In this document: piece by piece, positions 1 through 64,000 of the stretch
Position numbering within the stretch: position 1 is the first letter of the stretch
How the letters are laid out: each line of letters starts with the position of its first letter
Assembly (NCBI GenBank): GCA_947627135.1
Contig: CANQUV010000012.1
Span: 1 to 64,000 of the forward strand
Direction: 5' to 3'
Length of the DNA: 64,000 nt
Source: an uncultured Clostridia bacterium
GTDB lineage: Bacteria > Bacillota > Clostridia > Oscillospirales > Acutalibacteraceae
Position numbers and translations under genes: made by a program
Notes under the pieces: generated by a model
The model's database searches: none
Told to the model about the DNA's origin: nothing
The model's input: the letters and a program-made list of their open reading frames with translations, nothing else

Positions 1-702
1 AATTTGCTTGCACTTCCTGTTGTAGATACGGAAAACCGTCTTGTAGGTATTGTTACAATCGACGACGCTATGGATGTTCTTGAAGAAGAAGTTACCGAGG
101 ATATCGAAAAAATGGCTGCGGTTATGCCTTCTGATAAACCTTATATGAAAACCAGCGTTTTAGGATTGTGCAAAAAGCGTATTCCATGGCTTTTGATACT
201 TATGGTTTCTGCTACCTTTACAGGCGCAATTATTACAAGCTTTGAATCTGCGCTTGCGGCAAACATAGCTTTGTCGGCTTTTATTCCCATGCTTATGGAT
301 ACTGGCGGTAATGCGGGAAGTCAGGCGTCAGTTTCAATTATTCGTGCAATTTCTCTGGGAGAAGTTGATTTTAAAGATCTATTCAAGGTTATGTGGAAAG
401 AATTTAGAGTCGCCGTAATTTGCGGTTTGATTCTTGCCTGTGCAAACTTTGTAAAAATTATGCTTCTTGATTTCCATGCAATTCCCTTTGAAAAGGCGTT
501 CCCTGTTGCGTTGGTAGTGTGTTTAACAATGATTGCTGCGATAATTATAGCCAAGCTGATAGGCTGTTTTCTGCCGCTTTTGGCAGACAAAATCGGCTTT
601 GACCCTGCGGTAATGGCGAGTCCGCTTATTACAACAATTGTGGATGCATTGTCGCTTCTTGTTTATTTCCAGTTCGCCACAATGATTTTATCTACAATGT
701 AA
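1..702 (+). CDS. mgtE: Magnesium transporter MgtE, C-terminal part (5' truncated by window edge)
   Basis: Frame open from base 1. CBS-domain end 'LALPVVDTENRLVGIVTIDDAMDVLEEE' followed by the MgtE membrane domain 'MLMDTGGNAGSQASVSIIRAISLGEV'. Confidence 0.93.
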   Translation, partial: NLLALPVVDTENRLVGIVTIDDAMDVLEEEVTEDIEKMAAVMPSDKPYMKTSVLGLCKKRIPWLLILMVSATFTGAIITSFESALAANIALSAFIPMLMDTGGNAGSQASVSIIRAISLGEVDFKDLFKVMWKEFRVAVICGLILACANFVKIMLLDFHAIPFEKAFPVALVVCLTMIAAIIIAKLIGCFLPLLADKIGFDPAVMASPLITTIVDALSLLVYFQFATMILSTM

Positions 703-737
703 AATTGGAAAATGTGAAACTTAATATATAAAAATTA

Positions 738-772
738 CCCACCGATTTATTATTTTTAATCGGTGGTTTTTA
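738..772 (+). terminator. Rho-independent terminator after mgtE
   Basis: Inverted repeat CCACCGATT...AATCGGTGG followed by TTTTTAATTTT. Confidence 0.8.
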
Positions 773-1032
773 ATTTTATTTCGAGTAACTGCAAGGATTA
801 CCACTTAAATAAGATAGAAAGGCAGATGTATCTGAAAAAGGGAAACTACCAAAATGGAGCTTTTATTTTTATGCCTTATAACACCTAATACTGTTAATTA
901 ACTACTATTTTACTCAAAATTGTATGGTATAATAATGTACACAATAAATTTTAAAAAAACCGTGAGGTTTTTACGGTTTTATTCGTGTAATAAGTAAAAG
1001 GGCAAAAACTAACTTTTGAAAGGGGTAGGTCA

Positions 1033-1590
1033 ATGGATAACGGTTCAAGCAGCTATCAGCGTTTTCTAAATGGAGATGAAAACGGTATAGTTGAGATTGT
1101 AAGGGATTACAAAGACGGGCTGATTTTTTATCTAAACAGTTTCACGGGTAATATTCATATTTCAGAGGAACTTGCCGAAGATACCTTTGTAAAATTAGGA
1201 ACAAAGAAGCCTCAAAATAAAAGTAAAGGTTCCTTTAAGACTTGGTTATATACGATAGCTCGAAATACAGCTATTGATTATTTGAGACGCAATTCCAAAA
1301 ATACTGAGATTTCAATTGATGATATTCAGGAGATTATAAGTGATGAAGAAAATCTTGAACAATCCTATATAAAAGAAGAAAGAAAAATTACTGTTCATAG
1401 AGCAATAAGAAAGCTTAAATCCGAATATCAGCAAGTCCTTTGGCTTGTTTACTTTGAAAATTGCAGTAATAAAGAGACGGCAGCGGTGATGAAAAAATCT
1501 ATCCATAGTATTGAAACTCTTGTGTACCGAGCAAGACTGGCACTTAAATCAGAACTTGAAAAGGAGGGCTTTATTTATGAAGAGTTATGA
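1033..1590 (+). CDS. RNA polymerase sigma factor, sigma-70/ECF family
   Basis: Region 2 'AEDTFVKL..KGSFKTWLYTIARNTAIDYLRR' and region 4 'LKSEYQQVLWLVYFENCSNKETAAVMKKSIHSIETLVYRARLALK'. SD aaaggggtagg. Confidence 0.9.
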   Translation: MDNGSSSYQRFLNGDENGIVEIVRDYKDGLIFYLNSFTGNIHISEELAEDTFVKLGTKKPQNKSKGSFKTWLYTIARNTAIDYLRRNSKNTEISIDDIQEIISDEENLEQSYIKEERKITVHRAIRKLKSEYQQVLWLVYFENCSNKETAAVMKKSIHSIETLVYRARLALKSELEKEGFIYEEL

Positions 1591-2578
1591 TGAAATGGCG
1601 AATAATGTACTTAACCGAATAAGAGAATACGAAACCAAACAAAAGCATAAAAAAAAGCTTATAAAACGAGCAGTAATTTCATTAAGCAGTGTTTGTATTG
1701 CTGTATTGATTGGGATTGTAATTTGGAATCATCTATCAATACAAGTAAACACTTATTCAGAGAAAGATAAAAATATAGCTAATGACAGTATTTATTCACC
1801 AGACGAAAGTGAATATATACCTAATCAGGATGATAATCCTGTTTATATTCCCAAAATTAAGCTGCCCGAAACTTCAAACAATAATATAGCTGCTGATATA
1901 ATTGGATTAGTTGTATATAAAGGGAATATATATACACAAGCTGAATACTATTACGGTGAAGATGATGGAAGAATTAAAGCATTAGTCGGCGAATATCTCG
2001 GCTATGCAACAGGAAAAATCAATGAATGGTCATCTCAAGATGATTATGCTAAGGAATTTGCCTCAACATATAAGGGAAATGTCTATTCCGTTAATGGATA
2101 CAGCACAAATTTCCGTATTTGTATGTATGAAAAATTTAAAGATGAAGACGGAAATACAATAATATGGCTTCAGTTTATGGAAAAATTAAACGGCATAGAG
2201 TTGACTTACGGTAAGGAATTGTTTGACGACCGTCTGCAAATTAAGGGACGAATTTCATCTGTTCAGTATCAGGAATACTATGATTGGAATGAAGGAAAAG
2301 ATAAAATTCAGCACTTATCCGGTGTTACCCAAGACGAGCTGAACGCATTTGTTGAAGGCTTATATTCCGGCAAATTTGAATATGTAACCGATTTTTCATC
2401 CGAGTTGGAACATACAATGTTGTATTTGTATCTTAATGACTACACCACAGTTGAATTGGAATTAATTGAAGGAGGCTATGTTAAATACCAATATATGGGA
2501 GAACTTTATTATGTAAAAATGTCTGAAGAGGCATTTAATCCGGTTTTTAATGCCTGTATTAATAACAATGGAAATTAA
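1577..2578 (+). CDS. Membrane-anchored protein of unknown function, probable ECF-coupled (anti-sigma-like) protein
   Basis: ATG 1577 has SD AAGGAGGG and overlaps the sigma factor by 14 bp; the ORF-track start at 1511 is too early. Cytosolic N-terminus, single TM (VISLSSVCIAVLIGIVIW), extracytoplasmic C-terminus. Confidence 0.7.
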   Translation: MKSYDEMANNVLNRIREYETKQKHKKKLIKRAVISLSSVCIAVLIGIVIWNHLSIQVNTYSEKDKNIANDSIYSPDESEYIPNQDDNPVYIPKIKLPETSNNNIAADIIGLVVYKGNIYTQAEYYYGEDDGRIKALVGEYLGYATGKINEWSSQDDYAKEFASTYKGNVYSVNGYSTNFRICMYEKFKDEDGNTIIWLQFMEKLNGIELTYGKELFDDRLQIKGRISSVQYQEYYDWNEGKDKIQHLSGVTQDELNAFVEGLYSGKFEYVTDFSSELEHTMLYLYLNDYTTVELELIEGGYVKYQYMGELYYVKMSEEAFNPVFNACINNNGN

Positions 2579-2606
2579 TAAAAAATAAGTTTAAAAACAA
2601 TACCGC

Positions 2607-2655
2607 CCTTTTAGGACAGCTTCTTTACATCGAATGTCTCAAAGGGCGGAACTTT
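2607..2655. terminator. Hairpin between convergent genes, possible bidirectional terminator
   Basis: CCGCCCTTT...AAAGGGCGG between convergent ORFs. Confidence 0.5.
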
Positions 2656-2677
2656 TAGTTATAAATATTAGGTTATA

Positions 2678-3745
2678 TTAAGACTGTGCCTTTACAAACT
2701 GTTCCTGCATATATGAGTAAACATCATCAGGAAGATTATAGAATGTGTAGCATTTATCCAAGTATTCGTCAGGCGGTGAGATAAGCTCGCTGTTTCTGTA
2801 ATTTTCGTCAAGAAGCTCAAAAGCTGCTGTGTTTGGTGTTGAGTATCCTATATACTCGGCATTTGCAGCCGCCATTTCAGGCTCAAGCATAAAGTTGATG
2901 AATTTTTCAGCAAGCTCTTTGTTTTTGCTGTCCTTTGGAATACACATAGCGTCAACAAAAAGGTTTGAACCCTCTTCAGGCAGAACATAATCAAGATCTT
3001 CGTTATTATCCATCATTGTAAAAATATCGCCTGCATAATAAGGGGCAATTGCCGATTGATTGCCTTCCATCTCCGTAAATACCTGATCCATAACATATTT
3101 CTTCAGCAGAGGCCTTTGCTCCTTAAGTTTTTCTGTTGCTTTATCAATATCTTCTTTTGTTACGACTGACGGATCAATATTGCACATCTGCATGGCAATA
3201 GCCATAGCGTCACGGCTGTTGTTGAACATCAGGATATTTCCCTTGTATTCTTCGTTCCAGAGAGCATTCCAACCCGTTGGCTTTTCGGGAATCATTGTTT
3301 TGTTGTAAACCATAGCTACTACGCCCCAAGAATAAGGTACCGAATATTTGCTTCCTTTATCATATTCCGGGTTTTTAAAACGCTCCATAATATTTTTATC
3401 AAAGTTAGGAATATTGTCAAAATTTATTTCAGCCAGCATATCCTCCTCAATTAACTTACTTATCATATAATCTGAGGGGATGATTACATCGTAAGATGAA
3501 TTGCTGTTCTTTAAAATGTTATACATTTCTTCGTTTGTTTCGTAGTTTGTGTAATTAACCTTGATATTAAACTGTTTTTCAAATTCAGAAATAATATCAA
3601 TAGTGCCGTCTTCACCGTTAGATATGTATTCTCCCCAGTTATAAACATTGATCTCTCCCTCATAGCTGTTTGAGCATCCTGTAAATAAAGATGCACAAGC
3701 AGTACAGAGTGTAAGTGCAAGAATAATGCTGATAAATTTTTTCAT
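2678..3745 (-). CDS. potD: Spermidine/putrescine ABC transporter substrate-binding lipoprotein PotD
   Basis: Lipobox LTLCTACASLFTGC; 'INVYNWGEYISNGEDGTIDIISEFEKQFNIKVNYTNYETNEEMYNIL' typical of PotD; last gene of the pot operon. Confidence 0.92.
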   Translation of the reverse strand: MKKFISIILALTLCTACASLFTGCSNSYEGEINVYNWGEYISNGEDGTIDIISEFEKQFNIKVNYTNYETNEEMYNILKNSNSSYDVIIPSDYMISKLIEEDMLAEINFDNIPNFDKNIMERFKNPEYDKGSKYSVPYSWGVVAMVYNKTMIPEKPTGWNALWNEEYKGNILMFNNSRDAMAIAMQMCNIDPSVVTKEDIDKATEKLKEQRPLLKKYVMDQVFTEMEGNQSAIAPYYAGDIFTMMDNNEDLDYVLPEEGSNLFVDAMCIPKDSKNKELAEKFINFMLEPEMAAANAEYIGYSTPNTAAFELLDENYRNSELISPPDEYLDKCYTFYNLPDDVYSYMQEQFVKAQS

Positions 3746-3766
3746 TTCTCAATCTCCTTTTAATAA

Positions 3767-4201
3767 TTATAAATATTTTTTAAAGCCTTTAACATCAACA
3801 TTATAACCAAGACGGTGATAAAATTGATGAGCCTGCTTTCTATGTGAAGCCGATACAAGAAATATGTAACTGCAATTTTTTCTTTTAGCAAATTCTTCAA
3901 GGCTGTTCATCAAGAGCTTTCCTATACCTTTATTTTGCATACTGCTTTTTACAATTACATTTTCAACTATCATAAACGGATTACATTTGCCTGTTAAATC
4001 TTTACAGATCACTGCATAAACCGAACCAACCAGCATACCGTTTTGTTTAGCACAAAGCAATATGCAGTTTTTATCTGAGTTTATTTTATTGAATACCGTT
4101 TCCATTTTTGATTTATTGGAATTTTCGCCTGTTAATTCGGTATATAATCCTGATAACTGTTCCAAATCAGCAAAAGTTACTTTTGTTATTTCTATACTCA
4201 T
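3767..4201 (-). CDS. GNAT-family N-acetyltransferase inside the pot operon
   Basis: Acetyl-CoA loop 'VIVKSSMQNKGIGKLLMNSLEEFAKRKNCSYIFLVSASHRKQAHQFYHRLGY'. Confidence 0.88.
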   Translation of the reverse strand: MSIEITKVTFADLEQLSGLYTELTGENSNKSKMETVFNKINSDKNCILLCAKQNGMLVGSVYAVICKDLTGKCNPFMIVENVIVKSSMQNKGIGKLLMNSLEEFAKRKNCSYIFLVSASHRKQAHQFYHRLGYNVDVKGFKKYL

Positions 4202-4239
4202 AATTAATTTAATAATATTCTCCTAAGATAAGTTAAAAC

Positions 4240-5040
4240 TCATTCCAGTCCTTTTGCCTTTGCGGCTTTTCTGTCTTTTATATTAATAGCAATCAAAATT
4301 GCCAATATTGTTATAAACAGCAACGCTGAAAGAGCATTGATTTTCGGCGAAATTCTTCTATGAGTCATTGTGTAGATCTGAATGGGAAGAGTCTGGAATT
4401 TTGAACCTCTTGTAAAATATGTAATAACAAAGTCATCAAGAGAATATGTAAAACTTAAAAGAAATCCTGAAAAAATTCCAGGCATAATTTCGTGGATCAC
4501 AATCTTGGTAAACGCCTGCCATTGGTTGCAGCCAAGGTCAAGAGCAGCCTCGTAAATATGACTGTCCATACGCTTTATTCTGGGCATTACGCTTAAAATA
4601 ACATAGGGGGTGCAAAAGCTTATATGCGCCAACAGTACGGTCCAGAAGCCCATTTCAAAATTAAGTGCAACTCCTAAAAGAGTAAACATAAGCATAAATG
4701 ATACGCCTGTTACAATTTCAGGATTTACAATGGGAATGTTTGAGGCATTTTGAATAGCAGTTCTTTTAAATCCTTTAAAATTGCTTATTCCTATTGCAGC
4801 CATGGTACCTAAAATTGTTGCAAAAACAGATGCCAGAACAGCAATAATAAGTGTATTATAGAGCGACTGCATAATCGCATTGTCTTTAAAAAGTTCAATA
4901 TACCATTTGAATGTAAATCCTTTCCAAACAGTTGTTTTTCCGTCGTTAAAAGAATAGAAAATCAATACTGCAATAGGCATATATAAAAACAAAATCAACA
5001 ATGCAACAAATATTTTAGAGGCTATATTTTTTTTCTTCAT
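4240..5040 (-). CDS. potC: Spermidine/putrescine ABC transporter permease PotC
   Basis: 'YMPIAVLIFYSFNDGKTTVWKGFTFKWYIELF' and EAA loop 'YEAALDLGCNQWQAFTKIVIHEIMPGI'. Confidence 0.92.
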   Translation of the reverse strand: MKKKNIASKIFVALLILFLYMPIAVLIFYSFNDGKTTVWKGFTFKWYIELFKDNAIMQSLYNTLIIAVLASVFATILGTMAAIGISNFKGFKRTAIQNASNIPIVNPEIVTGVSFMLMFTLLGVALNFEMGFWTVLLAHISFCTPYVILSVMPRIKRMDSHIYEAALDLGCNQWQAFTKIVIHEIMPGIFSGFLLSFTYSLDDFVITYFTRGSKFQTLPIQIYTMTHRRISPKINALSALLFITILAILIAINIKDRKAAKAKGLE

Positions 5041-5834
5041 TATGAGATCGCCTCCTCATCACCGAAAAAGTTCATTAAAACGAGGAATATAAGTATTGCA
5101 ACCATAAGAATAAGAGAAATTGCAGAGCCGGTGTTTTGGTCTGTCCAGAATATTTTATCAATAACATCACCTATCATAATGTTATCTGTTCCGCCTAAGT
5201 ACTGCGCCACAAGGAATGTACTGGCTGATGGCACGAATACCATTGTTATACCTGAAATAATTCCCGGAATACTTAACGGAAAAACAACTTTTTTGAAGAT
5301 TTGCACACTGTTTGAACCTAAATCCTGCGCTGCTTCAATAAGTCTGTTATCTATTTTGCTCATTACTGTATATATAGGCAGGATCATGAAAGGCAGAAAT
5401 TCATATACCATACCCAAAACTACCGTTCCTGCATTACCCATAAGATTTGCGTTGATTCCCAAAATTGATAGTGCCGTATCTATTGGTCCGTTGTTTTGAA
5501 GAAGAATGACCCAAGCATAGATCCTTAAAAGAAAGTTCATCCACATAGGAATTGTAATAAGCATTACAAAAAGATTTTGAGTTCTTTCTTTACATCTTGA
5601 CATAATGTATGCCATAGGGTAGGCAAGAATAATACAAATCAAACAGGAAACAAGTGCAATCCAAATTGACCTTACAAAAACATCAGAATAAAAAAATGCA
5701 TTTTGAAATGGCTCAAAGGAAAAATTGCCTTGTTTATTTGTAAATGCATAAAAAATTATGGTAGCAAGGGGAATGAGTGTAAATACTACCATCCAGATAA
5801 GGTAAGGAATAGAGAGTTTTTTGGATTTCATCAA
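5040..5834 (-). CDS. potB: Spermidine/putrescine ABC transporter permease PotB
   Basis: EAA loop '[30 protein letters not shown]'; abuts potC. Confidence 0.92.
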
Positions 5835-7246
5835 CTTTCCTCCTTGTCTGTGGGAGTAAACACTGCCTTTGAAAAATCAAACGAGATAGGACAGTATGTA
5901 GCAACTTGTTCGTCCTGATCACTTTGCATAATCCATTTTCTTTCATCAGACTCTAATATTATCTCATTATGTTCGCCTTTCCAAATAACCGATTCTATAT
6001 AAACATCATTTAAATCGCCTTTGCCGTCTCCTGCAATATGCAGACCGTCGGGAGGAAGAACAATAAAAAGATTTGTATCTTCTTGAAAGTACTGATTTTC
6101 TATTTCTATGATATTGCCCTCAATATCAATTTTTATACTATTGTTTTCTTTATCTGAGGAAACAACCGTTGCAGTAAATTCGTTATTTGCAGTAGGAAAC
6201 ATTTTATTCATGATCTGAATATTATAGGGGATTATCCTCATTCCGATTTCTGTTCCTATTTCTTGACATAGGGTCGAATGAATTAACCACTCGCAATTAT
6301 TACACATAACCGTCATTTCGTAATGAACTCCCTTGAACACGGCATCGGTAACAGTACCTGTTAGCTGTCCTTCTTCAGGTTTTACAACTTCAATGTCTTC
6401 AGGCCTTATAACTATATCAACAGGTGTGTTTTTACCAAATCCTTTGTCAACACATTCAAGCTCATGACCTAAAATTTTTACACGGCAATCGTCTATCATA
6501 GTTCCGTTAATAATATTTGCTTCACCTATAAAGTCTGCAACAAAGGCGTTTACAGGTTCGTTGTAAATATCTGCAGGCGTTCCTATTTGCTCAATGTTAC
6601 CGTTATTCATAACAACAACAGTGTCGCTCATTGTAAGAGCTTCCTCCTGATCGTGGGTAACATAAATAAAGGTAGTTTGGGTTTTTTGCTGAATTTCCTT
6701 TAATTCCTGCTGCATATTTTTTCTTAATTTAAGGTCAAGAGCACCTAAAGGTTCGTCAAGCAAAACAACTTTCGGGTCGCAGACCAATGCCCTTGCAATT
6801 GCAACACGCTGCTGCTGACCGCCTGACAGCTTTGCAACAGAACGCTTTTCATAACCTTTAAGGTCCACAATAGCCAACATTTGATGAACCTTTTTCTTTA
6901 TTTCGTCTTTCGGTGTTTTTTTAAGTTTTAATCCGAAAGCAATATTATCAAATACATTCAGATGAGGAAACAGAGAATACTTTTGAAATACTGTATTCAC
7001 ATTTCGTTTGTGAGGAGGCAACTTGTTAATTCGTTCACCCTCAAAGTAAACATCGCCCTCATCAGGATTTAAAAAACCGCCGATTATTCTAAGAGTGGTT
7101 GTTTTTCCGCAACCTGACGGACCCAAAATAGTTACAAATTCCTTATCCATAATATCCAGATTTATATGGTTTAGAATAACCTCTGAATCAAATTCGACAT
7201 AAATGTTTCTTAAAGAAACTATTGCATTTTCGGATTTTTGCTTCAT
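5831..7246 (-). CDS. potA: Spermidine/putrescine ABC transporter ATPase PotA with long C-terminal region
   Basis: Walker [10 protein letters not shown], signature LSGGQQQR, Walker [13 protein letters not shown]; 471 aa. Confidence 0.92.
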
Positions 7247-7566
7247 TTAACACCCACCAGTCATATACATAAAATTTGTTGTATTTTTAATGAATGTACA
7301 ATTACACACAATACAACATTTGAATTATAATTTTTTATTTGACAAATGTCAATCAGATAAAAAAAATATTTGAAAATTTATTGGTAAATTTATGAGAAAC
7401 AATTAATTTTTAAAAAAACTTGTGTCTAATTCACAAAAAAACAAGTTAATATATGTAAAAAAAGTTTATAGATTTTACATTTTTAATTTGATAAAATATA
7501 AATAGGAGTATTTTATTGCAAATGAGGCAGAAACTCTTTAAATATTTTTAGAAAGGATTGAAATTA

Positions 7567-10500
7567 ATGTTAAAAACAAGAAAAGTTTGGTCTGTTGTAT
7601 TGACATTTGCTATGCTGTTTTCTGTGTTTGCCGTTATTCCGACAGCACAGGCACAAGTAATTGACAAAAATACAGTTCAGGCTGATACAAACAATGAAAG
7701 CTCATCAGCTTCAAAAATAACAAGTGCATCTGACTTTAGTTGGGATAATGCCAATGTTTATTTTTTGCTGACAGACCGTTTCTATAACGGAAATACAAGT
7801 AATGACCATTCCTACAAACGAAGTCTGAATCAGAGCGGAAATGTAGAATACGGCAAATCCAGTACTGCTGCTTTCCACGGAGGTGACTTTGCAGGTATTA
7901 CAGCTAAAATTAACGAGGGCTATTTTGATAATTTAGGTGTAAATGCTCTTTGGATTTCAGCTCCTTACGAACAAATTCACGGTTACTGTATTGCAGGTGC
8001 GGCAGCAGGATCAATGCCTCATTATTCATATCACGGATATTATGCGCTTGATTTCTCACAAACTGACGCAAACTTCGGTACAGCACAGGAGTTTGAAAAA
8101 ATGGTAGATACAGCCCATGAACATGGTTTGAGAATCGTTCTTGATGTTGTTATGAACCATGTTGGTTATAATACAATAGGCGATATGAACGAATATGGAT
8201 TTGGTACATTAAAGAACGGCTGGCAAAACGGCTACTATAATGCAACCCTTACAGATGTAACATATCATCAGTATATTGATTATAATTCAAATGTAAATGA
8301 CTGGGCAAAATGGTGGGGTACCAACTGGTTAAGAGCAGGTCTTGCAGGTTACAGCGAAGGTTCAGGAGATCTTGAGGGATGCCAATCTTTCCTGCCTGAT
8401 GTAAGAACAGAAAGCACAAAAACAGTTGATATACCGAATGTTTTAAAAACAAAATGGACAAAAGAAGGAACTTTTAATGCAAAGCAGGCTGAACTTAACA
8501 ATTATTTCAATTCAACAGGAAAGTCAAGAACAGTAAGAAATTACCTTGTATATTGGCTTACACAATGGGTTGAAAAATACGGTGTTGACGGTTTCAGATG
8601 CGATACTGCAAAGCATGTTGAGAAAGAATCATGGAAAGCTTTAAAGGATCAGGCTGTTAAGTCCCTTGAAACATGGAGAAAGAATAATCCTACTAAGCCG
8701 GGAGCTGATTGGGATGAAAGCTTCTGGATGACAGGTGAATGCTATACTCACTACTTGAATTATGACAGCTATTATACTCAAGGCGGATTTGATTCAATGA
8801 TCAACTTCTCCTTTAATGATCAAAACTCATTTAATGCCGGTGCACCGGGTGTTCCTGCTGTAAATTCTATTAATAATACATATTCAAATTATGCATCACA
8901 GCTTAATACAAACGACAATTATAATGTATTGTCATACTTGTCTTCACATGATACAAGATTATGCAGAAGCAATTTAATTTATCAGGGTTCGGCATTCCAG
9001 TTACTGCCCGGCGGTATTCAGATTTTCTACGGCGATGAAACAAATCGTCCTCTTCTCACAGACAGATATTCGTCAGGTAAAGACCATGCTCTGCGTTCAG
9101 ATATGAACTGGAGCAGCATTGATAATGCCGTGTTACAGCATTGGCAAAAAGTCGGTAAGTTCAGAAATAACCATGTTGCTGTTGGCGCAGGCAGTCATAC
9201 TTCGCTTACTGCAACATCAGGTGCAGCTTTTGCCCGTACATATAATAAGGGCGGGGTTACTGATAAAATTGCAGCTTGTATAGGTGCAAACTCAAATACA
9301 AATGTTACTATCACACTTAACGGTACATTTGCAGACGGAACAGTTCTTAAAAATACTTATGATAACAAAACTGCAACAGTATCCGGCGGTAAAGTTACAT
9401 TTAACAGTGGTGCAAACGGTACAATTCTTCTTGAAGAAGATAAACAGATTATACCTACAACAGAGCCTACAACAGCTCCAACGACCGCACCAACAACGGC
9501 ACCAACAACAGCTCCAACAACCGCACCTACAACAGCTCCAACAACGGCACCAACAACAGCTCCTCTAACAGAACCTACAACACATCCGGACGGTGACAAA
9601 GATAAAATTTTAGTTGGCGATGTAGATGTTGACGGCCACATAAATGTTAAAGATGCTACCCTTATTCAACTGCATGTATCCGGATTGGGTAAACTTAGTG
9701 ATACAGGATTAATTGCTGCGGATGTTGATTACAGTGAAAGTGTAAATGTTAAGGATGCTACATATATTCAGTTGTACTGTGCAGCATTATCATCCAGCGG
9801 CGGTCATGTTGCTGAATTTAAAGAGGTAGATAAAGTTAACCCTACCACTTCTCCATCAACAGATCCGTCAACTGTTCCAACTACCGGTCCATCTACTACT
9901 TCACCGCAAACCGACCCTGTTGTCACCACATATCCCACAGAAACTACATATCCCACAGATCCTACTTACCCCACAGAAACTACATATCCAACAGATCCTA
10001 CTTATCCCACAGATCCTATTCCGTTACCTCCGGATGGTACTGTTAAATTTACAGATAATCAAAACTGGGGTACAGTTTATGCGTATTTCTGGTGTGATGA
10101 ATATCCCGATATGGCAGGTGAATGGCCCGGTACCATGATGTCTTCGATCGGTACAAACGATTACGGTGAAAATATATTCTCTGCTGATATACCCTCAGGA
10201 GCAACCTATGTAATATTTACAAACGGTCAAGATAAGACGGTAACAGTCACTTTAACAGGTGAAGAAGGATATTATACAGACAACACAAGAGACAGTGAAG
10301 GCCTCTTAAATGTATTTCCTTGGTCAGGCGGAGTTAATCCTGATCCCGGCCCGGGACCTGTACCTCCGGACGGTACTGTTAAATTTACAGATAATCAAAA
10401 CTGGGGTACAGTTTATGCGTATTTCTGGTGTGATGAATATCCCGATATGGCAGGTGAATGGCCCGGTACCATGATGTCTTCGATCGGTACAAACGATTAC

Positions 10501-11001
10501 GGTGAAAATATATTCTCTGCTGATATACCCTCAGGAGCAACCTATGTAATATTTACAAACGGTCAAGATAAGACGGTAACAGTCACTTTAACAGGTGAAG
10601 AAGGATATTATACAGACAACACAAGAGACAGTGAAGGCCTCTTAAATGTATTTCCTTGGTCAGGCGGAGTTAATCCTGATCCCGGCCCGGGACCTGTACC
10701 TCCGGACGGTACTGTTAAATTTACAGATAATCAAAACTGGGGTACTATTTATGCGTACTTCTGGAATGACAGCTCAACGGACTTAGGAGGAAAGTGGCCC
10801 GGAAACCAAATGAAATACGATAGTACAAATGAATTTGGTCAAAATGTGTACTCAATTGAAATTCCTCAAGGTGCAACTTATGTAATCTTTTCAAATGGAT
10901 CGGCTCAAACGGTTGATACTGCTTTAACCGGTGCCGAGGGATATTATACGGACAATACTAAAGATGATAAAGGTCATTTTAATACCTTGCCTTGGCCGTA
11001 A
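7567..11001 (+). CDS. Secreted alpha-amylase (GH13) with type I dockerin and three C-terminal starch-binding (CBM26-like) repeats
   Basis: Signal peptide; GH13 motifs 'RIVLDVVMNH', 'DGFRCDTAKHV', 'FWMTGECYTH', 'LSSHDTRL'; PTTA linkers; dockerin 'ILVGDVDVDGHINVKDATLIQLHVSGLG...ADVDYSESVNVKDATYIQLYCA'; three 'KFTDNQNWGT(V/I)YAYFW' modules. ATG 7567 or TTG 7558 could be the start. Confidence 0.93.
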   Translation: MLKTRKVWSVVLTFAMLFSVFAVIPTAQAQVIDKNTVQADTNNESSSASKITSASDFSWDNANVYFLLTDRFYNGNTSNDHSYKRSLNQSGNVEYGKSSTAAFHGGDFAGITAKINEGYFDNLGVNALWISAPYEQIHGYCIAGAAAGSMPHYSYHGYYALDFSQTDANFGTAQEFEKMVDTAHEHGLRIVLDVVMNHVGYNTIGDMNEYGFGTLKNGWQNGYYNATLTDVTYHQYIDYNSNVNDWAKWWGTNWLRAGLAGYSEGSGDLEGCQSFLPDVRTESTKTVDIPNVLKTKWTKEGTFNAKQAELNNYFNSTGKSRTVRNYLVYWLTQWVEKYGVDGFRCDTAKHVEKESWKALKDQAVKSLETWRKNNPTKPGADWDESFWMTGECYTHYLNYDSYYTQGGFDSMINFSFNDQNSFNAGAPGVPAVNSINNTYSNYASQLNTNDNYNVLSYLSSHDTRLCRSNLIYQGSAFQLLPGGIQIFYGDETNRPLLTDRYSSGKDHALRSDMNWSSIDNAVLQHWQKVGKFRNNHVAVGAGSHTSLTATSGAAFARTYNKGGVTDKIAACIGANSNTNVTITLNGTFADGTVLKNTYDNKTATVSGGKVTFNSGANGTILLEEDKQIIPTTEPTTAPTTAPTTAPTTAPTTAPTTAPTTAPTTAPLTEPTTHPDGDKDKILVGDVDVDGHINVKDATLIQLHVSGLGKLSDTGLIAADVDYSESVNVKDATYIQLYCAALSSSGGHVAEFKEVDKVNPTTSPSTDPSTVPTTGPSTTSPQTDPVVTTYPTETTYPTDPTYPTETTYPTDPTYPTDPIPLPPDGTVKFTDNQNWGTVYAYFWCDEYPDMAGEWPGTMMSSIGTNDYGENIFSADIPSGATYVIFTNGQDKTVTVTLTGEEGYYTDNTRDSEGLLNVFPWSGGVNPDPGPGPVPPDGTVKFTDNQNWGTVYAYFWCDEYPDMAGEWPGTMMSSIGTNDYGENIFSADIPSGATYVIFTNGQDKTVTVTLTGEEGYYTDNTRDSEGLLNVFPWSGGVNPDPGPGPVPPDGTVKFTDNQNWGTIYAYFWNDSSTDLGGKWPGNQMKYDSTNEFGQNVYSIEIPQGATYVIFSNGSAQTVDTALTGAEGYYTDNTKDDKGHFNTLPWP
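9463..9594 (+). repeat. 12-bp tandem repeat encoding a PTTA linker
   Basis: Repeated acaac(a/g)gc(t/a)cc(a/t) units in frame. Confidence 0.85.
10036..10707 (+). repeat. Two apparently identical 336-bp tandem units encoding CBM + linker, followed by a diverged third unit
   Basis: 10036-10371 and 10372-10707 read identically base by base; the third copy begins at 10708. Confidence 0.9.
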
Positions 11002-11021
11002 TAAAAATTAAAAATTTTATA

Positions 11022-11055
11022 AACAGAGCAGGATTTATGTCCTGCTCTGTTGTTA
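11022..11055 (+). terminator. Terminator after the amylase
   Basis: AACAGAGCAGGA tttatg TCCTGCTCTGTT. Confidence 0.8.
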
Positions 11056-11104
11056 TTTGTGATAAAACCTAAATTTTATTTGTTTATTATTACAAATCTT
11101 TAAA

Positions 11105-11132
11105 TTGACAAATATAAAAAATGTAATATAAT
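11105..11132 (+). promoter_or_regulatory. Sigma-A type promoter upstream of the Wzm/Wzt cassette
   Basis: TTGACA, 16 bp, TATAAT. Confidence 0.7.
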
Positions 11133-11236
11133 AGAGTTAAATTATGTATAAGTGATATTATGTGAAAATTCAGCAAATTTGCGGTGTTTTTATAAGATAA
11201 TGGAAATACTTAGTATAACATTAAGAAGGTGTCATT

Positions 11237-12052
11237 ATTTTTACTATATTTAAAGAGCATAAGGGATTTGGAAAACAAATCTTTTTACTTGCCAAAAATG
11301 AACTTATTAAAACTTATAAGGGTGCGGCGATCGGTCCTTTATGGGCTGTAATTAAACCTGCATTTACGATTTTTGTATATTGGTTTGCATTTACCGCCGG
11401 AATTAAAACATTAAAAGCAGTTCATATAGATTTAGGAGTCAATACTCTTACATTTGACTTTTTTACATTTATGTTTGTAGGATTCATTCCTTGGTTTTTT
11501 ATTGTAGACGGAATTGTTCAAGGCGCAAAAACCCTCAGGCTAAATCGTCAGTTTATTACCAAGGTTAAATTCCCTGTATCGACAATTTTAACTTATACAT
11601 CATTATCAAGACTGTTTGTTCATCTGTTTCTGGTAATTATTCTGTATGTATATATTTTGTTTGCAGTAGGTCCAAGCTGGTACAACCTGCAGTTTTTCCT
11701 GTATTGTCCGCTTATGTTTATTTTCTTTTTAGCTTTAAGCTGGTCAACTGCTCCAATGAGCGCATTCAGCAAAGACTTTGAAAATATGATAGTTTCAATA
11801 ATGTCTGGTGTTTTCTGGCTGTCGGGTATTATGTATAATACTTACAGTATGGATCCTCCTCTTAATTTCATTATGCTTTTTAATCCCATAAACTTTTTTG
11901 TAAACGGTTACAGAAATTGTTTCCTTTATGACAGACCTTTCTTTGAATATAAAACAGAGCTTGCTATATTTCTTGCTGAATTTGTAATAGTATTTGCACT
12001 TGGAATATTTAATTACAACAGACTCAGGAAAAGACTTCCTGATGTATTATAA
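11237..12052 (+). CDS. ABC-2 type polysaccharide/teichoic acid export permease (Wzm/TagG-like), probable ATT start
   Basis: Open frame upstream of the listed ATG (11471) encodes conserved sequence 'FTIFKEHKGFGKQIFLLAKNELIKTYKGAAIGPLWAVIKPAFTIFVYWFAF'. In-frame TAA at 11222; SD AAGAAGGTG at 11223-11231; no ATG/GTG/TTG between 11225 and 11471. Confidence 0.8.
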   Translation: MFTIFKEHKGFGKQIFLLAKNELIKTYKGAAIGPLWAVIKPAFTIFVYWFAFTAGIKTLKAVHIDLGVNTLTFDFFTFMFVGFIPWFFIVDGIVQGAKTLRLNRQFITKVKFPVSTILTYTSLSRLFVHLFLVIILYVYILFAVGPSWYNLQFFLYCPLMFIFFLALSWSTAPMSAFSKDFENMIVSIMSGVFWLSGIMYNTYSMDPPLNFIMLFNPINFFVNGYRNCFLYDRPFFEYKTELAIFLAEFVIVFALGIFNYNRLRKRLPDVL

Positions 12053-12064
12053 GGAGGTAATTAT

Positions 12065-12829
12065 ATGGCAGAAACAAAAACAGAACCTATTATTACCTTT
12101 AAAAATGTAAGTAAAACTTATATTTTATATAAAAATGATCAGGAACGGTTTAAGGCATTGTTTTTTAAACCCAGAAATCCCAAAACTAACAGGGCTTTAA
12201 ACGACGTTTCCATAGATATTTACCCCGGAGAGTCTGTGGGGATCGTAGGCGATAACGGTGCAGGTAAATCTACCCTTTTAAAAATGATTACAGGCGTTAC
12301 TTTCCCCGACGAGGGAACAATAACGGTAAACGGCAAGGTTGCGGCCTTGCTTGAGCTTACGGCAGGCTTCTCTTTGGAAATGACAGGCAGAGAAAATATA
12401 TACTTAAAAGGCTATATTTTAGGTCTTAAAGATTCATATATTAAAGAAATTGAAGAGAGAATTATTGAATTTGCAGAGCTTGGTGATTATATCGACCAGC
12501 CTGTAAGAACTTACTCAAGCGGTATGAAAATGCGTTTAGGTTTTGCAATAAATGTTAATATTGAGCCGCAAATTCTTGTAGTTGATGAGGCACTGGCAGT
12601 AGGAGACGCTTCATTTAAAAAGAAATGTAAGGCAAAAATTAATGAGATTATTGAAAGCGGTACAACTGTACTTTATGTAAGCCATTCAGCCGATTCAGTT
12701 AAAGAAATTTGCAAGCGTTCTATTTACCTTAAAAAAGGTCAGGTTATTTTTGACGGACCGACTGATGAAACTCTTCAGGTTTATCATGATGCTAAAGAGG
12801 CAGAATCGGCAAAAAAGAAAAAGAAGTAA
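12065..12829 (+). CDS. ABC transporter ATPase for polysaccharide export (Wzt/TagH-like)
   Basis: 'GIVGDNGAGKSTLLKMITG', 'YSSGMKMRLGFAINVNIEPQILVVDEALAVGD'. Confidence 0.92.
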   Translation: MAETKTEPIITFKNVSKTYILYKNDQERFKALFFKPRNPKTNRALNDVSIDIYPGESVGIVGDNGAGKSTLLKMITGVTFPDEGTITVNGKVAALLELTAGFSLEMTGRENIYLKGYILGLKDSYIKEIEERIIEFAELGDYIDQPVRTYSSGMKMRLGFAINVNIEPQILVVDEALAVGDASFKKKCKAKINEIIESGTTVLYVSHSADSVKEICKRSIYLKKGQVIFDGPTDETLQVYHDAKEAESAKKKKK

Positions 12830-12876
12830 AAAATCAAGATAAAATTAATTGTTATAAGTCAAATCGGAGGGACAAT

Positions 12877-13614
12877 ATGGTACACGCAATGCTTTTTGCC
12901 GGCGGTGTAGGGGCTAGAATGAATTCCGTAAATATCCCAAAGCAATTTATAGAAGTTGACGGAAAACCTATTATTGTCAGGACTCTTGAAAAATTTGCAA
13001 ATCACCCTCAAGTAGATGATATTGTTGTTGCCTGTCTTGAAGATAAAATTGATTATTTGTGGGAATTAATTGATAAATTCAATATTTTGAAGGTAGCTTC
13101 CATAGTAAAAGGCGGAGAAACAGGATATCAAAGTATTCATAACGGACTTGTTGAGGTTGCAAGATATGCAAAAGAAGATGATATTGTTTTAATCTGTGAC
13201 GGTGTTCGTCCGCTGGTTTCAACAGAACTGATTACAAACTGTATCACAGCGGCAAAAAAATATGAAACAGCTGTACCTGTAACTCCAAGTATTGACTCCG
13301 TTCTTGAAAGCAAAGACGGAGAAAATTGTTCAAAAAACTATCCAAGAGGAGAGCTTTATATAACTCAGGCACCACAGGGATATACAATGAGAAAAATTAT
13401 GTGGGCCCATAGTGAAGCTGAAAGAAGAGGTATAAAAAACCCTATTTCATCAAGCGAGCTTTTAATTGAACTAGGAGAAACCGTACATATATTTATTGGT
13501 GACAGAGAAAATATAAAGGTGACAACTCCTGAAGATTTAACTTTTTTAAGATCAAGATATTATTATAAGAGATTTAAAAACTTTGCAAGAGAGGAATTCG
13601 ATTATGGACTGTAA
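12877..13614 (+). CDS. IspD/TarI-family cytidylyltransferase (CDP-ribitol or related pyrophosphorylase)
   Basis: 'MLFAGGVGARMNSVNIPKQFIEVDGKPIIVRTLEKF', 'LICDGVRPLVS', 'ITQAPQGY'. Confidence 0.88.
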   Translation: MVHAMLFAGGVGARMNSVNIPKQFIEVDGKPIIVRTLEKFANHPQVDDIVVACLEDKIDYLWELIDKFNILKVASIVKGGETGYQSIHNGLVEVARYAKEDDIVLICDGVRPLVSTELITNCITAAKKYETAVPVTPSIDSVLESKDGENCSKNYPRGELYITQAPQGYTMRKIMWAHSEAERRGIKNPISSSELLIELGETVHIFIGDRENIKVTTPEDLTFLRSRYYYKRFKNFAREEFDYGL

Positions 13615-14677
13615 GGTTCAAAACTTGATAGATCCGTTTATATATGAAGATATAAAAACCATAAGCGATTATTCTCTTAATTGGGAAAAACTTGAAAATA
13701 AAACAGTGTTTATTACAGGAGCGGGAGGATTTATCGGATATTATCTTACCTGTGCATTGTTAATAAGAAATGATGTTTACAAAAGTAATATTAAAGTAAT
13801 AGTTTTAGGACATGAAAATATAAAACAGCGTTTTGGAAAACTTCTTGAAAGGGAAGATATAACTGCAGTTGTTCAGGATGTTTGTGAAGATATAAAATGC
13901 AAAAAGGCGGACTATGTAATTCACGGAGCAAGTCCGGCAAGTGCATATTATTTTGAAAATAATCCTGTTGGTACAATAGATGCTAATTTAACAGGTACAT
14001 ATAATGTACTTGAGTATGCCCGCAGAAACGGTGCAGAAAGTTCTCTTGTTATTTCAAGCTTTAAAGTTTACGGTACTCTTTACAACGGCAAAAATGAAAT
14101 AACAGAAGATGAAATAGGCTGTTTTGATTTTAACAACTATAAAAATTGTTATGCACAGGGAAAAAGGGTTTCTGAAACTATTGGATGCTGTTTTGCGAAG
14201 CAGTATAATATGAATATAAAAATTGCCAGACCATGCTATATTTACGGTCCTGCAAGAATTGACGACGACAGGGTATGGGCACAATTTATTGCAAATGTTG
14301 TTAGAAAACAAGACATACTTTTAAAAAGCAACGGAGCAACATTAAGAAGTTTTTGCTATGTTACAGATACAGTAACTGCACTTTTAACGATTTTACTTGA
14401 AGGAGAAAACTGTATTCCATATAATATTGCAAACCCTGCTTCTAATGTTACAATCAGAAATTTTGCAAAAGCAGCAGCACAAGCATTTCCCGAAAGAAAT
14501 CTTAAACTTACTTATGCAAATGCTGAAGATGCAGAAGAACCGGTAATTTCCCCCTTGTCAGCAACTCCTGAAATATTAAATGCAGATAGATTAAATGCTT
14601 TAGGCTGGAGAGCAGAGGTTGATTTAACAGAGGGAATAAAACGAAGCGTAAAAATAGTAGAAATACAAAATAAATAA
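13604..14677 (+). CDS. NAD-dependent epimerase/dehydratase
   Basis: ATG 13604 overlaps the upstream gene by 11 bp; 'KTVFITGAGGFIGYYLTCALL', 'YAQGKR' (YxxxK) motif. Confidence 0.88.
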   Translation: MDCKVQNLIDPFIYEDIKTISDYSLNWEKLENKTVFITGAGGFIGYYLTCALLIRNDVYKSNIKVIVLGHENIKQRFGKLLEREDITAVVQDVCEDIKCKKADYVIHGASPASAYYFENNPVGTIDANLTGTYNVLEYARRNGAESSLVISSFKVYGTLYNGKNEITEDEIGCFDFNNYKNCYAQGKRVSETIGCCFAKQYNMNIKIARPCYIYGPARIDDDRVWAQFIANVVRKQDILLKSNGATLRSFCYVTDTVTALLTILLEGENCIPYNIANPASNVTIRNFAKAAAQAFPERNLKLTYANAEDAEEPVISPLSATPEILNADRLNALGWRAEVDLTEGIKRSVKIVEIQNK

Positions 14678-14694
14678 ATATATAGGCAATATAA

Positions 14695-14726
14695 GCGGCT
14701 TTTGACTTTTAAGTATCAAAAGCCGT
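14695..14726. other. Intergenic hairpin within the cassette
   Basis: CGGCTTTTGA..TCAAAAGCCG with no downstream T-run. Confidence 0.5.
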
Positions 14727-14745
14727 TAATAGCTTAATTATAAGG

Positions 14746-16623
14746 ATGAAGATAATGTTAATGAAAGAGATATTAAATGATTTTGAAGCGGATTGGGCAT
14801 CAATACCTGCTCTCCCTCCAAAATTTGATTTTTCACCTATAAAGAATAAAACTTTTTTAATTTGCGGACAAGATACTGCCCGCTGTTTTGCATATTCTCT
14901 TTTGTATTTTAATGATACTGAAAATTTAGGTGCAAAAATTATTGTAACAGGTGAAACAACACATTCTCTTAAAAATTATCATCCCTCTGTTTTAGAAAGA
15001 AATGATTTTAAATTTGTAAATTTGGATGAGCTTCAGGAAATTAGTTATGCAGATTTTATTATTAACGGCGGCGCGTGTGCAGCAAGCTTTGAAGGAAAAG
15101 TACAGGAATTTATCTCTGAAATGAATATTCAAAAAGCAATTTTAAAATTTACAGAAAAGTCAAAACCCCGTCATTTTGTCCTTTTGTCAGATTGCAGAGT
15201 TTACGGTAAACCTGAAAGATTCAGAATATATAGTGAGGGAGAAATCTCTGTTTCACAGTCTGCTTCGCCCGATAGCTTTGCCACACAGCTTTTGCGTTCA
15301 ATAGAAACTATATGTGCAAGTGGACAAAAACAAATCGGTTTTACAAAAACTGTTTTAAGAACAGGTGTTGTTTTAGGTGCATTTTCTAAAATAATATCAC
15401 CTTTAGACAGCGTGTTTAAAGCTGTTGCTAACGGTGAACCGTGCAAATTGTTTAATACTGAAAATAAACTTACTTTTACTTATATTACAGATTTGTTAAA
15501 GGCTGTTATGATGGCAATCACAAGCCTTGATAAGGATACGGTGTATAATGTAAGCAGTAAAAATGCAACTGTTTCAACAGGTGAGATTGCTGCTTTACTG
15601 CATAATGTTTACGGAAATCAATGTAAAATTCATTTGTCTGAATTAGAAAAAGAAAGATTTGATTTTGCCGCTGTTAATTCAAATAAAATTGAATTTTGCG
15701 GCTGTACTCCGGAAATACCTTTACAAACGGCTTTGGAACTGTGTGTAATGAGTTATCAGGATACAAATAAACCTTTGGCGTTCCCTTATGCTCACGACGG
15801 CAGACTAAAAACAGTCCAGAATATATTGCTGTCCTGTTTGCTTGAGGTCGACAGAATTTGTAAAAAGAATAATATAAAGTATTTTTTGGGTGGTGGAACC
15901 CTTTTGGGTGCAGTGCGACATAAGGGCTTTATTCCTTGGGATGACGATGCCGATATTATGATGCTGAGAGAAGATTATGATAAATTTCTTGAGATCGCAC
16001 CCCGAGAGATGTCAAAGGGATTAACACTTCAGACATTTAAAACAGATAAAAACTGCCACTATGAATTTGCAAAAATCAGACTTGATAACACTATATTTGC
16101 AACTGTTTTTTCAAGAGAACATAAAAATATGAATAACGGACTTTCTTTTGATATCTTTTGTCATGATAAAACCGCAAATTCAAAATTAGGGAGAAAAATT
16201 CATTTGCAGGCAACTCTTTTCTTTAGAGCGATGGTGTTTAATAAATGGAATAAAAGAAAGGTTGATAACGGAAGTAAAGCAGTATCCGCAATATGTAATG
16301 TTATGAAAAATATTTTGCCGATCAGATTTTCTCAATGGATGCTAAACCGTACATTCAGCTTTTTTAAAAATAAGAAAAACCCAAAATATCTTTATGACGG
16401 TATGGGCAGAAATATTTATAATGGGGATTTTCCGGCATATTATCTTGACGAAGTAAAATATATTGATTTTGAGGGTCATAAGCTGCCGATTCCAAAGGAA
16501 TACGATAAATATTTAAGATTTTTATATGGTGATTATACACAGCTTGCACCGATTAGTACAAGACTTCAATGCCATGAGATTTTACTTTTTGATTTAGGAG
16601 AATATAACAATTTTCAAAATTAA
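14746..16623 (+). CDS. Fusion of an NAD(P)-epimerase-like domain and a C-terminal LicD-family phosphotransferase
   Basis: N-terminus 'TFLICGQDTARCFAYSLLYF...VLLSDCRVYGKPERF'; C-terminus 'KKNNIKYFLGGGTLLGAVRHKGFIPWDDDADIMMLREDYDKF' (LicD hallmark). Confidence 0.88.
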   Translation: MKIMLMKEILNDFEADWASIPALPPKFDFSPIKNKTFLICGQDTARCFAYSLLYFNDTENLGAKIIVTGETTHSLKNYHPSVLERNDFKFVNLDELQEISYADFIINGGACAASFEGKVQEFISEMNIQKAILKFTEKSKPRHFVLLSDCRVYGKPERFRIYSEGEISVSQSASPDSFATQLLRSIETICASGQKQIGFTKTVLRTGVVLGAFSKIISPLDSVFKAVANGEPCKLFNTENKLTFTYITDLLKAVMMAITSLDKDTVYNVSSKNATVSTGEIAALLHNVYGNQCKIHLSELEKERFDFAAVNSNKIEFCGCTPEIPLQTALELCVMSYQDTNKPLAFPYAHDGRLKTVQNILLSCLLEVDRICKKNNIKYFLGGGTLLGAVRHKGFIPWDDDADIMMLREDYDKFLEIAPREMSKGLTLQTFKTDKNCHYEFAKIRLDNTIFATVFSREHKNMNNGLSFDIFCHDKTANSKLGRKIHLQATLFFRAMVFNKWNKRKVDNGSKAVSAICNVMKNILPIRFSQWMLNRTFSFFKNKKNPKYLYDGMGRNIYNGDFPAYYLDEVKYIDFEGHKLPIPKEYDKYLRFLYGDYTQLAPISTRLQCHEILLFDLGEYNNFQN

Positions 16624-16634
16624 ACAGTTTCAAA

Positions 16635-16663
16635 TTGACAATTTACTATTCCTTTGATATAAT
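16635..16663 (+). promoter_or_regulatory. Consensus sigma-A promoter, about 136 nt upstream of tRNA-Leu
   Basis: TTGACA, 17 bp, TATAAT. Confidence 0.75.
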
Positions 16664-16799
16664 TACAAGGCAGGTCGATTTGCTGAAAACTGTTATCTGT
16701 TTTTATATATGAGAATCAGGCAGAATAAGTTTTCAACTAAAAGTAAGCCCTTCCCGGGCAACTCTCAATCAGAAAAAATTGAGAGCAAAAATTGAATAT

Positions 16800-16886
16800 G
16801 CAGGTATGGCGGAATTGGCAGACGCGCATGGTTCAGGTCCATGTGAATGCAAATTCATGCAGGTTCAAGTCCTGTTACCTGCACCA
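16800..16886 (+). tRNA. tRNA-Leu (anticodon CAG), CCA encoded
   Basis: Acceptor GCAGGTA/TACCTGC; anticodon arm CATGG-TTCAGGT-CCATG; long variable arm; GGTTCAAGTCC T arm; ACCA end. Confidence 0.96.
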
Positions 16887-16927
16887 AGGGATGTATTGAA
16901 AATTCAATATATCCCTTTTTATTTTTA
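16887..16927 (+). terminator. Terminator after tRNA-Leu
   Basis: GGGATGTATTGAA AATTCAATATATCCC TTTTTATTTTT. Confidence 0.85.
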
Positions 16928-17090
16928 AAAATTGTAAATACTAAAAATAATTCAGATTATCTAATATACAGCATAAAGCTTTTAAAAGCAAATTTGATAT
17001 CAATTAAATATAAAAATAAATATAAAAAACAAATAAAACGCAAATAAAAGCAAATACTTATATTATATTAAAAAGAATGGAGAATGAAAT

Positions 17091-17525
17091 ATGATAGAAC
17101 CGGATACAATAAAATTGCTTCGTGAATGTGACGCAGGAGTTAAGATGGGAGTAAAATCAATTGACGAGGTCATGGATTATGTTAAATCAGATACCTTAAA
17201 ACAATATCTTAATGCCTGTAAAGACGAGCATGATAAACTGAATGTTGAGATACAAAGCCTGCTGGACGATTATAAAGATGATGGTAAGGAGCCAAACCCC
17301 ATAGCTAAAGGAATGTCATGGGTAAAGACAAATATGAAGCTTGTTATGGATGAGTCCGACAATACAATTGCAGATTTAATAACAGACGGATGCAATATGG
17401 GAGTAAAATCTCTCAACAGATATTTGAATCAATACAAAGCGGCAGATGAAGTATCAAAAGATATTACAAAGCGTTTAATAAATCTCGAAGAAAAATTGGC
17501 AATAGATATACGTAAATTTCTTTAA
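17091..17525 (+). CDS. Hypothetical helical-bundle protein (DUF2383/ferritin-like appearance)
   Basis: All-helical 144 aa with repeated 'C(D/N).GVKS(I/L)' motif in both halves. Confidence 0.5.
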   Translation: MIEPDTIKLLRECDAGVKMGVKSIDEVMDYVKSDTLKQYLNACKDEHDKLNVEIQSLLDDYKDDGKEPNPIAKGMSWVKTNMKLVMDESDNTIADLITDGCNMGVKSLNRYLNQYKAADEVSKDITKRLINLEEKLAIDIRKFL

Positions 17526-17591
17526 AATATATTTTATTAAAATTACAAAAGCATAAGTTAAATTTATTATATTTTAAATCAAGAAAATTTA

Positions 17592-17663
17592 ACGGCAAAC
17601 GCATAAACCTTTTTAAGTATGTTTAATTACAATTAACATATTAAAGGTTATGTGTTTGCCGTG
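17592..17663. terminator. Long hairpin between convergent genes
   Basis: ACGGCAAACgCATAaACCTTTT ... AAAGGTTATGtGTTTGCCGT with inner GTTTAATTACAATTAAC. Confidence 0.6.
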
Positions 17664-17703
17664 TTGTTTTTATATTAAGAAAAAAGGTTAAATATAAATT
17701 CAG

Positions 17704-20115
17704 TTATTCATGTTTTCTGCTGACAATCAAACATAACGATGCAGCTGAAATTATTATAAAAGTGAAAACTGTAATTGAGTTTGAACCTGTCTGAACACTG
17801 CCGTTATCAAACTCCTTTTTTATGGCGGTATCACTATTTGGAGAAGCAATCGCAGTAATATTTGCTGCGCTATTTACTTTTGCAGGTACATCAACTGTAT
17901 CTTTTGCAGGTTCAGTTGTTATATTATCAATTTGTGCGTCGGTTGCCGGTTTAGATGTCGGCTCGGTTGTCGGTGTAGATGTTGGTTCAGTTGTTTCATC
18001 AATTTGATTTATAACATTAACAATGTTATCGCATACACCCATGATTTCTCTAATGTAAGTTTTATCAAGAAAGTCTGTTACCTTTGCTGAAACATAGTAG
18101 GTGTAACTATCGTTCCAGTGCAAATCGGTATCAGTGTATCTTAATTCCTCTGAACTTAAATTGGCTATTTTTTCCAACTGTTCACTGCCGGCGGGTTTTC
18201 TGTAAACAGAGTATCCGTCTGTCTTGTATGGAACCTGATTCCATACAATTTCAACAGCCTCTTTGTTTTCAATTTGTTTTGCATTTACTTCGGGAGGCTG
18301 ATATTGTTCAAATTCAGAACTCAACATATAAATAATACTCTGCTTGGTGTTAAGATTTTCCGAAGCTTCCGGAATATATCCGTCACTTCTGTATTGCCAA
18401 ACTTCGGGAACATACTTTCCGTTTATCGTTATCTTTTTAGAAAAATCTGTCTCATAAGGATAATAAGAATACCAAAGTCCCATTCCTGCGTCCTTTATAG
18501 CATCTACGTCAATATTTGAAAAAACAGCTTTATTTGCATAGCACATACTTTTGTATCCGTTTTCATTCATAACACGGTTAAATTCAAGTGCTATTTCTGT
18601 GTTTTGTTCAGTCGTAAACTGTGTGTACTGACTGTCAGACATATTATATGAAATGGACAGAGATATAAAGTGCTTGTATTCGGGTATATAATCTTCAATT
18701 TCTTTTAAAAGATATTCAGCTTCTAATCTTGCCGTTTCAACATCTGTTGCATAGGCTACAAAGTTAAGACCAAAAGGTATTCCGTTTTCAACTGCACCTT
18801 TTACATTTTCCACAAAGCATGAATCATTTTGATTGGGATAATCTTCCCATCCCCAGCCTGCACGGATAATTGCAAAATCAAAACCGTAGCTTTTTACTGC
18901 TTTCCAATCAACAGGTTCTTTCTCTCCTTTTGCATAATTACCGTATCTTGATGTAACATCAATGCCATTATAATATCCGCAGGCTACACTGCATACCGCA
19001 TAATCACCTGTTTGTGTTTCAGCTTTAATCTGTACTTGTCCCATTGAAACTGCCGTTACAACACCGTTATTGTCAACGGTTGCAATATTTGTATTATCAG
19101 ACGACCATTTGATTTCAGGTATTTCATTAATATTACTTTCTGTGATTTTAGCTTTCAGCTGAATTTTGTCTCCGATTTGAACTGAACTGTATTTGTAATC
19201 AATTGAAATATCAATATAATCACAAAAATTTTTAAAGGCCCATTTATACAGGTTTACAGAGTCAACCATTGCATAATTAACATAGTTTGTTTCCGCATCA
19301 TATTTTCCGCCTAAAGCAATACACATAAGATTTGTATCTCCTTTTGACGCCGTTGATACAAGGCACTTGCCTGCAAGGTTTGTATATCCTGTTTTAATTC
19401 CCGTTGCATACTGATAGTAATATTCTCTGCCGTTTACATAGTCAATGAGGTAATTTGTATTGATGAGCGGTACGGTATCACCGGGCAGAGTATAATATTC
19501 TGTGCTTACAATGTCTGTAAAATAGGGCATAGTAAGTGCATATTTTGAAATTTTGTACATATCCTCGGCAGTGGTGTAATGGTTTTCATCTGATAAACCG
19601 TGAGGATCATTAAAGTGAGTGTTTTTACATTCAAGCTCTAAAGCTTTTTGATTCATCATATCAACGAATTTCTCAACATCACCGTCGCCTGCATAATATG
19701 CAAGTATCTCTGCTGCATCACAACCCGACGGAACCATCATGCCATACAGTATATCAAGAACTGAAAAGCTTTCGCCGATATGGTTCTGAAAACCTGCCAT
19801 AGACGCATTTTTATCAAGAATATCATCAATAGGCTGCTGTTCAATAGTGATTTTTGTGTTTACAAGGTCTTCTACTGTTTCTGCAATAACAATATATGTC
19901 ATTATCTTGGTCGTAGAGGCCATTACTCTTGTTTTATCTGCATTTTTAGAATAAATAACCTTGTCAGTGTCGGTGTTTACCAGCAGTATTGAGTCTGTAT
20001 TGATCTCAAAATCAGGACCTTCAGCTGCAAATGCACACACCGTAACCGATAAAATTAATATTGTTGAAATAAGTACGGATATTAATTTTTTCATAAAAAG
20101 TATCTCCATTTTCAA
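17704..20115 (-). CDS. Multidomain wall protein: S11 D-Ala-D-Ala carboxypeptidase + Big2 Ig-like + GH25-like + FN3-like + C-terminal TM
   Basis: SxxK 'ASTTKIM', 'PSGCDAAEIL', 'KTGYTNLAG'; 'IKWSSDNTNIATVDNNGVVTAVSMGQVQIKAE' (Big2); 'GIDVTSRYGNYAKGEKEPVDWKAVKSYGFDFAIIRAGWGWED' (GH25); FN3-like; TM 'ITVFTFIIISAASLCLIVSRKHE'. Start is probably MKKLISVL, 24 nt inside the listed ORF. Confidence 0.88.
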   Translation of the reverse strand: MKMEILFMKKLISVLISTILILSVTVCAFAAEGPDFEINTDSILLVNTDTDKVIYSKNADKTRVMASTTKIMTYIVIAETVEDLVNTKITIEQQPIDDILDKNASMAGFQNHIGESFSVLDILYGMMVPSGCDAAEILAYYAGDGDVEKFVDMMNQKALELECKNTHFNDPHGLSDENHYTTAEDMYKISKYALTMPYFTDIVSTEYYTLPGDTVPLINTNYLIDYVNGREYYYQYATGIKTGYTNLAGKCLVSTASKGDTNLMCIALGGKYDAETNYVNYAMVDSVNLYKWAFKNFCDYIDISIDYKYSSVQIGDKIQLKAKITESNINEIPEIKWSSDNTNIATVDNNGVVTAVSMGQVQIKAETQTGDYAVCSVACGYYNGIDVTSRYGNYAKGEKEPVDWKAVKSYGFDFAIIRAGWGWEDYPNQNDSCFVENVKGAVENGIPFGLNFVAYATDVETARLEAEYLLKEIEDYIPEYKHFISLSISYNMSDSQYTQFTTEQNTEIALEFNRVMNENGYKSMCYANKAVFSNIDVDAIKDAGMGLWYSYYPYETDFSKKITINGKYVPEVWQYRSDGYIPEASENLNTKQSIIYMLSSEFEQYQPPEVNAKQIENKEAVEIVWNQVPYKTDGYSVYRKPAGSEQLEKIANLSSEELRYTDTDLHWNDSYTYYVSAKVTDFLDKTYIREIMGVCDNIVNVINQIDETTEPTSTPTTEPTSKPATDAQIDNITTEPAKDTVDVPAKVNSAANITAIASPNSDTAIKKEFDNGSVQTGSNSITVFTFIIISAASLCLIVSRKHE

Positions 20116-20362
20116 ATTAGTAAGTACAGGGTATCAAAATTATATATTTAAGTTGATGTCAACAAAATATATGAGGTTAAAAAGTGTAATGATTAAATTA
20201 TTTAAATTTTACCTGAAAATTTATTTGTAATTTTTCGTTTTATAAAAAAGAAAGTAAAAAAATATAAAATCAAACTTAGAATTATTTTATTTATATTTTT
20301 TATGATAAATATTTTTGTAATTTCCTTTTTCTTTCTGTTGAATATCCGTTTCAAAATAAGAA

Positions 20363-21253
20363 ATGATATACAAAAAGGCTATATTTAGTTGCGGAGGGAC
20401 AATATTGTTTAACAGAGATTATTTTAAAGGCTGGTACTTTAAATGCAGTACCAAAGAAAAAACAATTGCTTTTATCCCTGCGTTTCACCGACATAATCAC
20501 AAAGAAACTGTCTCACTGCAAATAATTACAAATGATGAGACCTACAATATATTATTTGACTCATTGAAATATGAAGACAAACCTTTATGTATAAAACTGG
20601 GAAGTTGTATTTTTTCGGAAAAAGGTATAGAACTTAATGTAAAAAATGATAATATCAGCATTAAGGGAAAACTGGTTTTTAAGCAGATCACACCTATTAA
20701 ATATAATATTATGGGTCCTTTTAAATTTGTTCCGTTTATGCAGTGCAGACACAGTGTTTACAGTATGTTTCATCAAATTGACGGAGAAATTATAATTAAC
20801 AAACAAAAATTTAATTTTAAAAATGACATCGGATATATAGAAGGAGACTGCGGATACTCTTTTCCAAAACAGTATATCTGGACACAATGTAACTTTAAAA
20901 ACGGTTCTCTTATGCTGTCTGTTGCCGATATTCCCTTGTGGGGTATTCATTTTACCGGAATCATTGGTATTATTATGCTAAACGGAAAAGAACATCGTTT
21001 TGCCACTTATCTTGGGGCAAAGTTAAAACATATAGGAGATAATACGGTCACCGTTAAGCAGGGTGATTATCAAATTACTGCAAAGCTTATTAAAAAGAAT
21101 GCAAAACCGCTTTATGCACCTGTCAAAGGTGCTATGAAGAGAACAATTTATGAAAGTGCTTCATGCAAGGCATACTATTGCTTTTCATACAAAGATAAAA
21201 CTTTGAGCAGATTTACAAGTGAAATGGCAAGTTTTGAATTTGAGTATATCTAA
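20363..21253 (+). CDS. Tocopherol cyclase-like family protein
   Basis: 'RDYFKGWYFKCSTKEKTIAFIPAFHR', 'GYIEGDCGYSFPKQYIWTQCNFKNGSLMLSVADIP'. Confidence 0.65.
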   Translation: MIYKKAIFSCGGTILFNRDYFKGWYFKCSTKEKTIAFIPAFHRHNHKETVSLQIITNDETYNILFDSLKYEDKPLCIKLGSCIFSEKGIELNVKNDNISIKGKLVFKQITPIKYNIMGPFKFVPFMQCRHSVYSMFHQIDGEIIINKQKFNFKNDIGYIEGDCGYSFPKQYIWTQCNFKNGSLMLSVADIPLWGIHFTGIIGIIMLNGKEHRFATYLGAKLKHIGDNTVTVKQGDYQITAKLIKKNAKPLYAPVKGAMKRTIYESASCKAYYCFSYKDKTLSRFTSEMASFEFEYI

Positions 21254-21422
21254 TTTATAATACTTTGTATGTTTAATATTAATGTGTCAAATTTTATTGT
21301 ATAAGTTGTTTTATATCATATAATAAAATCAATTTTTTAATACGGGTTAGTTATCTGCACAAAAAACAAATACTTTCAAATTTTATATATCCTTTTTAAA
21401 TAAATTTATATAACAACTTTAT

Positions 21423-22136
21423 CTATAAAAGTGTTGCCCATTGAAGAAGTGCTTTCTGGACATCATTGTAGTGACGTTTGCTTACTGGAATTTTTTTATG
21501 ATTATTTAGAAGTATTTCATAACGCTTAATTGAAAATATTGACGATAATGAAACTACATAACATCTGTGACATTGAACAAATTTATCGGGCGGAAGCTTT
21601 TGATAAAATTTATTTAAAGGCATTTTAACTTCAACTATTCTATCGTCCGAAAGATGAACAGTAAGAGTTTTGTTCAAAATTTCAATATACATAATATCGC
21701 TAATCATAAACATTGAAGTTGATGAATTATTATTTACAACTATGGAATTATGTTTTGATTTTTTGTAAGCTTTAATTATTGCTGATTCAAGTTTTTCATT
21801 ATCGACTGGTTTTAGAAGGTAACCGGAAGGCTCAACTTCATAACCCTGAAGCATAAAATCTTCAGAGTTTGTTATAAAAATTATACTTACAGAATTTTCT
21901 TGAGCTCTTATACTTGACGCTAATTCAATACCGTTTTTTTTATCTAGAATAATATCCAGTAATAAAAGGTCATACTTGTCAGGTTGATTTTTAAGCTGTT
22001 CAAATAAAATATCGGCATCAGTATAAACATTCAGGGTGTATTCAATATTGTTTAAGTTCATAATCTGTTCTATTTGTTTTGAGATTGAATTTAAAAATAA
22101 ATTTTCATCATCGCAGATTGCAATTCTATACAACAA
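21423..22136 (-). CDS. LytTR-family response regulator (AgrA-like)
   Basis: Receiver 'IAICDDE..LLLLDIILDKKNGIELA..IIFITN' and LytTR 'FVQCHRCYVVSLSSIFSIKRYEILLNNHKKIPVSKRHYNDVQKAL'. Confidence 0.92.
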   Translation of the reverse strand: MLYRIAICDDENLFLNSISKQIEQIMNLNNIEYTLNVYTDADILFEQLKNQPDKYDLLLLDIILDKKNGIELASSIRAQENSVSIIFITNSEDFMLQGYEVEPSGYLLKPVDNEKLESAIIKAYKKSKHNSIVVNNNSSTSMFMISDIMYIEILNKTLTVHLSDDRIVEVKMPLNKFYQKLPPDKFVQCHRCYVVSLSSIFSIKRYEILLNNHKKIPVSKRHYNDVQKALLQWATLL

Positions 22137-22175
22137 TGATCACTCTTTCATAGTTATTTAAGTTGGATTTTTTAA

Positions 22176-22748
22176 TTAGAAATTATTGTTAAACAAACAC
22201 ATATTTACAATTGTAGTAAAGCTGTTGATATTAGTTTTTGCAATAAAAGTTCCGTTATATTTTTCTGCAATTTCTTTAATGATCTTAAGACCGTAACCAT
22301 GGTTTTGAGGGTCATTTTTTGTAGAAATAATATTGTCTCCAGAATATTTAATTTTACTTGTATTACATGAATTTTCACAGCTTAAAAATAGGAATTCTCC
22401 CTTTCTGTGGATTTTAAAGTTTATAAACCTATCGCCATATTTAAAAAAAGTACATGCTTCAAGGGCATTATCAAATATATTAGTTATAAGACGGCAGATG
22501 TCAGTATCTTCCATATTTATATGTTCGGGAACAACTATATCATAATTTACTTTTATTTCAAGTTTTTTAGCTTTGATTTTATATTCTGTAAGAATAGAGT
22601 TTATCAGTGGGTTAGGGGTATAATTTATAATTGTCAAGTCATTTATGGATTCAGTTACTGAATTTATATAATTTTCAGCTTCCTGATATTTTCGTTGCTT
22701 TATATATAAAGCAACAGCGTTAAGGTGATGTTTTATTTCATGACGCAT
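22176..22748 (-). CDS. GHKL sensor histidine kinase, catalytic part (second half of a split gene)
   Basis: H-box 'MRHEIKHHLNAVALYI', 'DICRLITNIFDNALEAC', 'NHGYGLKIIKEIAEKYNG'. Starts in the A7 tract where the preceding ORF goes out of frame. Confidence 0.85.
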   Translation of the reverse strand: MRHEIKHHLNAVALYIKQRKYQEAENYINSVTESINDLTIINYTPNPLINSILTEYKIKAKKLEIKVNYDIVVPEHINMEDTDICRLITNIFDNALEACTFFKYGDRFINFKIHRKGEFLFLSCENSCNTSKIKYSGDNIISTKNDPQNHGYGLKIIKEIAEKYNGTFIAKTNINSFTTIVNMCLFNNNF

Positions 22749-23509
22749 TTTTTTATTTGTTCTGCATTTTCTGAAATTTGACGGTAGTTATCAACAGTCA
22801 TTTGAAGGTGTAATTTTTCTTCGGATTGTTTTCTGTTGCTTTCAATAATCGAAAAAATCCAGATATAAATAATTAGAGAATAAATTATTATAACAATCAT
22901 AAAAATTTCACTTATGCGTTCATAATTTACTATATTTAAATGAGAAGGCAGTTCGTAACATAAACTGACAACAAAAATAAATATTGCCGGTACGATCCAC
23001 AAATGCTTCCATTGTTTATCATCCATTAAACTTTGCAAAGCTTTTTTGATTTTCTTAATAAGAAAAAGCATAGGAACAAACAATACAGTATTTATGCATA
23101 TACGGATTAAAAGCTCATCGGTTGGATACATATATCCGTCTACTGAAGATACAAAAAACAGATTTTGGCACATGCCAATTAAAAATCCGTAATTCATTAC
23201 AATAAAGAACACAAAAAGTTTTTTGTATATGGTAACTTTTATAACAAAAATATAGAACAAAAGCAAAAAGAGCAAAGTTATATAAAAAATAACATCTTGC
23301 ATTAAATATCGGTAAGGCTCAATTTCACTTGGAAGTGAATGAACACCTACAAAAGTAAATAAGGAAACCATAAGTATAAGTATTGAGCTTATAATAAAAT
23401 TTGAATTTTGTTTATTTATTTTCAAATTGTTATAAAACGGATACATACATAAAAATGCACACGGAAGAATTTGCACTAAAAAGCCGCATATTTGACGAAA
23501 AATTAACAT
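22733..23509 (-). CDS. Sensor histidine kinase, membrane sensor part (first half of a split gene)
   Basis: Multiple TM helices, then 'KQSEEKLHLQMTVDNYRQISENAEQIKK', which leads directly to the H-box in the -1 frame. Confidence 0.85.
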   Translation of the reverse strand: MLIFRQICGFLVQILPCAFLCMYPFYNNLKINKQNSNFIISSILILMVSLFTFVGVHSLPSEIEPYRYLMQDVIFYITLLFLLLFYIFVIKVTIYKKLFVFFIVMNYGFLIGMCQNLFFVSSVDGYMYPTDELLIRICINTVLFVPMLFLIKKIKKALQSLMDDKQWKHLWIVPAIFIFVVSLCYELPSHLNIVNYERISEIFMIVIIIYSLIIYIWIFSIIESNRKQSEEKLHLQMTVDNYRQISENAEQIKKCVMK

Positions 23510-23727
23510 TATTATTCCTACTTACTTTTAATATGATAGTTATATACAATAATTATATAAAATTTTAATCTCCGTTTCAATCCCTATTTACGCTTTGTAA
23601 TTTACCGTTTACGCTGTATAGTTGTAAATAAGAGAAAAAACATCACTTTTGTTTTAAGTTATATAAACATTAATATTAAAGTTTGTAAAATTAAAGTTTA
23701 TTTTTTTATTATATTCAAATATATAAA

Positions 23728-23769
23728 AAATCCGAACTTGAATCAGAAAGAAATAAGTTCGGATTTTAG
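23728..23769 (-). terminator. Terminator hairpin 3' of copA
   Basis: AAATCCGAACTT...AAGTTCGGATTT flanked by A/T runs. Confidence 0.7.
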
Positions 23770-23807
23770 CATAAGTTTATTGCGTTTATTCAGTTAAAAT
23801 TTTTAAT

Positions 23808-24011
23808 TTACTCTATTACTTTATATCCATTTTCTTCAATGGCTTTTTTTAGAGTTTCGTCTGAAATATCGGCATTTAAAGTTAATACTGCCGTACCGTT
23901 TTTGTGGCTTACCAAAGCGGTGTCTACTTCACTTAATTCCTCCAAACATTTTTTTATTGTTGCCTCACAATGGGGACACATCATTCCTTCAATTTTTATT
24001 GTTTTTTCCAT
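23808..24011 (-). CDS. Candidate internally initiated CopZ-like copper chaperone nested in the copA 3' end
   Basis: Reverse strand reads AAAGGAGACTTTAACC-ATG-GAAAAAACA: SD and ATG in frame; 67 aa. Confidence 0.5.
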
Positions 24012-26321
24012 GGTTAAAGTCTCCTTTACTTTAATATTTATTTTATTTGATTTTCTAAATTTTTTAGGGTCTCTTATATTAAAAAAATTAAGTCTTAAAG
24101 CATTGGTTACAACGCAGAAGCTTGAAAGGCTCATGGCTGCGGCGGCAAACATAGGGTTTAATGACCAACCGAAAATATTAGTAAACACACCTGCCGCTAG
24201 AGGAATGCCTATGACATTATAAATAAATGCCCAAAACAGATTTTCGTAAATATTTCGAAGAGTGGCACGACTTAACCTTATTGCCGCAGGAACATCGCTT
24301 AATTTGCTTTTCATAAGCACAACGTCTGCGGCGTCTATGGCGATATCTGTTCCTGCGCCGATAGCTATTCCTATATCTGCTCTGGTTAGAGCAGGAGCGT
24401 CATTAATTCCGTCTCCCACCATTATTACCTTGCCTTGTTTCTTTAAAGCTTTAATTGTATTTTCTTTACCGTCGGGAAGTACTCCGGCTATAACTTTATC
24501 AACACCTGCCTGCTTTCCTATTGCATTTGCTGTTTTTTGATTATCACCTGTAAGCATAACAACAGATATTCCCATACTCTGTAATTCTTTAATAGCCTTT
24601 GGACTGTCCTCCTTAATTGTATCGGCAACAGCAATTATTCCTAATAATGTATTGTCTTTTGCAAAAAACAGAGGAGTTTTGCCTTCGTCGGATAACTTTT
24701 CAGCAACAGAACTTATTTCAGAGGGTATTTCTGTTACGGTGCTTATAAATTTTTTGCTTCCGCCGAAAAGTGTACTTCCATTTTGCTGTGCAGTAAGTCC
24801 GTTTCCTGCCATAGCTTTAAAATCTGTGACTTCAAAAAAATTTATATTTTTTTCTTTTGCTTTTAAAATTATTGCTTTTGCAAGAGGGTGTTCACTTTTG
24901 TTTTCAAGTGAAAAGGCAGTTTTAAGCAGAGCATTTTCTGATATTTCAAAAGGAATAATATCTGTAACCTTTGGTTCTCCGCTTGTAATGGTTCCGGTTT
25001 TATCCAGTACTGCAATTTGTGTTTTGCCTGTTTCTTCAAGAGAAGATGCAGTTTTAAATAATATACCGTTTTTAGCTCCTATTCCGTTACCTACCATAAT
25101 TGCAACAGGGGTTGCAAGTCCCAATGCACAGGGACAGCTGATAACCAATACCGTAATTGCCCTTGCAAGTGAAAAACCTATGCTTTCTCCTAAAAGTAAC
25201 CAGATTATTGCTGTAATAATTGAAATTATAATAATTGCAGGTACAAATATTCCTGATACTTTATCTGCCGCTTTTGCAATAGGTGCTTTAGTTGCGGCAG
25301 CATCGCTGACCATTTTTATAATTTGAGAAAGGGTGGTATCTTCACCTACTCTTGCAGCCTCGCATTTGATAAATCCCGATTGGTTTATTGTTGCAGCAGA
25401 TACCAAATCGCCCTTTTCTTTGTCAACCGGTATGCTTTCTCCTGTTAAAGCAGACTCATTAACTGCACTGTTTCCTTCAATAATAATTCCGTCAACAGGT
25501 ATGTTTTCTCCCGGGCGTACAACAAAAATATCTCCTTTTTTAACCTGTTCAATTGAAACTTCTGTTTCAATATTATCAATTAAAACGGTTGCCCTTTTAG
25601 GCGCAAGTTTCATTAGACTTTTCAGTGCATCAGTTGTTTTGCCTTTTGATTTAGCTTCAAGCATTTTGCCGACTGTTATTAAAGTTAGAATCATAGCGGC
25701 AGACTCAAAGTAAAACTCGTGCATAAACATCATAACTTGCTGTACGTTTCCGTTAAGCTGTGCGTCAGTCATAGCAAACAGAGCGTAGGTGCTGTATATA
25801 AATGCTGCCCCTGAACCTAATGCAACAAGTGTATCCATATTTGGCGAGCGGTGTATCAAACCTTTAAATCCGCTTATAAAAAATTTTTGGTTTATAACCA
25901 TGACTACACCGGTTAAAAGCAGCTGAATTAGCCCCATGGCAATATGGTTTTCAGCAATAAATTCAGGAAGCGGAAATCCCCACATTGTATGTCCCATTGA
26001 GATATACATAAGCATGACTAAAAATATTAACGAAGCAAATAATCTTTTTTTTAGTTTAGGGGTTTCTGTATCCTTTAAAAATTTATCGTCTGAGTTTGCG
26101 GATGAAATGTTATCAGAGTTTTGACTTTTTACAGACGCACCGTATCCTGCATTTTTAACGGCGGAAATAATCTCTTCTGCGGTTGCAGTACCCTCAACAC
26201 CCATTGAGTTTGTCAAAAGACTTACAGAGCAGGATGTAACGCCCGATACTTTTAAAACTGCTTTTTCAACCCTTGTACTGCATGCGGCACAGCTCATGCC
26301 GGTAACATTAAATTGTTTCAT
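23808..26321 (-). CDS. copA: Copper-translocating P1B-type ATPase with C-terminally fused CopZ-like HMA domain
   Basis: N-terminal HMA '[15 protein letters not shown]', '[10 protein letters not shown]', '[11 protein letters not shown]', '[11 protein letters not shown]'; C-terminal HMA '[23 protein letters not shown]'. Confidence 0.95.
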
Positions 26322-26330
26322 ATTGATCCT

Positions 26331-26630
26331 CTATTTCATCAGCTTTTGTAGTGTTGCAACTAATTCGTCAACAGTTTCGTCTTTACCGCTTCTTATATCA
26401 TCTGCAACACAAGTTTTAATGTGATTTGCAAGAAGTTCTTTATTAAAGGCATTAAGCGCAGCATTTGCTGCCGCAACCTGAATCAATATATCAGTACAGT
26501 ATGCATTTCTTTCAACCATTCCTTTGATCCCTCGAATTTGTCCCTCGATGCGGTTAAGTCGGTTAATTAAGCTTTTATATTCCTTTTCAGAGCGTTCTTT
26601 TGTTTTTTTAAAACAACATTCTTTCTCCAT
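26331..26630 (-). CDS. csoR: Copper-sensing repressor CsoR
   Basis: 'LINRLNRIEGQIRGIKGMVERNAYCTDILIQVAAANAALNAFNKELLANHIKTCV': the Cys/His/Cys pattern is present. Confidence 0.92.
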   Translation of the reverse strand: MEKECCFKKTKERSEKEYKSLINRLNRIEGQIRGIKGMVERNAYCTDILIQVAAANAALNAFNKELLANHIKTCVADDIRSGKDETVDELVATLQKLMK

Positions 26631-26655
26631 CTCATAGCCTCATTTATATAAAGTT

Positions 26656-26698
26656 TACCCTTATGGGGTATATGAAAATTATATACCCCATAAGGGTA
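26656..26698. promoter_or_regulatory. Probable double CsoR operator upstream of csoR-copA
   Basis: TACCCTTATGGGGTATAT gaaaatt ATATACCCCATAAGGGTA: perfect 18-bp inverted arms, each a TACCC-N5-GGGTA-like palindrome. Confidence 0.75.
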
Positions 26699-26740
26699 TT
26701 TGTCAATAGGTTGTTTGTGGCTTATTTTTTATTTACAAAA

Positions 26741-26824
26741 AACTACTAAAAACAGTCTGTCAGAAAAGGGTGTTTATATATGGTATTGTCTGCCCGGATT
26801 GTGCAGCCCACCGGATGCTTTTTT
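26741..26824. repeat. Dispersed intergenic repeat, copy A
   Basis: Resembles 31841-31924 (AACTrCyrrAAACAGTC...TGTCTG...GTGCAGyCCAyCGGAT). Confidence 0.5.
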
Positions 26825-26891
26825 CTATATATATTCTCTCTATTCTCTCTATATATAATATGCCAATAACTTATTAAATAAACAAAAAGAA

Positions 26892-26920
26892 CCTTTGATA
26901 AATTTATCAAAGGTGTATTT
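26892..26920 (-). terminator. Perfect palindrome with T-run on the minus strand
   Basis: CCTTTGATAAATTTATCAAAGG; minus strand continues TTCTTTTTG. Confidence 0.5.
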
Positions 26921-27101
26921 AACCGAAAATATTTTTATAATTTCATAATTAAATATAATAAAATGTTATTTATAATCTTTATTTCAAATATTTTATCATT
27001 AATAAATGTATAATTATAATAAATTTAGCTCATATAAGGGTATTTAATCCCGCTGAACAATACAATTGTTTTTGTGAATTTGAAAAATTATTAAAAATAA
27101 A

Positions 27102-27129
27102 AAGACAGAGTTACACTAACTCTGTCTTA
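27102..27129 (-). terminator. Terminator of the DUF6465-like gene
   Basis: AAGACAGAGTTA cac TAACTCTGTCTT followed by T-rich DNA on the minus strand. Confidence 0.8.
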
Positions 27130-27158
27130 AAATATTAAAAGCAATAAAAATTAGCTAA

Positions 27159-27554
27159 TTAGCAGAAATAAACATCCATTTCGCCTTCAACGCCGTCTGC
27201 TACATAATAAGCTTTGCTTTCATCAGGTTTTACATAAACCTTAATGTCTTTAGCCTCTTTACCGTAAGTAGCTTTTACATTGTTTACTACTTCTTCAACA
27301 GCAACCTGTACTCCGCCGAACTCAACGAAAACTTCAACATTTTCTGTTGCCTTTTTAGGAGCAGTTTTCTTTACAGCAGGTTTTTTAGCAGCTGTTTTTG
27401 CTGCAGGTTTCTTTTCAGCTGTTTTTACTGCAGTTGTCTTTTTTGCTGCAGCTTTAGCAGTTGTTTTCTTTTCTTCTTTTTTAGCTGTTGCAGCTTTAGC
27501 AGTTGTTTTTGTATCTTCTGTTTTAGCTGCAGCCGGTTTCTTTGTTGTTGGCAT
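27159..27554 (-). CDS. Lys/Ala/Thr-rich histone H1-like N-terminal tail + DUF6465-like C-terminal domain
   Basis: 'KKEEKKTTAKAAAKKTTAVKTAEKKPAAKTAAKKPAVKKTAPKK' then 'NVEVFVEFGGVQVAVEEVVNNVKATYGKEAKDIKVYVKPDESKAYYVADG'. Confidence 0.75.
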   Translation of the reverse strand: MPTTKKPAAAKTEDTKTTAKAATAKKEEKKTTAKAAAKKTTAVKTAEKKPAAKTAAKKPAVKKTAPKKATENVEVFVEFGGVQVAVEEVVNNVKATYGKEAKDIKVYVKPDESKAYYVADGVEGEMDVYFC

Positions 27555-27833
27555 GTTTATTTCCCTCTTTCTAATTCTTCAAGAATTAAATATAATAAAA
27601 TAAGTAAACTAACCTGACCTATCTTTACAAGTATAATTATACATTTATACATTTAAAAAGTCAATAAAGTGAGTAATTTTCAGCTTTTCGTATAAATTTT
27701 TAGAAAAAATCGGATTTTTTTAGATACACTTATCAACAAAATTAAATGTTTTTTATCAAAACATTGTATTTATATATGTCCGTGATATAATAATACTGAC
27801 AAATTGTACAAGAAAAGAGTGCTGAATTATTTT

Positions 27834-28760
27834 ATGATAGAAAATTTCTTGATGGTTTCAGGACAAGTAATAATTTTATTTATTCTTATCGGTATTGGTT
27901 TTATTTGCGGTAAGTCAAAGTTTTTAAACGATAATGCGTCCTCAAAATTGACCGATATTGTTTTATATATTGTTACACCCTGTGTTATGATTAACGCTTT
28001 TCAAAGAAAATTTGATGCCACAATGCTCTTAAATTTAGGTATTACTGCTTTGTGTTCTGCATCTGTAATTATCGGCTCAATTGTTATTTGCAACCTTGTT
28101 TTCAGAGACAAAAATGTTTCAAGAAATAAGGTTCTTAAATTTGGTACGGTTTTTTCTAACTGTGGATTTATGTCACTGCCTTTGCAGTCTGCAATTTTAG
28201 GTTCTGACGGTGTATTCTACGGTTCTGTATTTGTAGCTGTTTTTAATATTATTATATGGACATACGGTCTTTATTCAATGAGTGGAAATAAAAAAGATCT
28301 TTCAGTAAGAAAGCTTGCATTAAATCCCGGCATTATTGGTGTTGTAATTGGCCTTATTTTGTTCTTACTTTCAATTACTCTGCCGAATATTATTTCAACT
28401 CCCGTTGAATACCTTGCAAATCTTAATACTCCGGTTCCCATGCTTATTATCGGTTATCATTTGTCACAATCTAATTTAAAAGAAATTTTCAAGGATAAAT
28501 GGGCATACATTTCAATTGGAATGAGACTTGTGCTTATTCCTTTAGCGGCGCTTGCTGTTATGTATATGTTTGGCGTAAGAGGAGATATTCTTGTTGCCTG
28601 TACTATTGCTTCAGCTGCACCTGTTGCGGCAACTACAACAATGTTTGCAACAAAATTTAAATCTGATGTTAAATTATCGGTTGGGATAGTTTCTGCAACA
28701 ACATTAATTTCAATTGTTACAATGCCGCTGATAATTTCTATGGCAACAATAATAGCATAA
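27834..28760 (+). CDS. AEC (auxin efflux carrier) family transporter
   Basis: 'VIILFILIGIGFICGK..LNDNASSKLTDIVLYIVTPCVMINAF', 'ASAAPVAATTTMFATKF'; ATG 27834 preferred over TTG 27804. Confidence 0.88.
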   Translation: MIENFLMVSGQVIILFILIGIGFICGKSKFLNDNASSKLTDIVLYIVTPCVMINAFQRKFDATMLLNLGITALCSASVIIGSIVICNLVFRDKNVSRNKVLKFGTVFSNCGFMSLPLQSAILGSDGVFYGSVFVAVFNIIIWTYGLYSMSGNKKDLSVRKLALNPGIIGVVIGLILFLLSITLPNIISTPVEYLANLNTPVPMLIIGYHLSQSNLKEIFKDKWAYISIGMRLVLIPLAALAVMYMFGVRGDILVACTIASAAPVAATTTMFATKFKSDVKLSVGIVSATTLISIVTMPLIISMATIIA

Positions 28761-28784
28761 AATTATAATGAAAGGTTTTTTATT

Positions 28785-29792
28785 ATGGCAAGAACTTCAA
28801 GACAAAAAGAAAAAATACTTTATATAGCAAAAATTCTTTTGGAAAAAACTGATGAAAATCATAAAATTACAGTAAATGAAATAATAGAAGAACTTTCCAA
28901 ACAGGGAATTTCCTCTGAAAGAAAAAGTATATACAGCGACCTTGAAACACTTTCAAAATTTGGTCTTGATATTTGTAAGGAAAAGACAATTTCAACAGGT
29001 TATTATATAGGTATAAGAGATTTTCAAATGCCGGAACTTAAACTGTTGGTAGATGCAATCCAAAGTTCAAAGTTTATAACATCCAAAAAGAGTATGGAAC
29101 TGATAGGCAAACTGGAAAAACTGTGTTCTGTGAATGATGCAAAACTTTTGCAAAGACAGGTTTTTGTGACAAACAGGGTAAAAACCCTAAATGAAAAAAT
29201 TTACTATAATGTAGATACATTACACAATGCATTGTCTTTAGGAAAGCAAATTACATTTATATATAACAAATGGGTACTTGATTATAATGGTGTAGAAAAA
29301 ATAAAAAAGCAGCATAGAAGAGACGGCAAGTTGTATAAGGTATCTCCATGGGCGTTAAGTTGGGATGACGAGTATTATTACCTTATTGCTTATGAAAAAG
29401 AATCAGAAAAATTAAAGCATTACCGTGTTGATAAAATGCAGGATATAGTAATTATAAACGAAGAACGGGAGGGGCAAAATTCTTTTGAAAAATTTGATGT
29501 TGCGTCTTATACAAAATCGGTTTTCTCAATGTTTGGCGGAAAAGAAACTTCCGTTAAGCTGTCAGTAGATAATTCTCTCATCGGTGTAATTGTTGACAGG
29601 TTTGGCAAAAATATTTTTGTGTCAAAAGAAAGCGAAGAAACATTTTGTGTAACCGTAAAAGTTGTATTAAGTCCGCAATTCTTCGGTTGGCTTTTTGCAT
29701 TGGGAACAAAGGTTAAACTTCTTGAACCAAATAATGCAGTAGAAGACTTTTCTAAATATTTAAAAGCTGTTAATGAATTATATTATACATAA
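28785..29792 (+). CDS. WYL-domain transcriptional regulator
   Basis: N-terminal HTH; 'YKVSPWALSWDDEYYYLIAYEKESEKLKHYRVDKMQDI'. Confidence 0.88.
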   Translation: MARTSRQKEKILYIAKILLEKTDENHKITVNEIIEELSKQGISSERKSIYSDLETLSKFGLDICKEKTISTGYYIGIRDFQMPELKLLVDAIQSSKFITSKKSMELIGKLEKLCSVNDAKLLQRQVFVTNRVKTLNEKIYYNVDTLHNALSLGKQITFIYNKWVLDYNGVEKIKKQHRRDGKLYKVSPWALSWDDEYYYLIAYEKESEKLKHYRVDKMQDIVIINEEREGQNSFEKFDVASYTKSVFSMFGGKETSVKLSVDNSLIGVIVDRFGKNIFVSKESEETFCVTVKVVLSPQFFGWLFALGTKVKLLEPNNAVEDFSKYLKAVNELYYT

Positions 29793-29932
29793 GGATAAAT
29801 AAAAAAGCACAAAGTTTAATTTTTAATAAATAATCATGGTTTTGTTATCTAAGATAAGCTGAAGATAAAATTATTATAGTGTTATAATGTTTGATTTTTT
29901 GTTGAATATAGATATATTTTTTTTAACAAATA

Positions 29933-29960
29933 TTGACTATTCGTTAAAAAATGTTATAAT
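29933..29960 (+). promoter_or_regulatory. Sigma-A promoter of the transglutaminase gene
   Basis: TTGACT, 16 bp, TATAAT. Confidence 0.6.
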
Positions 29961-29994
29961 ATATATGTAATTATTTTTTAAGGGTGATGGAAGT

Positions 29995-31668
29995 ATGATT
30001 AAAACTAATAAGAAAAAAAGTTTAGTAAAAACAGTCAGTTTGATAATTGCAATAGTTGTTTTATCAGTTTGTGTATGCGGATTAAATACTTTTGCGACTG
30101 ATGTGAATTACAACTTGACCACTGTAAACATTGATCCAAATAAATTTACTTCAAGTAAAACAAATTTTGATGAATCACTTTGTAATTATATTGCTCAAGA
30201 GATATCTGATCATGAAGAATATATTTACATAACTGATTATGACATAAGTACTCTTGAAATTTCTGATTTGTTTACAACAGTTGTCTATGAAAATCCTCAA
30301 CTGTTTTTTGTCAATCCTACAAGTATCAGATACAGTGCATCGGGAAATAAAGTTTTGGCTCTCGTTCCCACTTATATTTATAATGTTCAGGAAACTGCGG
30401 AAAAATCAGCAATATTGGAGGAAAACATAGAAAAACTTATTTCCGGTATAGATAATAACTGGAAAGATGAATTAAAAGCTCTTACTATTCATGATAATTT
30501 AATTATAAATTGTGAATATGCTTTAGATGAAGTTGCCGATAACGAAAGTGAAAATATTGATATTTATACAGCCTATGGTGCTTTAGTTGATAAAAAAGCT
30601 GTGTGTCAGGGATATACACTTGCGTATAATTATATGCTTTCAAAATTTGGGATCAATTCTCATTTCATATCAAGTTATGATATGAACCATGCTTGGTCAA
30701 TGGTACAAATTGACGGTAAATATTATCATGTTGATGTAACTTGGGACGACCCTACATACGATAAATTAGGTCAGGCTTATCATACATATTTTTTAAAAAG
30801 CGACAAAAAAATGTTAAATGATACTACCCAAAATAAACATTATAATTGGGATTCTGAGTATAAAGCCGAAAGCACATTATATGACGGCTATTTTTGGAAT
30901 GATATAAAAACAATCATTCCGTATATTAATGGAAATTTTTATTATATCAGTAACCAATCAGAAGATATTGGAAATATAATTAAATATGATGGTAATCATA
31001 AAACTTCAATTTTGAAAATGACTGACAGATGGTATGTAAATAGTTCTCATACATCATTTTGGAACAATAATTTCTCATATCTTGCAACAGATAAAGAAAG
31101 ATTATATTACAATACACCGGAAAATATTTATTCAGTTAAATTAGACGGAACAGACCAAAAGCTTGAATATACAATAAATACAGAGCAGGCAGCTAAAGGT
31201 TATATTTACGGTTTAAAATTAGATTCAGACGGATATCTTTATATTTCCGTAGTAGATAATCCAAATAGAAAAGTAACAAATTATAAAACCGTAAAAATTT
31301 CAGATGATCATAATGTACCTGTAACATCGGAGCCTGTAACATCAGAGCCGGTAACATCAGAGCCTGTAACATCAGAGCCGGTAACATCGGAGCCGGTAAC
31401 ATCGGAGCCGGTAACATCAGAGCCTCCTGTAACAGATAAAATTTTATTAGGTGATGTAGATCTTGACAAACACATAAATGTTAAAGATGCTACATTAATT
31501 CAGCTTTATGTAGCCGGATTGGGTACTCTGAATGAAAAGCAATTATTATCCTCCAATGTTGATAACAGTGATGGCGTTAATGTAAAGGATGCAACATTTA
31601 TACAGTTGTACTGCGCAAAATTAGGAGCCCAAGGAAGTCTTGTTGGAACATACATAGATAATACATAA
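29995..31668 (+). CDS. Secreted transglutaminase-like protein with VTSEP linker and C-terminal type I dockerin
   Basis: 'VDKKAVCQGYTLAYNYMLSKFGINSHFISSYDMNHAWSMVQIDGKYYHVDVTWDDP' (Cys/His/Asp triad) and 'KILLGDVDLDKHINVKDATLIQLYVAGLG...NVDNSDGVNVKDATFIQLYCAKLG'. Confidence 0.92.
   Translation: MIKTNKKKSLVKTVSLIIAIVVLSVCVCGLNTFATDVNYNLTTVNIDPNKFTSSKTNFDESLCNYIAQEISDHEEYIYITDYDISTLEISDLFTTVVYENPQLFFVNPTSIRYSASGNKVLALVPTYIYNVQETAEKSAILEENIEKLISGIDNNWKDELKALTIHDNLIINCEYALDEVADNESENIDIYTAYGALVDKKAVCQGYTLAYNYMLSKFGINSHFISSYDMNHAWSMVQIDGKYYHVDVTWDDPTYDKLGQAYHTYFLKSDKKMLNDTTQNKHYNWDSEYKAESTLYDGYFWNDIKTIIPYINGNFYYISNQSEDIGNIIKYDGNHKTSILKMTDRWYVNSSHTSFWNNNFSYLATDKERLYYNTPENIYSVKLDGTDQKLEYTINTEQAAKGYIYGLKLDSDGYLYISVVDNPNRKVTNYKTVKISDDHNVPVTSEPVTSEPVTSEPVTSEPVTSEPVTSEPVTSEPPVTDKILLGDVDLDKHINVKDATLIQLYVAGLGTLNEKQLLSSNVDNSDGVNVKDATFIQLYCAKLGAQGSLVGTYIDNT
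31318..31425 (+). repeat. 15-bp minisatellite encoding PVTSE
   Basis: Seven (c/g)c(t/g)gtaacatc(a/g)gag units in frame. Confidence 0.85.
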
Positions 31669-31795
31669 ATAAAAAGACAGTTTGTATCATAATTTTTTAA
31701 ATAAATTACAATACTTAATAAAACAATAAATTATAAATATTTTGGCTCTATGTCAATAGTTGGGGTAAACCCGAAAAAAGAAAATTAGATATAAG

Positions 31796-31830
31796 CAAGC
31801 GATAGCAAATCAAGCTGTCGCTTGTTTTTG
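31796..31830 (+). terminator. Rho-independent terminator
   Basis: CAAGCGATAGC aaatcaa GCTGTCGCTTG TTTTTG. Confidence 0.8.
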
Positions 31831-31840
31831 CTTTATAGAA

Positions 31841-31924
31841 AACTGCCGGAAACAGTCACACAAAAAAGCATTTTTAAATAAAACTGTCTGTTCGTATAAG
31901 TGCAGTCCATCGGATAATTTTTGT
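31841..31924. repeat. Dispersed intergenic repeat, copy B
   Basis: See copy A at 26741-26824. Confidence 0.5.
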
Positions 31925-32104
31925 TTTGCTAAAAACTCAATATTTCATGTAATTAAAAATCTTTATAAAAATTCACTTAAACTTGTTAAAAGCTTTTTAA
32001 TATGATACAATAAAAATGAATTGTCCATTATTTAGATTTTAAAATATGACGGTTTGTTTATTTCATACTTTTTAAAATAAAACTATATTCGGAGGCGTGA
32101 ATAA

Positions 32105-32962
32105 ATGCGTATTGCAGATAAATTTAAACAAGGTAAAACAATTTTTTCTTTTGAGGTTTTTCCTCCGAAGAAAACCTCTCCGGTAGAAACAATTTTGAAT
32201 GCGCTTGAGAAAATGAAGGAGCTGTCTCCGGATTATTTCAGTATTACATACGGTGCAGGGGGAAGTAATCCCGGCAAAACCTTGGAGATTGCGTCAAAAA
32301 TTAAAAATGAATACAATATTGAAGCTTTGGCTCACTTAACCTGTATTAACAGCAACAAGGAAGATATAGATAAAGTATTAGCGGATTTTCAGAAGGAAAA
32401 TATAGATAATATTCTTGCATTAAGGGGAGATATAATTAACGATATTGAGCCTAAAACAGATTTTAAATATGCAAGTGAGCTTTGCAAATACATAAAAACA
32501 AAGGGAAACTTTAATCTTGCAGGAGCTTGTTATCCGGAAGTTCATGTTGATGCAAAAAATCAGATAGAAGATATTATAAACTTAAAGAAAAAGGTGGAAA
32601 ACGGTGCGGAATTTTTAATTACACAGTTGTTTTTTGATAACAGTGCTTTTTACAAGTTTTATGAAAGCACAAGGATTGCAGGTATTAATGTTCCGATTGA
32701 AGCAGGTATTATGCCGGTTACAAACAAAAAACAAATTGAGAGAATGGTATCAATGTGCGGAGCAAGTCTTCCTGCAAAATTTTCAAAAATCATGCAGAAA
32801 TATGAGAATAATCCCGAGGCACTTCGTGATGCAGGTATTGCTTATGCAATTGAGCAGATAGTAGATTTAATTGCAAATGATGTTGACGGAATACATCTTT
32901 ATACAATGAATAATCCTTTTGTAGCAGAAAAAATAAAGGGAGCAATAAATAATTTATTATGA
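32105..32962 (+). CDS. metF: 5,10-methylenetetrahydrofolate reductase
   Basis: 'FSFEVFPPKKTSPVETILNALEKMKELSPDYFSITYGAGGS', 'ITQLFFDN', 'EAGIMPVTN'. Confidence 0.95.
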   Translation: MRIADKFKQGKTIFSFEVFPPKKTSPVETILNALEKMKELSPDYFSITYGAGGSNPGKTLEIASKIKNEYNIEALAHLTCINSNKEDIDKVLADFQKENIDNILALRGDIINDIEPKTDFKYASELCKYIKTKGNFNLAGACYPEVHVDAKNQIEDIINLKKKVENGAEFLITQLFFDNSAFYKFYESTRIAGINVPIEAGIMPVTNKKQIERMVSMCGASLPAKFSKIMQKYENNPEALRDAGIAYAIEQIVDLIANDVDGIHLYTMNNPFVAEKIKGAINNLL

Positions 32963-33603
32963 TAAAACTATCTTCTTTAAACAGGCATGAATGTATAAGA
33001 TATTTAGGTGATGCAAAAGTTGAGATGAACAGCAAAATGGAAAAATTGCTGGATATTTGTGAACAGGAAGTTTTAAAAAATGCAGATCCGAAATATTTGT
33101 ATAAAGAAGTTCCTGCAAATATAGAGGAGCTTTTTGAAGGTAATGATATTAAAAACCATTTGCAGGGATGTAATAAAGCCGTTATTATGTGTGCAACTCT
33201 TGGAAACAGAATAGATAATTTAATAAGAAAAACCCAACTTTTGGATATGGCAAAAGCGGTTGTTCTTGACAGCTTTGCAAGTGTTGCAATTGAACAGGTA
33301 TGCTGTTCGGTCGATGAAATGATTGCAGAAAAATATACGAAAAAATATTTAACATTTCGTTTTAGTCCGGGATACGGTGATTTTCCTATCAGCTTGCAAA
33401 AACAGTTTTTGAATATTTTAGACGCACCGCGAAAAATCGGACTTTGTACAAATGATAATTTTTTGCTTACACCTACAAAATCTGTTACAGCGGTTGTGGG
33501 GATATCAGATAAGGAGATAGAACAAAGAAAAAGAGGATGTGCAGTGTGCTCTTTAAAAGGCAGTTGCCGTTATAGAAAGGCAGGTTCTCATTGTGGATTT
33601 TAA
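32959..33603 (+). CDS. Stand-alone B12-dependent methionine synthase activation-domain protein
   Basis: 'VCCSVDEMIAEKYTKKYLTFRFSPGYGDFPISLQKQFLNILDAPRKIGLC', 'SVTAVVGIS'. Confidence 0.88.
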   Translation: MIKLSSLNRHECIRYLGDAKVEMNSKMEKLLDICEQEVLKNADPKYLYKEVPANIEELFEGNDIKNHLQGCNKAVIMCATLGNRIDNLIRKTQLLDMAKAVVLDSFASVAIEQVCCSVDEMIAEKYTKKYLTFRFSPGYGDFPISLQKQFLNILDAPRKIGLCTNDNFLLTPTKSVTAVVGISDKEIEQRKRGCAVCSLKGSCRYRKAGSHCGF

Positions 33604-35974
33604 AAGTTTGTTATTAGAAAAAGAATTTATAATGCTTGACGGTGCTATGGGAACAATGCTTCAAAAAGCAGGTCTTCCCTTAGGAGAAATGCCGGAAATT
33701 CTCTGCGTTACTCACAATGAGCAGATTACCGATATACATAAACAATATATAAATGCAGGTTCTGATATTATCTATACAAATACATTTGGTGCAAATAGCT
33801 ATAAGCTTAAAAACAGCGGTTATACGGTAAATGATATTATTTCTTCAGCTGTTAAAGCGGCTAAAAAGGCAGCGGAAAATACCGATACTTTAGTAGCTCT
33901 TGATATAGGTCCGGTGGGTCAGCTTTTAGAACCTACTGGTTCTTTAAGTTTTGAAGAGGCTTATAATATTTTTAAGGAACAAATTGTTGCAGGAAAAGAT
34001 GCAGACATAATCGTTTTTGAAACAATGACCGATTTGCTTGAGATCAAAGCGGCAGTTCTTGCGGCAAAAGAGAATTCAGATAAACCAATAATTTGTACAA
34101 TGACATTTGAGGAAAACAAGCGTACCTTTACCGGAGTTTGTGTTTCATCTATGGCGATTACATTATCGGGATTAGGGGTTGATGCAATAGGGGTGAATTG
34201 TTCTTTAGGTCCTGAAGAACTTTTGCCTATTGTGGAGGAAATGTCTTTTTGGACAAACCTTCCTATTGTTGTAAAACCAAATGCAGGTCTGCCTGACCCT
34301 AACAGCAATACTTATGACGTTGTACCAAAAGATTTCACAAAAAGCATAATAAAAATGCTTGAGTTCGGAGTTAAATTTACAGGAGGTTGCTGTGGTACGA
34401 CTCCAGAATATATTAAAGAGCTTTCCTCTGAATTGAAAAAAGAAAAATTTAAAAGAATAGTAAATGAAAAAAAATCCGTTATTTGCAGTGCAAGTACCAC
34501 AGTTTTAATTGATCAGCCCAGAATTATAGGCGAAAGAATTAACCCCACGGGCAAAAAGCTTTTTAAGGAAGCCCTTAAAAATAATGATATGAACTATATT
34601 TTAAATCAGGCTGTGTCACAGGTTCAGGGCGGTGCAAATATTCTTGATGTAAATGTAGGACTTCCTGAAATAGATGAAAAGGCTATGATGGTACGCACAG
34701 TTAAAGCACTTCAGTCTGTTGTTGATGTGCCGTTGCAGATAGATTCAACAAAGCCGGATGTTATTGAAGCAGGACTTAGGATCTATAACGGAAAGGCTAT
34801 TATAAATTCTGTAAACGGAGAAGAAAAAAGTCTGGAAAGTATTTTACCTCTTGCAAAAAAATACGGTGCGTCAGTTGTAGGATTAACTCTTGATGAAAAC
34901 GGAATTCCAAAGACTGCACAGGGAAGATTTGATATAGCAAAAAGAATTGTTGAGCGAGCAGAGCAGTATGGAATAGGAAGAGAAGATATTTTTATTGATT
35001 GTTTAACTCTAACAGCTTCTGCCGAACAAGAAGGCGTTATGCAGACATTGAAAGCTCTGCACAGAGTAAAAACGGAGATTGGATGCAGAACCGTTCTAGG
35101 GGTTTCAAATATATCATTTGGGCTTCCAAACAGAGAACTTGTAAACAGTACATTTTTAACAATGGCGTTGCAGGAGGGTCTTGACTTACCTATAATCAAT
35201 CCTAACATAGAGTCAATGACAGGTGCTGTAAAAGCATACAAAGTGCTTGCGAATATTGACGAAAATTCAAGGAGCTTTATTGAAAGCTACAATGAGTTTA
35301 CACCGAACAAAAACATTGATAATATATCTGATCATGACATTAATTACGCTGTTATAAACGGTCTTAAAGAAGAGGGTGCAAAGGCAACAGAGGAACTCTT
35401 GCAGAATATTGATGCCATGGATATAATAAATGATAAACTTATTCCGGCACTTGATAAGGTAGGCGAAGATTTTGAAAAAGGAAAGATCTTTCTGCCACAG
35501 CTTATTCAGAGTGCCAATACTGCACAGGCTTGCTTTGATGTTATAAAGAAAAAGCTTACAGCAGAAAATAATATTGCTGTAAGCAAAGGTAAAATTATAT
35601 TGGCAACAGTAAAAGGTGATATTCACGATATAGGTAAAAATATAGTAAAAGTATTACTTGATAATTATGGATACACTGTTTTTGATTTAGGCAGAGATGT
35701 TGATCCTCAGCTTATTGTTGATACTGCGATTAAGCATGATATCAAAATGATAGGTTTGTCTGCTTTAATGACAACAACATTAAAAAGTATGGAAGATACC
35801 ATTACTCTCGTAAGGAATACAAAGGAACTTCAAAATCCCGACGGTTCAAGCAAGTGCATTGTGTTTGTAGGAGGCGCAGTTTTAACTAAAGATTACGCTA
35901 TGAAAATCGGCGCAGATTATTATTGCAAAGACGCTAAAGAAAGCGTAGATACGGCAAAAAAGGTTTTAGGCTAA
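33593..35974 (+). CDS. metH: Cobalamin-dependent methionine synthase lacking the activation domain (GTG start)
   Basis: 'MLDGAMGTMLQKAG', 'TGGCCGTTPE', pterin-binding 'ERINPTGKKLF', B12-binding 'VKGDIHDIGKNIV'. Confidence 0.95.
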   Translation: MDFKSLLLEKEFIMLDGAMGTMLQKAGLPLGEMPEILCVTHNEQITDIHKQYINAGSDIIYTNTFGANSYKLKNSGYTVNDIISSAVKAAKKAAENTDTLVALDIGPVGQLLEPTGSLSFEEAYNIFKEQIVAGKDADIIVFETMTDLLEIKAAVLAAKENSDKPIICTMTFEENKRTFTGVCVSSMAITLSGLGVDAIGVNCSLGPEELLPIVEEMSFWTNLPIVVKPNAGLPDPNSNTYDVVPKDFTKSIIKMLEFGVKFTGGCCGTTPEYIKELSSELKKEKFKRIVNEKKSVICSASTTVLIDQPRIIGERINPTGKKLFKEALKNNDMNYILNQAVSQVQGGANILDVNVGLPEIDEKAMMVRTVKALQSVVDVPLQIDSTKPDVIEAGLRIYNGKAIINSVNGEEKSLESILPLAKKYGASVVGLTLDENGIPKTAQGRFDIAKRIVERAEQYGIGREDIFIDCLTLTASAEQEGVMQTLKALHRVKTEIGCRTVLGVSNISFGLPNRELVNSTFLTMALQEGLDLPIINPNIESMTGAVKAYKVLANIDENSRSFIESYNEFTPNKNIDNISDHDINYAVINGLKEEGAKATEELLQNIDAMDIINDKLIPALDKVGEDFEKGKIFLPQLIQSANTAQACFDVIKKKLTAENNIAVSKGKIILATVKGDIHDIGKNIVKVLLDNYGYTVFDLGRDVDPQLIVDTAIKHDIKMIGLSALMTTTLKSMEDTITLVRNTKELQNPDGSSKCIVFVGGAVLTKDYAMKIGADYYCKDAKESVDTAKKVLG

Positions 35975-36841
35975 CTACTTGTTTATATCTACAATACATA
36001 CTTCCCCCGGATTGTTAATTCGGGGGATTATATTTGACGTAGAAAGTCCCGATGTTACAATCATTTTTGCTGTATCAGATTCAAAATAGCCCATATCATA
36101 TTTGGGGAATAAACCTTGTTCAGGTGCAATAAATCCACCGATAAACGGAATTCTGATAAGTCCGCCGTGGGTATGTCCGCATAGCATTAGATCAATGTTA
36201 AATTCTTTAAATTTCCACATGAAATATTCAGGATAATGGCATAGCAAAATGCCAAAATTTTTTTCTTCTTTTTTTATAAAATCATCAAGAAAATATCTCT
36301 CATCATTTTCAAAGTCCGGACTCTCAAAATCATAATATGGGTATTGTTTAATACCTCCTATGATGATTTCTTCTCCGTCCTTTTCAAAGTATATACTTTC
36401 GTTAATTAACATATAAACTCCGGTGCTTTTAATATCATTTACGAAATCGGTTGTATCAATTAACGGAAGTTCGTGGTTCCCCAATACATAGTAGGTCGGG
36501 GCTATGCTTACAAGATGCGGCATAAGATTAAGCACAACATCATAGTTTTTTGAATCTTTTATGGTGAAATCTCCCAGTACAGCTATAATATCAGGAGTTT
36601 CGCCTTTTATTATTTCTACCAGTTTTTCATTGTTGTTTCCGTAATCTTTTATATGTAGGTCTGAAATTACCGCAATCCTCAGGTTCGTTTTAAGTTTTTG
36701 AGTATTAATATTGTAATAATTTACATTTATAGTATTATAACAATAAATTATATTGCAAATGAGAGCAATAATCAGAGTAAATAAAATTACAAAAAATATT
36801 AGAATTTTTTTATTACTTATAAAAAATATACTTTTTTTCAT
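35975..36841 (-). CDS. Membrane-anchored metallophosphoesterase (YkuE-like)
   Basis: 'RIAVISDLHIK', 'VLGDFT', 'VLGNHE', 'LLCHYPE', 'LCGHTHGG'. Confidence 0.92.
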   Translation of the reverse strand: MKKSIFFISNKKILIFFVILFTLIIALICNIIYCYNTINVNYYNINTQKLKTNLRIAVISDLHIKDYGNNNEKLVEIIKGETPDIIAVLGDFTIKDSKNYDVVLNLMPHLVSIAPTYYVLGNHELPLIDTTDFVNDIKSTGVYMLINESIYFEKDGEEIIIGGIKQYPYYDFESPDFENDERYFLDDFIKKEEKNFGILLCHYPEYFMWKFKEFNIDLMLCGHTHGGLIRIPFIGGFIAPEQGLFPKYDMGYFESDTAKMIVTSGLSTSNIIPRINNPGEVCIVDINK

Positions 36842-36952
36842 ATTAATTTCTCCTTTTATTTATTTTATAATATACATAATTTGAAAAAATTTCAAGAAAA
36901 TTGTAGTATATTAAAATACCACGATTTTTCGACAAAAATGTATTTATAATTA

Positions 36953-36981
36953 TTGCTTAATATTTATATATGTGTTATAAT
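36953..36981 (+). promoter_or_regulatory. Probable promoter of the surface-polysaccharide operon
   Basis: TTGCTT, 17 bp, TATAAT, 36 bp before the first gene. Confidence 0.6.
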
Positions 36982-37017
36982 ACTGCTAAATATGAATAAA
37001 AAATTCGGGGTAATTTT

Positions 37018-37728
37018 ATGTACATAGAAAAAGTAAGAAATATTGAGAATGTTTCTGAAATTAATACTGACAGAAATATTACTGCATATAATGGAATCTA
37101 TAACAGATATATAAAAAGAGTTATTGATTTTGTTTTGGCTATTATTTGCTTTATTATTTTATGTCCGATTTATTTAATTATTTCTGTTGCTATTGTAGTT
37201 GAAACTGGTTTTCCTGTTTTTTACAGAGCAGAACGCGGCGGATATAAAGGGAAAACTTTTAAAATATGTAAATTCCGTACTATGGTACAAAACGCAGATA
37301 AAATAGGCGGGGGTACTACTGCTCTTAATGACAGCAGGATAACTAAAGTGGGTAATTTCCTCAGAAAAACAAAGCTTGATGAAATTGCTAATCTTTTGAA
37401 TATTATTAAAGGTGATATGAGCTTTATCGGACCCAGACCCGAACTTTTGAGATATACAAATTTATATGAAGGCGATGAAAAATACATATTTCAGGTTCGT
37501 CCGGGAATAACCGATTATAGTTCCATTGAATTTATAAATTTAGATGAAATTGTCGGAGGAGAAAATGCCGACGAAATGTATGAAAAATATGTATTAAAAA
37601 AGAAAAATCAATTAAGAATAAAATATGCGGCAACAGTTTCCTTTAAAACAGATGTAACCCTATTTTTTAATACTGTATGGAGTGTTGTAAAAAAAGCGTT
37701 GTCATTTATTTTTAGAAAAAAGGGATAA
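37018..37728 (+). CDS. Polyisoprenyl-phosphate sugar-1-phosphate transferase (initiating transferase)
   Basis: 'YKGKTFKICKFRTMVQNADKIGGGTTALNDSRITKVGNFLRKTKLDEIANLLNIIKGDMSFIGPRPE'. Confidence 0.93.
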   Translation: MYIEKVRNIENVSEINTDRNITAYNGIYNRYIKRVIDFVLAIICFIILCPIYLIISVAIVVETGFPVFYRAERGGYKGKTFKICKFRTMVQNADKIGGGTTALNDSRITKVGNFLRKTKLDEIANLLNIIKGDMSFIGPRPELLRYTNLYEGDEKYIFQVRPGITDYSSIEFINLDEIVGGENADEMYEKYVLKKKNQLRIKYAATVSFKTDVTLFFNTVWSVVKKALSFIFRKKG

Positions 37729-37729
37729 A

Positions 37730-38686
37730 ATGGAATATATTAAATTAAAAAATTCAGATTTGCAGGTTTCTCGTATCTGTATGGGCGGATGTCCAATGGG
37801 CGGATACGGTTGGGGCGGAAATATTCTTGAACAAGAGTTGATTGATGCAGTTCATTCTGCATTGGAAAACGGTGTTAATTTCTTTGATACAGCAGATGTT
37901 TACGGTTTGGGTCAATCAGAAATTACATTGGGGAAAGCGCTTAAAGGAAAAAGAAATAAAGCAGTTATTGCAACGAAATTCGGTGTTTGTACATCAAACG
38001 GACAAACGATTTATGACAATAGTCCTGAATATATAGAAAAGGCACTTAAAGGTAGTTTAAAAAGACTTAATACAGATTATATTGATTTGTACCAAGTTCA
38101 TTACCGTGACGGAAAAACACCAATTTCTGATGTAATTGAAACTCTTGAAAATCTTAAAAATAAAGGCTATATTAGATATTTTGGATTATCCAATATTCAT
38201 AATGAAGATATTGAAGAATTAAAAGCTCAAAAAGGAAAATTTGTAAGTTTTCAGGATGAATACAGCCTTGCTTGCAGAAAAAATGAAAAAGATATGTTTA
38301 CTCTTTCAAAAGAGTTAGCTTTAACTCCGTTTACATGGGGAAGTCTCGGTCAAGGCGTTCTTACAGGAAAATATGATATTAATACTAAATTTGATTCTAA
38401 TGACAGGCGTTCAAGAGAAATATATGTAAATTTTCACGGTGAAAAATTCAAACAGAATTTACAAATTGTAGAAGTAATGAAAAAAATTTCTTTAGAAAAT
38501 TTGAAATCTCTTCCTGCAATTGCAATAAGATTTATTCTTGATTATATAAAAGAATCAGTAGTTTTAGTTGGAATTAAAAGGCCATCGCAGCTTTTGTCTA
38601 ATATTGAAGCAATAGGTTGGAATCTTACGAATGAGCAAATTTCAGAATTATTAAAAGTTTCTGATGATCAAGTAGGTGCGTTTTAG
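37730..38686 (+). CDS. Aldo/keto reductase
   Basis: 'VNFFDTADVYGLGQSEITLGKALKG', 'YIDLYQVHYRDGKTPI'. Confidence 0.92.
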   Translation: MEYIKLKNSDLQVSRICMGGCPMGGYGWGGNILEQELIDAVHSALENGVNFFDTADVYGLGQSEITLGKALKGKRNKAVIATKFGVCTSNGQTIYDNSPEYIEKALKGSLKRLNTDYIDLYQVHYRDGKTPISDVIETLENLKNKGYIRYFGLSNIHNEDIEELKAQKGKFVSFQDEYSLACRKNEKDMFTLSKELALTPFTWGSLGQGVLTGKYDINTKFDSNDRRSREIYVNFHGEKFKQNLQIVEVMKKISLENLKSLPAIAIRFILDYIKESVVLVGIKRPSQLLSNIEAIGWNLTNEQISELLKVSDDQVGAF

Positions 38687-39832
38687 TTGATTATATATTA
38701 TTCAATGTTAATATGCCCGTTAGTAGTTTATTTGTTTTATAGATTTACTGTGGGCAGAAAAATTAAATCGCTTGTTTATGCTCCTTATGCCAGTGATGAG
38801 AAATTAAATGAAATGTTTGATAAGATCCCGCTAATTTTTTGCCTTATAACTTTTGGTTACTTTATTTTTTGGATAGGCATGAGAACTTATATTGCGGATA
38901 CTTCACAGTATATACAGTCTTTTAATGATATTTCTGATAATTTTCAATCTGCATGGGAATCCATTGACTGGAATGGTAAGGCTCCGGGATTTAATGTTTT
39001 TAATGTTTTTTTTAAATCATTTATTTCTCAAGATTATCAATGTTGGCTAATGACTATTGCTGCTTTTAGCGGCCTCTGTATAATGTTTGCTTTGAGAAAG
39101 CATTCATGTAATTTCTTTTATAGCTCATTTTTATTTATTGCTTTGCTCACTTTTACATGGATGATGAACGGCATGAGGCAGTTTATTACAGTATCTGCAT
39201 TGTTTGCATTATCTGACTGGATCAAAAGAGGAAAGTTGATTCCTTTTATTTTAGCTGTAATATTGTTTTCTACAGTTCATACAACTTGTTTGCTGATGAT
39301 CCCTATATATTTTGTAGTAAGATGTAAACCCTGGAGCGGAAGAATTTTCTTGTTTCTTAGTGCAATTATTTTAATTTGTATATTTGCAGAACCGTTTTTT
39401 GAAGGTGTAGATAATATATTACAAGATACTAATTATAGTGGAGTAAGCCAGCAAATGCAGGTTGACAATGGAGTTAATCCCATAAGGGTTGCTTTTTATG
39501 CAGTTTTCCCTATAACGGCATATATTTATCAAGAAACTTTAATGAAAGAAAATGATAATGACCCTTATATAAATATTTGTGTAAATATGTCTTTAGTTAC
39601 TGCAGCATTGTATTTAGTGGGTATGTTTTCAAGCGGAATACTTATAGGAAGATTGCCTATTTATTGTGAGGTATATAACTTAATATTAATACCGTTGATG
39701 CTAAAGAAATGTTTCCCTGAAAAACAACAAAATTTAGTAATGTTTATAGCGACATTGTTGTTTTTCATTTTCTTTTATATTCAGATAAATGGTTTGGGTT
39801 ATATTAGTAATATAACAGGATATGTATATTAA
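38687..39832 (+). CDS. EpsG/Wzy-like polysaccharide polymerase
   Basis: Polytopic; 'RTYIADTSQYIQSFN', 'WMMNGMRQFITVSALFALSDWI' typical of EpsG; TTG start. Confidence 0.82.
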   Translation: MIIYYSMLICPLVVYLFYRFTVGRKIKSLVYAPYASDEKLNEMFDKIPLIFCLITFGYFIFWIGMRTYIADTSQYIQSFNDISDNFQSAWESIDWNGKAPGFNVFNVFFKSFISQDYQCWLMTIAAFSGLCIMFALRKHSCNFFYSSFLFIALLTFTWMMNGMRQFITVSALFALSDWIKRGKLIPFILAVILFSTVHTTCLLMIPIYFVVRCKPWSGRIFLFLSAIILICIFAEPFFEGVDNILQDTNYSGVSQQMQVDNGVNPIRVAFYAVFPITAYIYQETLMKENDNDPYINICVNMSLVTAALYLVGMFSSGILIGRLPIYCEVYNLILIPLMLKKCFPEKQQNLVMFIATLLFFIFFYIQINGLGYISNITGYVY

Positions 39833-39847
39833 AATAGGTGAAACTTA

Positions 39848-40746
39848 ATGAAAAAACATGCATATTTAATAATGGCTTTTAATCATTTTAACTTATTAAA
39901 AAAATTAATTCATTTAATTGATGACGAAAGAAATGATATATTTGTTCACATAGATGCAAAATCTAAAAGTTTTAAAGTGTCTGATTTTAACGATTGTGTT
40001 ACGAAATCCAATATTGTATTTATTCCCAGAACGGAAGTTTATTGGGCTGATTATTCTCAAACTAACGCAGAGTTATGTTTATTGCAAGAAGCTGTAAGTG
40101 CGTGTGGGGGGGGTATAAGTATTACCACCTAATAAGCGGAAACGATTTACCTATAAAAACACAAAATCAAATTCATGAATTTCTTGATAACAAGGATTAT
40201 GAATTTATTGGAATATTTCCTCAAGAAATATGGTATTCTTTACGTAGAGTAAAGTATTATCATCCGTTTACTCATAATAAATATTACAGAAAACATAAGG
40301 AATTAAAGATTTTAGATTTAGCACTTGAATATATACAAAGACTTTTTAAAGTTAATCGTTTAAAAAACACAGACATTAAAATTATTGATGGATGGAATTG
40401 GTTTACTATAACTGATAATTTTGCAAAATATGTATTAAGTAAAAGAGATTTTATTAAAAAAACATTTAGTAAAACAATCGCGAGCGATGAAATGATTATG
40501 CAAACAATGCTTTATAATTCTGACTTTTTTAAAAAAGTATATAATTTAGAGACTAAAGCAAAGGGTTCCCTTAGATATATTAATTTTATAAATGGGAAAC
40601 CATCTGTATTTAAAGAAAATGACTTTGATAGAATTATTAACGCTGATGAATCAATTTTTGCTCGTAAATTTGATCCCGATATTGATTCTAAAATAATTGA
40701 TAAAATATATAATTACATAGATAAAAAACAAAGTATGGGTGAATAG
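39848..40746 (+). pseudogene. GT14 (core-2/I-branching-like) beta-GlcNAc-transferase, frame-OFF at a G8 tract; probably phase-variable
   Basis: 39848-40132 and 40075-40746 match the N- and C-terminal parts of the intact paralog at 41171-42070 and are separated by a 1-nt frame problem at 40105-40112. Confidence 0.88.
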
Positions 40747-40901
40747 ATAATGAAAAAATAGTATTTGTATGCTGTAATTTTATCTGGGGATTAAAGTAAT
40801 ATATTTTAAATGTAAATTATAAAATAGGCAGAAAAAATATGAAACTTCTGTTTTATTACCTGAAAATAGAGAGTATGATAGAAAATCTGATTTGTTGCAT
40901 A

Positions 40902-41140
40902 TAAATATGTCTTTAGTTATTGCAGCATTGTATTTAGTGGGTATGTTTTCAAGTGAAATACTAATATGAAGCCTGCCTATTTATTGTGAAGTTTATAATT
41001 TAATACTAATATCTTATTTGCTAAAAAAATATTTTACTGATAAACAAAAGAATTTTGTAATTGTAATAACCACGGTTATGTGTTTAGCATTTTTTTATAT
41101 ACAGACTAATAGCGTAGGTTATGTAAGTGATATTACGTGA
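40902..41140 (+). pseudogene. Remnant of the 3' end of an epsG-like gene
   Basis: Aligns with 39581-39825 (AATATGTCTTTAGTTAyTGCAGCATTGTATTTAGTGGGTATGTTTTCAAG...) but has stops. Confidence 0.85.
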
Positions 41141-41170
41141 AGTATAAAATAAAAACAGGGGTGATTTTAG

Positions 41171-42070
41171 TTGAAAAAACATGCATATTTAATAATGGCC
41201 TATAACAATTTTGATTTTTTAAAAAGGTTAATTAACTTATTGGATGATGAGAGGAATGACATTTATGTCCATATTGATAAGAAATCTTTGAATTTTAATG
41301 AATCAGAATTTAAAAATGCAACTAAATACTCAAAACTCACATTTATAGGCAGAAAACAGGTGCTCTGGGCAGATTATTCAGAGTTTGATGTAGAACTGGA
41401 TTTAATGCAAGCTGCACGAGAAGGGCAAAAAAAGGGGGGGGGGTATCACTATTATCATCTTTTATCTGGAATGGATTTACCTCTCAAAACACAAGATGAA
41501 ATTCATAACTTTTTTGATAGCAAAGATGAGGAATTTATAGGAATTGTACCCAAAGAATTTTGGTATTCAGTTCGCAGAGTTAAATTTTACCATCCATTTA
41601 CAAGTCTAAAATCTTTTAGAAAACATAAAACGTTAAAAATTTGCGATAGATTACTTGAATATTTACAAAGATTAGTAAGAATTAATCGTATAAGAGATTT
41701 AGATATAAAAATTATTGATGGATGGCAATGGGTATCAATTACTGATAATTTTGTTAAGTATTTGTTAGAAAATAGAAGTTTTATAGAAAAAACTTTTTCA
41801 AAAACTATTGCTTGTACCGAATTAGTTATGCAGACTATGGCATATAATTCAGAATTTCGTAAAAAAATTTATTGTATGGATGATTTAAAAGAGGGCTCTC
41901 AGAGATACATAGATTGGGGCAGAGGTAAACCTTATGTATTTAGAGAAAGTGATTTTGAAGATTTAATTAACAGTCCCTATATGTTTGCCAGAAAAATTGA
42001 TGTAAATACTGACAATAGAATTGCTGAAAAAATAATATCCTTTTTAAATAAAAAAGCGAAAAATGAGTGA
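41171..42070 (+). CDS. GT14 beta-GlcNAc-transferase-like (TTG start), intact with A7G10 tract
   Basis: 'KKHAYLIMAYNNFDFLKRLINLLDDERNDIYVHIDKKS...YHYYHLLSGMDLPLKTQDEIHNFF'. Confidence 0.85.
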   Translation: MKKHAYLIMAYNNFDFLKRLINLLDDERNDIYVHIDKKSLNFNESEFKNATKYSKLTFIGRKQVLWADYSEFDVELDLMQAAREGQKKGGGYHYYHLLSGMDLPLKTQDEIHNFFDSKDEEFIGIVPKEFWYSVRRVKFYHPFTSLKSFRKHKTLKICDRLLEYLQRLVRINRIRDLDIKIIDGWQWVSITDNFVKYLLENRSFIEKTFSKTIACTELVMQTMAYNSEFRKKIYCMDDLKEGSQRYIDWGRGKPYVFRESDFEDLINSPYMFARKIDVNTDNRIAEKIISFLNKKAKNE

Positions 42071-42111
42071 GCTTTCAATTAAAAGTACAGTAAAAAGATT
42101 AGAGGGAATTT

Positions 42112-43065
42112 ATGGATAGGAAAAAAATTTTAAATAGCAGAAATTTATCTTGGCTAATACGCCGACACGGAATTGAAATGACACACCTTTCAGGAGGAAG
42201 TCATATAGGTGCCATTTTATCTGTTGCAGATATAATGGGCGTGCTTTATTCAGATATTTTAAAATTTGATAAAGATAATCCGGACTGGGAGGACAGAGAC
42301 AGATTTATACTCAGTAAGGGTCATGCAGGTGCATCAGTTTATGCAGCTATTGCCGAAAGCGGTTTTTTTGAAGTGGACGAGCTTAAAACACATTATGCAA
42401 ACGGAAGCCGTTTATCAGGACATGTTTCCCATCATTTACCGGGGATAGATTTTTCAACAGGTTCTTTGGGTCACGGACTTCCTGTTGCAGCAGGTCGTGC
42501 ATTAGCTGCTAAACAGGATAATAAAAACTTTCGTTCCTTTGTAGTTATGGGTGACGGTGAATGTAACGAAGGTTCTGTATGGGAAGCGGCAGAATTTGCA
42601 AATCATTTTAAACTTGATAATCTTGTAGCAATAGTAGACCATAACCACATGCAAAGCCTTGATTATTGCAATAATACTCTTGAAGTTGATATGGCTAAGC
42701 GTTGGGCAGGATTTGGCTGGAATGTAATTGAGGTTGACGGTCATAATCACGATGAACTTAGAAATGCACTTAAAGATACCTCAAACCCTGAAAATAAACC
42801 CACAGTTGTAATAGCACATACAGTTAAAGGTAAGGGTATTTCGTTTATGGAAATGGATATTTTATGGCATTACAGATTTCCTCATGAAGGTTGGGAATAT
42901 AACTGTGCAGTAAATGAACTGCATAAAAATAAGCCTGAGGGAGTTGCAGATCCATATACACCAAACGGTTGCCCAGAAACAGAAGCGACTCCTGAAAATT
43001 GCAGACATACCGTTTCAGAAACATATAGACCTACATATTACACAAGGGAGGTTGAAGACAGATGA
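42112..43065 (+). CDS. Transketolase-like, N-terminal (TPP-binding) subunit
   Basis: 'RDRFILSKGHAGASVYAAIAESGFF', 'FSTGSLGHGLPVAAGRALAAK', 'VMGDGECNEGSVWEAAEFA'. Confidence 0.92.
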   Translation: MDRKKILNSRNLSWLIRRHGIEMTHLSGGSHIGAILSVADIMGVLYSDILKFDKDNPDWEDRDRFILSKGHAGASVYAAIAESGFFEVDELKTHYANGSRLSGHVSHHLPGIDFSTGSLGHGLPVAAGRALAAKQDNKNFRSFVVMGDGECNEGSVWEAAEFANHFKLDNLVAIVDHNHMQSLDYCNNTLEVDMAKRWAGFGWNVIEVDGHNHDELRNALKDTSNPENKPTVVIAHTVKGKGISFMEMDILWHYRFPHEGWEYNCAVNELHKNKPEGVADPYTPNGCPETEATPENCRHTVSETYRPTYYTREVEDR

Positions 43066-43991
43066 GAGATACAGTAATAAGAACTTTGATCGAACTTGGA
43101 AAAAGAGATAAAAATATTGAACTAATAACCGGTGATTTAGGGTTTGGTGTTCTTAAAAGTTTTTGGGAGACTTTACCTGACCAATTTATAAATGCAGGAA
43201 TTGCAGAACAAAATATGACCGGTGTAGCAGCAGGCCTTGCACTTGAGGGAAAAAAAGTATTTACATATTCAATAGGTAATTTTCCAACACTTCGTTGTTT
43301 GGAGCAAATCAGAAACGATTGTGCTTACCATAATGCAAATGTAAATATAATTTGCGTTGGCGGAGGATATGTTTACGGTTCTTTAGGAATGAGTCATCAT
43401 GCAACTGAGGATATTGCAATACTTCGTGCGTTACCGGATGTTACTGTTATATGTCCAGGAGACCCTAATGAAGCGGCTCTTGCAGTAAAGAAAATAGCAG
43501 ATACACAAGGTACTTGTTATTTAAGACTTGGCAGAGGCGGCGAGAAAACAGTTAATAATATTAAAGAATTTGAAATAGGCAAAGCATATAAATTAAGAGA
43601 TGCAAAAACATTGCCGAAAAAGGTTGCAATTTTTTCAACCGGTGCAATTCTTGAAGAAACATCTTTAGCCTGTGATATGCTTGAAAAAGCAGGTGTTGGG
43701 GTTGAGCAGTACAGCTTCCCCACAGTTAAGCCTATTGATAAAGAAGTAATAAATGATTGTGCCGGCAGATTTGATAATATATTTACCGTTGAAGAGCATA
43801 ACATAATAGGCGGATTTGGAAGTGCAGTTGCAGAAGTTATGGCAGAACTTGAGCATAAAGCAAAACTTCATAGAATCGGTATTAATGATTTTTATTGTAT
43901 TGAAGTAGGAAGCCAGGCATATTTAAGAGAACAGGTTGGAATTAACGCTGAAGGAATTACTGAAAAGGTAGAAGGTGTTTTGAGTGAGTAA
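43062..43991 (+). CDS. Transketolase-like, C-terminal subunit
   Basis: 'FINAGIAEQNMTGVAAGLALEGKKVFTYSIGNFPTLRCLEQIRND'. Confidence 0.92.
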   Translation: MRDTVIRTLIELGKRDKNIELITGDLGFGVLKSFWETLPDQFINAGIAEQNMTGVAAGLALEGKKVFTYSIGNFPTLRCLEQIRNDCAYHNANVNIICVGGGYVYGSLGMSHHATEDIAILRALPDVTVICPGDPNEAALAVKKIADTQGTCYLRLGRGGEKTVNNIKEFEIGKAYKLRDAKTLPKKVAIFSTGAILEETSLACDMLEKAGVGVEQYSFPTVKPIDKEVINDCAGRFDNIFTVEEHNIIGGFGSAVAEVMAELEHKAKLHRIGINDFYCIEVGSQAYLREQVGINAEGITEKVEGVLSE

Positions 43992-45081
43992 AATTTTAAT
44001 ACTTGCAAATCATTACAACACATTGAGAATTTTTCGCAGGGAACTTATTAAAAAACTGGCTGAATTAGGAAACGAAGTTATTATTTCTATGCCCCCCGAT
44101 GAACAAAAGGAAATTGATACAATTGAATCCTACGGAAGCAAGGTTATTCTTACTGATATGGAACGCAGAGGAATGAACCCAGTTAAGGATATTTCACTTC
44201 TTAAACGCTACAAAAAACTTATTAAAGAAGTGAATCCTGATAAGGTCATTACATATACAATTAAGCCAAACATATACGGTTCACTTGCTTGTAAATCCTT
44301 AAAAATTCCACACTATTGCAATGTAACGGGTCTTGGTTCTACATATATGGCAGACGGAGGATTAATGAGAAAACTTGTATCAATTATGTATAAGTTTTCG
44401 ATGAATAAAGCAGAAAAAATCTTTTTTGAAAATGTAGGTAACAGAGATACTCTTGTAAATGAAAAAATAGTAAGAAAAGAACAAACAGTTGTTATGGCTG
44501 GTGCCGGCGTTAATGTTGATGAATTTGCATTTTGCGATTACCCTCAGGATGACGGAATGATTCATTTTCTTAATGTTGGCAGAATTATGAAAGAAAAAGG
44601 CATGGATGAGCTTTTTTATGCTATAAAAAAAATCAAGTCAGAATATACAAATACTACATTTGATTTTATAGGTTGGTATGAAGATAATTATAAAGATACG
44701 GTTGAACAACTGCAAAATGAAAACTTGATATCCTTTCACGGCTTTCAAAGTGATGTAACACCCTTTATTAAAAAAGCACATTGTATTGTACATCCTTCAT
44801 ATCACGAAGGAATGTCAAATACGCTCCTTGAATCCTGCTCAATGGGAAGACCGATAATAACAAGCAATATCCATGGCTGTCTTGAGGCTGTTGAAGAAGG
44901 CAAAAACGGATTCTTGTGTAATGTAAAAGACGGCGAAGACCTGTATTTAAAGCTTAAACAGTTTATAAAATTATCATATGAAGAAAAGAAAAAAATGGGT
45001 AAATATGCAAGAGAATTCGTCTGTAAAAACTTTAATAAAGTTGATGTTGTAAATAAAACAATTGAGGAAATAGGATTATGA
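43984..45081 (+). CDS. GT4 glycosyltransferase
   Basis: 'PKITHYCNVTGLGS'-type region and 'HPSYHEGMSNTLLESCSMGRPIITSNIHGCLEAVEEGKNGFLC'. Confidence 0.9.
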   Translation: MSKILILANHYNTLRIFRRELIKKLAELGNEVIISMPPDEQKEIDTIESYGSKVILTDMERRGMNPVKDISLLKRYKKLIKEVNPDKVITYTIKPNIYGSLACKSLKIPHYCNVTGLGSTYMADGGLMRKLVSIMYKFSMNKAEKIFFENVGNRDTLVNEKIVRKEQTVVMAGAGVNVDEFAFCDYPQDDGMIHFLNVGRIMKEKGMDELFYAIKKIKSEYTNTTFDFIGWYEDNYKDTVEQLQNENLISFHGFQSDVTPFIKKAHCIVHPSYHEGMSNTLLESCSMGRPIITSNIHGCLEAVEEGKNGFLCNVKDGEDLYLKLKQFIKLSYEEKKKMGKYAREFVCKNFNKVDVVNKTIEEIGL

Positions 45082-45264
45082 TAACAGATTATAATTGTAC
45101 TTAAATATAGAGTTTTGAAAAATTAATTAAAGTATGGTTTATTTTTTTGCTTTAATTTTATTTAATATGAAGAAATAAATAAAAAAATATATTGAATTAA
45201 ACTTGTAAAAATCAGTTGTATTATAAGAGATAGTAATAGACACTAATATAAAGAAGGGCGTATT

Positions 45265-46380
45265 ATGAATTTAATTAGAGTTTTGCATGTAATTACAGGA
45301 ATTAGCAATCGGGGGGGGGCAGAGAACTATGTAATGAATATGTACAGAAATATAGACCGTACGAAAGTACAGTTTGATTTTCTCCTTCGCAGTCGAGAGG
45401 CAGCGTATGAAGAAGAAATAAAAAAACTGGGCGGACGAATATTTTATACATCAGAATATCCTCGGCATTTTATAAAAAACAAGAAAGAAGTAGAAGCGTT
45501 TTTTGAAAGTCATAAGGATTATGATATAGTTCATGTCCATGCAAATGCTCTAATTTATATGACCGTACTGAAAATTGCAAAAAAGCACAATATAAATTGC
45601 AGGATTATGCATAGCCACAATACAGATACAAAAAGACCAATATATAGAATTATACATAATTTTAATAAGCAATTTATAAATAAATGGGCAACAGATTACT
45701 TTGCTTGTTCTACCGAAGCCGGTAAATGGATGTTTAAAAATGATTTTGTGTTAAGAAAAAATGCAGTAGATGTAAATAAATTTCAGAAAGATAAAGAAGT
45801 ACGCAAGAAAATAAGAAAAGATTTAGGTGTAGAAGACAAGTTCGTAATTGGACATATAGGGCGTTTTGTTATTCAAAAAAATCATACATTTTTATTAAAG
45901 ATATTTAATGAGTATCATAAAAAAAATCCGGAATCTGTACTATTACTTGTGGGTGATGGGTATTTAGAAGAGGACATTAAAAACCTTGTAAATGAATACG
46001 GATTAAAAGATAGTGTTAAATTTTTAGGTAATCGTAGTGATGTTGATACTGTTTTTCAGGCATTTGACATTATGGTTTTTCCGTCATTGTTTGAGGGATT
46101 GCCGGTTGTAATAGTAGAAGCACAGGCAGCAAATGTACCATGTATAATTTCAGATAATATCACCGATGAAGTCTTAATAACCTCATCTGTTAAAAAGTTA
46201 TCTTTGGATGAGGAAGTAGAAACTTGGATCAAAAATATAAACCAATTTAAAAATTATGATAAGCCTTCTGAAGAAGAAATTATGAAAAAATTTATATTGG
46301 TCGGATTTGATTCAAAAAGTGCAGCAAAAGAATTACAATCCTTTTATTTGAATAAAGCATATCATAAGGTTAAAAATTGA
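45265..46380 (+). CDS. GT4 glycosyltransferase, paralog 1, with G9 tract
   Basis: 'HVITGISNRGGAENYVMNMYRNI', 'FPSLFEGLPVVIVEAQAANVPCIISDNI'. Confidence 0.9.
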   Translation: MNLIRVLHVITGISNRGGAENYVMNMYRNIDRTKVQFDFLLRSREAAYEEEIKKLGGRIFYTSEYPRHFIKNKKEVEAFFESHKDYDIVHVHANALIYMTVLKIAKKHNINCRIMHSHNTDTKRPIYRIIHNFNKQFINKWATDYFACSTEAGKWMFKNDFVLRKNAVDVNKFQKDKEVRKKIRKDLGVEDKFVIGHIGRFVIQKNHTFLLKIFNEYHKKNPESVLLLVGDGYLEEDIKNLVNEYGLKDSVKFLGNRSDVDTVFQAFDIMVFPSLFEGLPVVIVEAQAANVPCIISDNITDEVLITSSVKKLSLDEEVETWIKNINQFKNYDKPSEEEIMKKFILVGFDSKSAAKELQSFYLNKAYHKVKN

Positions 46381-46469
46381 TGTTAAAGTATTAATTATAA
46401 TGATATGTAAAATTGTAAATCCACAGCAGAGGATACTTTTCTATATTAGTACAGGCGTCAGTACAGGCG

Positions 46470-46580
46470 TCAAAAACGGAAAACTTATTATTTGTAATGA
46501 TTTTTCTATCAATAGTACACTTGAAATCTTCAAAATATTTGCAGAAACTATAAAAATTAAAGAAGATAAATTTTATTTAA
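46470..46580 (+). pseudogene. Remnant of a GT2 glycosyltransferase
   Basis: 'KNGKLIICNDFSINSTLEIFKIFAETIKIKEDKFYLI' matches 'KNWELIICNDCSTDNTLEILKNYLTKYPDKIKLI' of the gene at 47798. Confidence 0.75.
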
Positions 46581-46689
46581 TATAAAATATAAAGAAATAG
46601 ATTAAAAAATTATATTGATTCAAACTTGTAAAAATCAGTTATAAATAATAAGTAATAGTAATAGATGCTAATATAAAGAAGGGTGTAGT

Positions 46690-47796
46690 ATGAGCTTAGT
46701 TAGAGTTTTGCATGTCATTACAGGAATGGGTAACGGAGGAGCAGAAGCATATATAATGAATATGTACAGAAATATAGACCGTACGAAAGTACAGTTTGAT
46801 TTTCTCCTTCGCAGTCGAGAGACAGCGTATGAAGAAGAAATAAAAAAACTGGGCGGACGAATATTTTATACATCAGAATATCCTCGGCATTTTATAAAAA
46901 ACAAGAAAGAAGTAGAAGCGTTTTTTGAAAGTCATAAGGATTATGATATAGTTCATGTCCATGCAAATGCTCTAATTTATATGACCGTACTGAAAATTGC
47001 AAAAAAGCACAATATAAATTGCAGGATTATGCATAGCCACAATACAGATACAAAAAGACCAATATATAGAATTATACATAATTTTAATAAGCAATTTATA
47101 AATAAATGGGCAACAGATTATTTTGCCTGTTCTACCGAAGCCGGTAAATGGATGTTTAAAAATGATTTTATATTAAGAAAAAATGCAATAAATATAGATA
47201 AATTTCAGAAAGATAAAGAAGTACGCAAGAAAATAAGAAAAGATTTAGGTGTAGAAGATAAGTTTGTAATTGGTCATGTAGGACGCTTTACTATTCAAAA
47301 AAATCATACATTTTTATTAAAAATATTTAATGAGTATTATAAAAAAAATCCGGAATCTGTACTATTACTTGTGGGTGATGGGTATTTAGAAAAGGACATT
47401 AAAAACCTTGTAAATGAATACGGATTAAAAGATAGTGTTAAATTTTTAGGTTCACGTAGTGATGTTGATACTGTTTTTCAGGCATTTGACATTATGGTTT
47501 TTCCATCATTAAATGAGGGTTTTGGAATTGCTGTTTTAGAAGCACAAGCAGCTGGTGTTTCTTGTATTATTTCATCTAATATACCAAATGAAGTTATACA
47601 ATCTTCAATTGTTAAAAAATTAAGTTTGGATGATACTGTTGATGAATGGGTAAAAAATATAGATATAATAAGGAATAGCGAAAAAATTGAGCAGAAAACA
47701 TCGATTAACGAATTAAAAATGGCCGGCTATGATATAAAGACTGCGGCAAAGAAATTACAATCCTTTTATTTGAGTAAATCACATCAGGAGAGTTAA
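46690..47796 (+). CDS. GT4 glycosyltransferase, paralog 2, without G tract
   Basis: N-terminal half near-identical to paralog 1 at DNA level; 'GMGNGGAEAYIMNMYRNI'. Confidence 0.9.
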   Translation: MSLVRVLHVITGMGNGGAEAYIMNMYRNIDRTKVQFDFLLRSRETAYEEEIKKLGGRIFYTSEYPRHFIKNKKEVEAFFESHKDYDIVHVHANALIYMTVLKIAKKHNINCRIMHSHNTDTKRPIYRIIHNFNKQFINKWATDYFACSTEAGKWMFKNDFILRKNAINIDKFQKDKEVRKKIRKDLGVEDKFVIGHVGRFTIQKNHTFLLKIFNEYYKKNPESVLLLVGDGYLEKDIKNLVNEYGLKDSVKFLGSRSDVDTVFQAFDIMVFPSLNEGFGIAVLEAQAAGVSCIISSNIPNEVIQSSIVKKLSLDDTVDEWVKNIDIIRNSEKIEQKTSINELKMAGYDIKTAAKKLQSFYLSKSHQES

Positions 47797-47797
47797 A

Positions 47798-48598
47798 ATG
47801 AACGATAAAGTATCAATTATTATGGCATGTTATAACTGTGAATCAACAGTAGAAAAAGCTATTGATTCTATATTAAAACAAACATATAAAAATTGGGAAC
47901 TTATTATTTGTAACGATTGTTCCACAGATAATACACTGGAGATTCTGAAAAATTATCTAACTAAATATCCTGATAAAATAAAATTAATACAAAATGATAA
48001 AAACTTAAAATTACCGGCATCTTTAAATCATTGTCTAAAATATGCCGATGGAAAATATGTTGCCAGAATGGACGGAGATGATGTATCTCATCCTCAACGA
48101 TTAGAAAAACAAGTTAAGTATTTGGAAGACCATACCGATATTGATTTGGTAGGTACATCAATGGAGGTATTTAACGGAAAGGAAATTACAGGTATAATAA
48201 GTAATATTTCTAATCCAACTAAATACGACTTAAAAAAATCGCCGTGTTTTTGCCATGCGACAATAATGACATACAAATATGTGTATGATAAGTTAAACGG
48301 TTATACTTTAAACAAAAGAGCAATTCGCTGTGAAGACGTTGATCTATGGTTTAGGTTTTTTGCGGCAGGTTATAAAGGAGCAAATATTCAAGAATGTTTA
48401 TACATAGTTACAGATGATGAAAATGCACATAGTCGTAGAAAATTTACCGATCGTATAAATGCAATGAAAACATTATTTTTTGGATATAGATTGTTAAAAT
48501 ATCCTATTTATTGGTATCCCTGGGTGTTGAATCCGGTAGTAAAAGGATTAGTGCCAAAATTTATATATACTTTTTTAAGAAATCAAAAATTTAAGTAA
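47798..48598 (+). CDS. GT2 glycosyltransferase
   Basis: 'VSIIMACYNCESTVEKAIDSILKQTYKNWELIICNDCSTDNT', 'ARMDGDDVSHPQRLEKQ'. Confidence 0.92.
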   Translation: MNDKVSIIMACYNCESTVEKAIDSILKQTYKNWELIICNDCSTDNTLEILKNYLTKYPDKIKLIQNDKNLKLPASLNHCLKYADGKYVARMDGDDVSHPQRLEKQVKYLEDHTDIDLVGTSMEVFNGKEITGIISNISNPTKYDLKKSPCFCHATIMTYKYVYDKLNGYTLNKRAIRCEDVDLWFRFFAAGYKGANIQECLYIVTDDENAHSRRKFTDRINAMKTLFFGYRLLKYPIYWYPWVLNPVVKGLVPKFIYTFLRNQKFK

Positions 48599-48622
48599 GT
48601 TTTGCTATGCAGAGGCGGCTAT

Positions 48623-49744
48623 ATGTTTAAAATACTTTTTTTTATACCTGATTTAGGTCAGGGCGGGGCTGAAAAAGTTCTTGTAAACCTTGTAAATAAT
48701 ATGGACAAAAATAAATTTGATATTACTGTTCAAACATTATTTGCAGGAGGAGTAAACGAACAATATTTAAATAAAGATATAAAGTATAAATATTGTTATA
48801 AGAAAACCTTCAGAGGAAACAGCCAAATTTTAAAATTATTTTCACCACAAAGGCTTTATAAGAAATTTATAAAAGAAAGGTATGATATTGTTGTGTCATA
48901 TCTTGAAGGACCAACTGCAAGAATTGTAAGCGGTTGTACAGATAAAGATACTAAACTTGTAAGTTGGATTCATGTAGAACAACATACCAAAGAAAAAGCA
49001 TCACATTCATTTAAAAATTATGAAGAAGCAAAAAAATGTTACGAGAAATTTGATAATACAATTTGTGTTTCTAATTATGTAAAAAAAGATTTTATAAAAA
49101 TATTTGATTTTGAAAAACCAATTGAAGTTTTGTATAACACCAATGAAACAAAACAAATTTTAGAATTAGCAAAAGAAAAAGCTGAAGATTTTAACTATTC
49201 GGGAATAAATATTTGTGCCGTCGGAACATTGAAAAAATCCAAAGGATTTGATAGATTAATCAGGGTGCAGAGAAAATTAAAAGATGACGGGTTAGATACG
49301 AAATTTTTTATTCTTGGAGAAGGTCCCGAAAGGGAAAATTTGATTAATTTAGCAAAAGAGAATAAAGTAGAGGACACATTTATATTTCACGGTTATGAAA
49401 CTAATCCGTATAAGTATATTTCAAAATGCGACTTATTTGTATGTGCTTCATTTGCTGAAGGCTTTAGTACAGCTGCTACCGAAGCGCTTGTTTTAGGTAT
49501 TCCGATAGTAACAGTTGAAGTGTCCGGTATGAAAGAAATGCTGGGAGAAAATAACGAATACGGAATTGTAACGGAAAACGATGAGGATGCTCTTTATGAG
49601 GGTATAAAAAAAATACTTACAACTGATGATTTGCTTTCAAATTATGCAGAAAAAGCAAAAGAGAGAGGTAAGTATTTTAGTACAGAAAAAACTGTACAGG
49701 CAGTTGAAGATATGTTAAAAACTGTGATGAAAGAGGCGGATTAA
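48623..49744 (+). CDS. GT4 glycosyltransferase
   Basis: 'ILFFIPDLGQGGAEKVLVNLVNNMD', 'CASFAEGFSTAATEALVLGIPIVTVEVSGMKEML'. Confidence 0.92.
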   Translation: MFKILFFIPDLGQGGAEKVLVNLVNNMDKNKFDITVQTLFAGGVNEQYLNKDIKYKYCYKKTFRGNSQILKLFSPQRLYKKFIKERYDIVVSYLEGPTARIVSGCTDKDTKLVSWIHVEQHTKEKASHSFKNYEEAKKCYEKFDNTICVSNYVKKDFIKIFDFEKPIEVLYNTNETKQILELAKEKAEDFNYSGINICAVGTLKKSKGFDRLIRVQRKLKDDGLDTKFFILGEGPERENLINLAKENKVEDTFIFHGYETNPYKYISKCDLFVCASFAEGFSTAATEALVLGIPIVTVEVSGMKEMLGENNEYGIVTENDEDALYEGIKKILTTDDLLSNYAEKAKERGKYFSTEKTVQAVEDMLKTVMKEAD

Positions 49745-49745
49745 C

Positions 49746-51578
49746 TTGGATTTCAGTAAAATAAAACTTGTTATTTGGGATTTAGACGAAACTTTATGGA
49801 AAGGTACTTTATCAGAAGAGGAAGTTTCTTTACCAGAAAAAAATAAAGATTTAATAATTCGTCTTACTGATATTGGTATTGTTAACTCAATTTGCAGTAA
49901 AAACTATGAGGATCAAGTAAAAAATGAACTGGATAAATATGGTTTATGGGATTATTTTGTATTTAAATCAATAAATTGGAACGCTAAGGGTAACCGTGTA
50001 AAACAAATAATAAATGATATGCAGCTTCGGCCGGTTAATGTTTTGTTTGTTGATGATAATTTTTCCAATATAGAAGAGGTAAAATATTTTTGCCCTGAAA
50101 TTATGACTGCTACTCCGGATATTGTTAATAGTTTAGCTGAATGGTCAAATCATCAGGAACTTAAAGACTTAAATCACAAAAGATTAAAACAGTATAAAAT
50201 TCTTGAAGAAAAGGCATCACAAAAGCAAAACTTTAATAGCAATGAAGAGTTTTTAAAAAGCAGTAATATTATTTTGAAAATACATAAAAATTGTTTAGAT
50301 GAGGCTGAAAGAATACATGAACTCGTTATGAGGTCTAATCAGCTTAATTTTACCAAAAAGCGTGATTCACTTGAAGAAATTAAAAGAATATTAAAAGATG
50401 AAACATATAATAACGGTTATGTTACAGTAAAAGATAACTTTGGAGATTACGGAATAATAGGATTTTTTTCTGTTAAGGACAATAAGTGCATACACTTTTT
50501 ATTCTCTTGCAGAACTTTGGGGATGGGAATCGAACAGTATGTTTATAATTATCTTGGTCGCCCCCAATTGGAAACAGTAGGAGAGGTTATCAGCGATATT
50601 TCTTCAACTCAAATGCCTGTTTGGATAAATCAAAGTAATGTAAAAGCAGCAGCGGAAAACAATAATATACAGATGACAGAATTTGATAAGCATACAGTTC
50701 TTATTAAAGGACCTTGTGACTTGTATCAGATCTTTCCGTTTATCAATAAGTCAGATTGTATAGATACAGAATTTACCTATGTGCTTGCTAATGGTTCAAC
50801 AGTTGAAAGTACAGGACATACTACTCATATTGTTGAAGCTGACAGATTAACTGATTTGCAGAAAAAGACAATTACTGAAGAATTACCGTTTATGGATATG
50901 GGTGCATATTGCGACAATATATTCAAATATCCGTATAAAGTAGTAGTTTTAAGCATTTTACAAGATTGTAATCTTGGCGTTTACAGAAGAAAAGAAACAG
51001 GAGAACGCTTTGCTTTTATTGAGTTTACAAGCGATATGACCAATCCTGGAAATTTTGACAAACTTATAAATAAGAAGTGTAATGTAGGCGGTTTTAATTT
51101 TACAAAAGACTTTTTAAATAATTTTTCAGAAAAGTATGAATTTTTGGGTCGTAATTCACCGCAGACAATTTTGGAAAATATTAAGTATATACGAAATCAG
51201 TTAAATAATGATTGTATTTTGGTTTTAATGCTTGGAACTGAAACATTTTACGACATGGGAGATAATCTTGCATATAAGGATAGACATATCTTTCATAAAC
51301 AGGTCAATGAATTGATAAGGGAATGGTCAAATTATCAAGATAATGTTGAATTAGTTGATGTTAATAAATATATAACAGGTCCTGAAAGTTATTATGATCA
51401 CATTAATCATTTTATTAAACCTGTGTATTATAATTTGGCAAAAGACATTGTAAATATAATTAATAAATATATTAATAGTGATATTTCGCAAGCACCAAAA
51501 TCTAAAATTATTTATATGAAATTGCATGATTACGTTGGAGAAAAATTAGGTAAATTTAGAGATAAATTTAGAGGTTAA
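49746..51578 (+). CDS. FkbH-like HAD protein with GNAT-like middle and SGNH-like C-terminal region (TTG start)
   Basis: 'KLVIWDLDETLWKGTLSEEEV', 'VLFVDDNFSNIEEVK', 'LVMRSNQLNFTKKR', then 'VVVLSILQDCNLG...GRNSPQTILENIKYIRNQL...YDHINHFIKPVYY'. Confidence 0.8.
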   Translation: MDFSKIKLVIWDLDETLWKGTLSEEEVSLPEKNKDLIIRLTDIGIVNSICSKNYEDQVKNELDKYGLWDYFVFKSINWNAKGNRVKQIINDMQLRPVNVLFVDDNFSNIEEVKYFCPEIMTATPDIVNSLAEWSNHQELKDLNHKRLKQYKILEEKASQKQNFNSNEEFLKSSNIILKIHKNCLDEAERIHELVMRSNQLNFTKKRDSLEEIKRILKDETYNNGYVTVKDNFGDYGIIGFFSVKDNKCIHFLFSCRTLGMGIEQYVYNYLGRPQLETVGEVISDISSTQMPVWINQSNVKAAAENNNIQMTEFDKHTVLIKGPCDLYQIFPFINKSDCIDTEFTYVLANGSTVESTGHTTHIVEADRLTDLQKKTITEELPFMDMGAYCDNIFKYPYKVVVLSILQDCNLGVYRRKETGERFAFIEFTSDMTNPGNFDKLINKKCNVGGFNFTKDFLNNFSEKYEFLGRNSPQTILENIKYIRNQLNNDCILVLMLGTETFYDMGDNLAYKDRHIFHKQVNELIREWSNYQDNVELVDVNKYITGPESYYDHINHFIKPVYYNLAKDIVNIINKYINSDISQAPKSKIIYMKLHDYVGEKLGKFRDKFRG

Positions 51579-51579
51579 G

Positions 51580-51744
51580 ATGGTAAAACCAATTAAAATT
51601 AGTGATATAAAAATTAAAAATAATAGAAATATATCAATCGAACTGTTGCGTGTTATATCAATGCTTTTAATTGTATCACAGCATTTTATGGAAAATACAG
51701 GAATTATAGCCAACACTGCAATAGGTAATAGTGTGTATTTTTAA
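51580..51744 (+). pseudogene. Truncated acyltransferase-3 family gene (54 aa N-terminal fragment)
   Basis: 'MVKPIKISDIKIKNNRNISIELLRVISMLLIVSQHFMENTGIIANTAIGNSVYF*' resembles the start of the gene at 62739 ('GIELLRIISMLMVLSLHFF'). Confidence 0.75.
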
Positions 51745-51753
51745 AATTTAAAA

Positions 51754-52773
51754 TTGGAGAAAAATATGAAAAGTAATAACATTAATGTTGATACTAGTTG
51801 GTTAATATCAGTTATTATTCCTGTGTATAATAAGGAAAAGCATATTAAAAAATGTATTGACAGTGTTTTAAACCAAAGTTATCAAAATTTTGAGATAATA
51901 TTGGTTGATGATGGTTCATTTGATAATTCCGGCAAAATATTGGACGATTACTTAAAAAAAGATGAAAGAATTAAGGTTTTTCATATTGAAAACGGGGGAG
52001 TATTAGCAGCAAGAAATTTTGGAGTTAAAAAATCAAATGGAGAATTTATATCTTTTATTGATGCAGATGACACAGTTGAACCAGAATATTTAGAAAAACT
52101 ACTCGATATTTTATTGGTTAATAAATGCGATATTTCACAGTGTAATTATTCTAATGTTTTAGAAGATATAAAAACACCTGTTTCCAATAGCGGTGAAATA
52201 TTAATACAAAACTCTGATGAAGCAATTGAATATTTATTGTTAGGGAAAAAATATGTTGTTGGGTTATGGCCTAAATTATATAAAAGAGAGCTTTTTTATA
52301 ATATTTCGGAATATAGAGATATAAAAGTACATGAAGATTATATAGTTAATTTTTCTGCATTTCAAAATGCTAAAAAAACAGCTTTTATTGATTTGCCGTT
52401 ATATAATTATTATAATAATGAAGATAGTGTTACTCATTTAATAAACAGAGTAAAGTTTTGTCAGGATGTAAAATTTGTATCAAAGTTGGTTTTAGAAAAA
52501 AGTAAAAATAAACCCTATGAAAAGCTTGCACTTGCACGGTATCAAAAAAGTTATTTGTCTTTATATAATTCAATGCTTTCAGATAATAAAGTAGGTAAAG
52601 AAGAAAAGCAAAAATGCTTAAATGAACTTAAAAGCATATATAAGGGTGATAACTTATATAATTCAAAAGAAAAATTTAAAGCTATGATATTTATATATAC
52701 ACCGTTTATATATAAAATAGGTTTTAGGTTTTATGATAAAATAAGAAAGAAAAAATTAGATCCTGAACAATAA
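51754..52773 (+). CDS. GT2 glycosyltransferase
   Basis: 'VIIPVYNKEKHIKKCIDSVLNQSYQNFEIILVDDGSFDNSG', 'FIDADDTVEPEYLEKL'. Confidence 0.93.
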   Translation: MEKNMKSNNINVDTSWLISVIIPVYNKEKHIKKCIDSVLNQSYQNFEIILVDDGSFDNSGKILDDYLKKDERIKVFHIENGGVLAARNFGVKKSNGEFISFIDADDTVEPEYLEKLLDILLVNKCDISQCNYSNVLEDIKTPVSNSGEILIQNSDEAIEYLLLGKKYVVGLWPKLYKRELFYNISEYRDIKVHEDYIVNFSAFQNAKKTAFIDLPLYNYYNNEDSVTHLINRVKFCQDVKFVSKLVLEKSKNKPYEKLALARYQKSYLSLYNSMLSDNKVGKEEKQKCLNELKSIYKGDNLYNSKEKFKAMIFIYTPFIYKIGFRFYDKIRKKKLDPEQ

Positions 52774-52782
52774 GAGGAAGAT

Positions 52783-53754
52783 ATGAAAGAAAAAATTAGT
52801 GTTATAGTTCCAATATACAAAGTTGAAAAGTATCTTTTAAAATGTGTTGAAAGTCTAATTAACCAAACATACAAAAACCTTGAGATCATACTTGTAGATG
52901 ACGGTTCACCTGATAAATGTCCGCAAATTTGTGATGAATATGCTCAAAAAGATAATCGAATTAAGGTTATACATAAAGAAAACGGCGGACTTTCCGATGC
53001 AAGAAATGCAGGAATGAAAATTGCAACAGGTGAATATATAAGCTTTATCGACAGTGATGATTGGGTAAATACAGATATGTATCAGTATATGTTAAAAGAA
53101 GCATTATTACATAATGCTGATATTGTAGAATGTAATATTTATAACGCTTTTGAAGACAAAACAGAAAAATATAATACTGATCATTATGCAATATATAATA
53201 ATAATTATGATATAATGAAAGCATATATTAAGGATTATAATATCAAAACTGTTGTATGGAATAAATTATATAAAAAATCATTAATTAAAGATATTCCTTT
53301 TGAATTTGGTAAATATAACGAAGATGAATTTTTTACTTATCAGGTTTTATCAAGGGCAAATTTTTTAATACATATTGACAATTATTACTATTATTACAGG
53401 CAAAGAAGCGGTAGTATAATGGGTAGCAGTTATTCATTAAAAAAGTTAGATTCTTTAGAGGCTGCATTAATTCGTACAAACTTTATAAAAGTTAATTATC
53501 CTGATTTGTATTTTTATCAATTGAAATACACTACTTTTTTGTGTATTGGACACTATCAAGAAATCCTTAAGAATAAAAATTTAGACCAAGATAAAAAATC
53601 CCGAAAGCTTATAGAAAAATATCGTAAAAAGTTAAAATGGAAAATTAGTGATTTAAAGAAAATAAAATTTTCGTTAAGAGTTTTTGTTGTTTTATCAAGT
53701 ATTTCATTAAATTTTTGTGCGAATCTTAGAAATTTATTTAATTTGGGAGAATAG
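52783..53754 (+). CDS. GT2 glycosyltransferase
   Basis: 'VIVPIYKVEKYLLKCVESLINQTYKNLEIILVDDGSPDKCP', 'SFIDSDDWVNTDMY'. Confidence 0.93.
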   Translation: MKEKISVIVPIYKVEKYLLKCVESLINQTYKNLEIILVDDGSPDKCPQICDEYAQKDNRIKVIHKENGGLSDARNAGMKIATGEYISFIDSDDWVNTDMYQYMLKEALLHNADIVECNIYNAFEDKTEKYNTDHYAIYNNNYDIMKAYIKDYNIKTVVWNKLYKKSLIKDIPFEFGKYNEDEFFTYQVLSRANFLIHIDNYYYYYRQRSGSIMGSSYSLKKLDSLEAALIRTNFIKVNYPDLYFYQLKYTTFLCIGHYQEILKNKNLDQDKKSRKLIEKYRKKLKWKISDLKKIKFSLRVFVVLSSISLNFCANLRNLFNLGE

Positions 53755-53759
53755 ATTAT

Positions 53760-54740
53760 ATGTCTAATTTTTTAAAGCGTTTTTCAAAAAGGATGAGAAT
53801 ATTAGGTACAGATTTAAAAAGAGATATTTTTAATTTTCCAATGAATATTACATTTGTAAATTTATTAAAAAATATTTCAAGTATAAAAGGACCTTTTGAA
53901 AAAATATATAATTGGTGTGAAAATAAAAGAGATAACCAGATTTTAGATTATCTTTATAAAACAAATAAAAATGTTTTTGATAAGTATAAAGATTTATCTG
54001 ATTCAGGGGTACCGTCAAGTGATAAATATATTTGGATATGTTGGTTTCAAGGGGAAGAGACAGCACCTACACTAGTTAAAAAGTGTATAGCATCGATAAA
54101 AAAACATGCCCAAGATTATAAGGTTATTATAATAGATGAAACGAATATCAGTAATTATATTAAATTACCAAAGGTGATATTAAATAAATATAATTCAGGA
54201 AATATTAGTAAGGCACATTTTTCAGATATATTAAGGACAAAATTAATTAATACATACGGAGGACTTTGGTTAGATGCAACAATTTTTTGCACTAAAAGTA
54301 TTCCAGATGAAATATTTAATTATAGTTTTTTTACTTGTAAAAGTCCTATAAAAAAGTGTAAATATATTTCAGAGTATCAATGGACTACTTTTGTTTTAGG
54401 AGGTAAAAAAAACAGTATATTTTATAAATTTATGAGTGATTTTTATGATTCTTATTGGTTAAAAAATAAAGTTGCAATTGATTATCTTTTTATGGATTAT
54501 GTTATTGCATTAGCTAAAAAACATATTAAGGCTATTAATGAATTAATAGAAAAGGTTCCTATAAACAATTTGTTAAGAGATGAAATACAGGCTGTTTTTG
54601 ATGAACCGTTTGAAATAGAAAAGTATAATCAATTTTTAAATAGTGATACTTACTTATTTAAACTTTCTTGGAGAATGAATTTTAAAAAACTTACTGAAGA
54701 TGGTAAAGAAACATTTTATGGATATTTCATTAATAATTAA
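53760..54740 (+). CDS. Capsular polysaccharide synthesis protein (GT32-like)
   Basis: 'KYIWICWFQGEETAPTLVKKCIASIKKHAQDYKVIIID', 'AHFSDILRTKLINTYGGLWLDATIFCTKSI'. Confidence 0.88.
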   Translation: MSNFLKRFSKRMRILGTDLKRDIFNFPMNITFVNLLKNISSIKGPFEKIYNWCENKRDNQILDYLYKTNKNVFDKYKDLSDSGVPSSDKYIWICWFQGEETAPTLVKKCIASIKKHAQDYKVIIIDETNISNYIKLPKVILNKYNSGNISKAHFSDILRTKLINTYGGLWLDATIFCTKSIPDEIFNYSFFTCKSPIKKCKYISEYQWTTFVLGGKKNSIFYKFMSDFYDSYWLKNKVAIDYLFMDYVIALAKKHIKAINELIEKVPINNLLRDEIQAVFDEPFEIEKYNQFLNSDTYLFKLSWRMNFKKLTEDGKETFYGYFINN

Positions 54741-54806
54741 TGAATTAAAATAAGTGGGTTAAATTTATTTATATGTGAAAACATATTTATGAAGAAGGGT
54801 TATGAA

Positions 54807-55333
54807 ATGTCTAAAGTTAGTGTAATTGTGCCTGTTTATAAAGTAGAAAACGTATTGAAATAATACTTATAAATGACGGTTTACCTAATAAATATTTAAA
54901 AATAAGTGATGAATATGATAAAAATTATCATCAAATTATTTGGATAGTTAAAAAAGTATCAATTTTATCTGAATCATATTATAATTATGTACAACGAGAA
55001 AACAGCATTATGGGTCAATTTTATTCCGAAAAAAGACTGGATGCTTTAGATGCTTGTGAAAAAAGATGTATATACTTAAAACAAAATATACCGCAGCTTT
55101 ACGATTTATCTCTTTATGTTTATATGGGTAATTGTATGTATCATTTACAGCAGGCAATAATTACAAAGTCAGATAAAAAAATAACAGATAATATAATAAA
55201 AAGAATACCCTTCAGAAAAAACGGTAATGTTTTTAAAGCTGTAGTTGGTAAACAGGCCAAATGGTTAAAACTGTTTTTTATATATCCTGTGTTTACTTGT
55301 AAGATTAGAAATAAATTAGGAATTGGGATGTAA
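54807..55333 (+). pseudogene. Decayed GT2 glycosyltransferase
   Basis: ATG 54807 'MSKVSVIVPVYKVENVLK*', then out-of-frame 'ILINDGLPNKYLKISDEYDKN', then C-terminal fragment ORF 55010-55333 resembling the gene at 52783. Confidence 0.85.
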
Positions 55334-55335
55334 AT

Positions 55336-56427
55336 ATGAAAAAAGTAATGATTGTATTCGGCACTCGTCCCGAAGCGATTAAAATGTGTCCGCTTGTAAA
55401 TGAATTAAAAACAAGAAATAAAATAATAACGAAAGTTTGTGTTACAGGTCAGCATCGTCAAATGCTTGATCAGGTTTTACAAATTTTTAATGTTGTTCCC
55501 GATTACGATCTTTCTATTATGAAAGATAAGCAGACTTTATTTGATATTACAAATAGTATTCTTAATGGAATTAAAGAAATTCTTGATAAGGAAAAACCTG
55601 ATGTAGTACTTGTTCATGGAGATACATCGACTACCTTTGTTACTTCTCTTGCTTGTTTTTATTTACAAATACCTGTGGGACATGTGGAAGCAGGATTGCG
55701 CACATACAATATTTATTCACCTTATCCTGAAGAATTTAACAGACAAGCTGTTGGAATTATTGCAAAATATCATTTTGCACCTACTGAACTTTCAAAAAAC
55801 AATTTAATCAAAGAAGGTAAAAAAACGGATAGTATTTATGTGACAGGTAATACAGCAATTGACGCATTAAAAACAACTGTAAGAGAAGATTATAGACATC
55901 CAGAACTTGAATGGGCAAAAGACAGCAGACTTATTATGTTGACAGCTCATAGAAGAGAAAATCTCGGAGAACCTATGCATAATATGTTTAGGGCAATACG
56001 CAGAATTGTCGATGAAACACCGGATGTTAAGGTTATTTATCCAATTCACATGAATCCCATAGTGAGAAAGGCTGCAGATGAAGAACTCGGTAATGATGAT
56101 AGAATACATATTATAGAACCGCTTGACGTTCTGGATTTTCATAATTTTTTATCAAGAAGCTATTTGATTTTAACAGATAGCGGAGGAATTCAAGAGGAAG
56201 CTCCTTCACTTGGTAAGCCGGTGCTTGTTATGAGGGATACTACCGAGCGGCCAGAAGGAATAAAAGCGGGTACATTAAAGCTTGTTGGTACTAATGCAAA
56301 GGTTATTTATAATGAATTTAAGAAGCTTTTAAATAACGAAAATGAATACGAGAAAATGAGTAAAGCTTCAAATCCTTATGGAGACGGTTTTGCTTGTAAA
56401 AGAATAGCAGATGTGTTGGAGGAGTAA
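55336..56427 (+). CDS. wecB: UDP-N-acetylglucosamine 2-epimerase (non-hydrolysing)
   Basis: 'IVFGTRPEAIKMCPLVNEL', 'VHGDTSTTF', 'HVEAGLRTYNIYSPYPEEFNR', 'LTAHRRENLGEP', 'LTDSGGIQEEAPSLGKPVLVMRDTTERPEG'. Confidence 0.96.
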   Translation: MKKVMIVFGTRPEAIKMCPLVNELKTRNKIITKVCVTGQHRQMLDQVLQIFNVVPDYDLSIMKDKQTLFDITNSILNGIKEILDKEKPDVVLVHGDTSTTFVTSLACFYLQIPVGHVEAGLRTYNIYSPYPEEFNRQAVGIIAKYHFAPTELSKNNLIKEGKKTDSIYVTGNTAIDALKTTVREDYRHPELEWAKDSRLIMLTAHRRENLGEPMHNMFRAIRRIVDETPDVKVIYPIHMNPIVRKAADEELGNDDRIHIIEPLDVLDFHNFLSRSYLILTDSGGIQEEAPSLGKPVLVMRDTTERPEGIKAGTLKLVGTNAKVIYNEFKKLLNNENEYEKMSKASNPYGDGFACKRIADVLEE

Positions 56428-56430
56428 TTC

Positions 56431-57309
56431 ATGGATTTAAATAAGTTAGTATCAATAGTTTTACCAATATATAATGGCGAAAAATATATGCGTTTGAGTA
56501 TAGAGAGCATTATAAACCAGACATATAAAAATTGGGAACTTATCATTATTGATGACTGTTCAACCGATGACACGGCAAAAATTGCAAATGAATATGTAGA
56601 AAAAGATGAAAGAATTAAATATTATAAAAATGAAGTAAATCTTAGGCTTCCAAAGGGGCTTAACAAGGGGTTTTCGCTATCAAAAGGATGCTATTTAACA
56701 TGGACTTCTGATGATAATTTATATTTACCAAATGCCATTGAAAAAATGGTAAAAACTTTACAAAACCAACAAACAGATTTTGTGTTTGCAGATTGTGATA
56801 TTATTGATGAAAACGGAAAAATCATTGAAATTATAAAAGCACCAAAAGACTATAAAAGTTCCATTATTGGTGGAAATTATGTTGGTGCATGTTTTATGTA
56901 TACAAGAAAAGTATATAATACGATTGGAGACTATAATCCGAAAAATTTTTTAGTTGAAGATTATGATTATTGGTTAAAAATTTTTGCTAGGTTTGAAATA
57001 TCAAATATACCGGAAGTATTGTATCAATATAGATGGCATGACGGTGCTTTAACAAGTACAGAAAAAAGAGAAAAAATAAATGATGTTTGTGAAAAAGTAT
57101 TATTAGATAACATACATTTATTCGGCAAACTTAATTTAATGCAAAAATACTATTTTTATTCTCAATTAAATAGATTGAGAAATTGCAAGAAAAGTAAAAG
57201 TGATAGAAATTATTACAGGAACAAGGCAAAGATTTTAAGTTTTTATTATTTAATAAAAGTAAGAATTCCAAATAAGTTGTTAAGAATGTTTCATTTGAGC
57301 AGAGTTTAA
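56431..57309 (+). CDS. GT2 glycosyltransferase
   Basis: 'VSIVLPIYNGEKYMRLSIESIINQTYKNWELIIIDDCSTDDT', 'WTSDDNLYLPNAIEKM'. Confidence 0.92.
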   Translation: MDLNKLVSIVLPIYNGEKYMRLSIESIINQTYKNWELIIIDDCSTDDTAKIANEYVEKDERIKYYKNEVNLRLPKGLNKGFSLSKGCYLTWTSDDNLYLPNAIEKMVKTLQNQQTDFVFADCDIIDENGKIIEIIKAPKDYKSSIIGGNYVGACFMYTRKVYNTIGDYNPKNFLVEDYDYWLKIFARFEISNIPEVLYQYRWHDGALTSTEKREKINDVCEKVLLDNIHLFGKLNLMQKYYFYSQLNRLRNCKKSKSDRNYYRNKAKILSFYYLIKVRIPNKLLRMFHLSRV

Positions 57310-57375
57310 TAAAAATATATTTTTATTAAATTCTATTGAATATTTAGTGAAATAAAAAATTAATAAGGAGTAAAA

Positions 57376-58923
57376 ATGTCAACACAAAAAAGTCAGCTTA
57401 AACTGGGAGCTGTATTATCATATATAAATATGGCAATAGGTTCGTTAATACCTATGTTTTATACACCTATAATGTTAGGTTTTTTAGGTCAGGATGAATA
57501 TGGTTTATATAAATTAGCAAATAGTGTTACAAGTTATTTATCTTTAATTTCATTTGGTATTGGTTCTGCAACTGTAAGATATTTAACTATGTATCGTGCT
57601 GATAATGATAAAGACGGCGAAGAAAATATGTTTGGATTGTTTAACATAATTTTCTTTATTATTTCAGTTATTGCCTTAGTTACAGGTATTGTTATTGCAA
57701 TAAATATTGGAGTTGTTTATTCATCGTCACTATCTGCTCCGGAAATAAGCAAAATGCAAATTTTGTTGTTATTATTGGCTATAAATACTGCGTTAAGCTT
57801 TTTATTCTCACCTTATAATGCAGTTGTCAGCAGTCATGAAAGGTTTGTGTTTTTACAAATTATAAATATTATTACAACTGTTGTTGCTCCGATTGCCAAT
57901 ATAGTTGCTATGTATATGGGTTATGCATCGGTTGGTATAGTATGTTCCAGTTTGCTAATAAACATAATTGTTACAATAATTTATAATATTTATGTTCGGT
58001 CATCAATACACATAAGACCTAAATATAACAATATGCCGGTAAAAATATTAAAGGAACTTTTGATTTTTTCCTTTTGGATATTTGTTTCCAATATTGTAAA
58101 CCAATTATATAATGCCACCGATACATTAATTATTGGCGCTATTCCTTTGCTTGCAACTACAGGTGTTGCAATATATAATATAGGTTCAACATTCAATGGT
58201 ATGATGCTTAATTTTACTGTAGGTATTTCCTCTGTGCTGACAACAAGAACAAATATGCTTGTTTTTTCAGAAAAAACAAACTCTGAGTTAACAGATTGGA
58301 TGATAAAAGTCGGAAGAATTCAGAGCTATATTGTCGCAATTGTGTGTACGGGATTTATTGCATTTGGCAAGCAGTTTCTCGATCTTTGGGTAGGACCTTC
58401 TTATTGGGAGGCTTATTGGGTAGCAATATTAACTATGATTCCGGCGTGTATTCCATTGGTACAGGCCGTTGCTTTAAATATTATAATTGCTCAAAACAGA
58501 CATAGGTTCAGGTCGATAGTATATTTAATAATTGCAGTTGCAAATGTTGTTGGAACCATAATAGTAGTAAATAAATTTGGCATAATAGGAGCTGCAGCTG
58601 TAACAGGAATATGTGCAATTATCGGACAAACAATTATTATGAATATTTATTATTGGAAAAAAATAAAGTTAGAAATATTTAGATTTTGGAAAAGTGTTTT
58701 AAAAGTTTTTATTATTCCGATATTAATGTGTATTATTTCATTAATTATATTTAATTTCATTATTTTAGATAATTGGTTCACATTATTTATTGGCATTATA
58801 ATATATTCTGTTATTTTCATAGTATTAGAGTGGTTATTTGCAATGGATGATTATGAAAAGAATATATTTAAAGGTCCGGTAAATAAAATATTGAATTTAT
58901 TAAAAAGAAAAAATAGGAGTTAA
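57376..58923 (+). CDS. Wzx-type polysaccharide flippase (MATE/MVF superfamily)
   Basis: Polytopic 515 aa; 'GAVLSYINMAIGSLIPMFYTPIMLGFLGQDEYGLYKLANSVTSYLSLISFGIGSATVRYL'. Confidence 0.92.
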   Translation: MSTQKSQLKLGAVLSYINMAIGSLIPMFYTPIMLGFLGQDEYGLYKLANSVTSYLSLISFGIGSATVRYLTMYRADNDKDGEENMFGLFNIIFFIISVIALVTGIVIAINIGVVYSSSLSAPEISKMQILLLLLAINTALSFLFSPYNAVVSSHERFVFLQIINIITTVVAPIANIVAMYMGYASVGIVCSSLLINIIVTIIYNIYVRSSIHIRPKYNNMPVKILKELLIFSFWIFVSNIVNQLYNATDTLIIGAIPLLATTGVAIYNIGSTFNGMMLNFTVGISSVLTTRTNMLVFSEKTNSELTDWMIKVGRIQSYIVAIVCTGFIAFGKQFLDLWVGPSYWEAYWVAILTMIPACIPLVQAVALNIIIAQNRHRFRSIVYLIIAVANVVGTIIVVNKFGIIGAAAVTGICAIIGQTIIMNIYYWKKIKLEIFRFWKSVLKVFIIPILMCIISLIIFNFIILDNWFTLFIGIIIYSVIFIVLEWLFAMDDYEKNIFKGPVNKILNLLKRKNRS

Positions 58924-58928
58924 TATTT

Positions 58929-59711
58929 ATGCAGCTGATGAAATCTATAATTGCAAAAAGACAAACTTTTTTGTTAAAACATTTTAAAGGAAGTAAATAT
59001 GCGAGGAAATTAAGAAAACTTAAAAATATACATAAAGGTGAAATTTGTTTTATAATTGGAAATGGACCAAGTTTAAAAACGGATGACCTTGAAAAGTTAA
59101 AAGCTTTTAACATAGATACATTTGCTGCAAACAGAATATATAAAATATTTGATAAAACATTATGGAAACCCACATACTTTTCATGTGAAGATCCAATTAT
59201 AATAAAAGATATAGAAAAAGATATAAATAAAATAGATTGTAAATACAAGTTTATTCCCATTAATTTAAAATGGGATTTAGGTATAGATATAAAAAATGCT
59301 TATTATATTAATATGACCTATAATAAAAATGATAATATTAATAAAAATCTTGATGAAAGAATTACTTGTAGTGGTACGGTAACTATAACTTCTATTCAAT
59401 TGGCAGCATATATGGGATATAAAGAAATATATTTACTGGGAGTAGATCACAACTACTCTAAAATGATAAACGAACAAGGTCAAGTTGTTGAAGATAAAAC
59501 TGTTAAAAATTATTTTGACGATAGTTATGATAACGGCATAAAGGATGAATTGGTACATAATATGGATGAGGCAACCAAATCTTTTTATAAAACTAAAATT
59601 TTTTATGAGAAAAACAATGTAAAAATATATAACGCAACCCGAGGTGGAAAATTAGAAGTTTTTCCAAGAGTAGATATAGATAAATTCTTTGAGGAGATGT
59701 CAGGAAAATGA
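58929..59711 (+). CDS. DUF115/GT42-like protein, candidate CMP-ulosonic acid transferase
   Basis: 'GEICFIIGNGPSLKTDDLEKLKAFNIDTFAANRIYKIF', 'ITCSGTVTITSIQLAAYMGYKEIYLLGVDHNYS', downstream 'ELVHNMDEATKSFYKTKIFYEKNNVKIYNAT'. Confidence 0.75.
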   Translation: MQLMKSIIAKRQTFLLKHFKGSKYARKLRKLKNIHKGEICFIIGNGPSLKTDDLEKLKAFNIDTFAANRIYKIFDKTLWKPTYFSCEDPIIIKDIEKDINKIDCKYKFIPINLKWDLGIDIKNAYYINMTYNKNDNINKNLDERITCSGTVTITSIQLAAYMGYKEIYLLGVDHNYSKMINEQGQVVEDKTVKNYFDDSYDNGIKDELVHNMDEATKSFYKTKIFYEKNNVKIYNATRGGKLEVFPRVDIDKFFEEMSGK

Positions 59712-60439
59712 AGATTATTGCAGTAATACCATCGAGGTATGGTTCATCAAGATTTCCGGGTAAACCTCTTGAAGATATTTGTGGTAGACCTATGCTTTGG
59801 TGGGTTTATAATCAGGTAAGTAAAGCCAAAGGAATAGATGAAATAGTAGTTGCGACAGATAACCAAAAAATATTTGATGTTTGTAAAGAAAATCAGATGA
59901 ATGTTATGATGACATCGATTGAGCATTCAACTCCTACTGACAGATTATATGAGGTTTCTACTAAAACTGACGGAGATGTTTACCTTTTTGTAGGAGGGGA
60001 CGAGCCTTTGATAGATCCTGCATCTATTGAAGCACTTATTCCGAAAAGTGATGTGCCTGAAATGTATGTTGCAAATGCTATGACTACTATAAAAACAGCA
60101 CCGGAAGTAATAGATTTTACAAATATAAAAGTAGTTGTAAATGAAAAAAATATCGGACTTTATACATCAAGAAGTCCGTTGCCGTATCCAAAGGGCGGAT
60201 TAGACTTTGAATACAAAAAATTTGTTGGTATTGGTGCCTTTTCAAGAAAGGCGTTAGATTTTTATTATCATACTCCAAAAGGGAAAATGGAAAAAATTGA
60301 GGAATGTGATTTAATGAGGTTTATTGAACATCAAATTCCTGTACACTTTTTTGATGTTGAATGTAGAAACATATCAGTTGATACTCCAAAAGACTTGGAA
60401 AAAGTCAGGAAACTGATGGCAGAGAAACTTAAAAAATAA
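59708..60439 (+). CDS. KdsB-like CMP-ulosonate cytidylyltransferase
   Basis: 'IAVIPSRYGSSRFPGKPLEDICGRPMLWWVYNQV', 'DEIVVATDNQKIFDVC', 'VFVGGDEPLIDP', 'IGAFSRKALDFY'. Confidence 0.9.
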   Translation: MKIIAVIPSRYGSSRFPGKPLEDICGRPMLWWVYNQVSKAKGIDEIVVATDNQKIFDVCKENQMNVMMTSIEHSTPTDRLYEVSTKTDGDVYLFVGGDEPLIDPASIEALIPKSDVPEMYVANAMTTIKTAPEVIDFTNIKVVVNEKNIGLYTSRSPLPYPKGGLDFEYKKFVGIGAFSRKALDFYYHTPKGKMEKIEECDLMRFIEHQIPVHFFDVECRNISVDTPKDLEKVRKLMAEKLKK

Positions 60440-60455
60440 AAAATCGGTGGTAAAA

Positions 60456-62081
60456 ATGAGTTTAGATAATAATATAAGTTTGCTTGACTGTACATTAAGG
60501 GACGGAGGCTATGTTAACAATTGGGATTTTGGACATAGTGTTATTTCAGGTACTTATAGGCGTTTAGATAAAGCAGGTGTAGATTTTGTCGAGGTAGGAT
60601 TTTTAGACAGCAGATATAATTTCGATATAAATAAAACTATAATGCCAAACACAGAGTCATTAAATAAAGTTTATGAAAATATAACAAAATCAGATGCAAT
60701 ACCTGTTGCAATGATAGATTTCGGAACATGTAATATCAAAAACATTTCCAATGCAGAAGATTCCTTTGTAAAGGGAATAAGAGTTATTTTTAAAAAAGAG
60801 AAAATTAAGCAAGCGCTTCCATTTTGTAAAAAAATAAAAGAAAAAGGTTACTTGTTGTTTATACAAGCAATTTCCATAACAGCTTATTCTGATGATGAAA
60901 TGAGTGATTATGTAAATAAAATAAACGAAATTAAACCTTATGCGTTTTCAATTGTAGATACTTACGGATTGCTTGATAGTGAAAAATTAGAGCATTATTT
61001 TAATCTTATTGATAAAAATTTAGATAGTGATATTGCTATGGGGTATCATTCCCATAACAACTTTCAGCTTGCTTTTTCAAATACAATTAAATTTTTAAAT
61101 ATGTATAACGGAAAAAGAAAGCTTATTGCTGATTCTACGGTTTATGGAATGGGTAAAAGTGCCGGTAATTGTCCGACTGAATTACTTGCTATGTATATGA
61201 ATGATAATTACGGTAAAAATTATGATTTAAATATGATCCTAGAAATAGTAGACACGTATTTAATGACTATTTACATGAAACAGTATTGGGGCTACAAATA
61301 TAACTTTTATATTTCTGCAATGCAGAATTGTCATCCCAACTACGTTCAATATTTGTTAAATAAAAAAACTTTATCCGTAAAATCTGTTAATACTTTATTA
61401 TCTGATATTCCTGAAGAAAAAAAATTACATTATGATGAAAAATACATAGCTAAAGCATATACAAATTTTCAAATACATAACATAGACGATAGTGCAACAT
61501 ATAAACAATTGTCAGATTTATGCGGCAGAGAAATATTATTAGTAGGTCCTGGAAAGACAATAATAAATGAAAAATTAAAGATTGATGAATTTATATCCGG
61601 CAACAATCCAATAGTAATCTCAATTAATTTTTTATCAGAACATTATACTCCTAAATATGTATTTATAAGTAATTCAAAGCGTTATTCTCAATTTACTGAT
61701 ATATTAGGAAATAATAGTGAAAAAATAAAACTTATTGCAACATCTAATATTGAAGTTGTTGATTATCCAATCGATTATTATCTTAACTATGAGTCCTTAT
61801 TATTAAAAGAATTTATCGGATGCGATAATGCCTTGCTTTTATTTTTAAATGCACTTGTGCGACTCGGAATAAAAAAAGTAAGTTTAGCAGGTTTTGACGG
61901 TTATTCTTTGCATGGGCAAAATTATTTTACAAATGAACATAATTATGCCTTTGATAATGATACTGAAAGCGAGAGAAATAGTAATATATCAAAAGCATTA
62001 AGCTTTATGTCCAGAAAAATAAAAATTAATTTTATAACTAATACATTGTATAAAATAGAGGAAAATAATGAGCAAGTATGA
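60456..62081 (+). CDS. DRE-TIM (HMGL-like) aldolase fused to a C-terminal DUF115-like Rossmann domain
   Basis: 'LLDCTLRDGGYVNNWDFG', 'VDFVEVGFLDSRYNF', 'GYHSHNNFQLAFSNTI', 'DSTVYGMGKSAGNCPTELL'; C-terminal 'REILLVGPGKTIIN...ALVRLGIKKVSLAGFDGYS'. ATG 60456 preferred over GTG 60447. Confidence 0.82.
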   Translation: MSLDNNISLLDCTLRDGGYVNNWDFGHSVISGTYRRLDKAGVDFVEVGFLDSRYNFDINKTIMPNTESLNKVYENITKSDAIPVAMIDFGTCNIKNISNAEDSFVKGIRVIFKKEKIKQALPFCKKIKEKGYLLFIQAISITAYSDDEMSDYVNKINEIKPYAFSIVDTYGLLDSEKLEHYFNLIDKNLDSDIAMGYHSHNNFQLAFSNTIKFLNMYNGKRKLIADSTVYGMGKSAGNCPTELLAMYMNDNYGKNYDLNMILEIVDTYLMTIYMKQYWGYKYNFYISAMQNCHPNYVQYLLNKKTLSVKSVNTLLSDIPEEKKLHYDEKYIAKAYTNFQIHNIDDSATYKQLSDLCGREILLVGPGKTIINEKLKIDEFISGNNPIVISINFLSEHYTPKYVFISNSKRYSQFTDILGNNSEKIKLIATSNIEVVDYPIDYYLNYESLLLKEFIGCDNALLLFLNALVRLGIKKVSLAGFDGYSLHGQNYFTNEHNYAFDNDTESERNSNISKALSFMSRKIKINFITNTLYKIEENNEQV

Positions 62082-62715
62082 TACTATTTTATTTGATTTA
62101 GATGGTACATTATTAGATACATCAAAAGGTATATTAAAAAGTGTTGATTATACAATAAGTAAAATGGGATTTACTGATATCCCTTTAGAAAAAAAGAAAA
62201 AATTTATTGGTCCTCCGATACAGGTGTCATTTCAAAATACATATAATTTAGACTTAAAAAAAGCAAACATGGCTGCTTCTGTTTTCAGGGAAAGATATAG
62301 TACTGTTGATTTATTTGAAGCAGAATTATACGACGGCATAATTGATTTACTGAATTATTTGAAATTACATAATTTTAAAGTTGGGGTTGCCACTTATAAA
62401 AGAGAGGATTATGCTAAAAGACTTCTTGAAAAGTTTAAAATATCAAAATACTTTAACTGTATAGAAGGCTCTGACTTTGAAGGGAAGTACACAAAACAAG
62501 ATATAATAAATAACTGTATAAAGAAATTAAAAAATAATAAAGATGAAATTTTAATGATTGGAGATACAGAAAATGACAAAATAGGAGCTGATAAAGTTGG
62601 AATAGACTTTTTGGCAGTTGCATACGGTTTTGGATACAACAGAAATAATAGTTGTAATATATTTTACTGTAACAATCCAAAAGAAATAATATATTATTTA
62701 AAACAAAAAAATTAA
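62068..62715 (+). CDS. HAD-superfamily phosphatase (Gph-like)
   Basis: 'TILFDLDGTLLDTSKGILKSVDYTI', 'MIGDTENDKIGADKVGIDFLAVAYGFG'. Confidence 0.92.
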   Translation: MSKYDTILFDLDGTLLDTSKGILKSVDYTISKMGFTDIPLEKKKKFIGPPIQVSFQNTYNLDLKKANMAASVFRERYSTVDLFEAELYDGIIDLLNYLKLHNFKVGVATYKREDYAKRLLEKFKISKYFNCIEGSDFEGKYTKQDIINNCIKKLKNNKDEILMIGDTENDKIGADKVGIDFLAVAYGFGYNRNNSCNIFYCNNPKEIIYYLKQKN

Positions 62716-62738
62716 AACTTTATAATAAAGGTGATAAA

Positions 62739-63833
62739 ATGGAAATAAATAAAAAAAGCAGCCGTCACACAGGTATAGAATTATTAAGAATAATCTCTAT
62801 GCTTATGGTTTTAAGCCTGCATTTTTTTATGAAAGGCAATTATAATAGTTCTGAAACCGAAATAGTTAATGTTGAAAGCTGGTTTGTTATATGTTTATCT
62901 ATTGTAGCAGTTAATTGTTACGTACTGATATCAGGATATTTTTTATCAACTAAACCCTTTCAGTTAAGAAGAATAACAAATACTTATGTCCAAGTTTGGT
63001 TTTATTCAGTTGTAATATTTATTTGTTTTGTTGTTTTTGGGGTCGTTGATTTTTCAATAGGCGGTACTGCTAATGCTATTATGCCTTTTGTCTTTGAAAA
63101 TTATTGGTTTGTGAATGTTTATATTTTGTTATTATTAATATCACCGTTATTAAATAGTGCAATTAATAGTATGGATAAAAGAAAATTTAAATTGGTTTTG
63201 GTTGTGCTGGTAACATTATTCTGTATAATAAATACAATTATAAAACCACTTAATCCATTTGATAAAACTAAAGGATTTGGATTAGTTTGGTTTATAGTTT
63301 TATATGTAACTGCCGCATATATACGAAGATTTTATAAGCCGAGCGGAAAAAGCCTTAAGTTTTTCTTGTTATATTTAGTGACTGCTATTTTAAATTTTTT
63401 CTGGCATTATTTATTTATAAATAGCAGTGAATTTTATTGGAACACAATGGTAGTAGACTATAATAATATTTTGGTGTATTTTGGTGCAGTATTTTTGTTC
63501 TTAACATTTATAAATATTAATTTTAAAAATTTATATATTAGAAAAATTATTTTGTTATTGTCTCCGTTAACATTTGCTGTATATTTAATTCATGAAAATC
63601 CATTATTGTCAGAATTACTATGGAATACAATAAATCTTGAATCTTATTGTGTTAATAATTTTGCTTTTATATTCTTTGCTTTTGGTATAATTTTATTAAT
63701 ATTTATTTGTTGTTGCTTAATTGAATTTTTAAGACAAAAGATTTTTAAATTATTACATATAAATGAAGCTTTAAATAATATTTCAGGTAAAGTGGAGATA
63801 TTTGTAAGAAATAAAGTAGATAAAATATTGTAA
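62739..63833 (+). CDS. Acyltransferase-3 family membrane O-acyltransferase
   Basis: 'RHTGIELLRIISMLMVLSLHFFMKGN'; multiple TM helices. Confidence 0.88.
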   Translation: MEINKKSSRHTGIELLRIISMLMVLSLHFFMKGNYNSSETEIVNVESWFVICLSIVAVNCYVLISGYFLSTKPFQLRRITNTYVQVWFYSVVIFICFVVFGVVDFSIGGTANAIMPFVFENYWFVNVYILLLLISPLLNSAINSMDKRKFKLVLVVLVTLFCIINTIIKPLNPFDKTKGFGLVWFIVLYVTAAYIRRFYKPSGKSLKFFLLYLVTAILNFFWHYLFINSSEFYWNTMVVDYNNILVYFGAVFLFLTFININFKNLYIRKIILLLSPLTFAVYLIHENPLLSELLWNTINLESYCVNNFAFIFFAFGIILLIFICCCLIEFLRQKIFKLLHINEALNNISGKVEIFVRNKVDKIL

Positions 63834-63941
63834 TTGTATTTATAAAATAAATTAGTCATTAGTAAAGTTGAAAAGCTAATTAATAGCATAACAAGCTATT
63901 ATTATCTTGTTAAAATTTTGATAAAAAGGAGTGTAGTTACT

Positions 63942-64000
63942 ATGCCTGAAGTGTCGGTAATAGTACCAGTGTATAATGCGGAAAAATATTTAAATAAGTG
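63942..64000 (+). CDS. GT2 glycosyltransferase, N-terminus only (truncated by window edge)
   Basis: ATG 63942 'MPEVSVIVPVYNAEKYLNK' with SD AAAAGGAGTG. Confidence 0.85.
   Translation, partial: MPEVSVIVPVYNAEKYLNK

Follow-up and report, generated by a model that had tools for sequence, protein, structure and literature searches.

A gene for an AgrC-like sensor kinase in an uncultured Clostridia bacterium is divided into two overlapping reading frames at a run of seven adenines. It is probable that a recent one-base contraction of this run, from a putative A8 to A7, broke the gene, leaving it to encode a shortened membrane sensor but no whole kinase. Most likely, this copy is broken or switched off, rather than routinely read through by programmed frameshifting. 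The features discussed are collected in Table 1; coordinates refer to the window, the whole stretch of 64,000 nucleotides that was analysed, unless a contig locus is given.

At the junction, the minus strand reads ..GAA CAA ATA AAA AAA TGC GTC ATG AAA TAA. The heptamer A_AAA_AAA lies in the X_XXY_YYZ phase, and the A of the ORF2 start codon is the final A of the A7 tract (ATG 22748-22746, A7 22754-22748). Both points had been claimed in a sequence-only reading of this DNA and are borne out. A -1 shift at A7 gives ..NAEQIKK-MRHEIKHHLNAV..., i.e. ..EQIKK-MRHEIKHHL... The central claim of that reading, that a single sensor kinase is split at the A-tract and is made whole by a -1 shift, also holds: an intact ortholog, from the genome named G127 here, aligns across the junction without a gap, so that the split of one protein is more than a chance arrangement of frames. 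ORF1 and ORF2 keep every motif and contain no additional stops, which fits a recent event.

Table 1 Features of the split kinase locus and poly-G tracts of the same contig.
Feature	Position	Strand	Description
D-Ala-D-Ala carboxypeptidase (S11) + Big_2 + GH25 protein	17704..20115	-	Syntenic with kinase and regulator in G127 and G102
LytTR response regulator, cognate	21423..22136	-	237 aa, intact; PF00072 + PF04397
ORF2	22176..22748	-	190 aa; the kinase's H-box (MRHEIKHH) plus its GHKL ATPase domain
Hairpin	22693..22716	-	10 bp, 31 nt past the A-tract, z -3.0; only strong downstream hairpin
ORF1/ORF2 overlap	22733..22748	-	16 nt; ORF1 stop TAA 22735-22733, ORF2 ATG 22748-22746
ORF1	22733..23509	-	258 aa; N-terminal membrane sensor and linker helix, ends just short of the H-box
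A7 tract	22748..22754	-	A_AAA_AAA in phase; the frame breaks here; putative A8 minus one base
Direct repeat CAGCGTAAA..AAAGCGTAA	23588..23616	-	~22-bp period, upstream of ORF1; sole such pair in the window
Poly-G tracts in the window	40106-40113 (G8), 41434-41443 (G10), 45311-45319 (G9)		
Poly-G tracts, contig C12 beyond the window	L117:8142-8151 (G10), 9132-9139 (G8), 10143-10151 (G9), 13966-13973 (G8)		

A whole-gene DNA search of 59 relatives returned short chance matches only, and orthologs were therefore sought by protein among 161 genomes of the genus, one genome per species. Four of these carry the kinase: the genome of the window, G127, G102 and G119, the last being a chicken 'uncultured Ruminococcus' (L035). 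A phylum-wide search added just one distant homolog. The G127 ortholog is one continuous frame of 450 aa, 51% identical over its whole length. All three orthologs, each from another species, are in frame at the site where the window copy breaks and have neither a slippery tract nor a long A-run there; the junction codons are ATT AAG GAA ATT TCC CAT in G127 and G102 and ATT AAG AAA ATG CGC CAT in G119. The order of kinase followed by LytTR regulator is the same in G127, G102 and G119, and the S11/GH25 neighbour shared by G127, G102 and the window confirms the orthology. Between G127 and G102, the kinase has a dN/dS of 0.29 and the regulator one of 0.22.

By its sequence, the locus is an AgrC-like GHKL histidine kinase / LytTR response regulator pair. 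ORF2 matches PF14501 HATPase_c_5 in Pfam (E=1.4e-21) and, from residue 2 on, the alpha-helical PF14689 SPOB_a (E=4.2e-5, under that family's curated cut-off); its only PDB matches are S. aureus AgrC structures, 4bxi and 6e52. ORF1 has no Pfam domain above cut-off and is ~50% identical to the G127 ortholog. The set of features expected of an AgrC-like GHKL kinase (TM sensor, H-box, GHKL ATPase and adjacent LytTR regulator) is found with the joined protein and with the intact ortholog, and with neither half. A polytopic TM sensor, an RHE..HH H-box, HATPase_c_5 and a downstream LytTR regulator are common to AgrC/AgrA-type systems and the window locus. The latter differs in that no agrB or agrD was recognised among the neighbouring ORFs, where short peptides were only partly covered, and in its linkage to an S11/GH25 cell-wall enzyme instead; its kinase also scores far under the AgrC equivalog cut-off (29 versus 500 bits).

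That linkage suggests the S11/GH25 protein as a candidate target of the kinase and regulator, and thus a target in the cell wall. The direct repeat upstream of ORF1, which we take to resemble LytTR operators, is a candidate autoregulatory site of the regulator. On the opposite strand, an ORF of 296 aa (20363-21253, +) separates the regulator from the S11/GH25 gene; it is absent from the corresponding interval of G127 and G102. Elsewhere in the window, one open frame (26321-23808, -) encodes both a copper P-type ATPase and an HMA domain of the CopZ-like kind; a strong internal RBS (AAAGGAG) and an ATG (24011-24009) precede the HMA domain, so the ATPase gene may also give rise to free CopZ.

Two of the three other orthologs are themselves broken, each independently and at its own site. 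The G102 kinase has a one-base deletion near residue 54 (CCTTTTTGCTG versus CCTTTTTAGCTG), and the G119 kinase is broken near residue 154, at ATTAAAAATG. With the window copy included, three of four orthologs are broken, at three different sites, against ~3% of the other GHKL kinases of the genus. These separate sites, among one intact and three broken orthologs, argue against a single shared switch. The window copy was chosen because it is broken and was left out of the test; 2/3 orthologs against ~3 of 60-90 other genus kinases then gives p ~0.007-0.015, an approximate, post hoc value from hand counts.

The ~3 other GHKL loci of the genus that look broken are in G031 (several contigs), on G119 contig 14 and on G027 contig 11. 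G031 contigs 68, 69 and 67 (L089, L090, L093) hold near-identical copies of a LytTR regulator and a GHKL kinase, the kinase being split into 164 + 307 aa by an identical frame break in each; where two copies were compared, the differences are confined to near the kinase 3' end. On G119 contig 14 (L087), a second kinase/regulator pair is degenerate: its regulator has an interrupting stop, and its kinase lies in two frames with an internal stop. The genus also has short GHKL kinases, which were considered as a sign of conserved splitting and rejected as such, most of them being genuine soluble kinases with their own pre-H-box stretch.

The loss of the kinase would follow from where the break falls. 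In an AlphaFold2 model of the G127 ortholog (mean pLDDT 82), a single helix spans residues 198-276 and includes His262, and the window break lies two residues ahead of this phospho-accepting histidine; as modelled, it cuts a long continuous dimerisation helix. ORF1 has neither the histidine nor the ATPase, and ORF2 is missing the upstream half of the dimerisation helix, whereas soluble GHKL kinases of the genus retain a coiled-coil-like stretch before the H-box. As the helix is severed so close to the histidine, neither half should work alone, and kinase activity is unlikely for either product. The sequenced copy would then yield a truncated membrane sensor only; autophosphorylation is not expected of the two pieces, and the LytTR regulator would be left without its kinase.

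It is rather unlikely that the break is an assembly or sequencing error, the true genome having one A more and an ordinary intact kinase gene. The difference is a single base in a homopolymer of a metagenome-type assembly, and the rest of the gene looks intact, as such an error would have it. In a sample of the host genome made of the window and 398 kb, however, homopolymers are not systematically shortened: 188 A7 runs were observed versus 172 expected, hence no avoidance, and 40 A8 runs versus 53, a slight one, with expectations taken from synonymous shuffles that preserve the protein and the codons of each gene. Some nine other overlapping ORF pairs were checked by Pfam, and only one, in a poly-G glycosyltransferase, is a split protein; split genes thus appear rare in the sample. 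The orthologs from two other assemblies are broken as well, at other sites.

Programmed -1 ribosomal frameshifting at A_AAA_AAA, producing truncated sensor and full kinase in a set ratio, is very unlikely. It is favoured by the in-phase heptamer, a feature shared with bacterial cases such as dnaX, the IS3 family and E. coli copA, by a stable hairpin downstream of the tract and by the absence of a second lesion from the gene. Canonical stimulators are spaced ~5-9 nt from the slippery site. The hairpin, at 31 nt, lies beyond this spacing and was not found in the orthologs by inspection; on both grounds we rejected it as a stimulator. Inspection revealed no SD-like element upstream of the heptamer either. 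The site thus differs from the dnaX, IS3-family and copA type in having no conservation, no canonically spaced stem-loop as stimulator and no SD-like element. Neither the three orthologs nor ~45 other GHKL kinases have a slippery tract at this position, and where other orthologs are broken, the lesion lies away from the site of the window A7. Heptamers of this class do shift in E. coli, although without a stimulator even the best reaches only ~0.3% (PMC4066793). Conservation of the site is the standard criterion for programmed frameshifts, and singletons are mostly put down to indels or errors (PMC3711429). The sequence-only reading had listed four mechanisms, of which the indel, which may be a switch, has the best fit; programmed frameshifting does not survive the comparison with relatives, which have no heptamer, or the search for stimulators.

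The heptamer itself is ordinary in this genome. Among 318 sampled genes, which amount to 356 kb of coding sequence, 104 instances of in-phase A_AAA_AAA were counted, about one for every three genes, and a second count gave 110 in 391 kb; some hundred of them sit in ordinary genes, so its presence at the junction is not more than chance. If a Lys-Lys-Met-Arg-His stretch loses one A from NNA AAA AAA ATG, seven As are left in what must be the slippery phase, and a -1 shift is bound to restore the frame. The slippery phase and the -1 restoration are one fact, not two.

Transcriptional slippage on the A-run, which would supply some full-length mRNA and partly rescue the kinase, is about as improbable. 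Such slippage is known in frameshifted genes, with A9 as the typical threshold, and the sensitive run length is nine in many bacteria (PMC1088944). The host genome agrees with this length: A9 runs are strongly avoided (2 observed versus 17.5 expected) and runs of A10 or longer were not observed in the sample, while A7 is tolerated. Since strong avoidance starts at A9, we place the slippage-sensitive length at nine; A7 should therefore be fairly stable in replication and transcription, and slippage there is probably rare. This mechanism, too, had been allowed by the sequence-only reading. Least probable of all is that ORF1 and ORF2 are made as separate proteins, through coupling or restart at the tract ATG, as a two-piece or soluble kinase: an ATG does lie in the overlap and the genus has soluble 241-aa GHKL kinases beside LytTR regulators, but those keep the pre-H-box stretch, whereas ORF2 would begin two residues before the histidine, mid-helix in the intact ortholog, its ATG is preceded by no SD, and the two-ORF arrangement is unique to the genome of the window.

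We therefore return to the contraction of the A-run. An ancestral A8 would recently have lost one base to become A7, breaking the frame, splitting the gene and probably silencing the kinase. Low-frequency slippage may undo the change, by analogy with the phase variants of S. aureus agr, a system that offers precedents for a dead end as well as for a reversible OFF state. In that species, agr-negative strains commonly have lesions in agrA or agrC, frameshifts and poly(A) changes among them, and reversion occurs in some (PMC6686034; PMC7911514). The likeness is that frame changes in short A-runs of a kinase or regulator gene turn the system off, recurrently and independently; the differences are that reversion, only a possibility here, has been demonstrated in S. 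aureus (PMC6686034), and that the breaks compared here are between species and not between strains. Mismatch-repair loss was rejected as a cause of slippage: mutS is intact, and fast A7/A8 slippage is accordingly not expected. Nor is the A7 longer than chance or in a hypermutable length range, as a phase-variation tract would be; in this it differs from the G8-G10 tracts that the contig also carries.

There are seven such G8-G10 tracts in a polysaccharide gene cluster, in a genome of ~30% GC with only 12 of them. Their host genes encode Branch, GT4, GT2, fucosyltransferase-like and Acyl_transf_3 proteins, plus one gene without assignment; three of the seven tracts are out of frame (40106, L117:8142 and L117:9132) and four are in frame. 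From their sequence, the seven look like contingency loci for slipped-strand phase variation of a surface polysaccharide, and they are far better phase-variation candidates than the kinase A7. On contig 2 of G000, tandem Acyl_transf_3 paralogs each have an in-frame G9 at the same position (L118:3251-3259 and 4482-4490), another pattern typical of contingency genes.

As this locus shows, the presence of a textbook slippery heptamer where a gene is split is no evidence of programmed frameshifting: its phase comes free once a Lys-Lys run loses one A. More tentatively, and with a good deal less likelihood than the loss of the kinase in the sequenced copy, small indels might repeatedly, and perhaps reversibly, switch off kinases of this orthologous group in gut populations. 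This would be an agr-like bet-hedging, with the regulator tied to a cell-wall enzyme and poly-G polysaccharide phase variation in the same organism. If it holds true in strain data, the agr-type pattern of lost or switched-off sensors would extend to uncultured gut Clostridia.

Follow-up and report, generated by a model that had tools for sequence, protein, structure and literature searches.

A G8 tract that splits a GT14-type glycosyltransferase gene is a probable phase-variation switch in an uncultured Clostridia bacterium

A polysaccharide gene cluster of an uncultured Clostridia bacterium carries two GT14-type glycosyltransferase genes, one of which (copy a) is put out of frame by a run of eight Gs and the other of which (copy b) is intact. 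We asked whether such a gene is dead, wrongly assembled or switchable. The tract is very probably a slipped-strand contingency (phase-variation) switch that is OFF in the assembled genome, OFF referring to the state of the assembled consensus only. The window, by which we mean the whole 64-kb stretch of DNA analysed (31% G+C), belongs to contig C12 of the genome (G000), whose other contigs named below are C1, C2, C7 and C13. The two gene copies are laid out as follows.

39848..40132, plus strand: N-terminal ORF of GT14-type glycosyltransferase copy a (PF02485 positions 2-84)
40106..40113, plus strand: G8 tract, the candidate switch, with the gene out of frame in the assembly (run census and frame reading)
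40117..40746, plus strand: C-terminal piece of GT14 copy a, in another frame (PF02485 positions 90-214; 59% identity with the paralog)
41171..42070, plus strand: GT14-type glycosyltransferase copy b, intact (PF02485, 73 bits)
41434..41443, plus strand: G10 tract of copy b, at the site homologous to the G8 tract; reading frame kept (ON)

The frame of copy a starts at the ATG at 39848, which is preceded by AGGTG, and passes through the G8 tract to a TAA at 40130-40132, the stop that the original prediction had named; in the assembled G8 state this early stop falls after 94 codons. The tract thereby splits the gene into an N piece of 86 codons and a C piece of about 210 codons in a different frame, which stays open up to 40746 without a further stop. 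Out-of-frame runs in the neighbouring genes, by comparison, average 8 codons and reach 55 at most. In searches with the PF02485 profile (Core-2/I-Branching enzyme, CAZy GT14; curated cut-off 23.4 bits), the N piece scored 29.3 bits and the C piece 44.3 bits. The pieces match consecutive parts of the profile and align with successive parts of the paralog at 41171-42070, with 56% (N) and 59% (C) identity. Both the GT14 identity and the out-of-frame state, first proposed from the letters, are thus borne out. The predicted run of eight Gs is also present, one base downstream of the predicted 40105-40112, whereas the peptide after the tract, said to continue exactly as in the intact paralog, is merely similar to it (YKYYHLISGNDLPIKT versus YHYYHLLSGMDLPLKT). 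The tract is the sole lesion of copy a, so that a change in its length would be enough to switch a gene that is whole in every other respect. For the pair of GT14 paralogs, dN/dS 3' of the tract was about 0.31 (NG86; dS upstream of the tract was saturated), which indicates that the C half of copy a was constrained during most of its history.

The surrounding cluster contains two further tracts, at 41434-41443 and 45311-45319, on which the original prediction was silent. The features that bear on them are these.

37018..37728, plus strand: bacterial sugar (phosphate) transferase at the cluster start (PF02397)
38687..39832, plus strand: EpsG-family membrane protein of the polysaccharide cluster (PF14897)
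40902..41154, plus strand: 3' part of another EpsG gene, lying between the two copies of GT14 (77% identity with 39582-39834)
45265..46380, plus strand: GT4 glycosyltransferase gene (PF00534) that contains a G9 tract and is in frame (ON)
45311..45319, plus strand: G9 tract of that GT4 gene, in the region of its GGAE motif
46690..47796, plus strand: GT4 paralog without a tract, with CGGAGGA at the site

Reading of the ORFs added a flippase-like protein, RmlC/RmlD-like enzymes and a CapD-like epimerase to this cluster. The GT14 paralogs differ in tract length at their homologous site, with G8 in copy a and G10 in copy b. Of the GT4 paralogs, one carries a G run where the other uses ordinary glycine codons for GGAE (CGGAGGA). 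The two GT4 genes are near-identical for about 360 nt past the tract site, and the tract is found in one only. The EpsG fragment between the GT14 copies is, judged from its sequence, a tandem duplication relic. Elsewhere in the window, 29995-31668 translates into a secreted protein of transglutaminase-like type, in which a PVTSE linker is repeated and the C-terminus resembles a dockerin.

Runs of this kind are far from what chance would supply. The window holds a G8, a G9 and a G10 run yet not a single G6 or G7, in agreement with the earlier remark that the G8 tract is non-random. When proteins were kept and synonymous codons redrawn (GGG makes up 5% of glycine codons), 151 kb of coding sequence was expected to contain 0.08 runs of at least eight Gs, against 8 observed in intact ORFs. 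This sample was picked around tracts and the genome-wide figure is the fair one: scaled to the whole genome, about 0.9 such runs were expected versus 10 in genes (p ~5e-8). C runs on the sense strand of the 151-kb sample reached a maximum of 6.

Across the assembly (1.78 Mb, draft, 27 contigs) we counted 12 runs of at least eight Gs. The length distribution is bimodal, with 15 G6, 2 G7, 4 G8, 6 G9 and 2 G10 runs, as tallied by length from the listed places. Seven of the 12 lie on the C12 polysaccharide cluster, the contig amounting to 4% of the genome (p 1.6e-7). Ten of the 12 fall within glycosyltransferase, acyltransferase or membrane-protein genes, and together with a G7 run on C13 they make 11 in-gene tracts biased to surface-structure genes, all on the sense strand (11/11). 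The genes concerned are the two GT14 copies, a GT4, a GT2, a FUT8-like fucosyltransferase, three of acyltransferase-3 type, a hexapeptide acyltransferase, a large membrane protein and the glycosyltransferase with the G7 run. Beyond the tracts already given, the set comprises the following.

C12 64142: tract in the GT2 gene, OFF (G10)
C12 65132: tract in the FUT8-like fucosyltransferase gene (slightly below the Pfam cut-off), OFF
C12 66143: tract in an acyltransferase-3 gene, ON (G9)
C12 69966: tract in the gene of a 578-aa membrane protein without a Pfam match, ON
C1 10954: tract in a hexapeptide-repeat acyltransferase gene (slightly below the cut-off), ON
C1 88729: run of at least eight Gs in no convincing gene
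C2 63251 and 64482: two tracts in tandem acyltransferase-3 paralogs, both ON
C7 11550-11557 (G000:C7; L030 9551-9558): G8 run in Shine-Dalgarno position, 6 nt 5' of the dnaG start
C13 41886: G7 run splitting a glycosyltransferase gene (PF04488/PF05704)

In every OFF gene of the genome the tract is the only lesion, and the C-terminal frame stays open for about 180-280 codons. The dnaG gene with the G8 run upstream (C7 11550) appears to be part of a dnaG-rpoD operon. The tandem acyltransferase-3 paralogs (G000:C2, L029 8411-10733) have near-identical ends, including the G9 tract, and a diverged middle, a pattern in their sequences that suggests gene conversion.

Comparison with congeners provided the decisive evidence for the contingency reading, because orthologous tracts differ in both length and state between species. 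The GT2 ortholog is G10 and OFF in the window genome and G11 and ON in G160, with conserved flanks, and the acyltransferase ortholog at C12 66143 is G9 and ON in the window genome, G11 and OFF in G159, and tract-free in G160. Such differences and absences among the three genomes indicate that tracts are gained and lost on a species scale. The G159 locus is syntenic with the window (sugar transferase and aldo-keto reductase each 88% identical, EpsG 81%, transketolase halves 91-93%) and holds a single GT14 gene (47%) without a tract; the switch is thus not conserved at the GT14 gene. Among the congeners compared we found no GT14 ortholog with a tract, the scan of genome contigs returned only relatives of 36-53%, none with a tract at the GT14 site, and a scan of viral contigs for the exact flanks gave no same-species copy. 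In tract-free relatives the site is a variable loop directly before a conserved YxYYHLxSGxDLP block, a position at which extra glycines would be tolerated. As to the genus at large, 50 of 161 genomes had any run of at least eight Gs by the pattern used; the window genome tops the list with its 12, followed by G021 and G025 with 8 each. Tract genes of G021, G046, G061 and G098, named from translations and without profile searches, are of epimerase, GT2, acyltransferase, hexapeptide-transferase and asparagine-synthase types.

Congeners also carry poly-G in genes of phage-type DNA methyltransferases, named from translations only, at G025:C20 83-87 kb (L080), G001:C74 (L081) and G002:C75 (L083), and likewise in G107:C21 (L104), G118:C107 (L109) and G099:C4 (L105). 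Some seem ON and some OFF, and phase-variable prophage methylation is a possible reading of these sequences. Three contigs finish within poly-G: G002:C75 at its end (L083, G10), G002:C72 at its start (L086, G10) and G003:C55 at its end (L085, G13). Heterogeneous tract lengths would produce such breaks, and so would a failure of sequencing within G runs.

Three other accounts of the split gene must be weighed against a switch. Copy a might be a recently dead pseudogene, hit by a one-off indel in its G run and decaying while copy b remains functional, and the adjoining paralog, the EpsG fragment between the GT14 copies and the single GT14 gene at the syntenic locus of one congener all suit such a history. 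It would leave unexplained, however, why all OFF genes of the genome are broken solely at G tracts whose very presence is improbable, why the corresponding tract of the paralog is even longer, and why other orthologous tracts of the cluster shift in length with state changing both ways; we regard a dead gene as very improbable. An error of sequencing or assembly, the true length being in frame and the gene constitutively ON, draws some force from the draft state of the assembly in 27 contigs, from the difficulty of sequencing G runs and from the congener contigs that stop within them. Against it, 13 A8 or T8 runs lie inside window ORFs and none is linked to a frameshift, which makes a general homopolymer error unlikely; the A/T-run control thus lends no support to general miscalling. 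A wrong length would, moreover, still leave an improbable tract, so that the switch would survive with its state reversed. We give this account only a slim chance.

Long G runs may be slippery to polymerases and ribosomes, and the C frame of copy a is intact. Programmed or transcriptional slippage could accordingly yield some full-length enzyme from G8, the tract tuning expression rather than plainly turning it off. Tract lengths differ among genes and species, though, and the majority of in-gene tracts keep the frame as they stand, with no fixed slip site; tuning in place of switching is therefore hardly likely, while as leakiness such slippage could coexist with it. Returning to the contingency switch, several observations count against it: G8 is at the short end of switching lengths, the intact MutL of the genome would lower the rate, the syntenic GT14 gene of G159 is tract-free, and 2 of the 12 runs of at least eight Gs lie outside genes. 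On its side stand the tract set, the single lesions, the A8/T8 control and the differences in length and state among congeners, which together support the phase-variable reading originally made of this tract.

As a mechanism, we propose that replication slippage (slipped-strand mispairing) would add or remove Gs in a tolerant glycine loop, predicted to sit right before the conserved SGxDLPxKT motif of the GT14-type enzyme. With a G count in copy a that is not a multiple of three, the ribosome would meet the early stop and make no full enzyme; with a multiple of three, the full enzyme would be produced and, going by its family alone, would presumably attach a branch sugar to a cell polysaccharide. 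The roughly 11 in-gene switches together would give a clonal population many coat variants. Length switching within one population, the branching reaction and a selection exerted by phage, immunity or competing cells are the steps that we infer. MutL is intact in the window genome, so that switching would proceed at mismatch-repair-proficient, that is, lowered rates, and a loss of mismatch repair is unsupported as a cause.

Coat switching by slippage has mostly been studied in Gram-negatives and mycoplasmas; in gut bacteria, invertible promoters are the more familiar device. Campylobacter possesses poly-G phase-variable glycosyltransferases for capsule and LOS, and the bacterium studied here probably varies its coat by random switching in the manner of Campylobacter and Neisseria. 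Neisseria has poly-G switches in surface-glycan genes (LOS, pilin glycosylation), with a modal tract length of 9 and lengths of 9-15 in LOS enzymes (PMC5953494). Shared with both genera are intragenic poly-G of similar length, surface-glycan transferases as targets and several independent switches per genome; unlike these Gram-negatives, the host is an uncultured Clostridia bacterium with intact MutL. A Gram-positive gut commensal with such a switch is Bifidobacterium breve, in which an intragenic G-tract (~G9-G12) splits a sortase-pilus gene into two ORFs, as here, and slippage was measured by maximum-depth sequencing (PMC9187656). Two loci of pilus genes were studied there, in contrast to about 11 loci in glycosyltransferase and acyltransferase genes. 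For M. agalactiae, the same paper mentions a base added or omitted at a G tract (PMC9187656). The likeness to Mycoplasma lies in surface polysaccharide, whose phase variation there is high-frequency; Mycoplasma differs in being wall-less, and that mention establishes no multi-gene tract set. Bacteroides, also gut commensals with random switching of surface polysaccharide, switch their capsule by invertible promoters (PMC12355684), that is, by inversion of promoter DNA and not by homopolymer slippage in coding sequence.

The kind of mechanism is therefore already known from Neisseria, Campylobacter, Bifidobacterium and Mycoplasma. What this case adds is a new host lineage, a phasome of many loci and a GnTA flank signature that is so far unexplained. 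A search of open-licence papers yielded no account of poly-G switches in polysaccharide genes of Clostridia, a result that speaks only weakly for novelty. From a poly-G phasome of several loci in a Clostridia lineage one would predict combinatorial coat heterogeneity, with up to 2^11 combinations from 11 binary in-gene switches. Such heterogeneity would matter for sensitivity to phage, for recognition by the immune system and for the tracking of strains, and is masked in consensus assemblies.

The flank signature consists of a TA directly 3' of 10 of the 11 in-gene tracts, against 11-16% after G3-G6 runs of the same genome. Summed over 150 genomes of the family, the counts were 46 for G9-TA and 7 for AT-G9, the reversed control; their significance is optimistic given the non-independence of related genomes and duplicated tracts. 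The GnTA excess spans codon phases, genes, species and genera. A common protein motif is ruled out by tracts ending in different codon phases, and a promoter -10 element does not suit the in-gene flanks, which mostly lack the final T. The idea that a sequence-specific process creates or maintains the tracts, in place of simple random slippage with selection, is tentative and in our view rather unlikely; such a process might start from a preferred seed, come from biased replication or repair, or act through selection for the flank itself. At some intergenic tracts of other genera, a following TATAAT or TACAAT fits a -10 element. In other genera of the family (L154, L155, L159 and L161), G tracts stand immediately 5' of TATAAT- or TACAAT-like hexamers, and some of these may be promoter-spacer switches.
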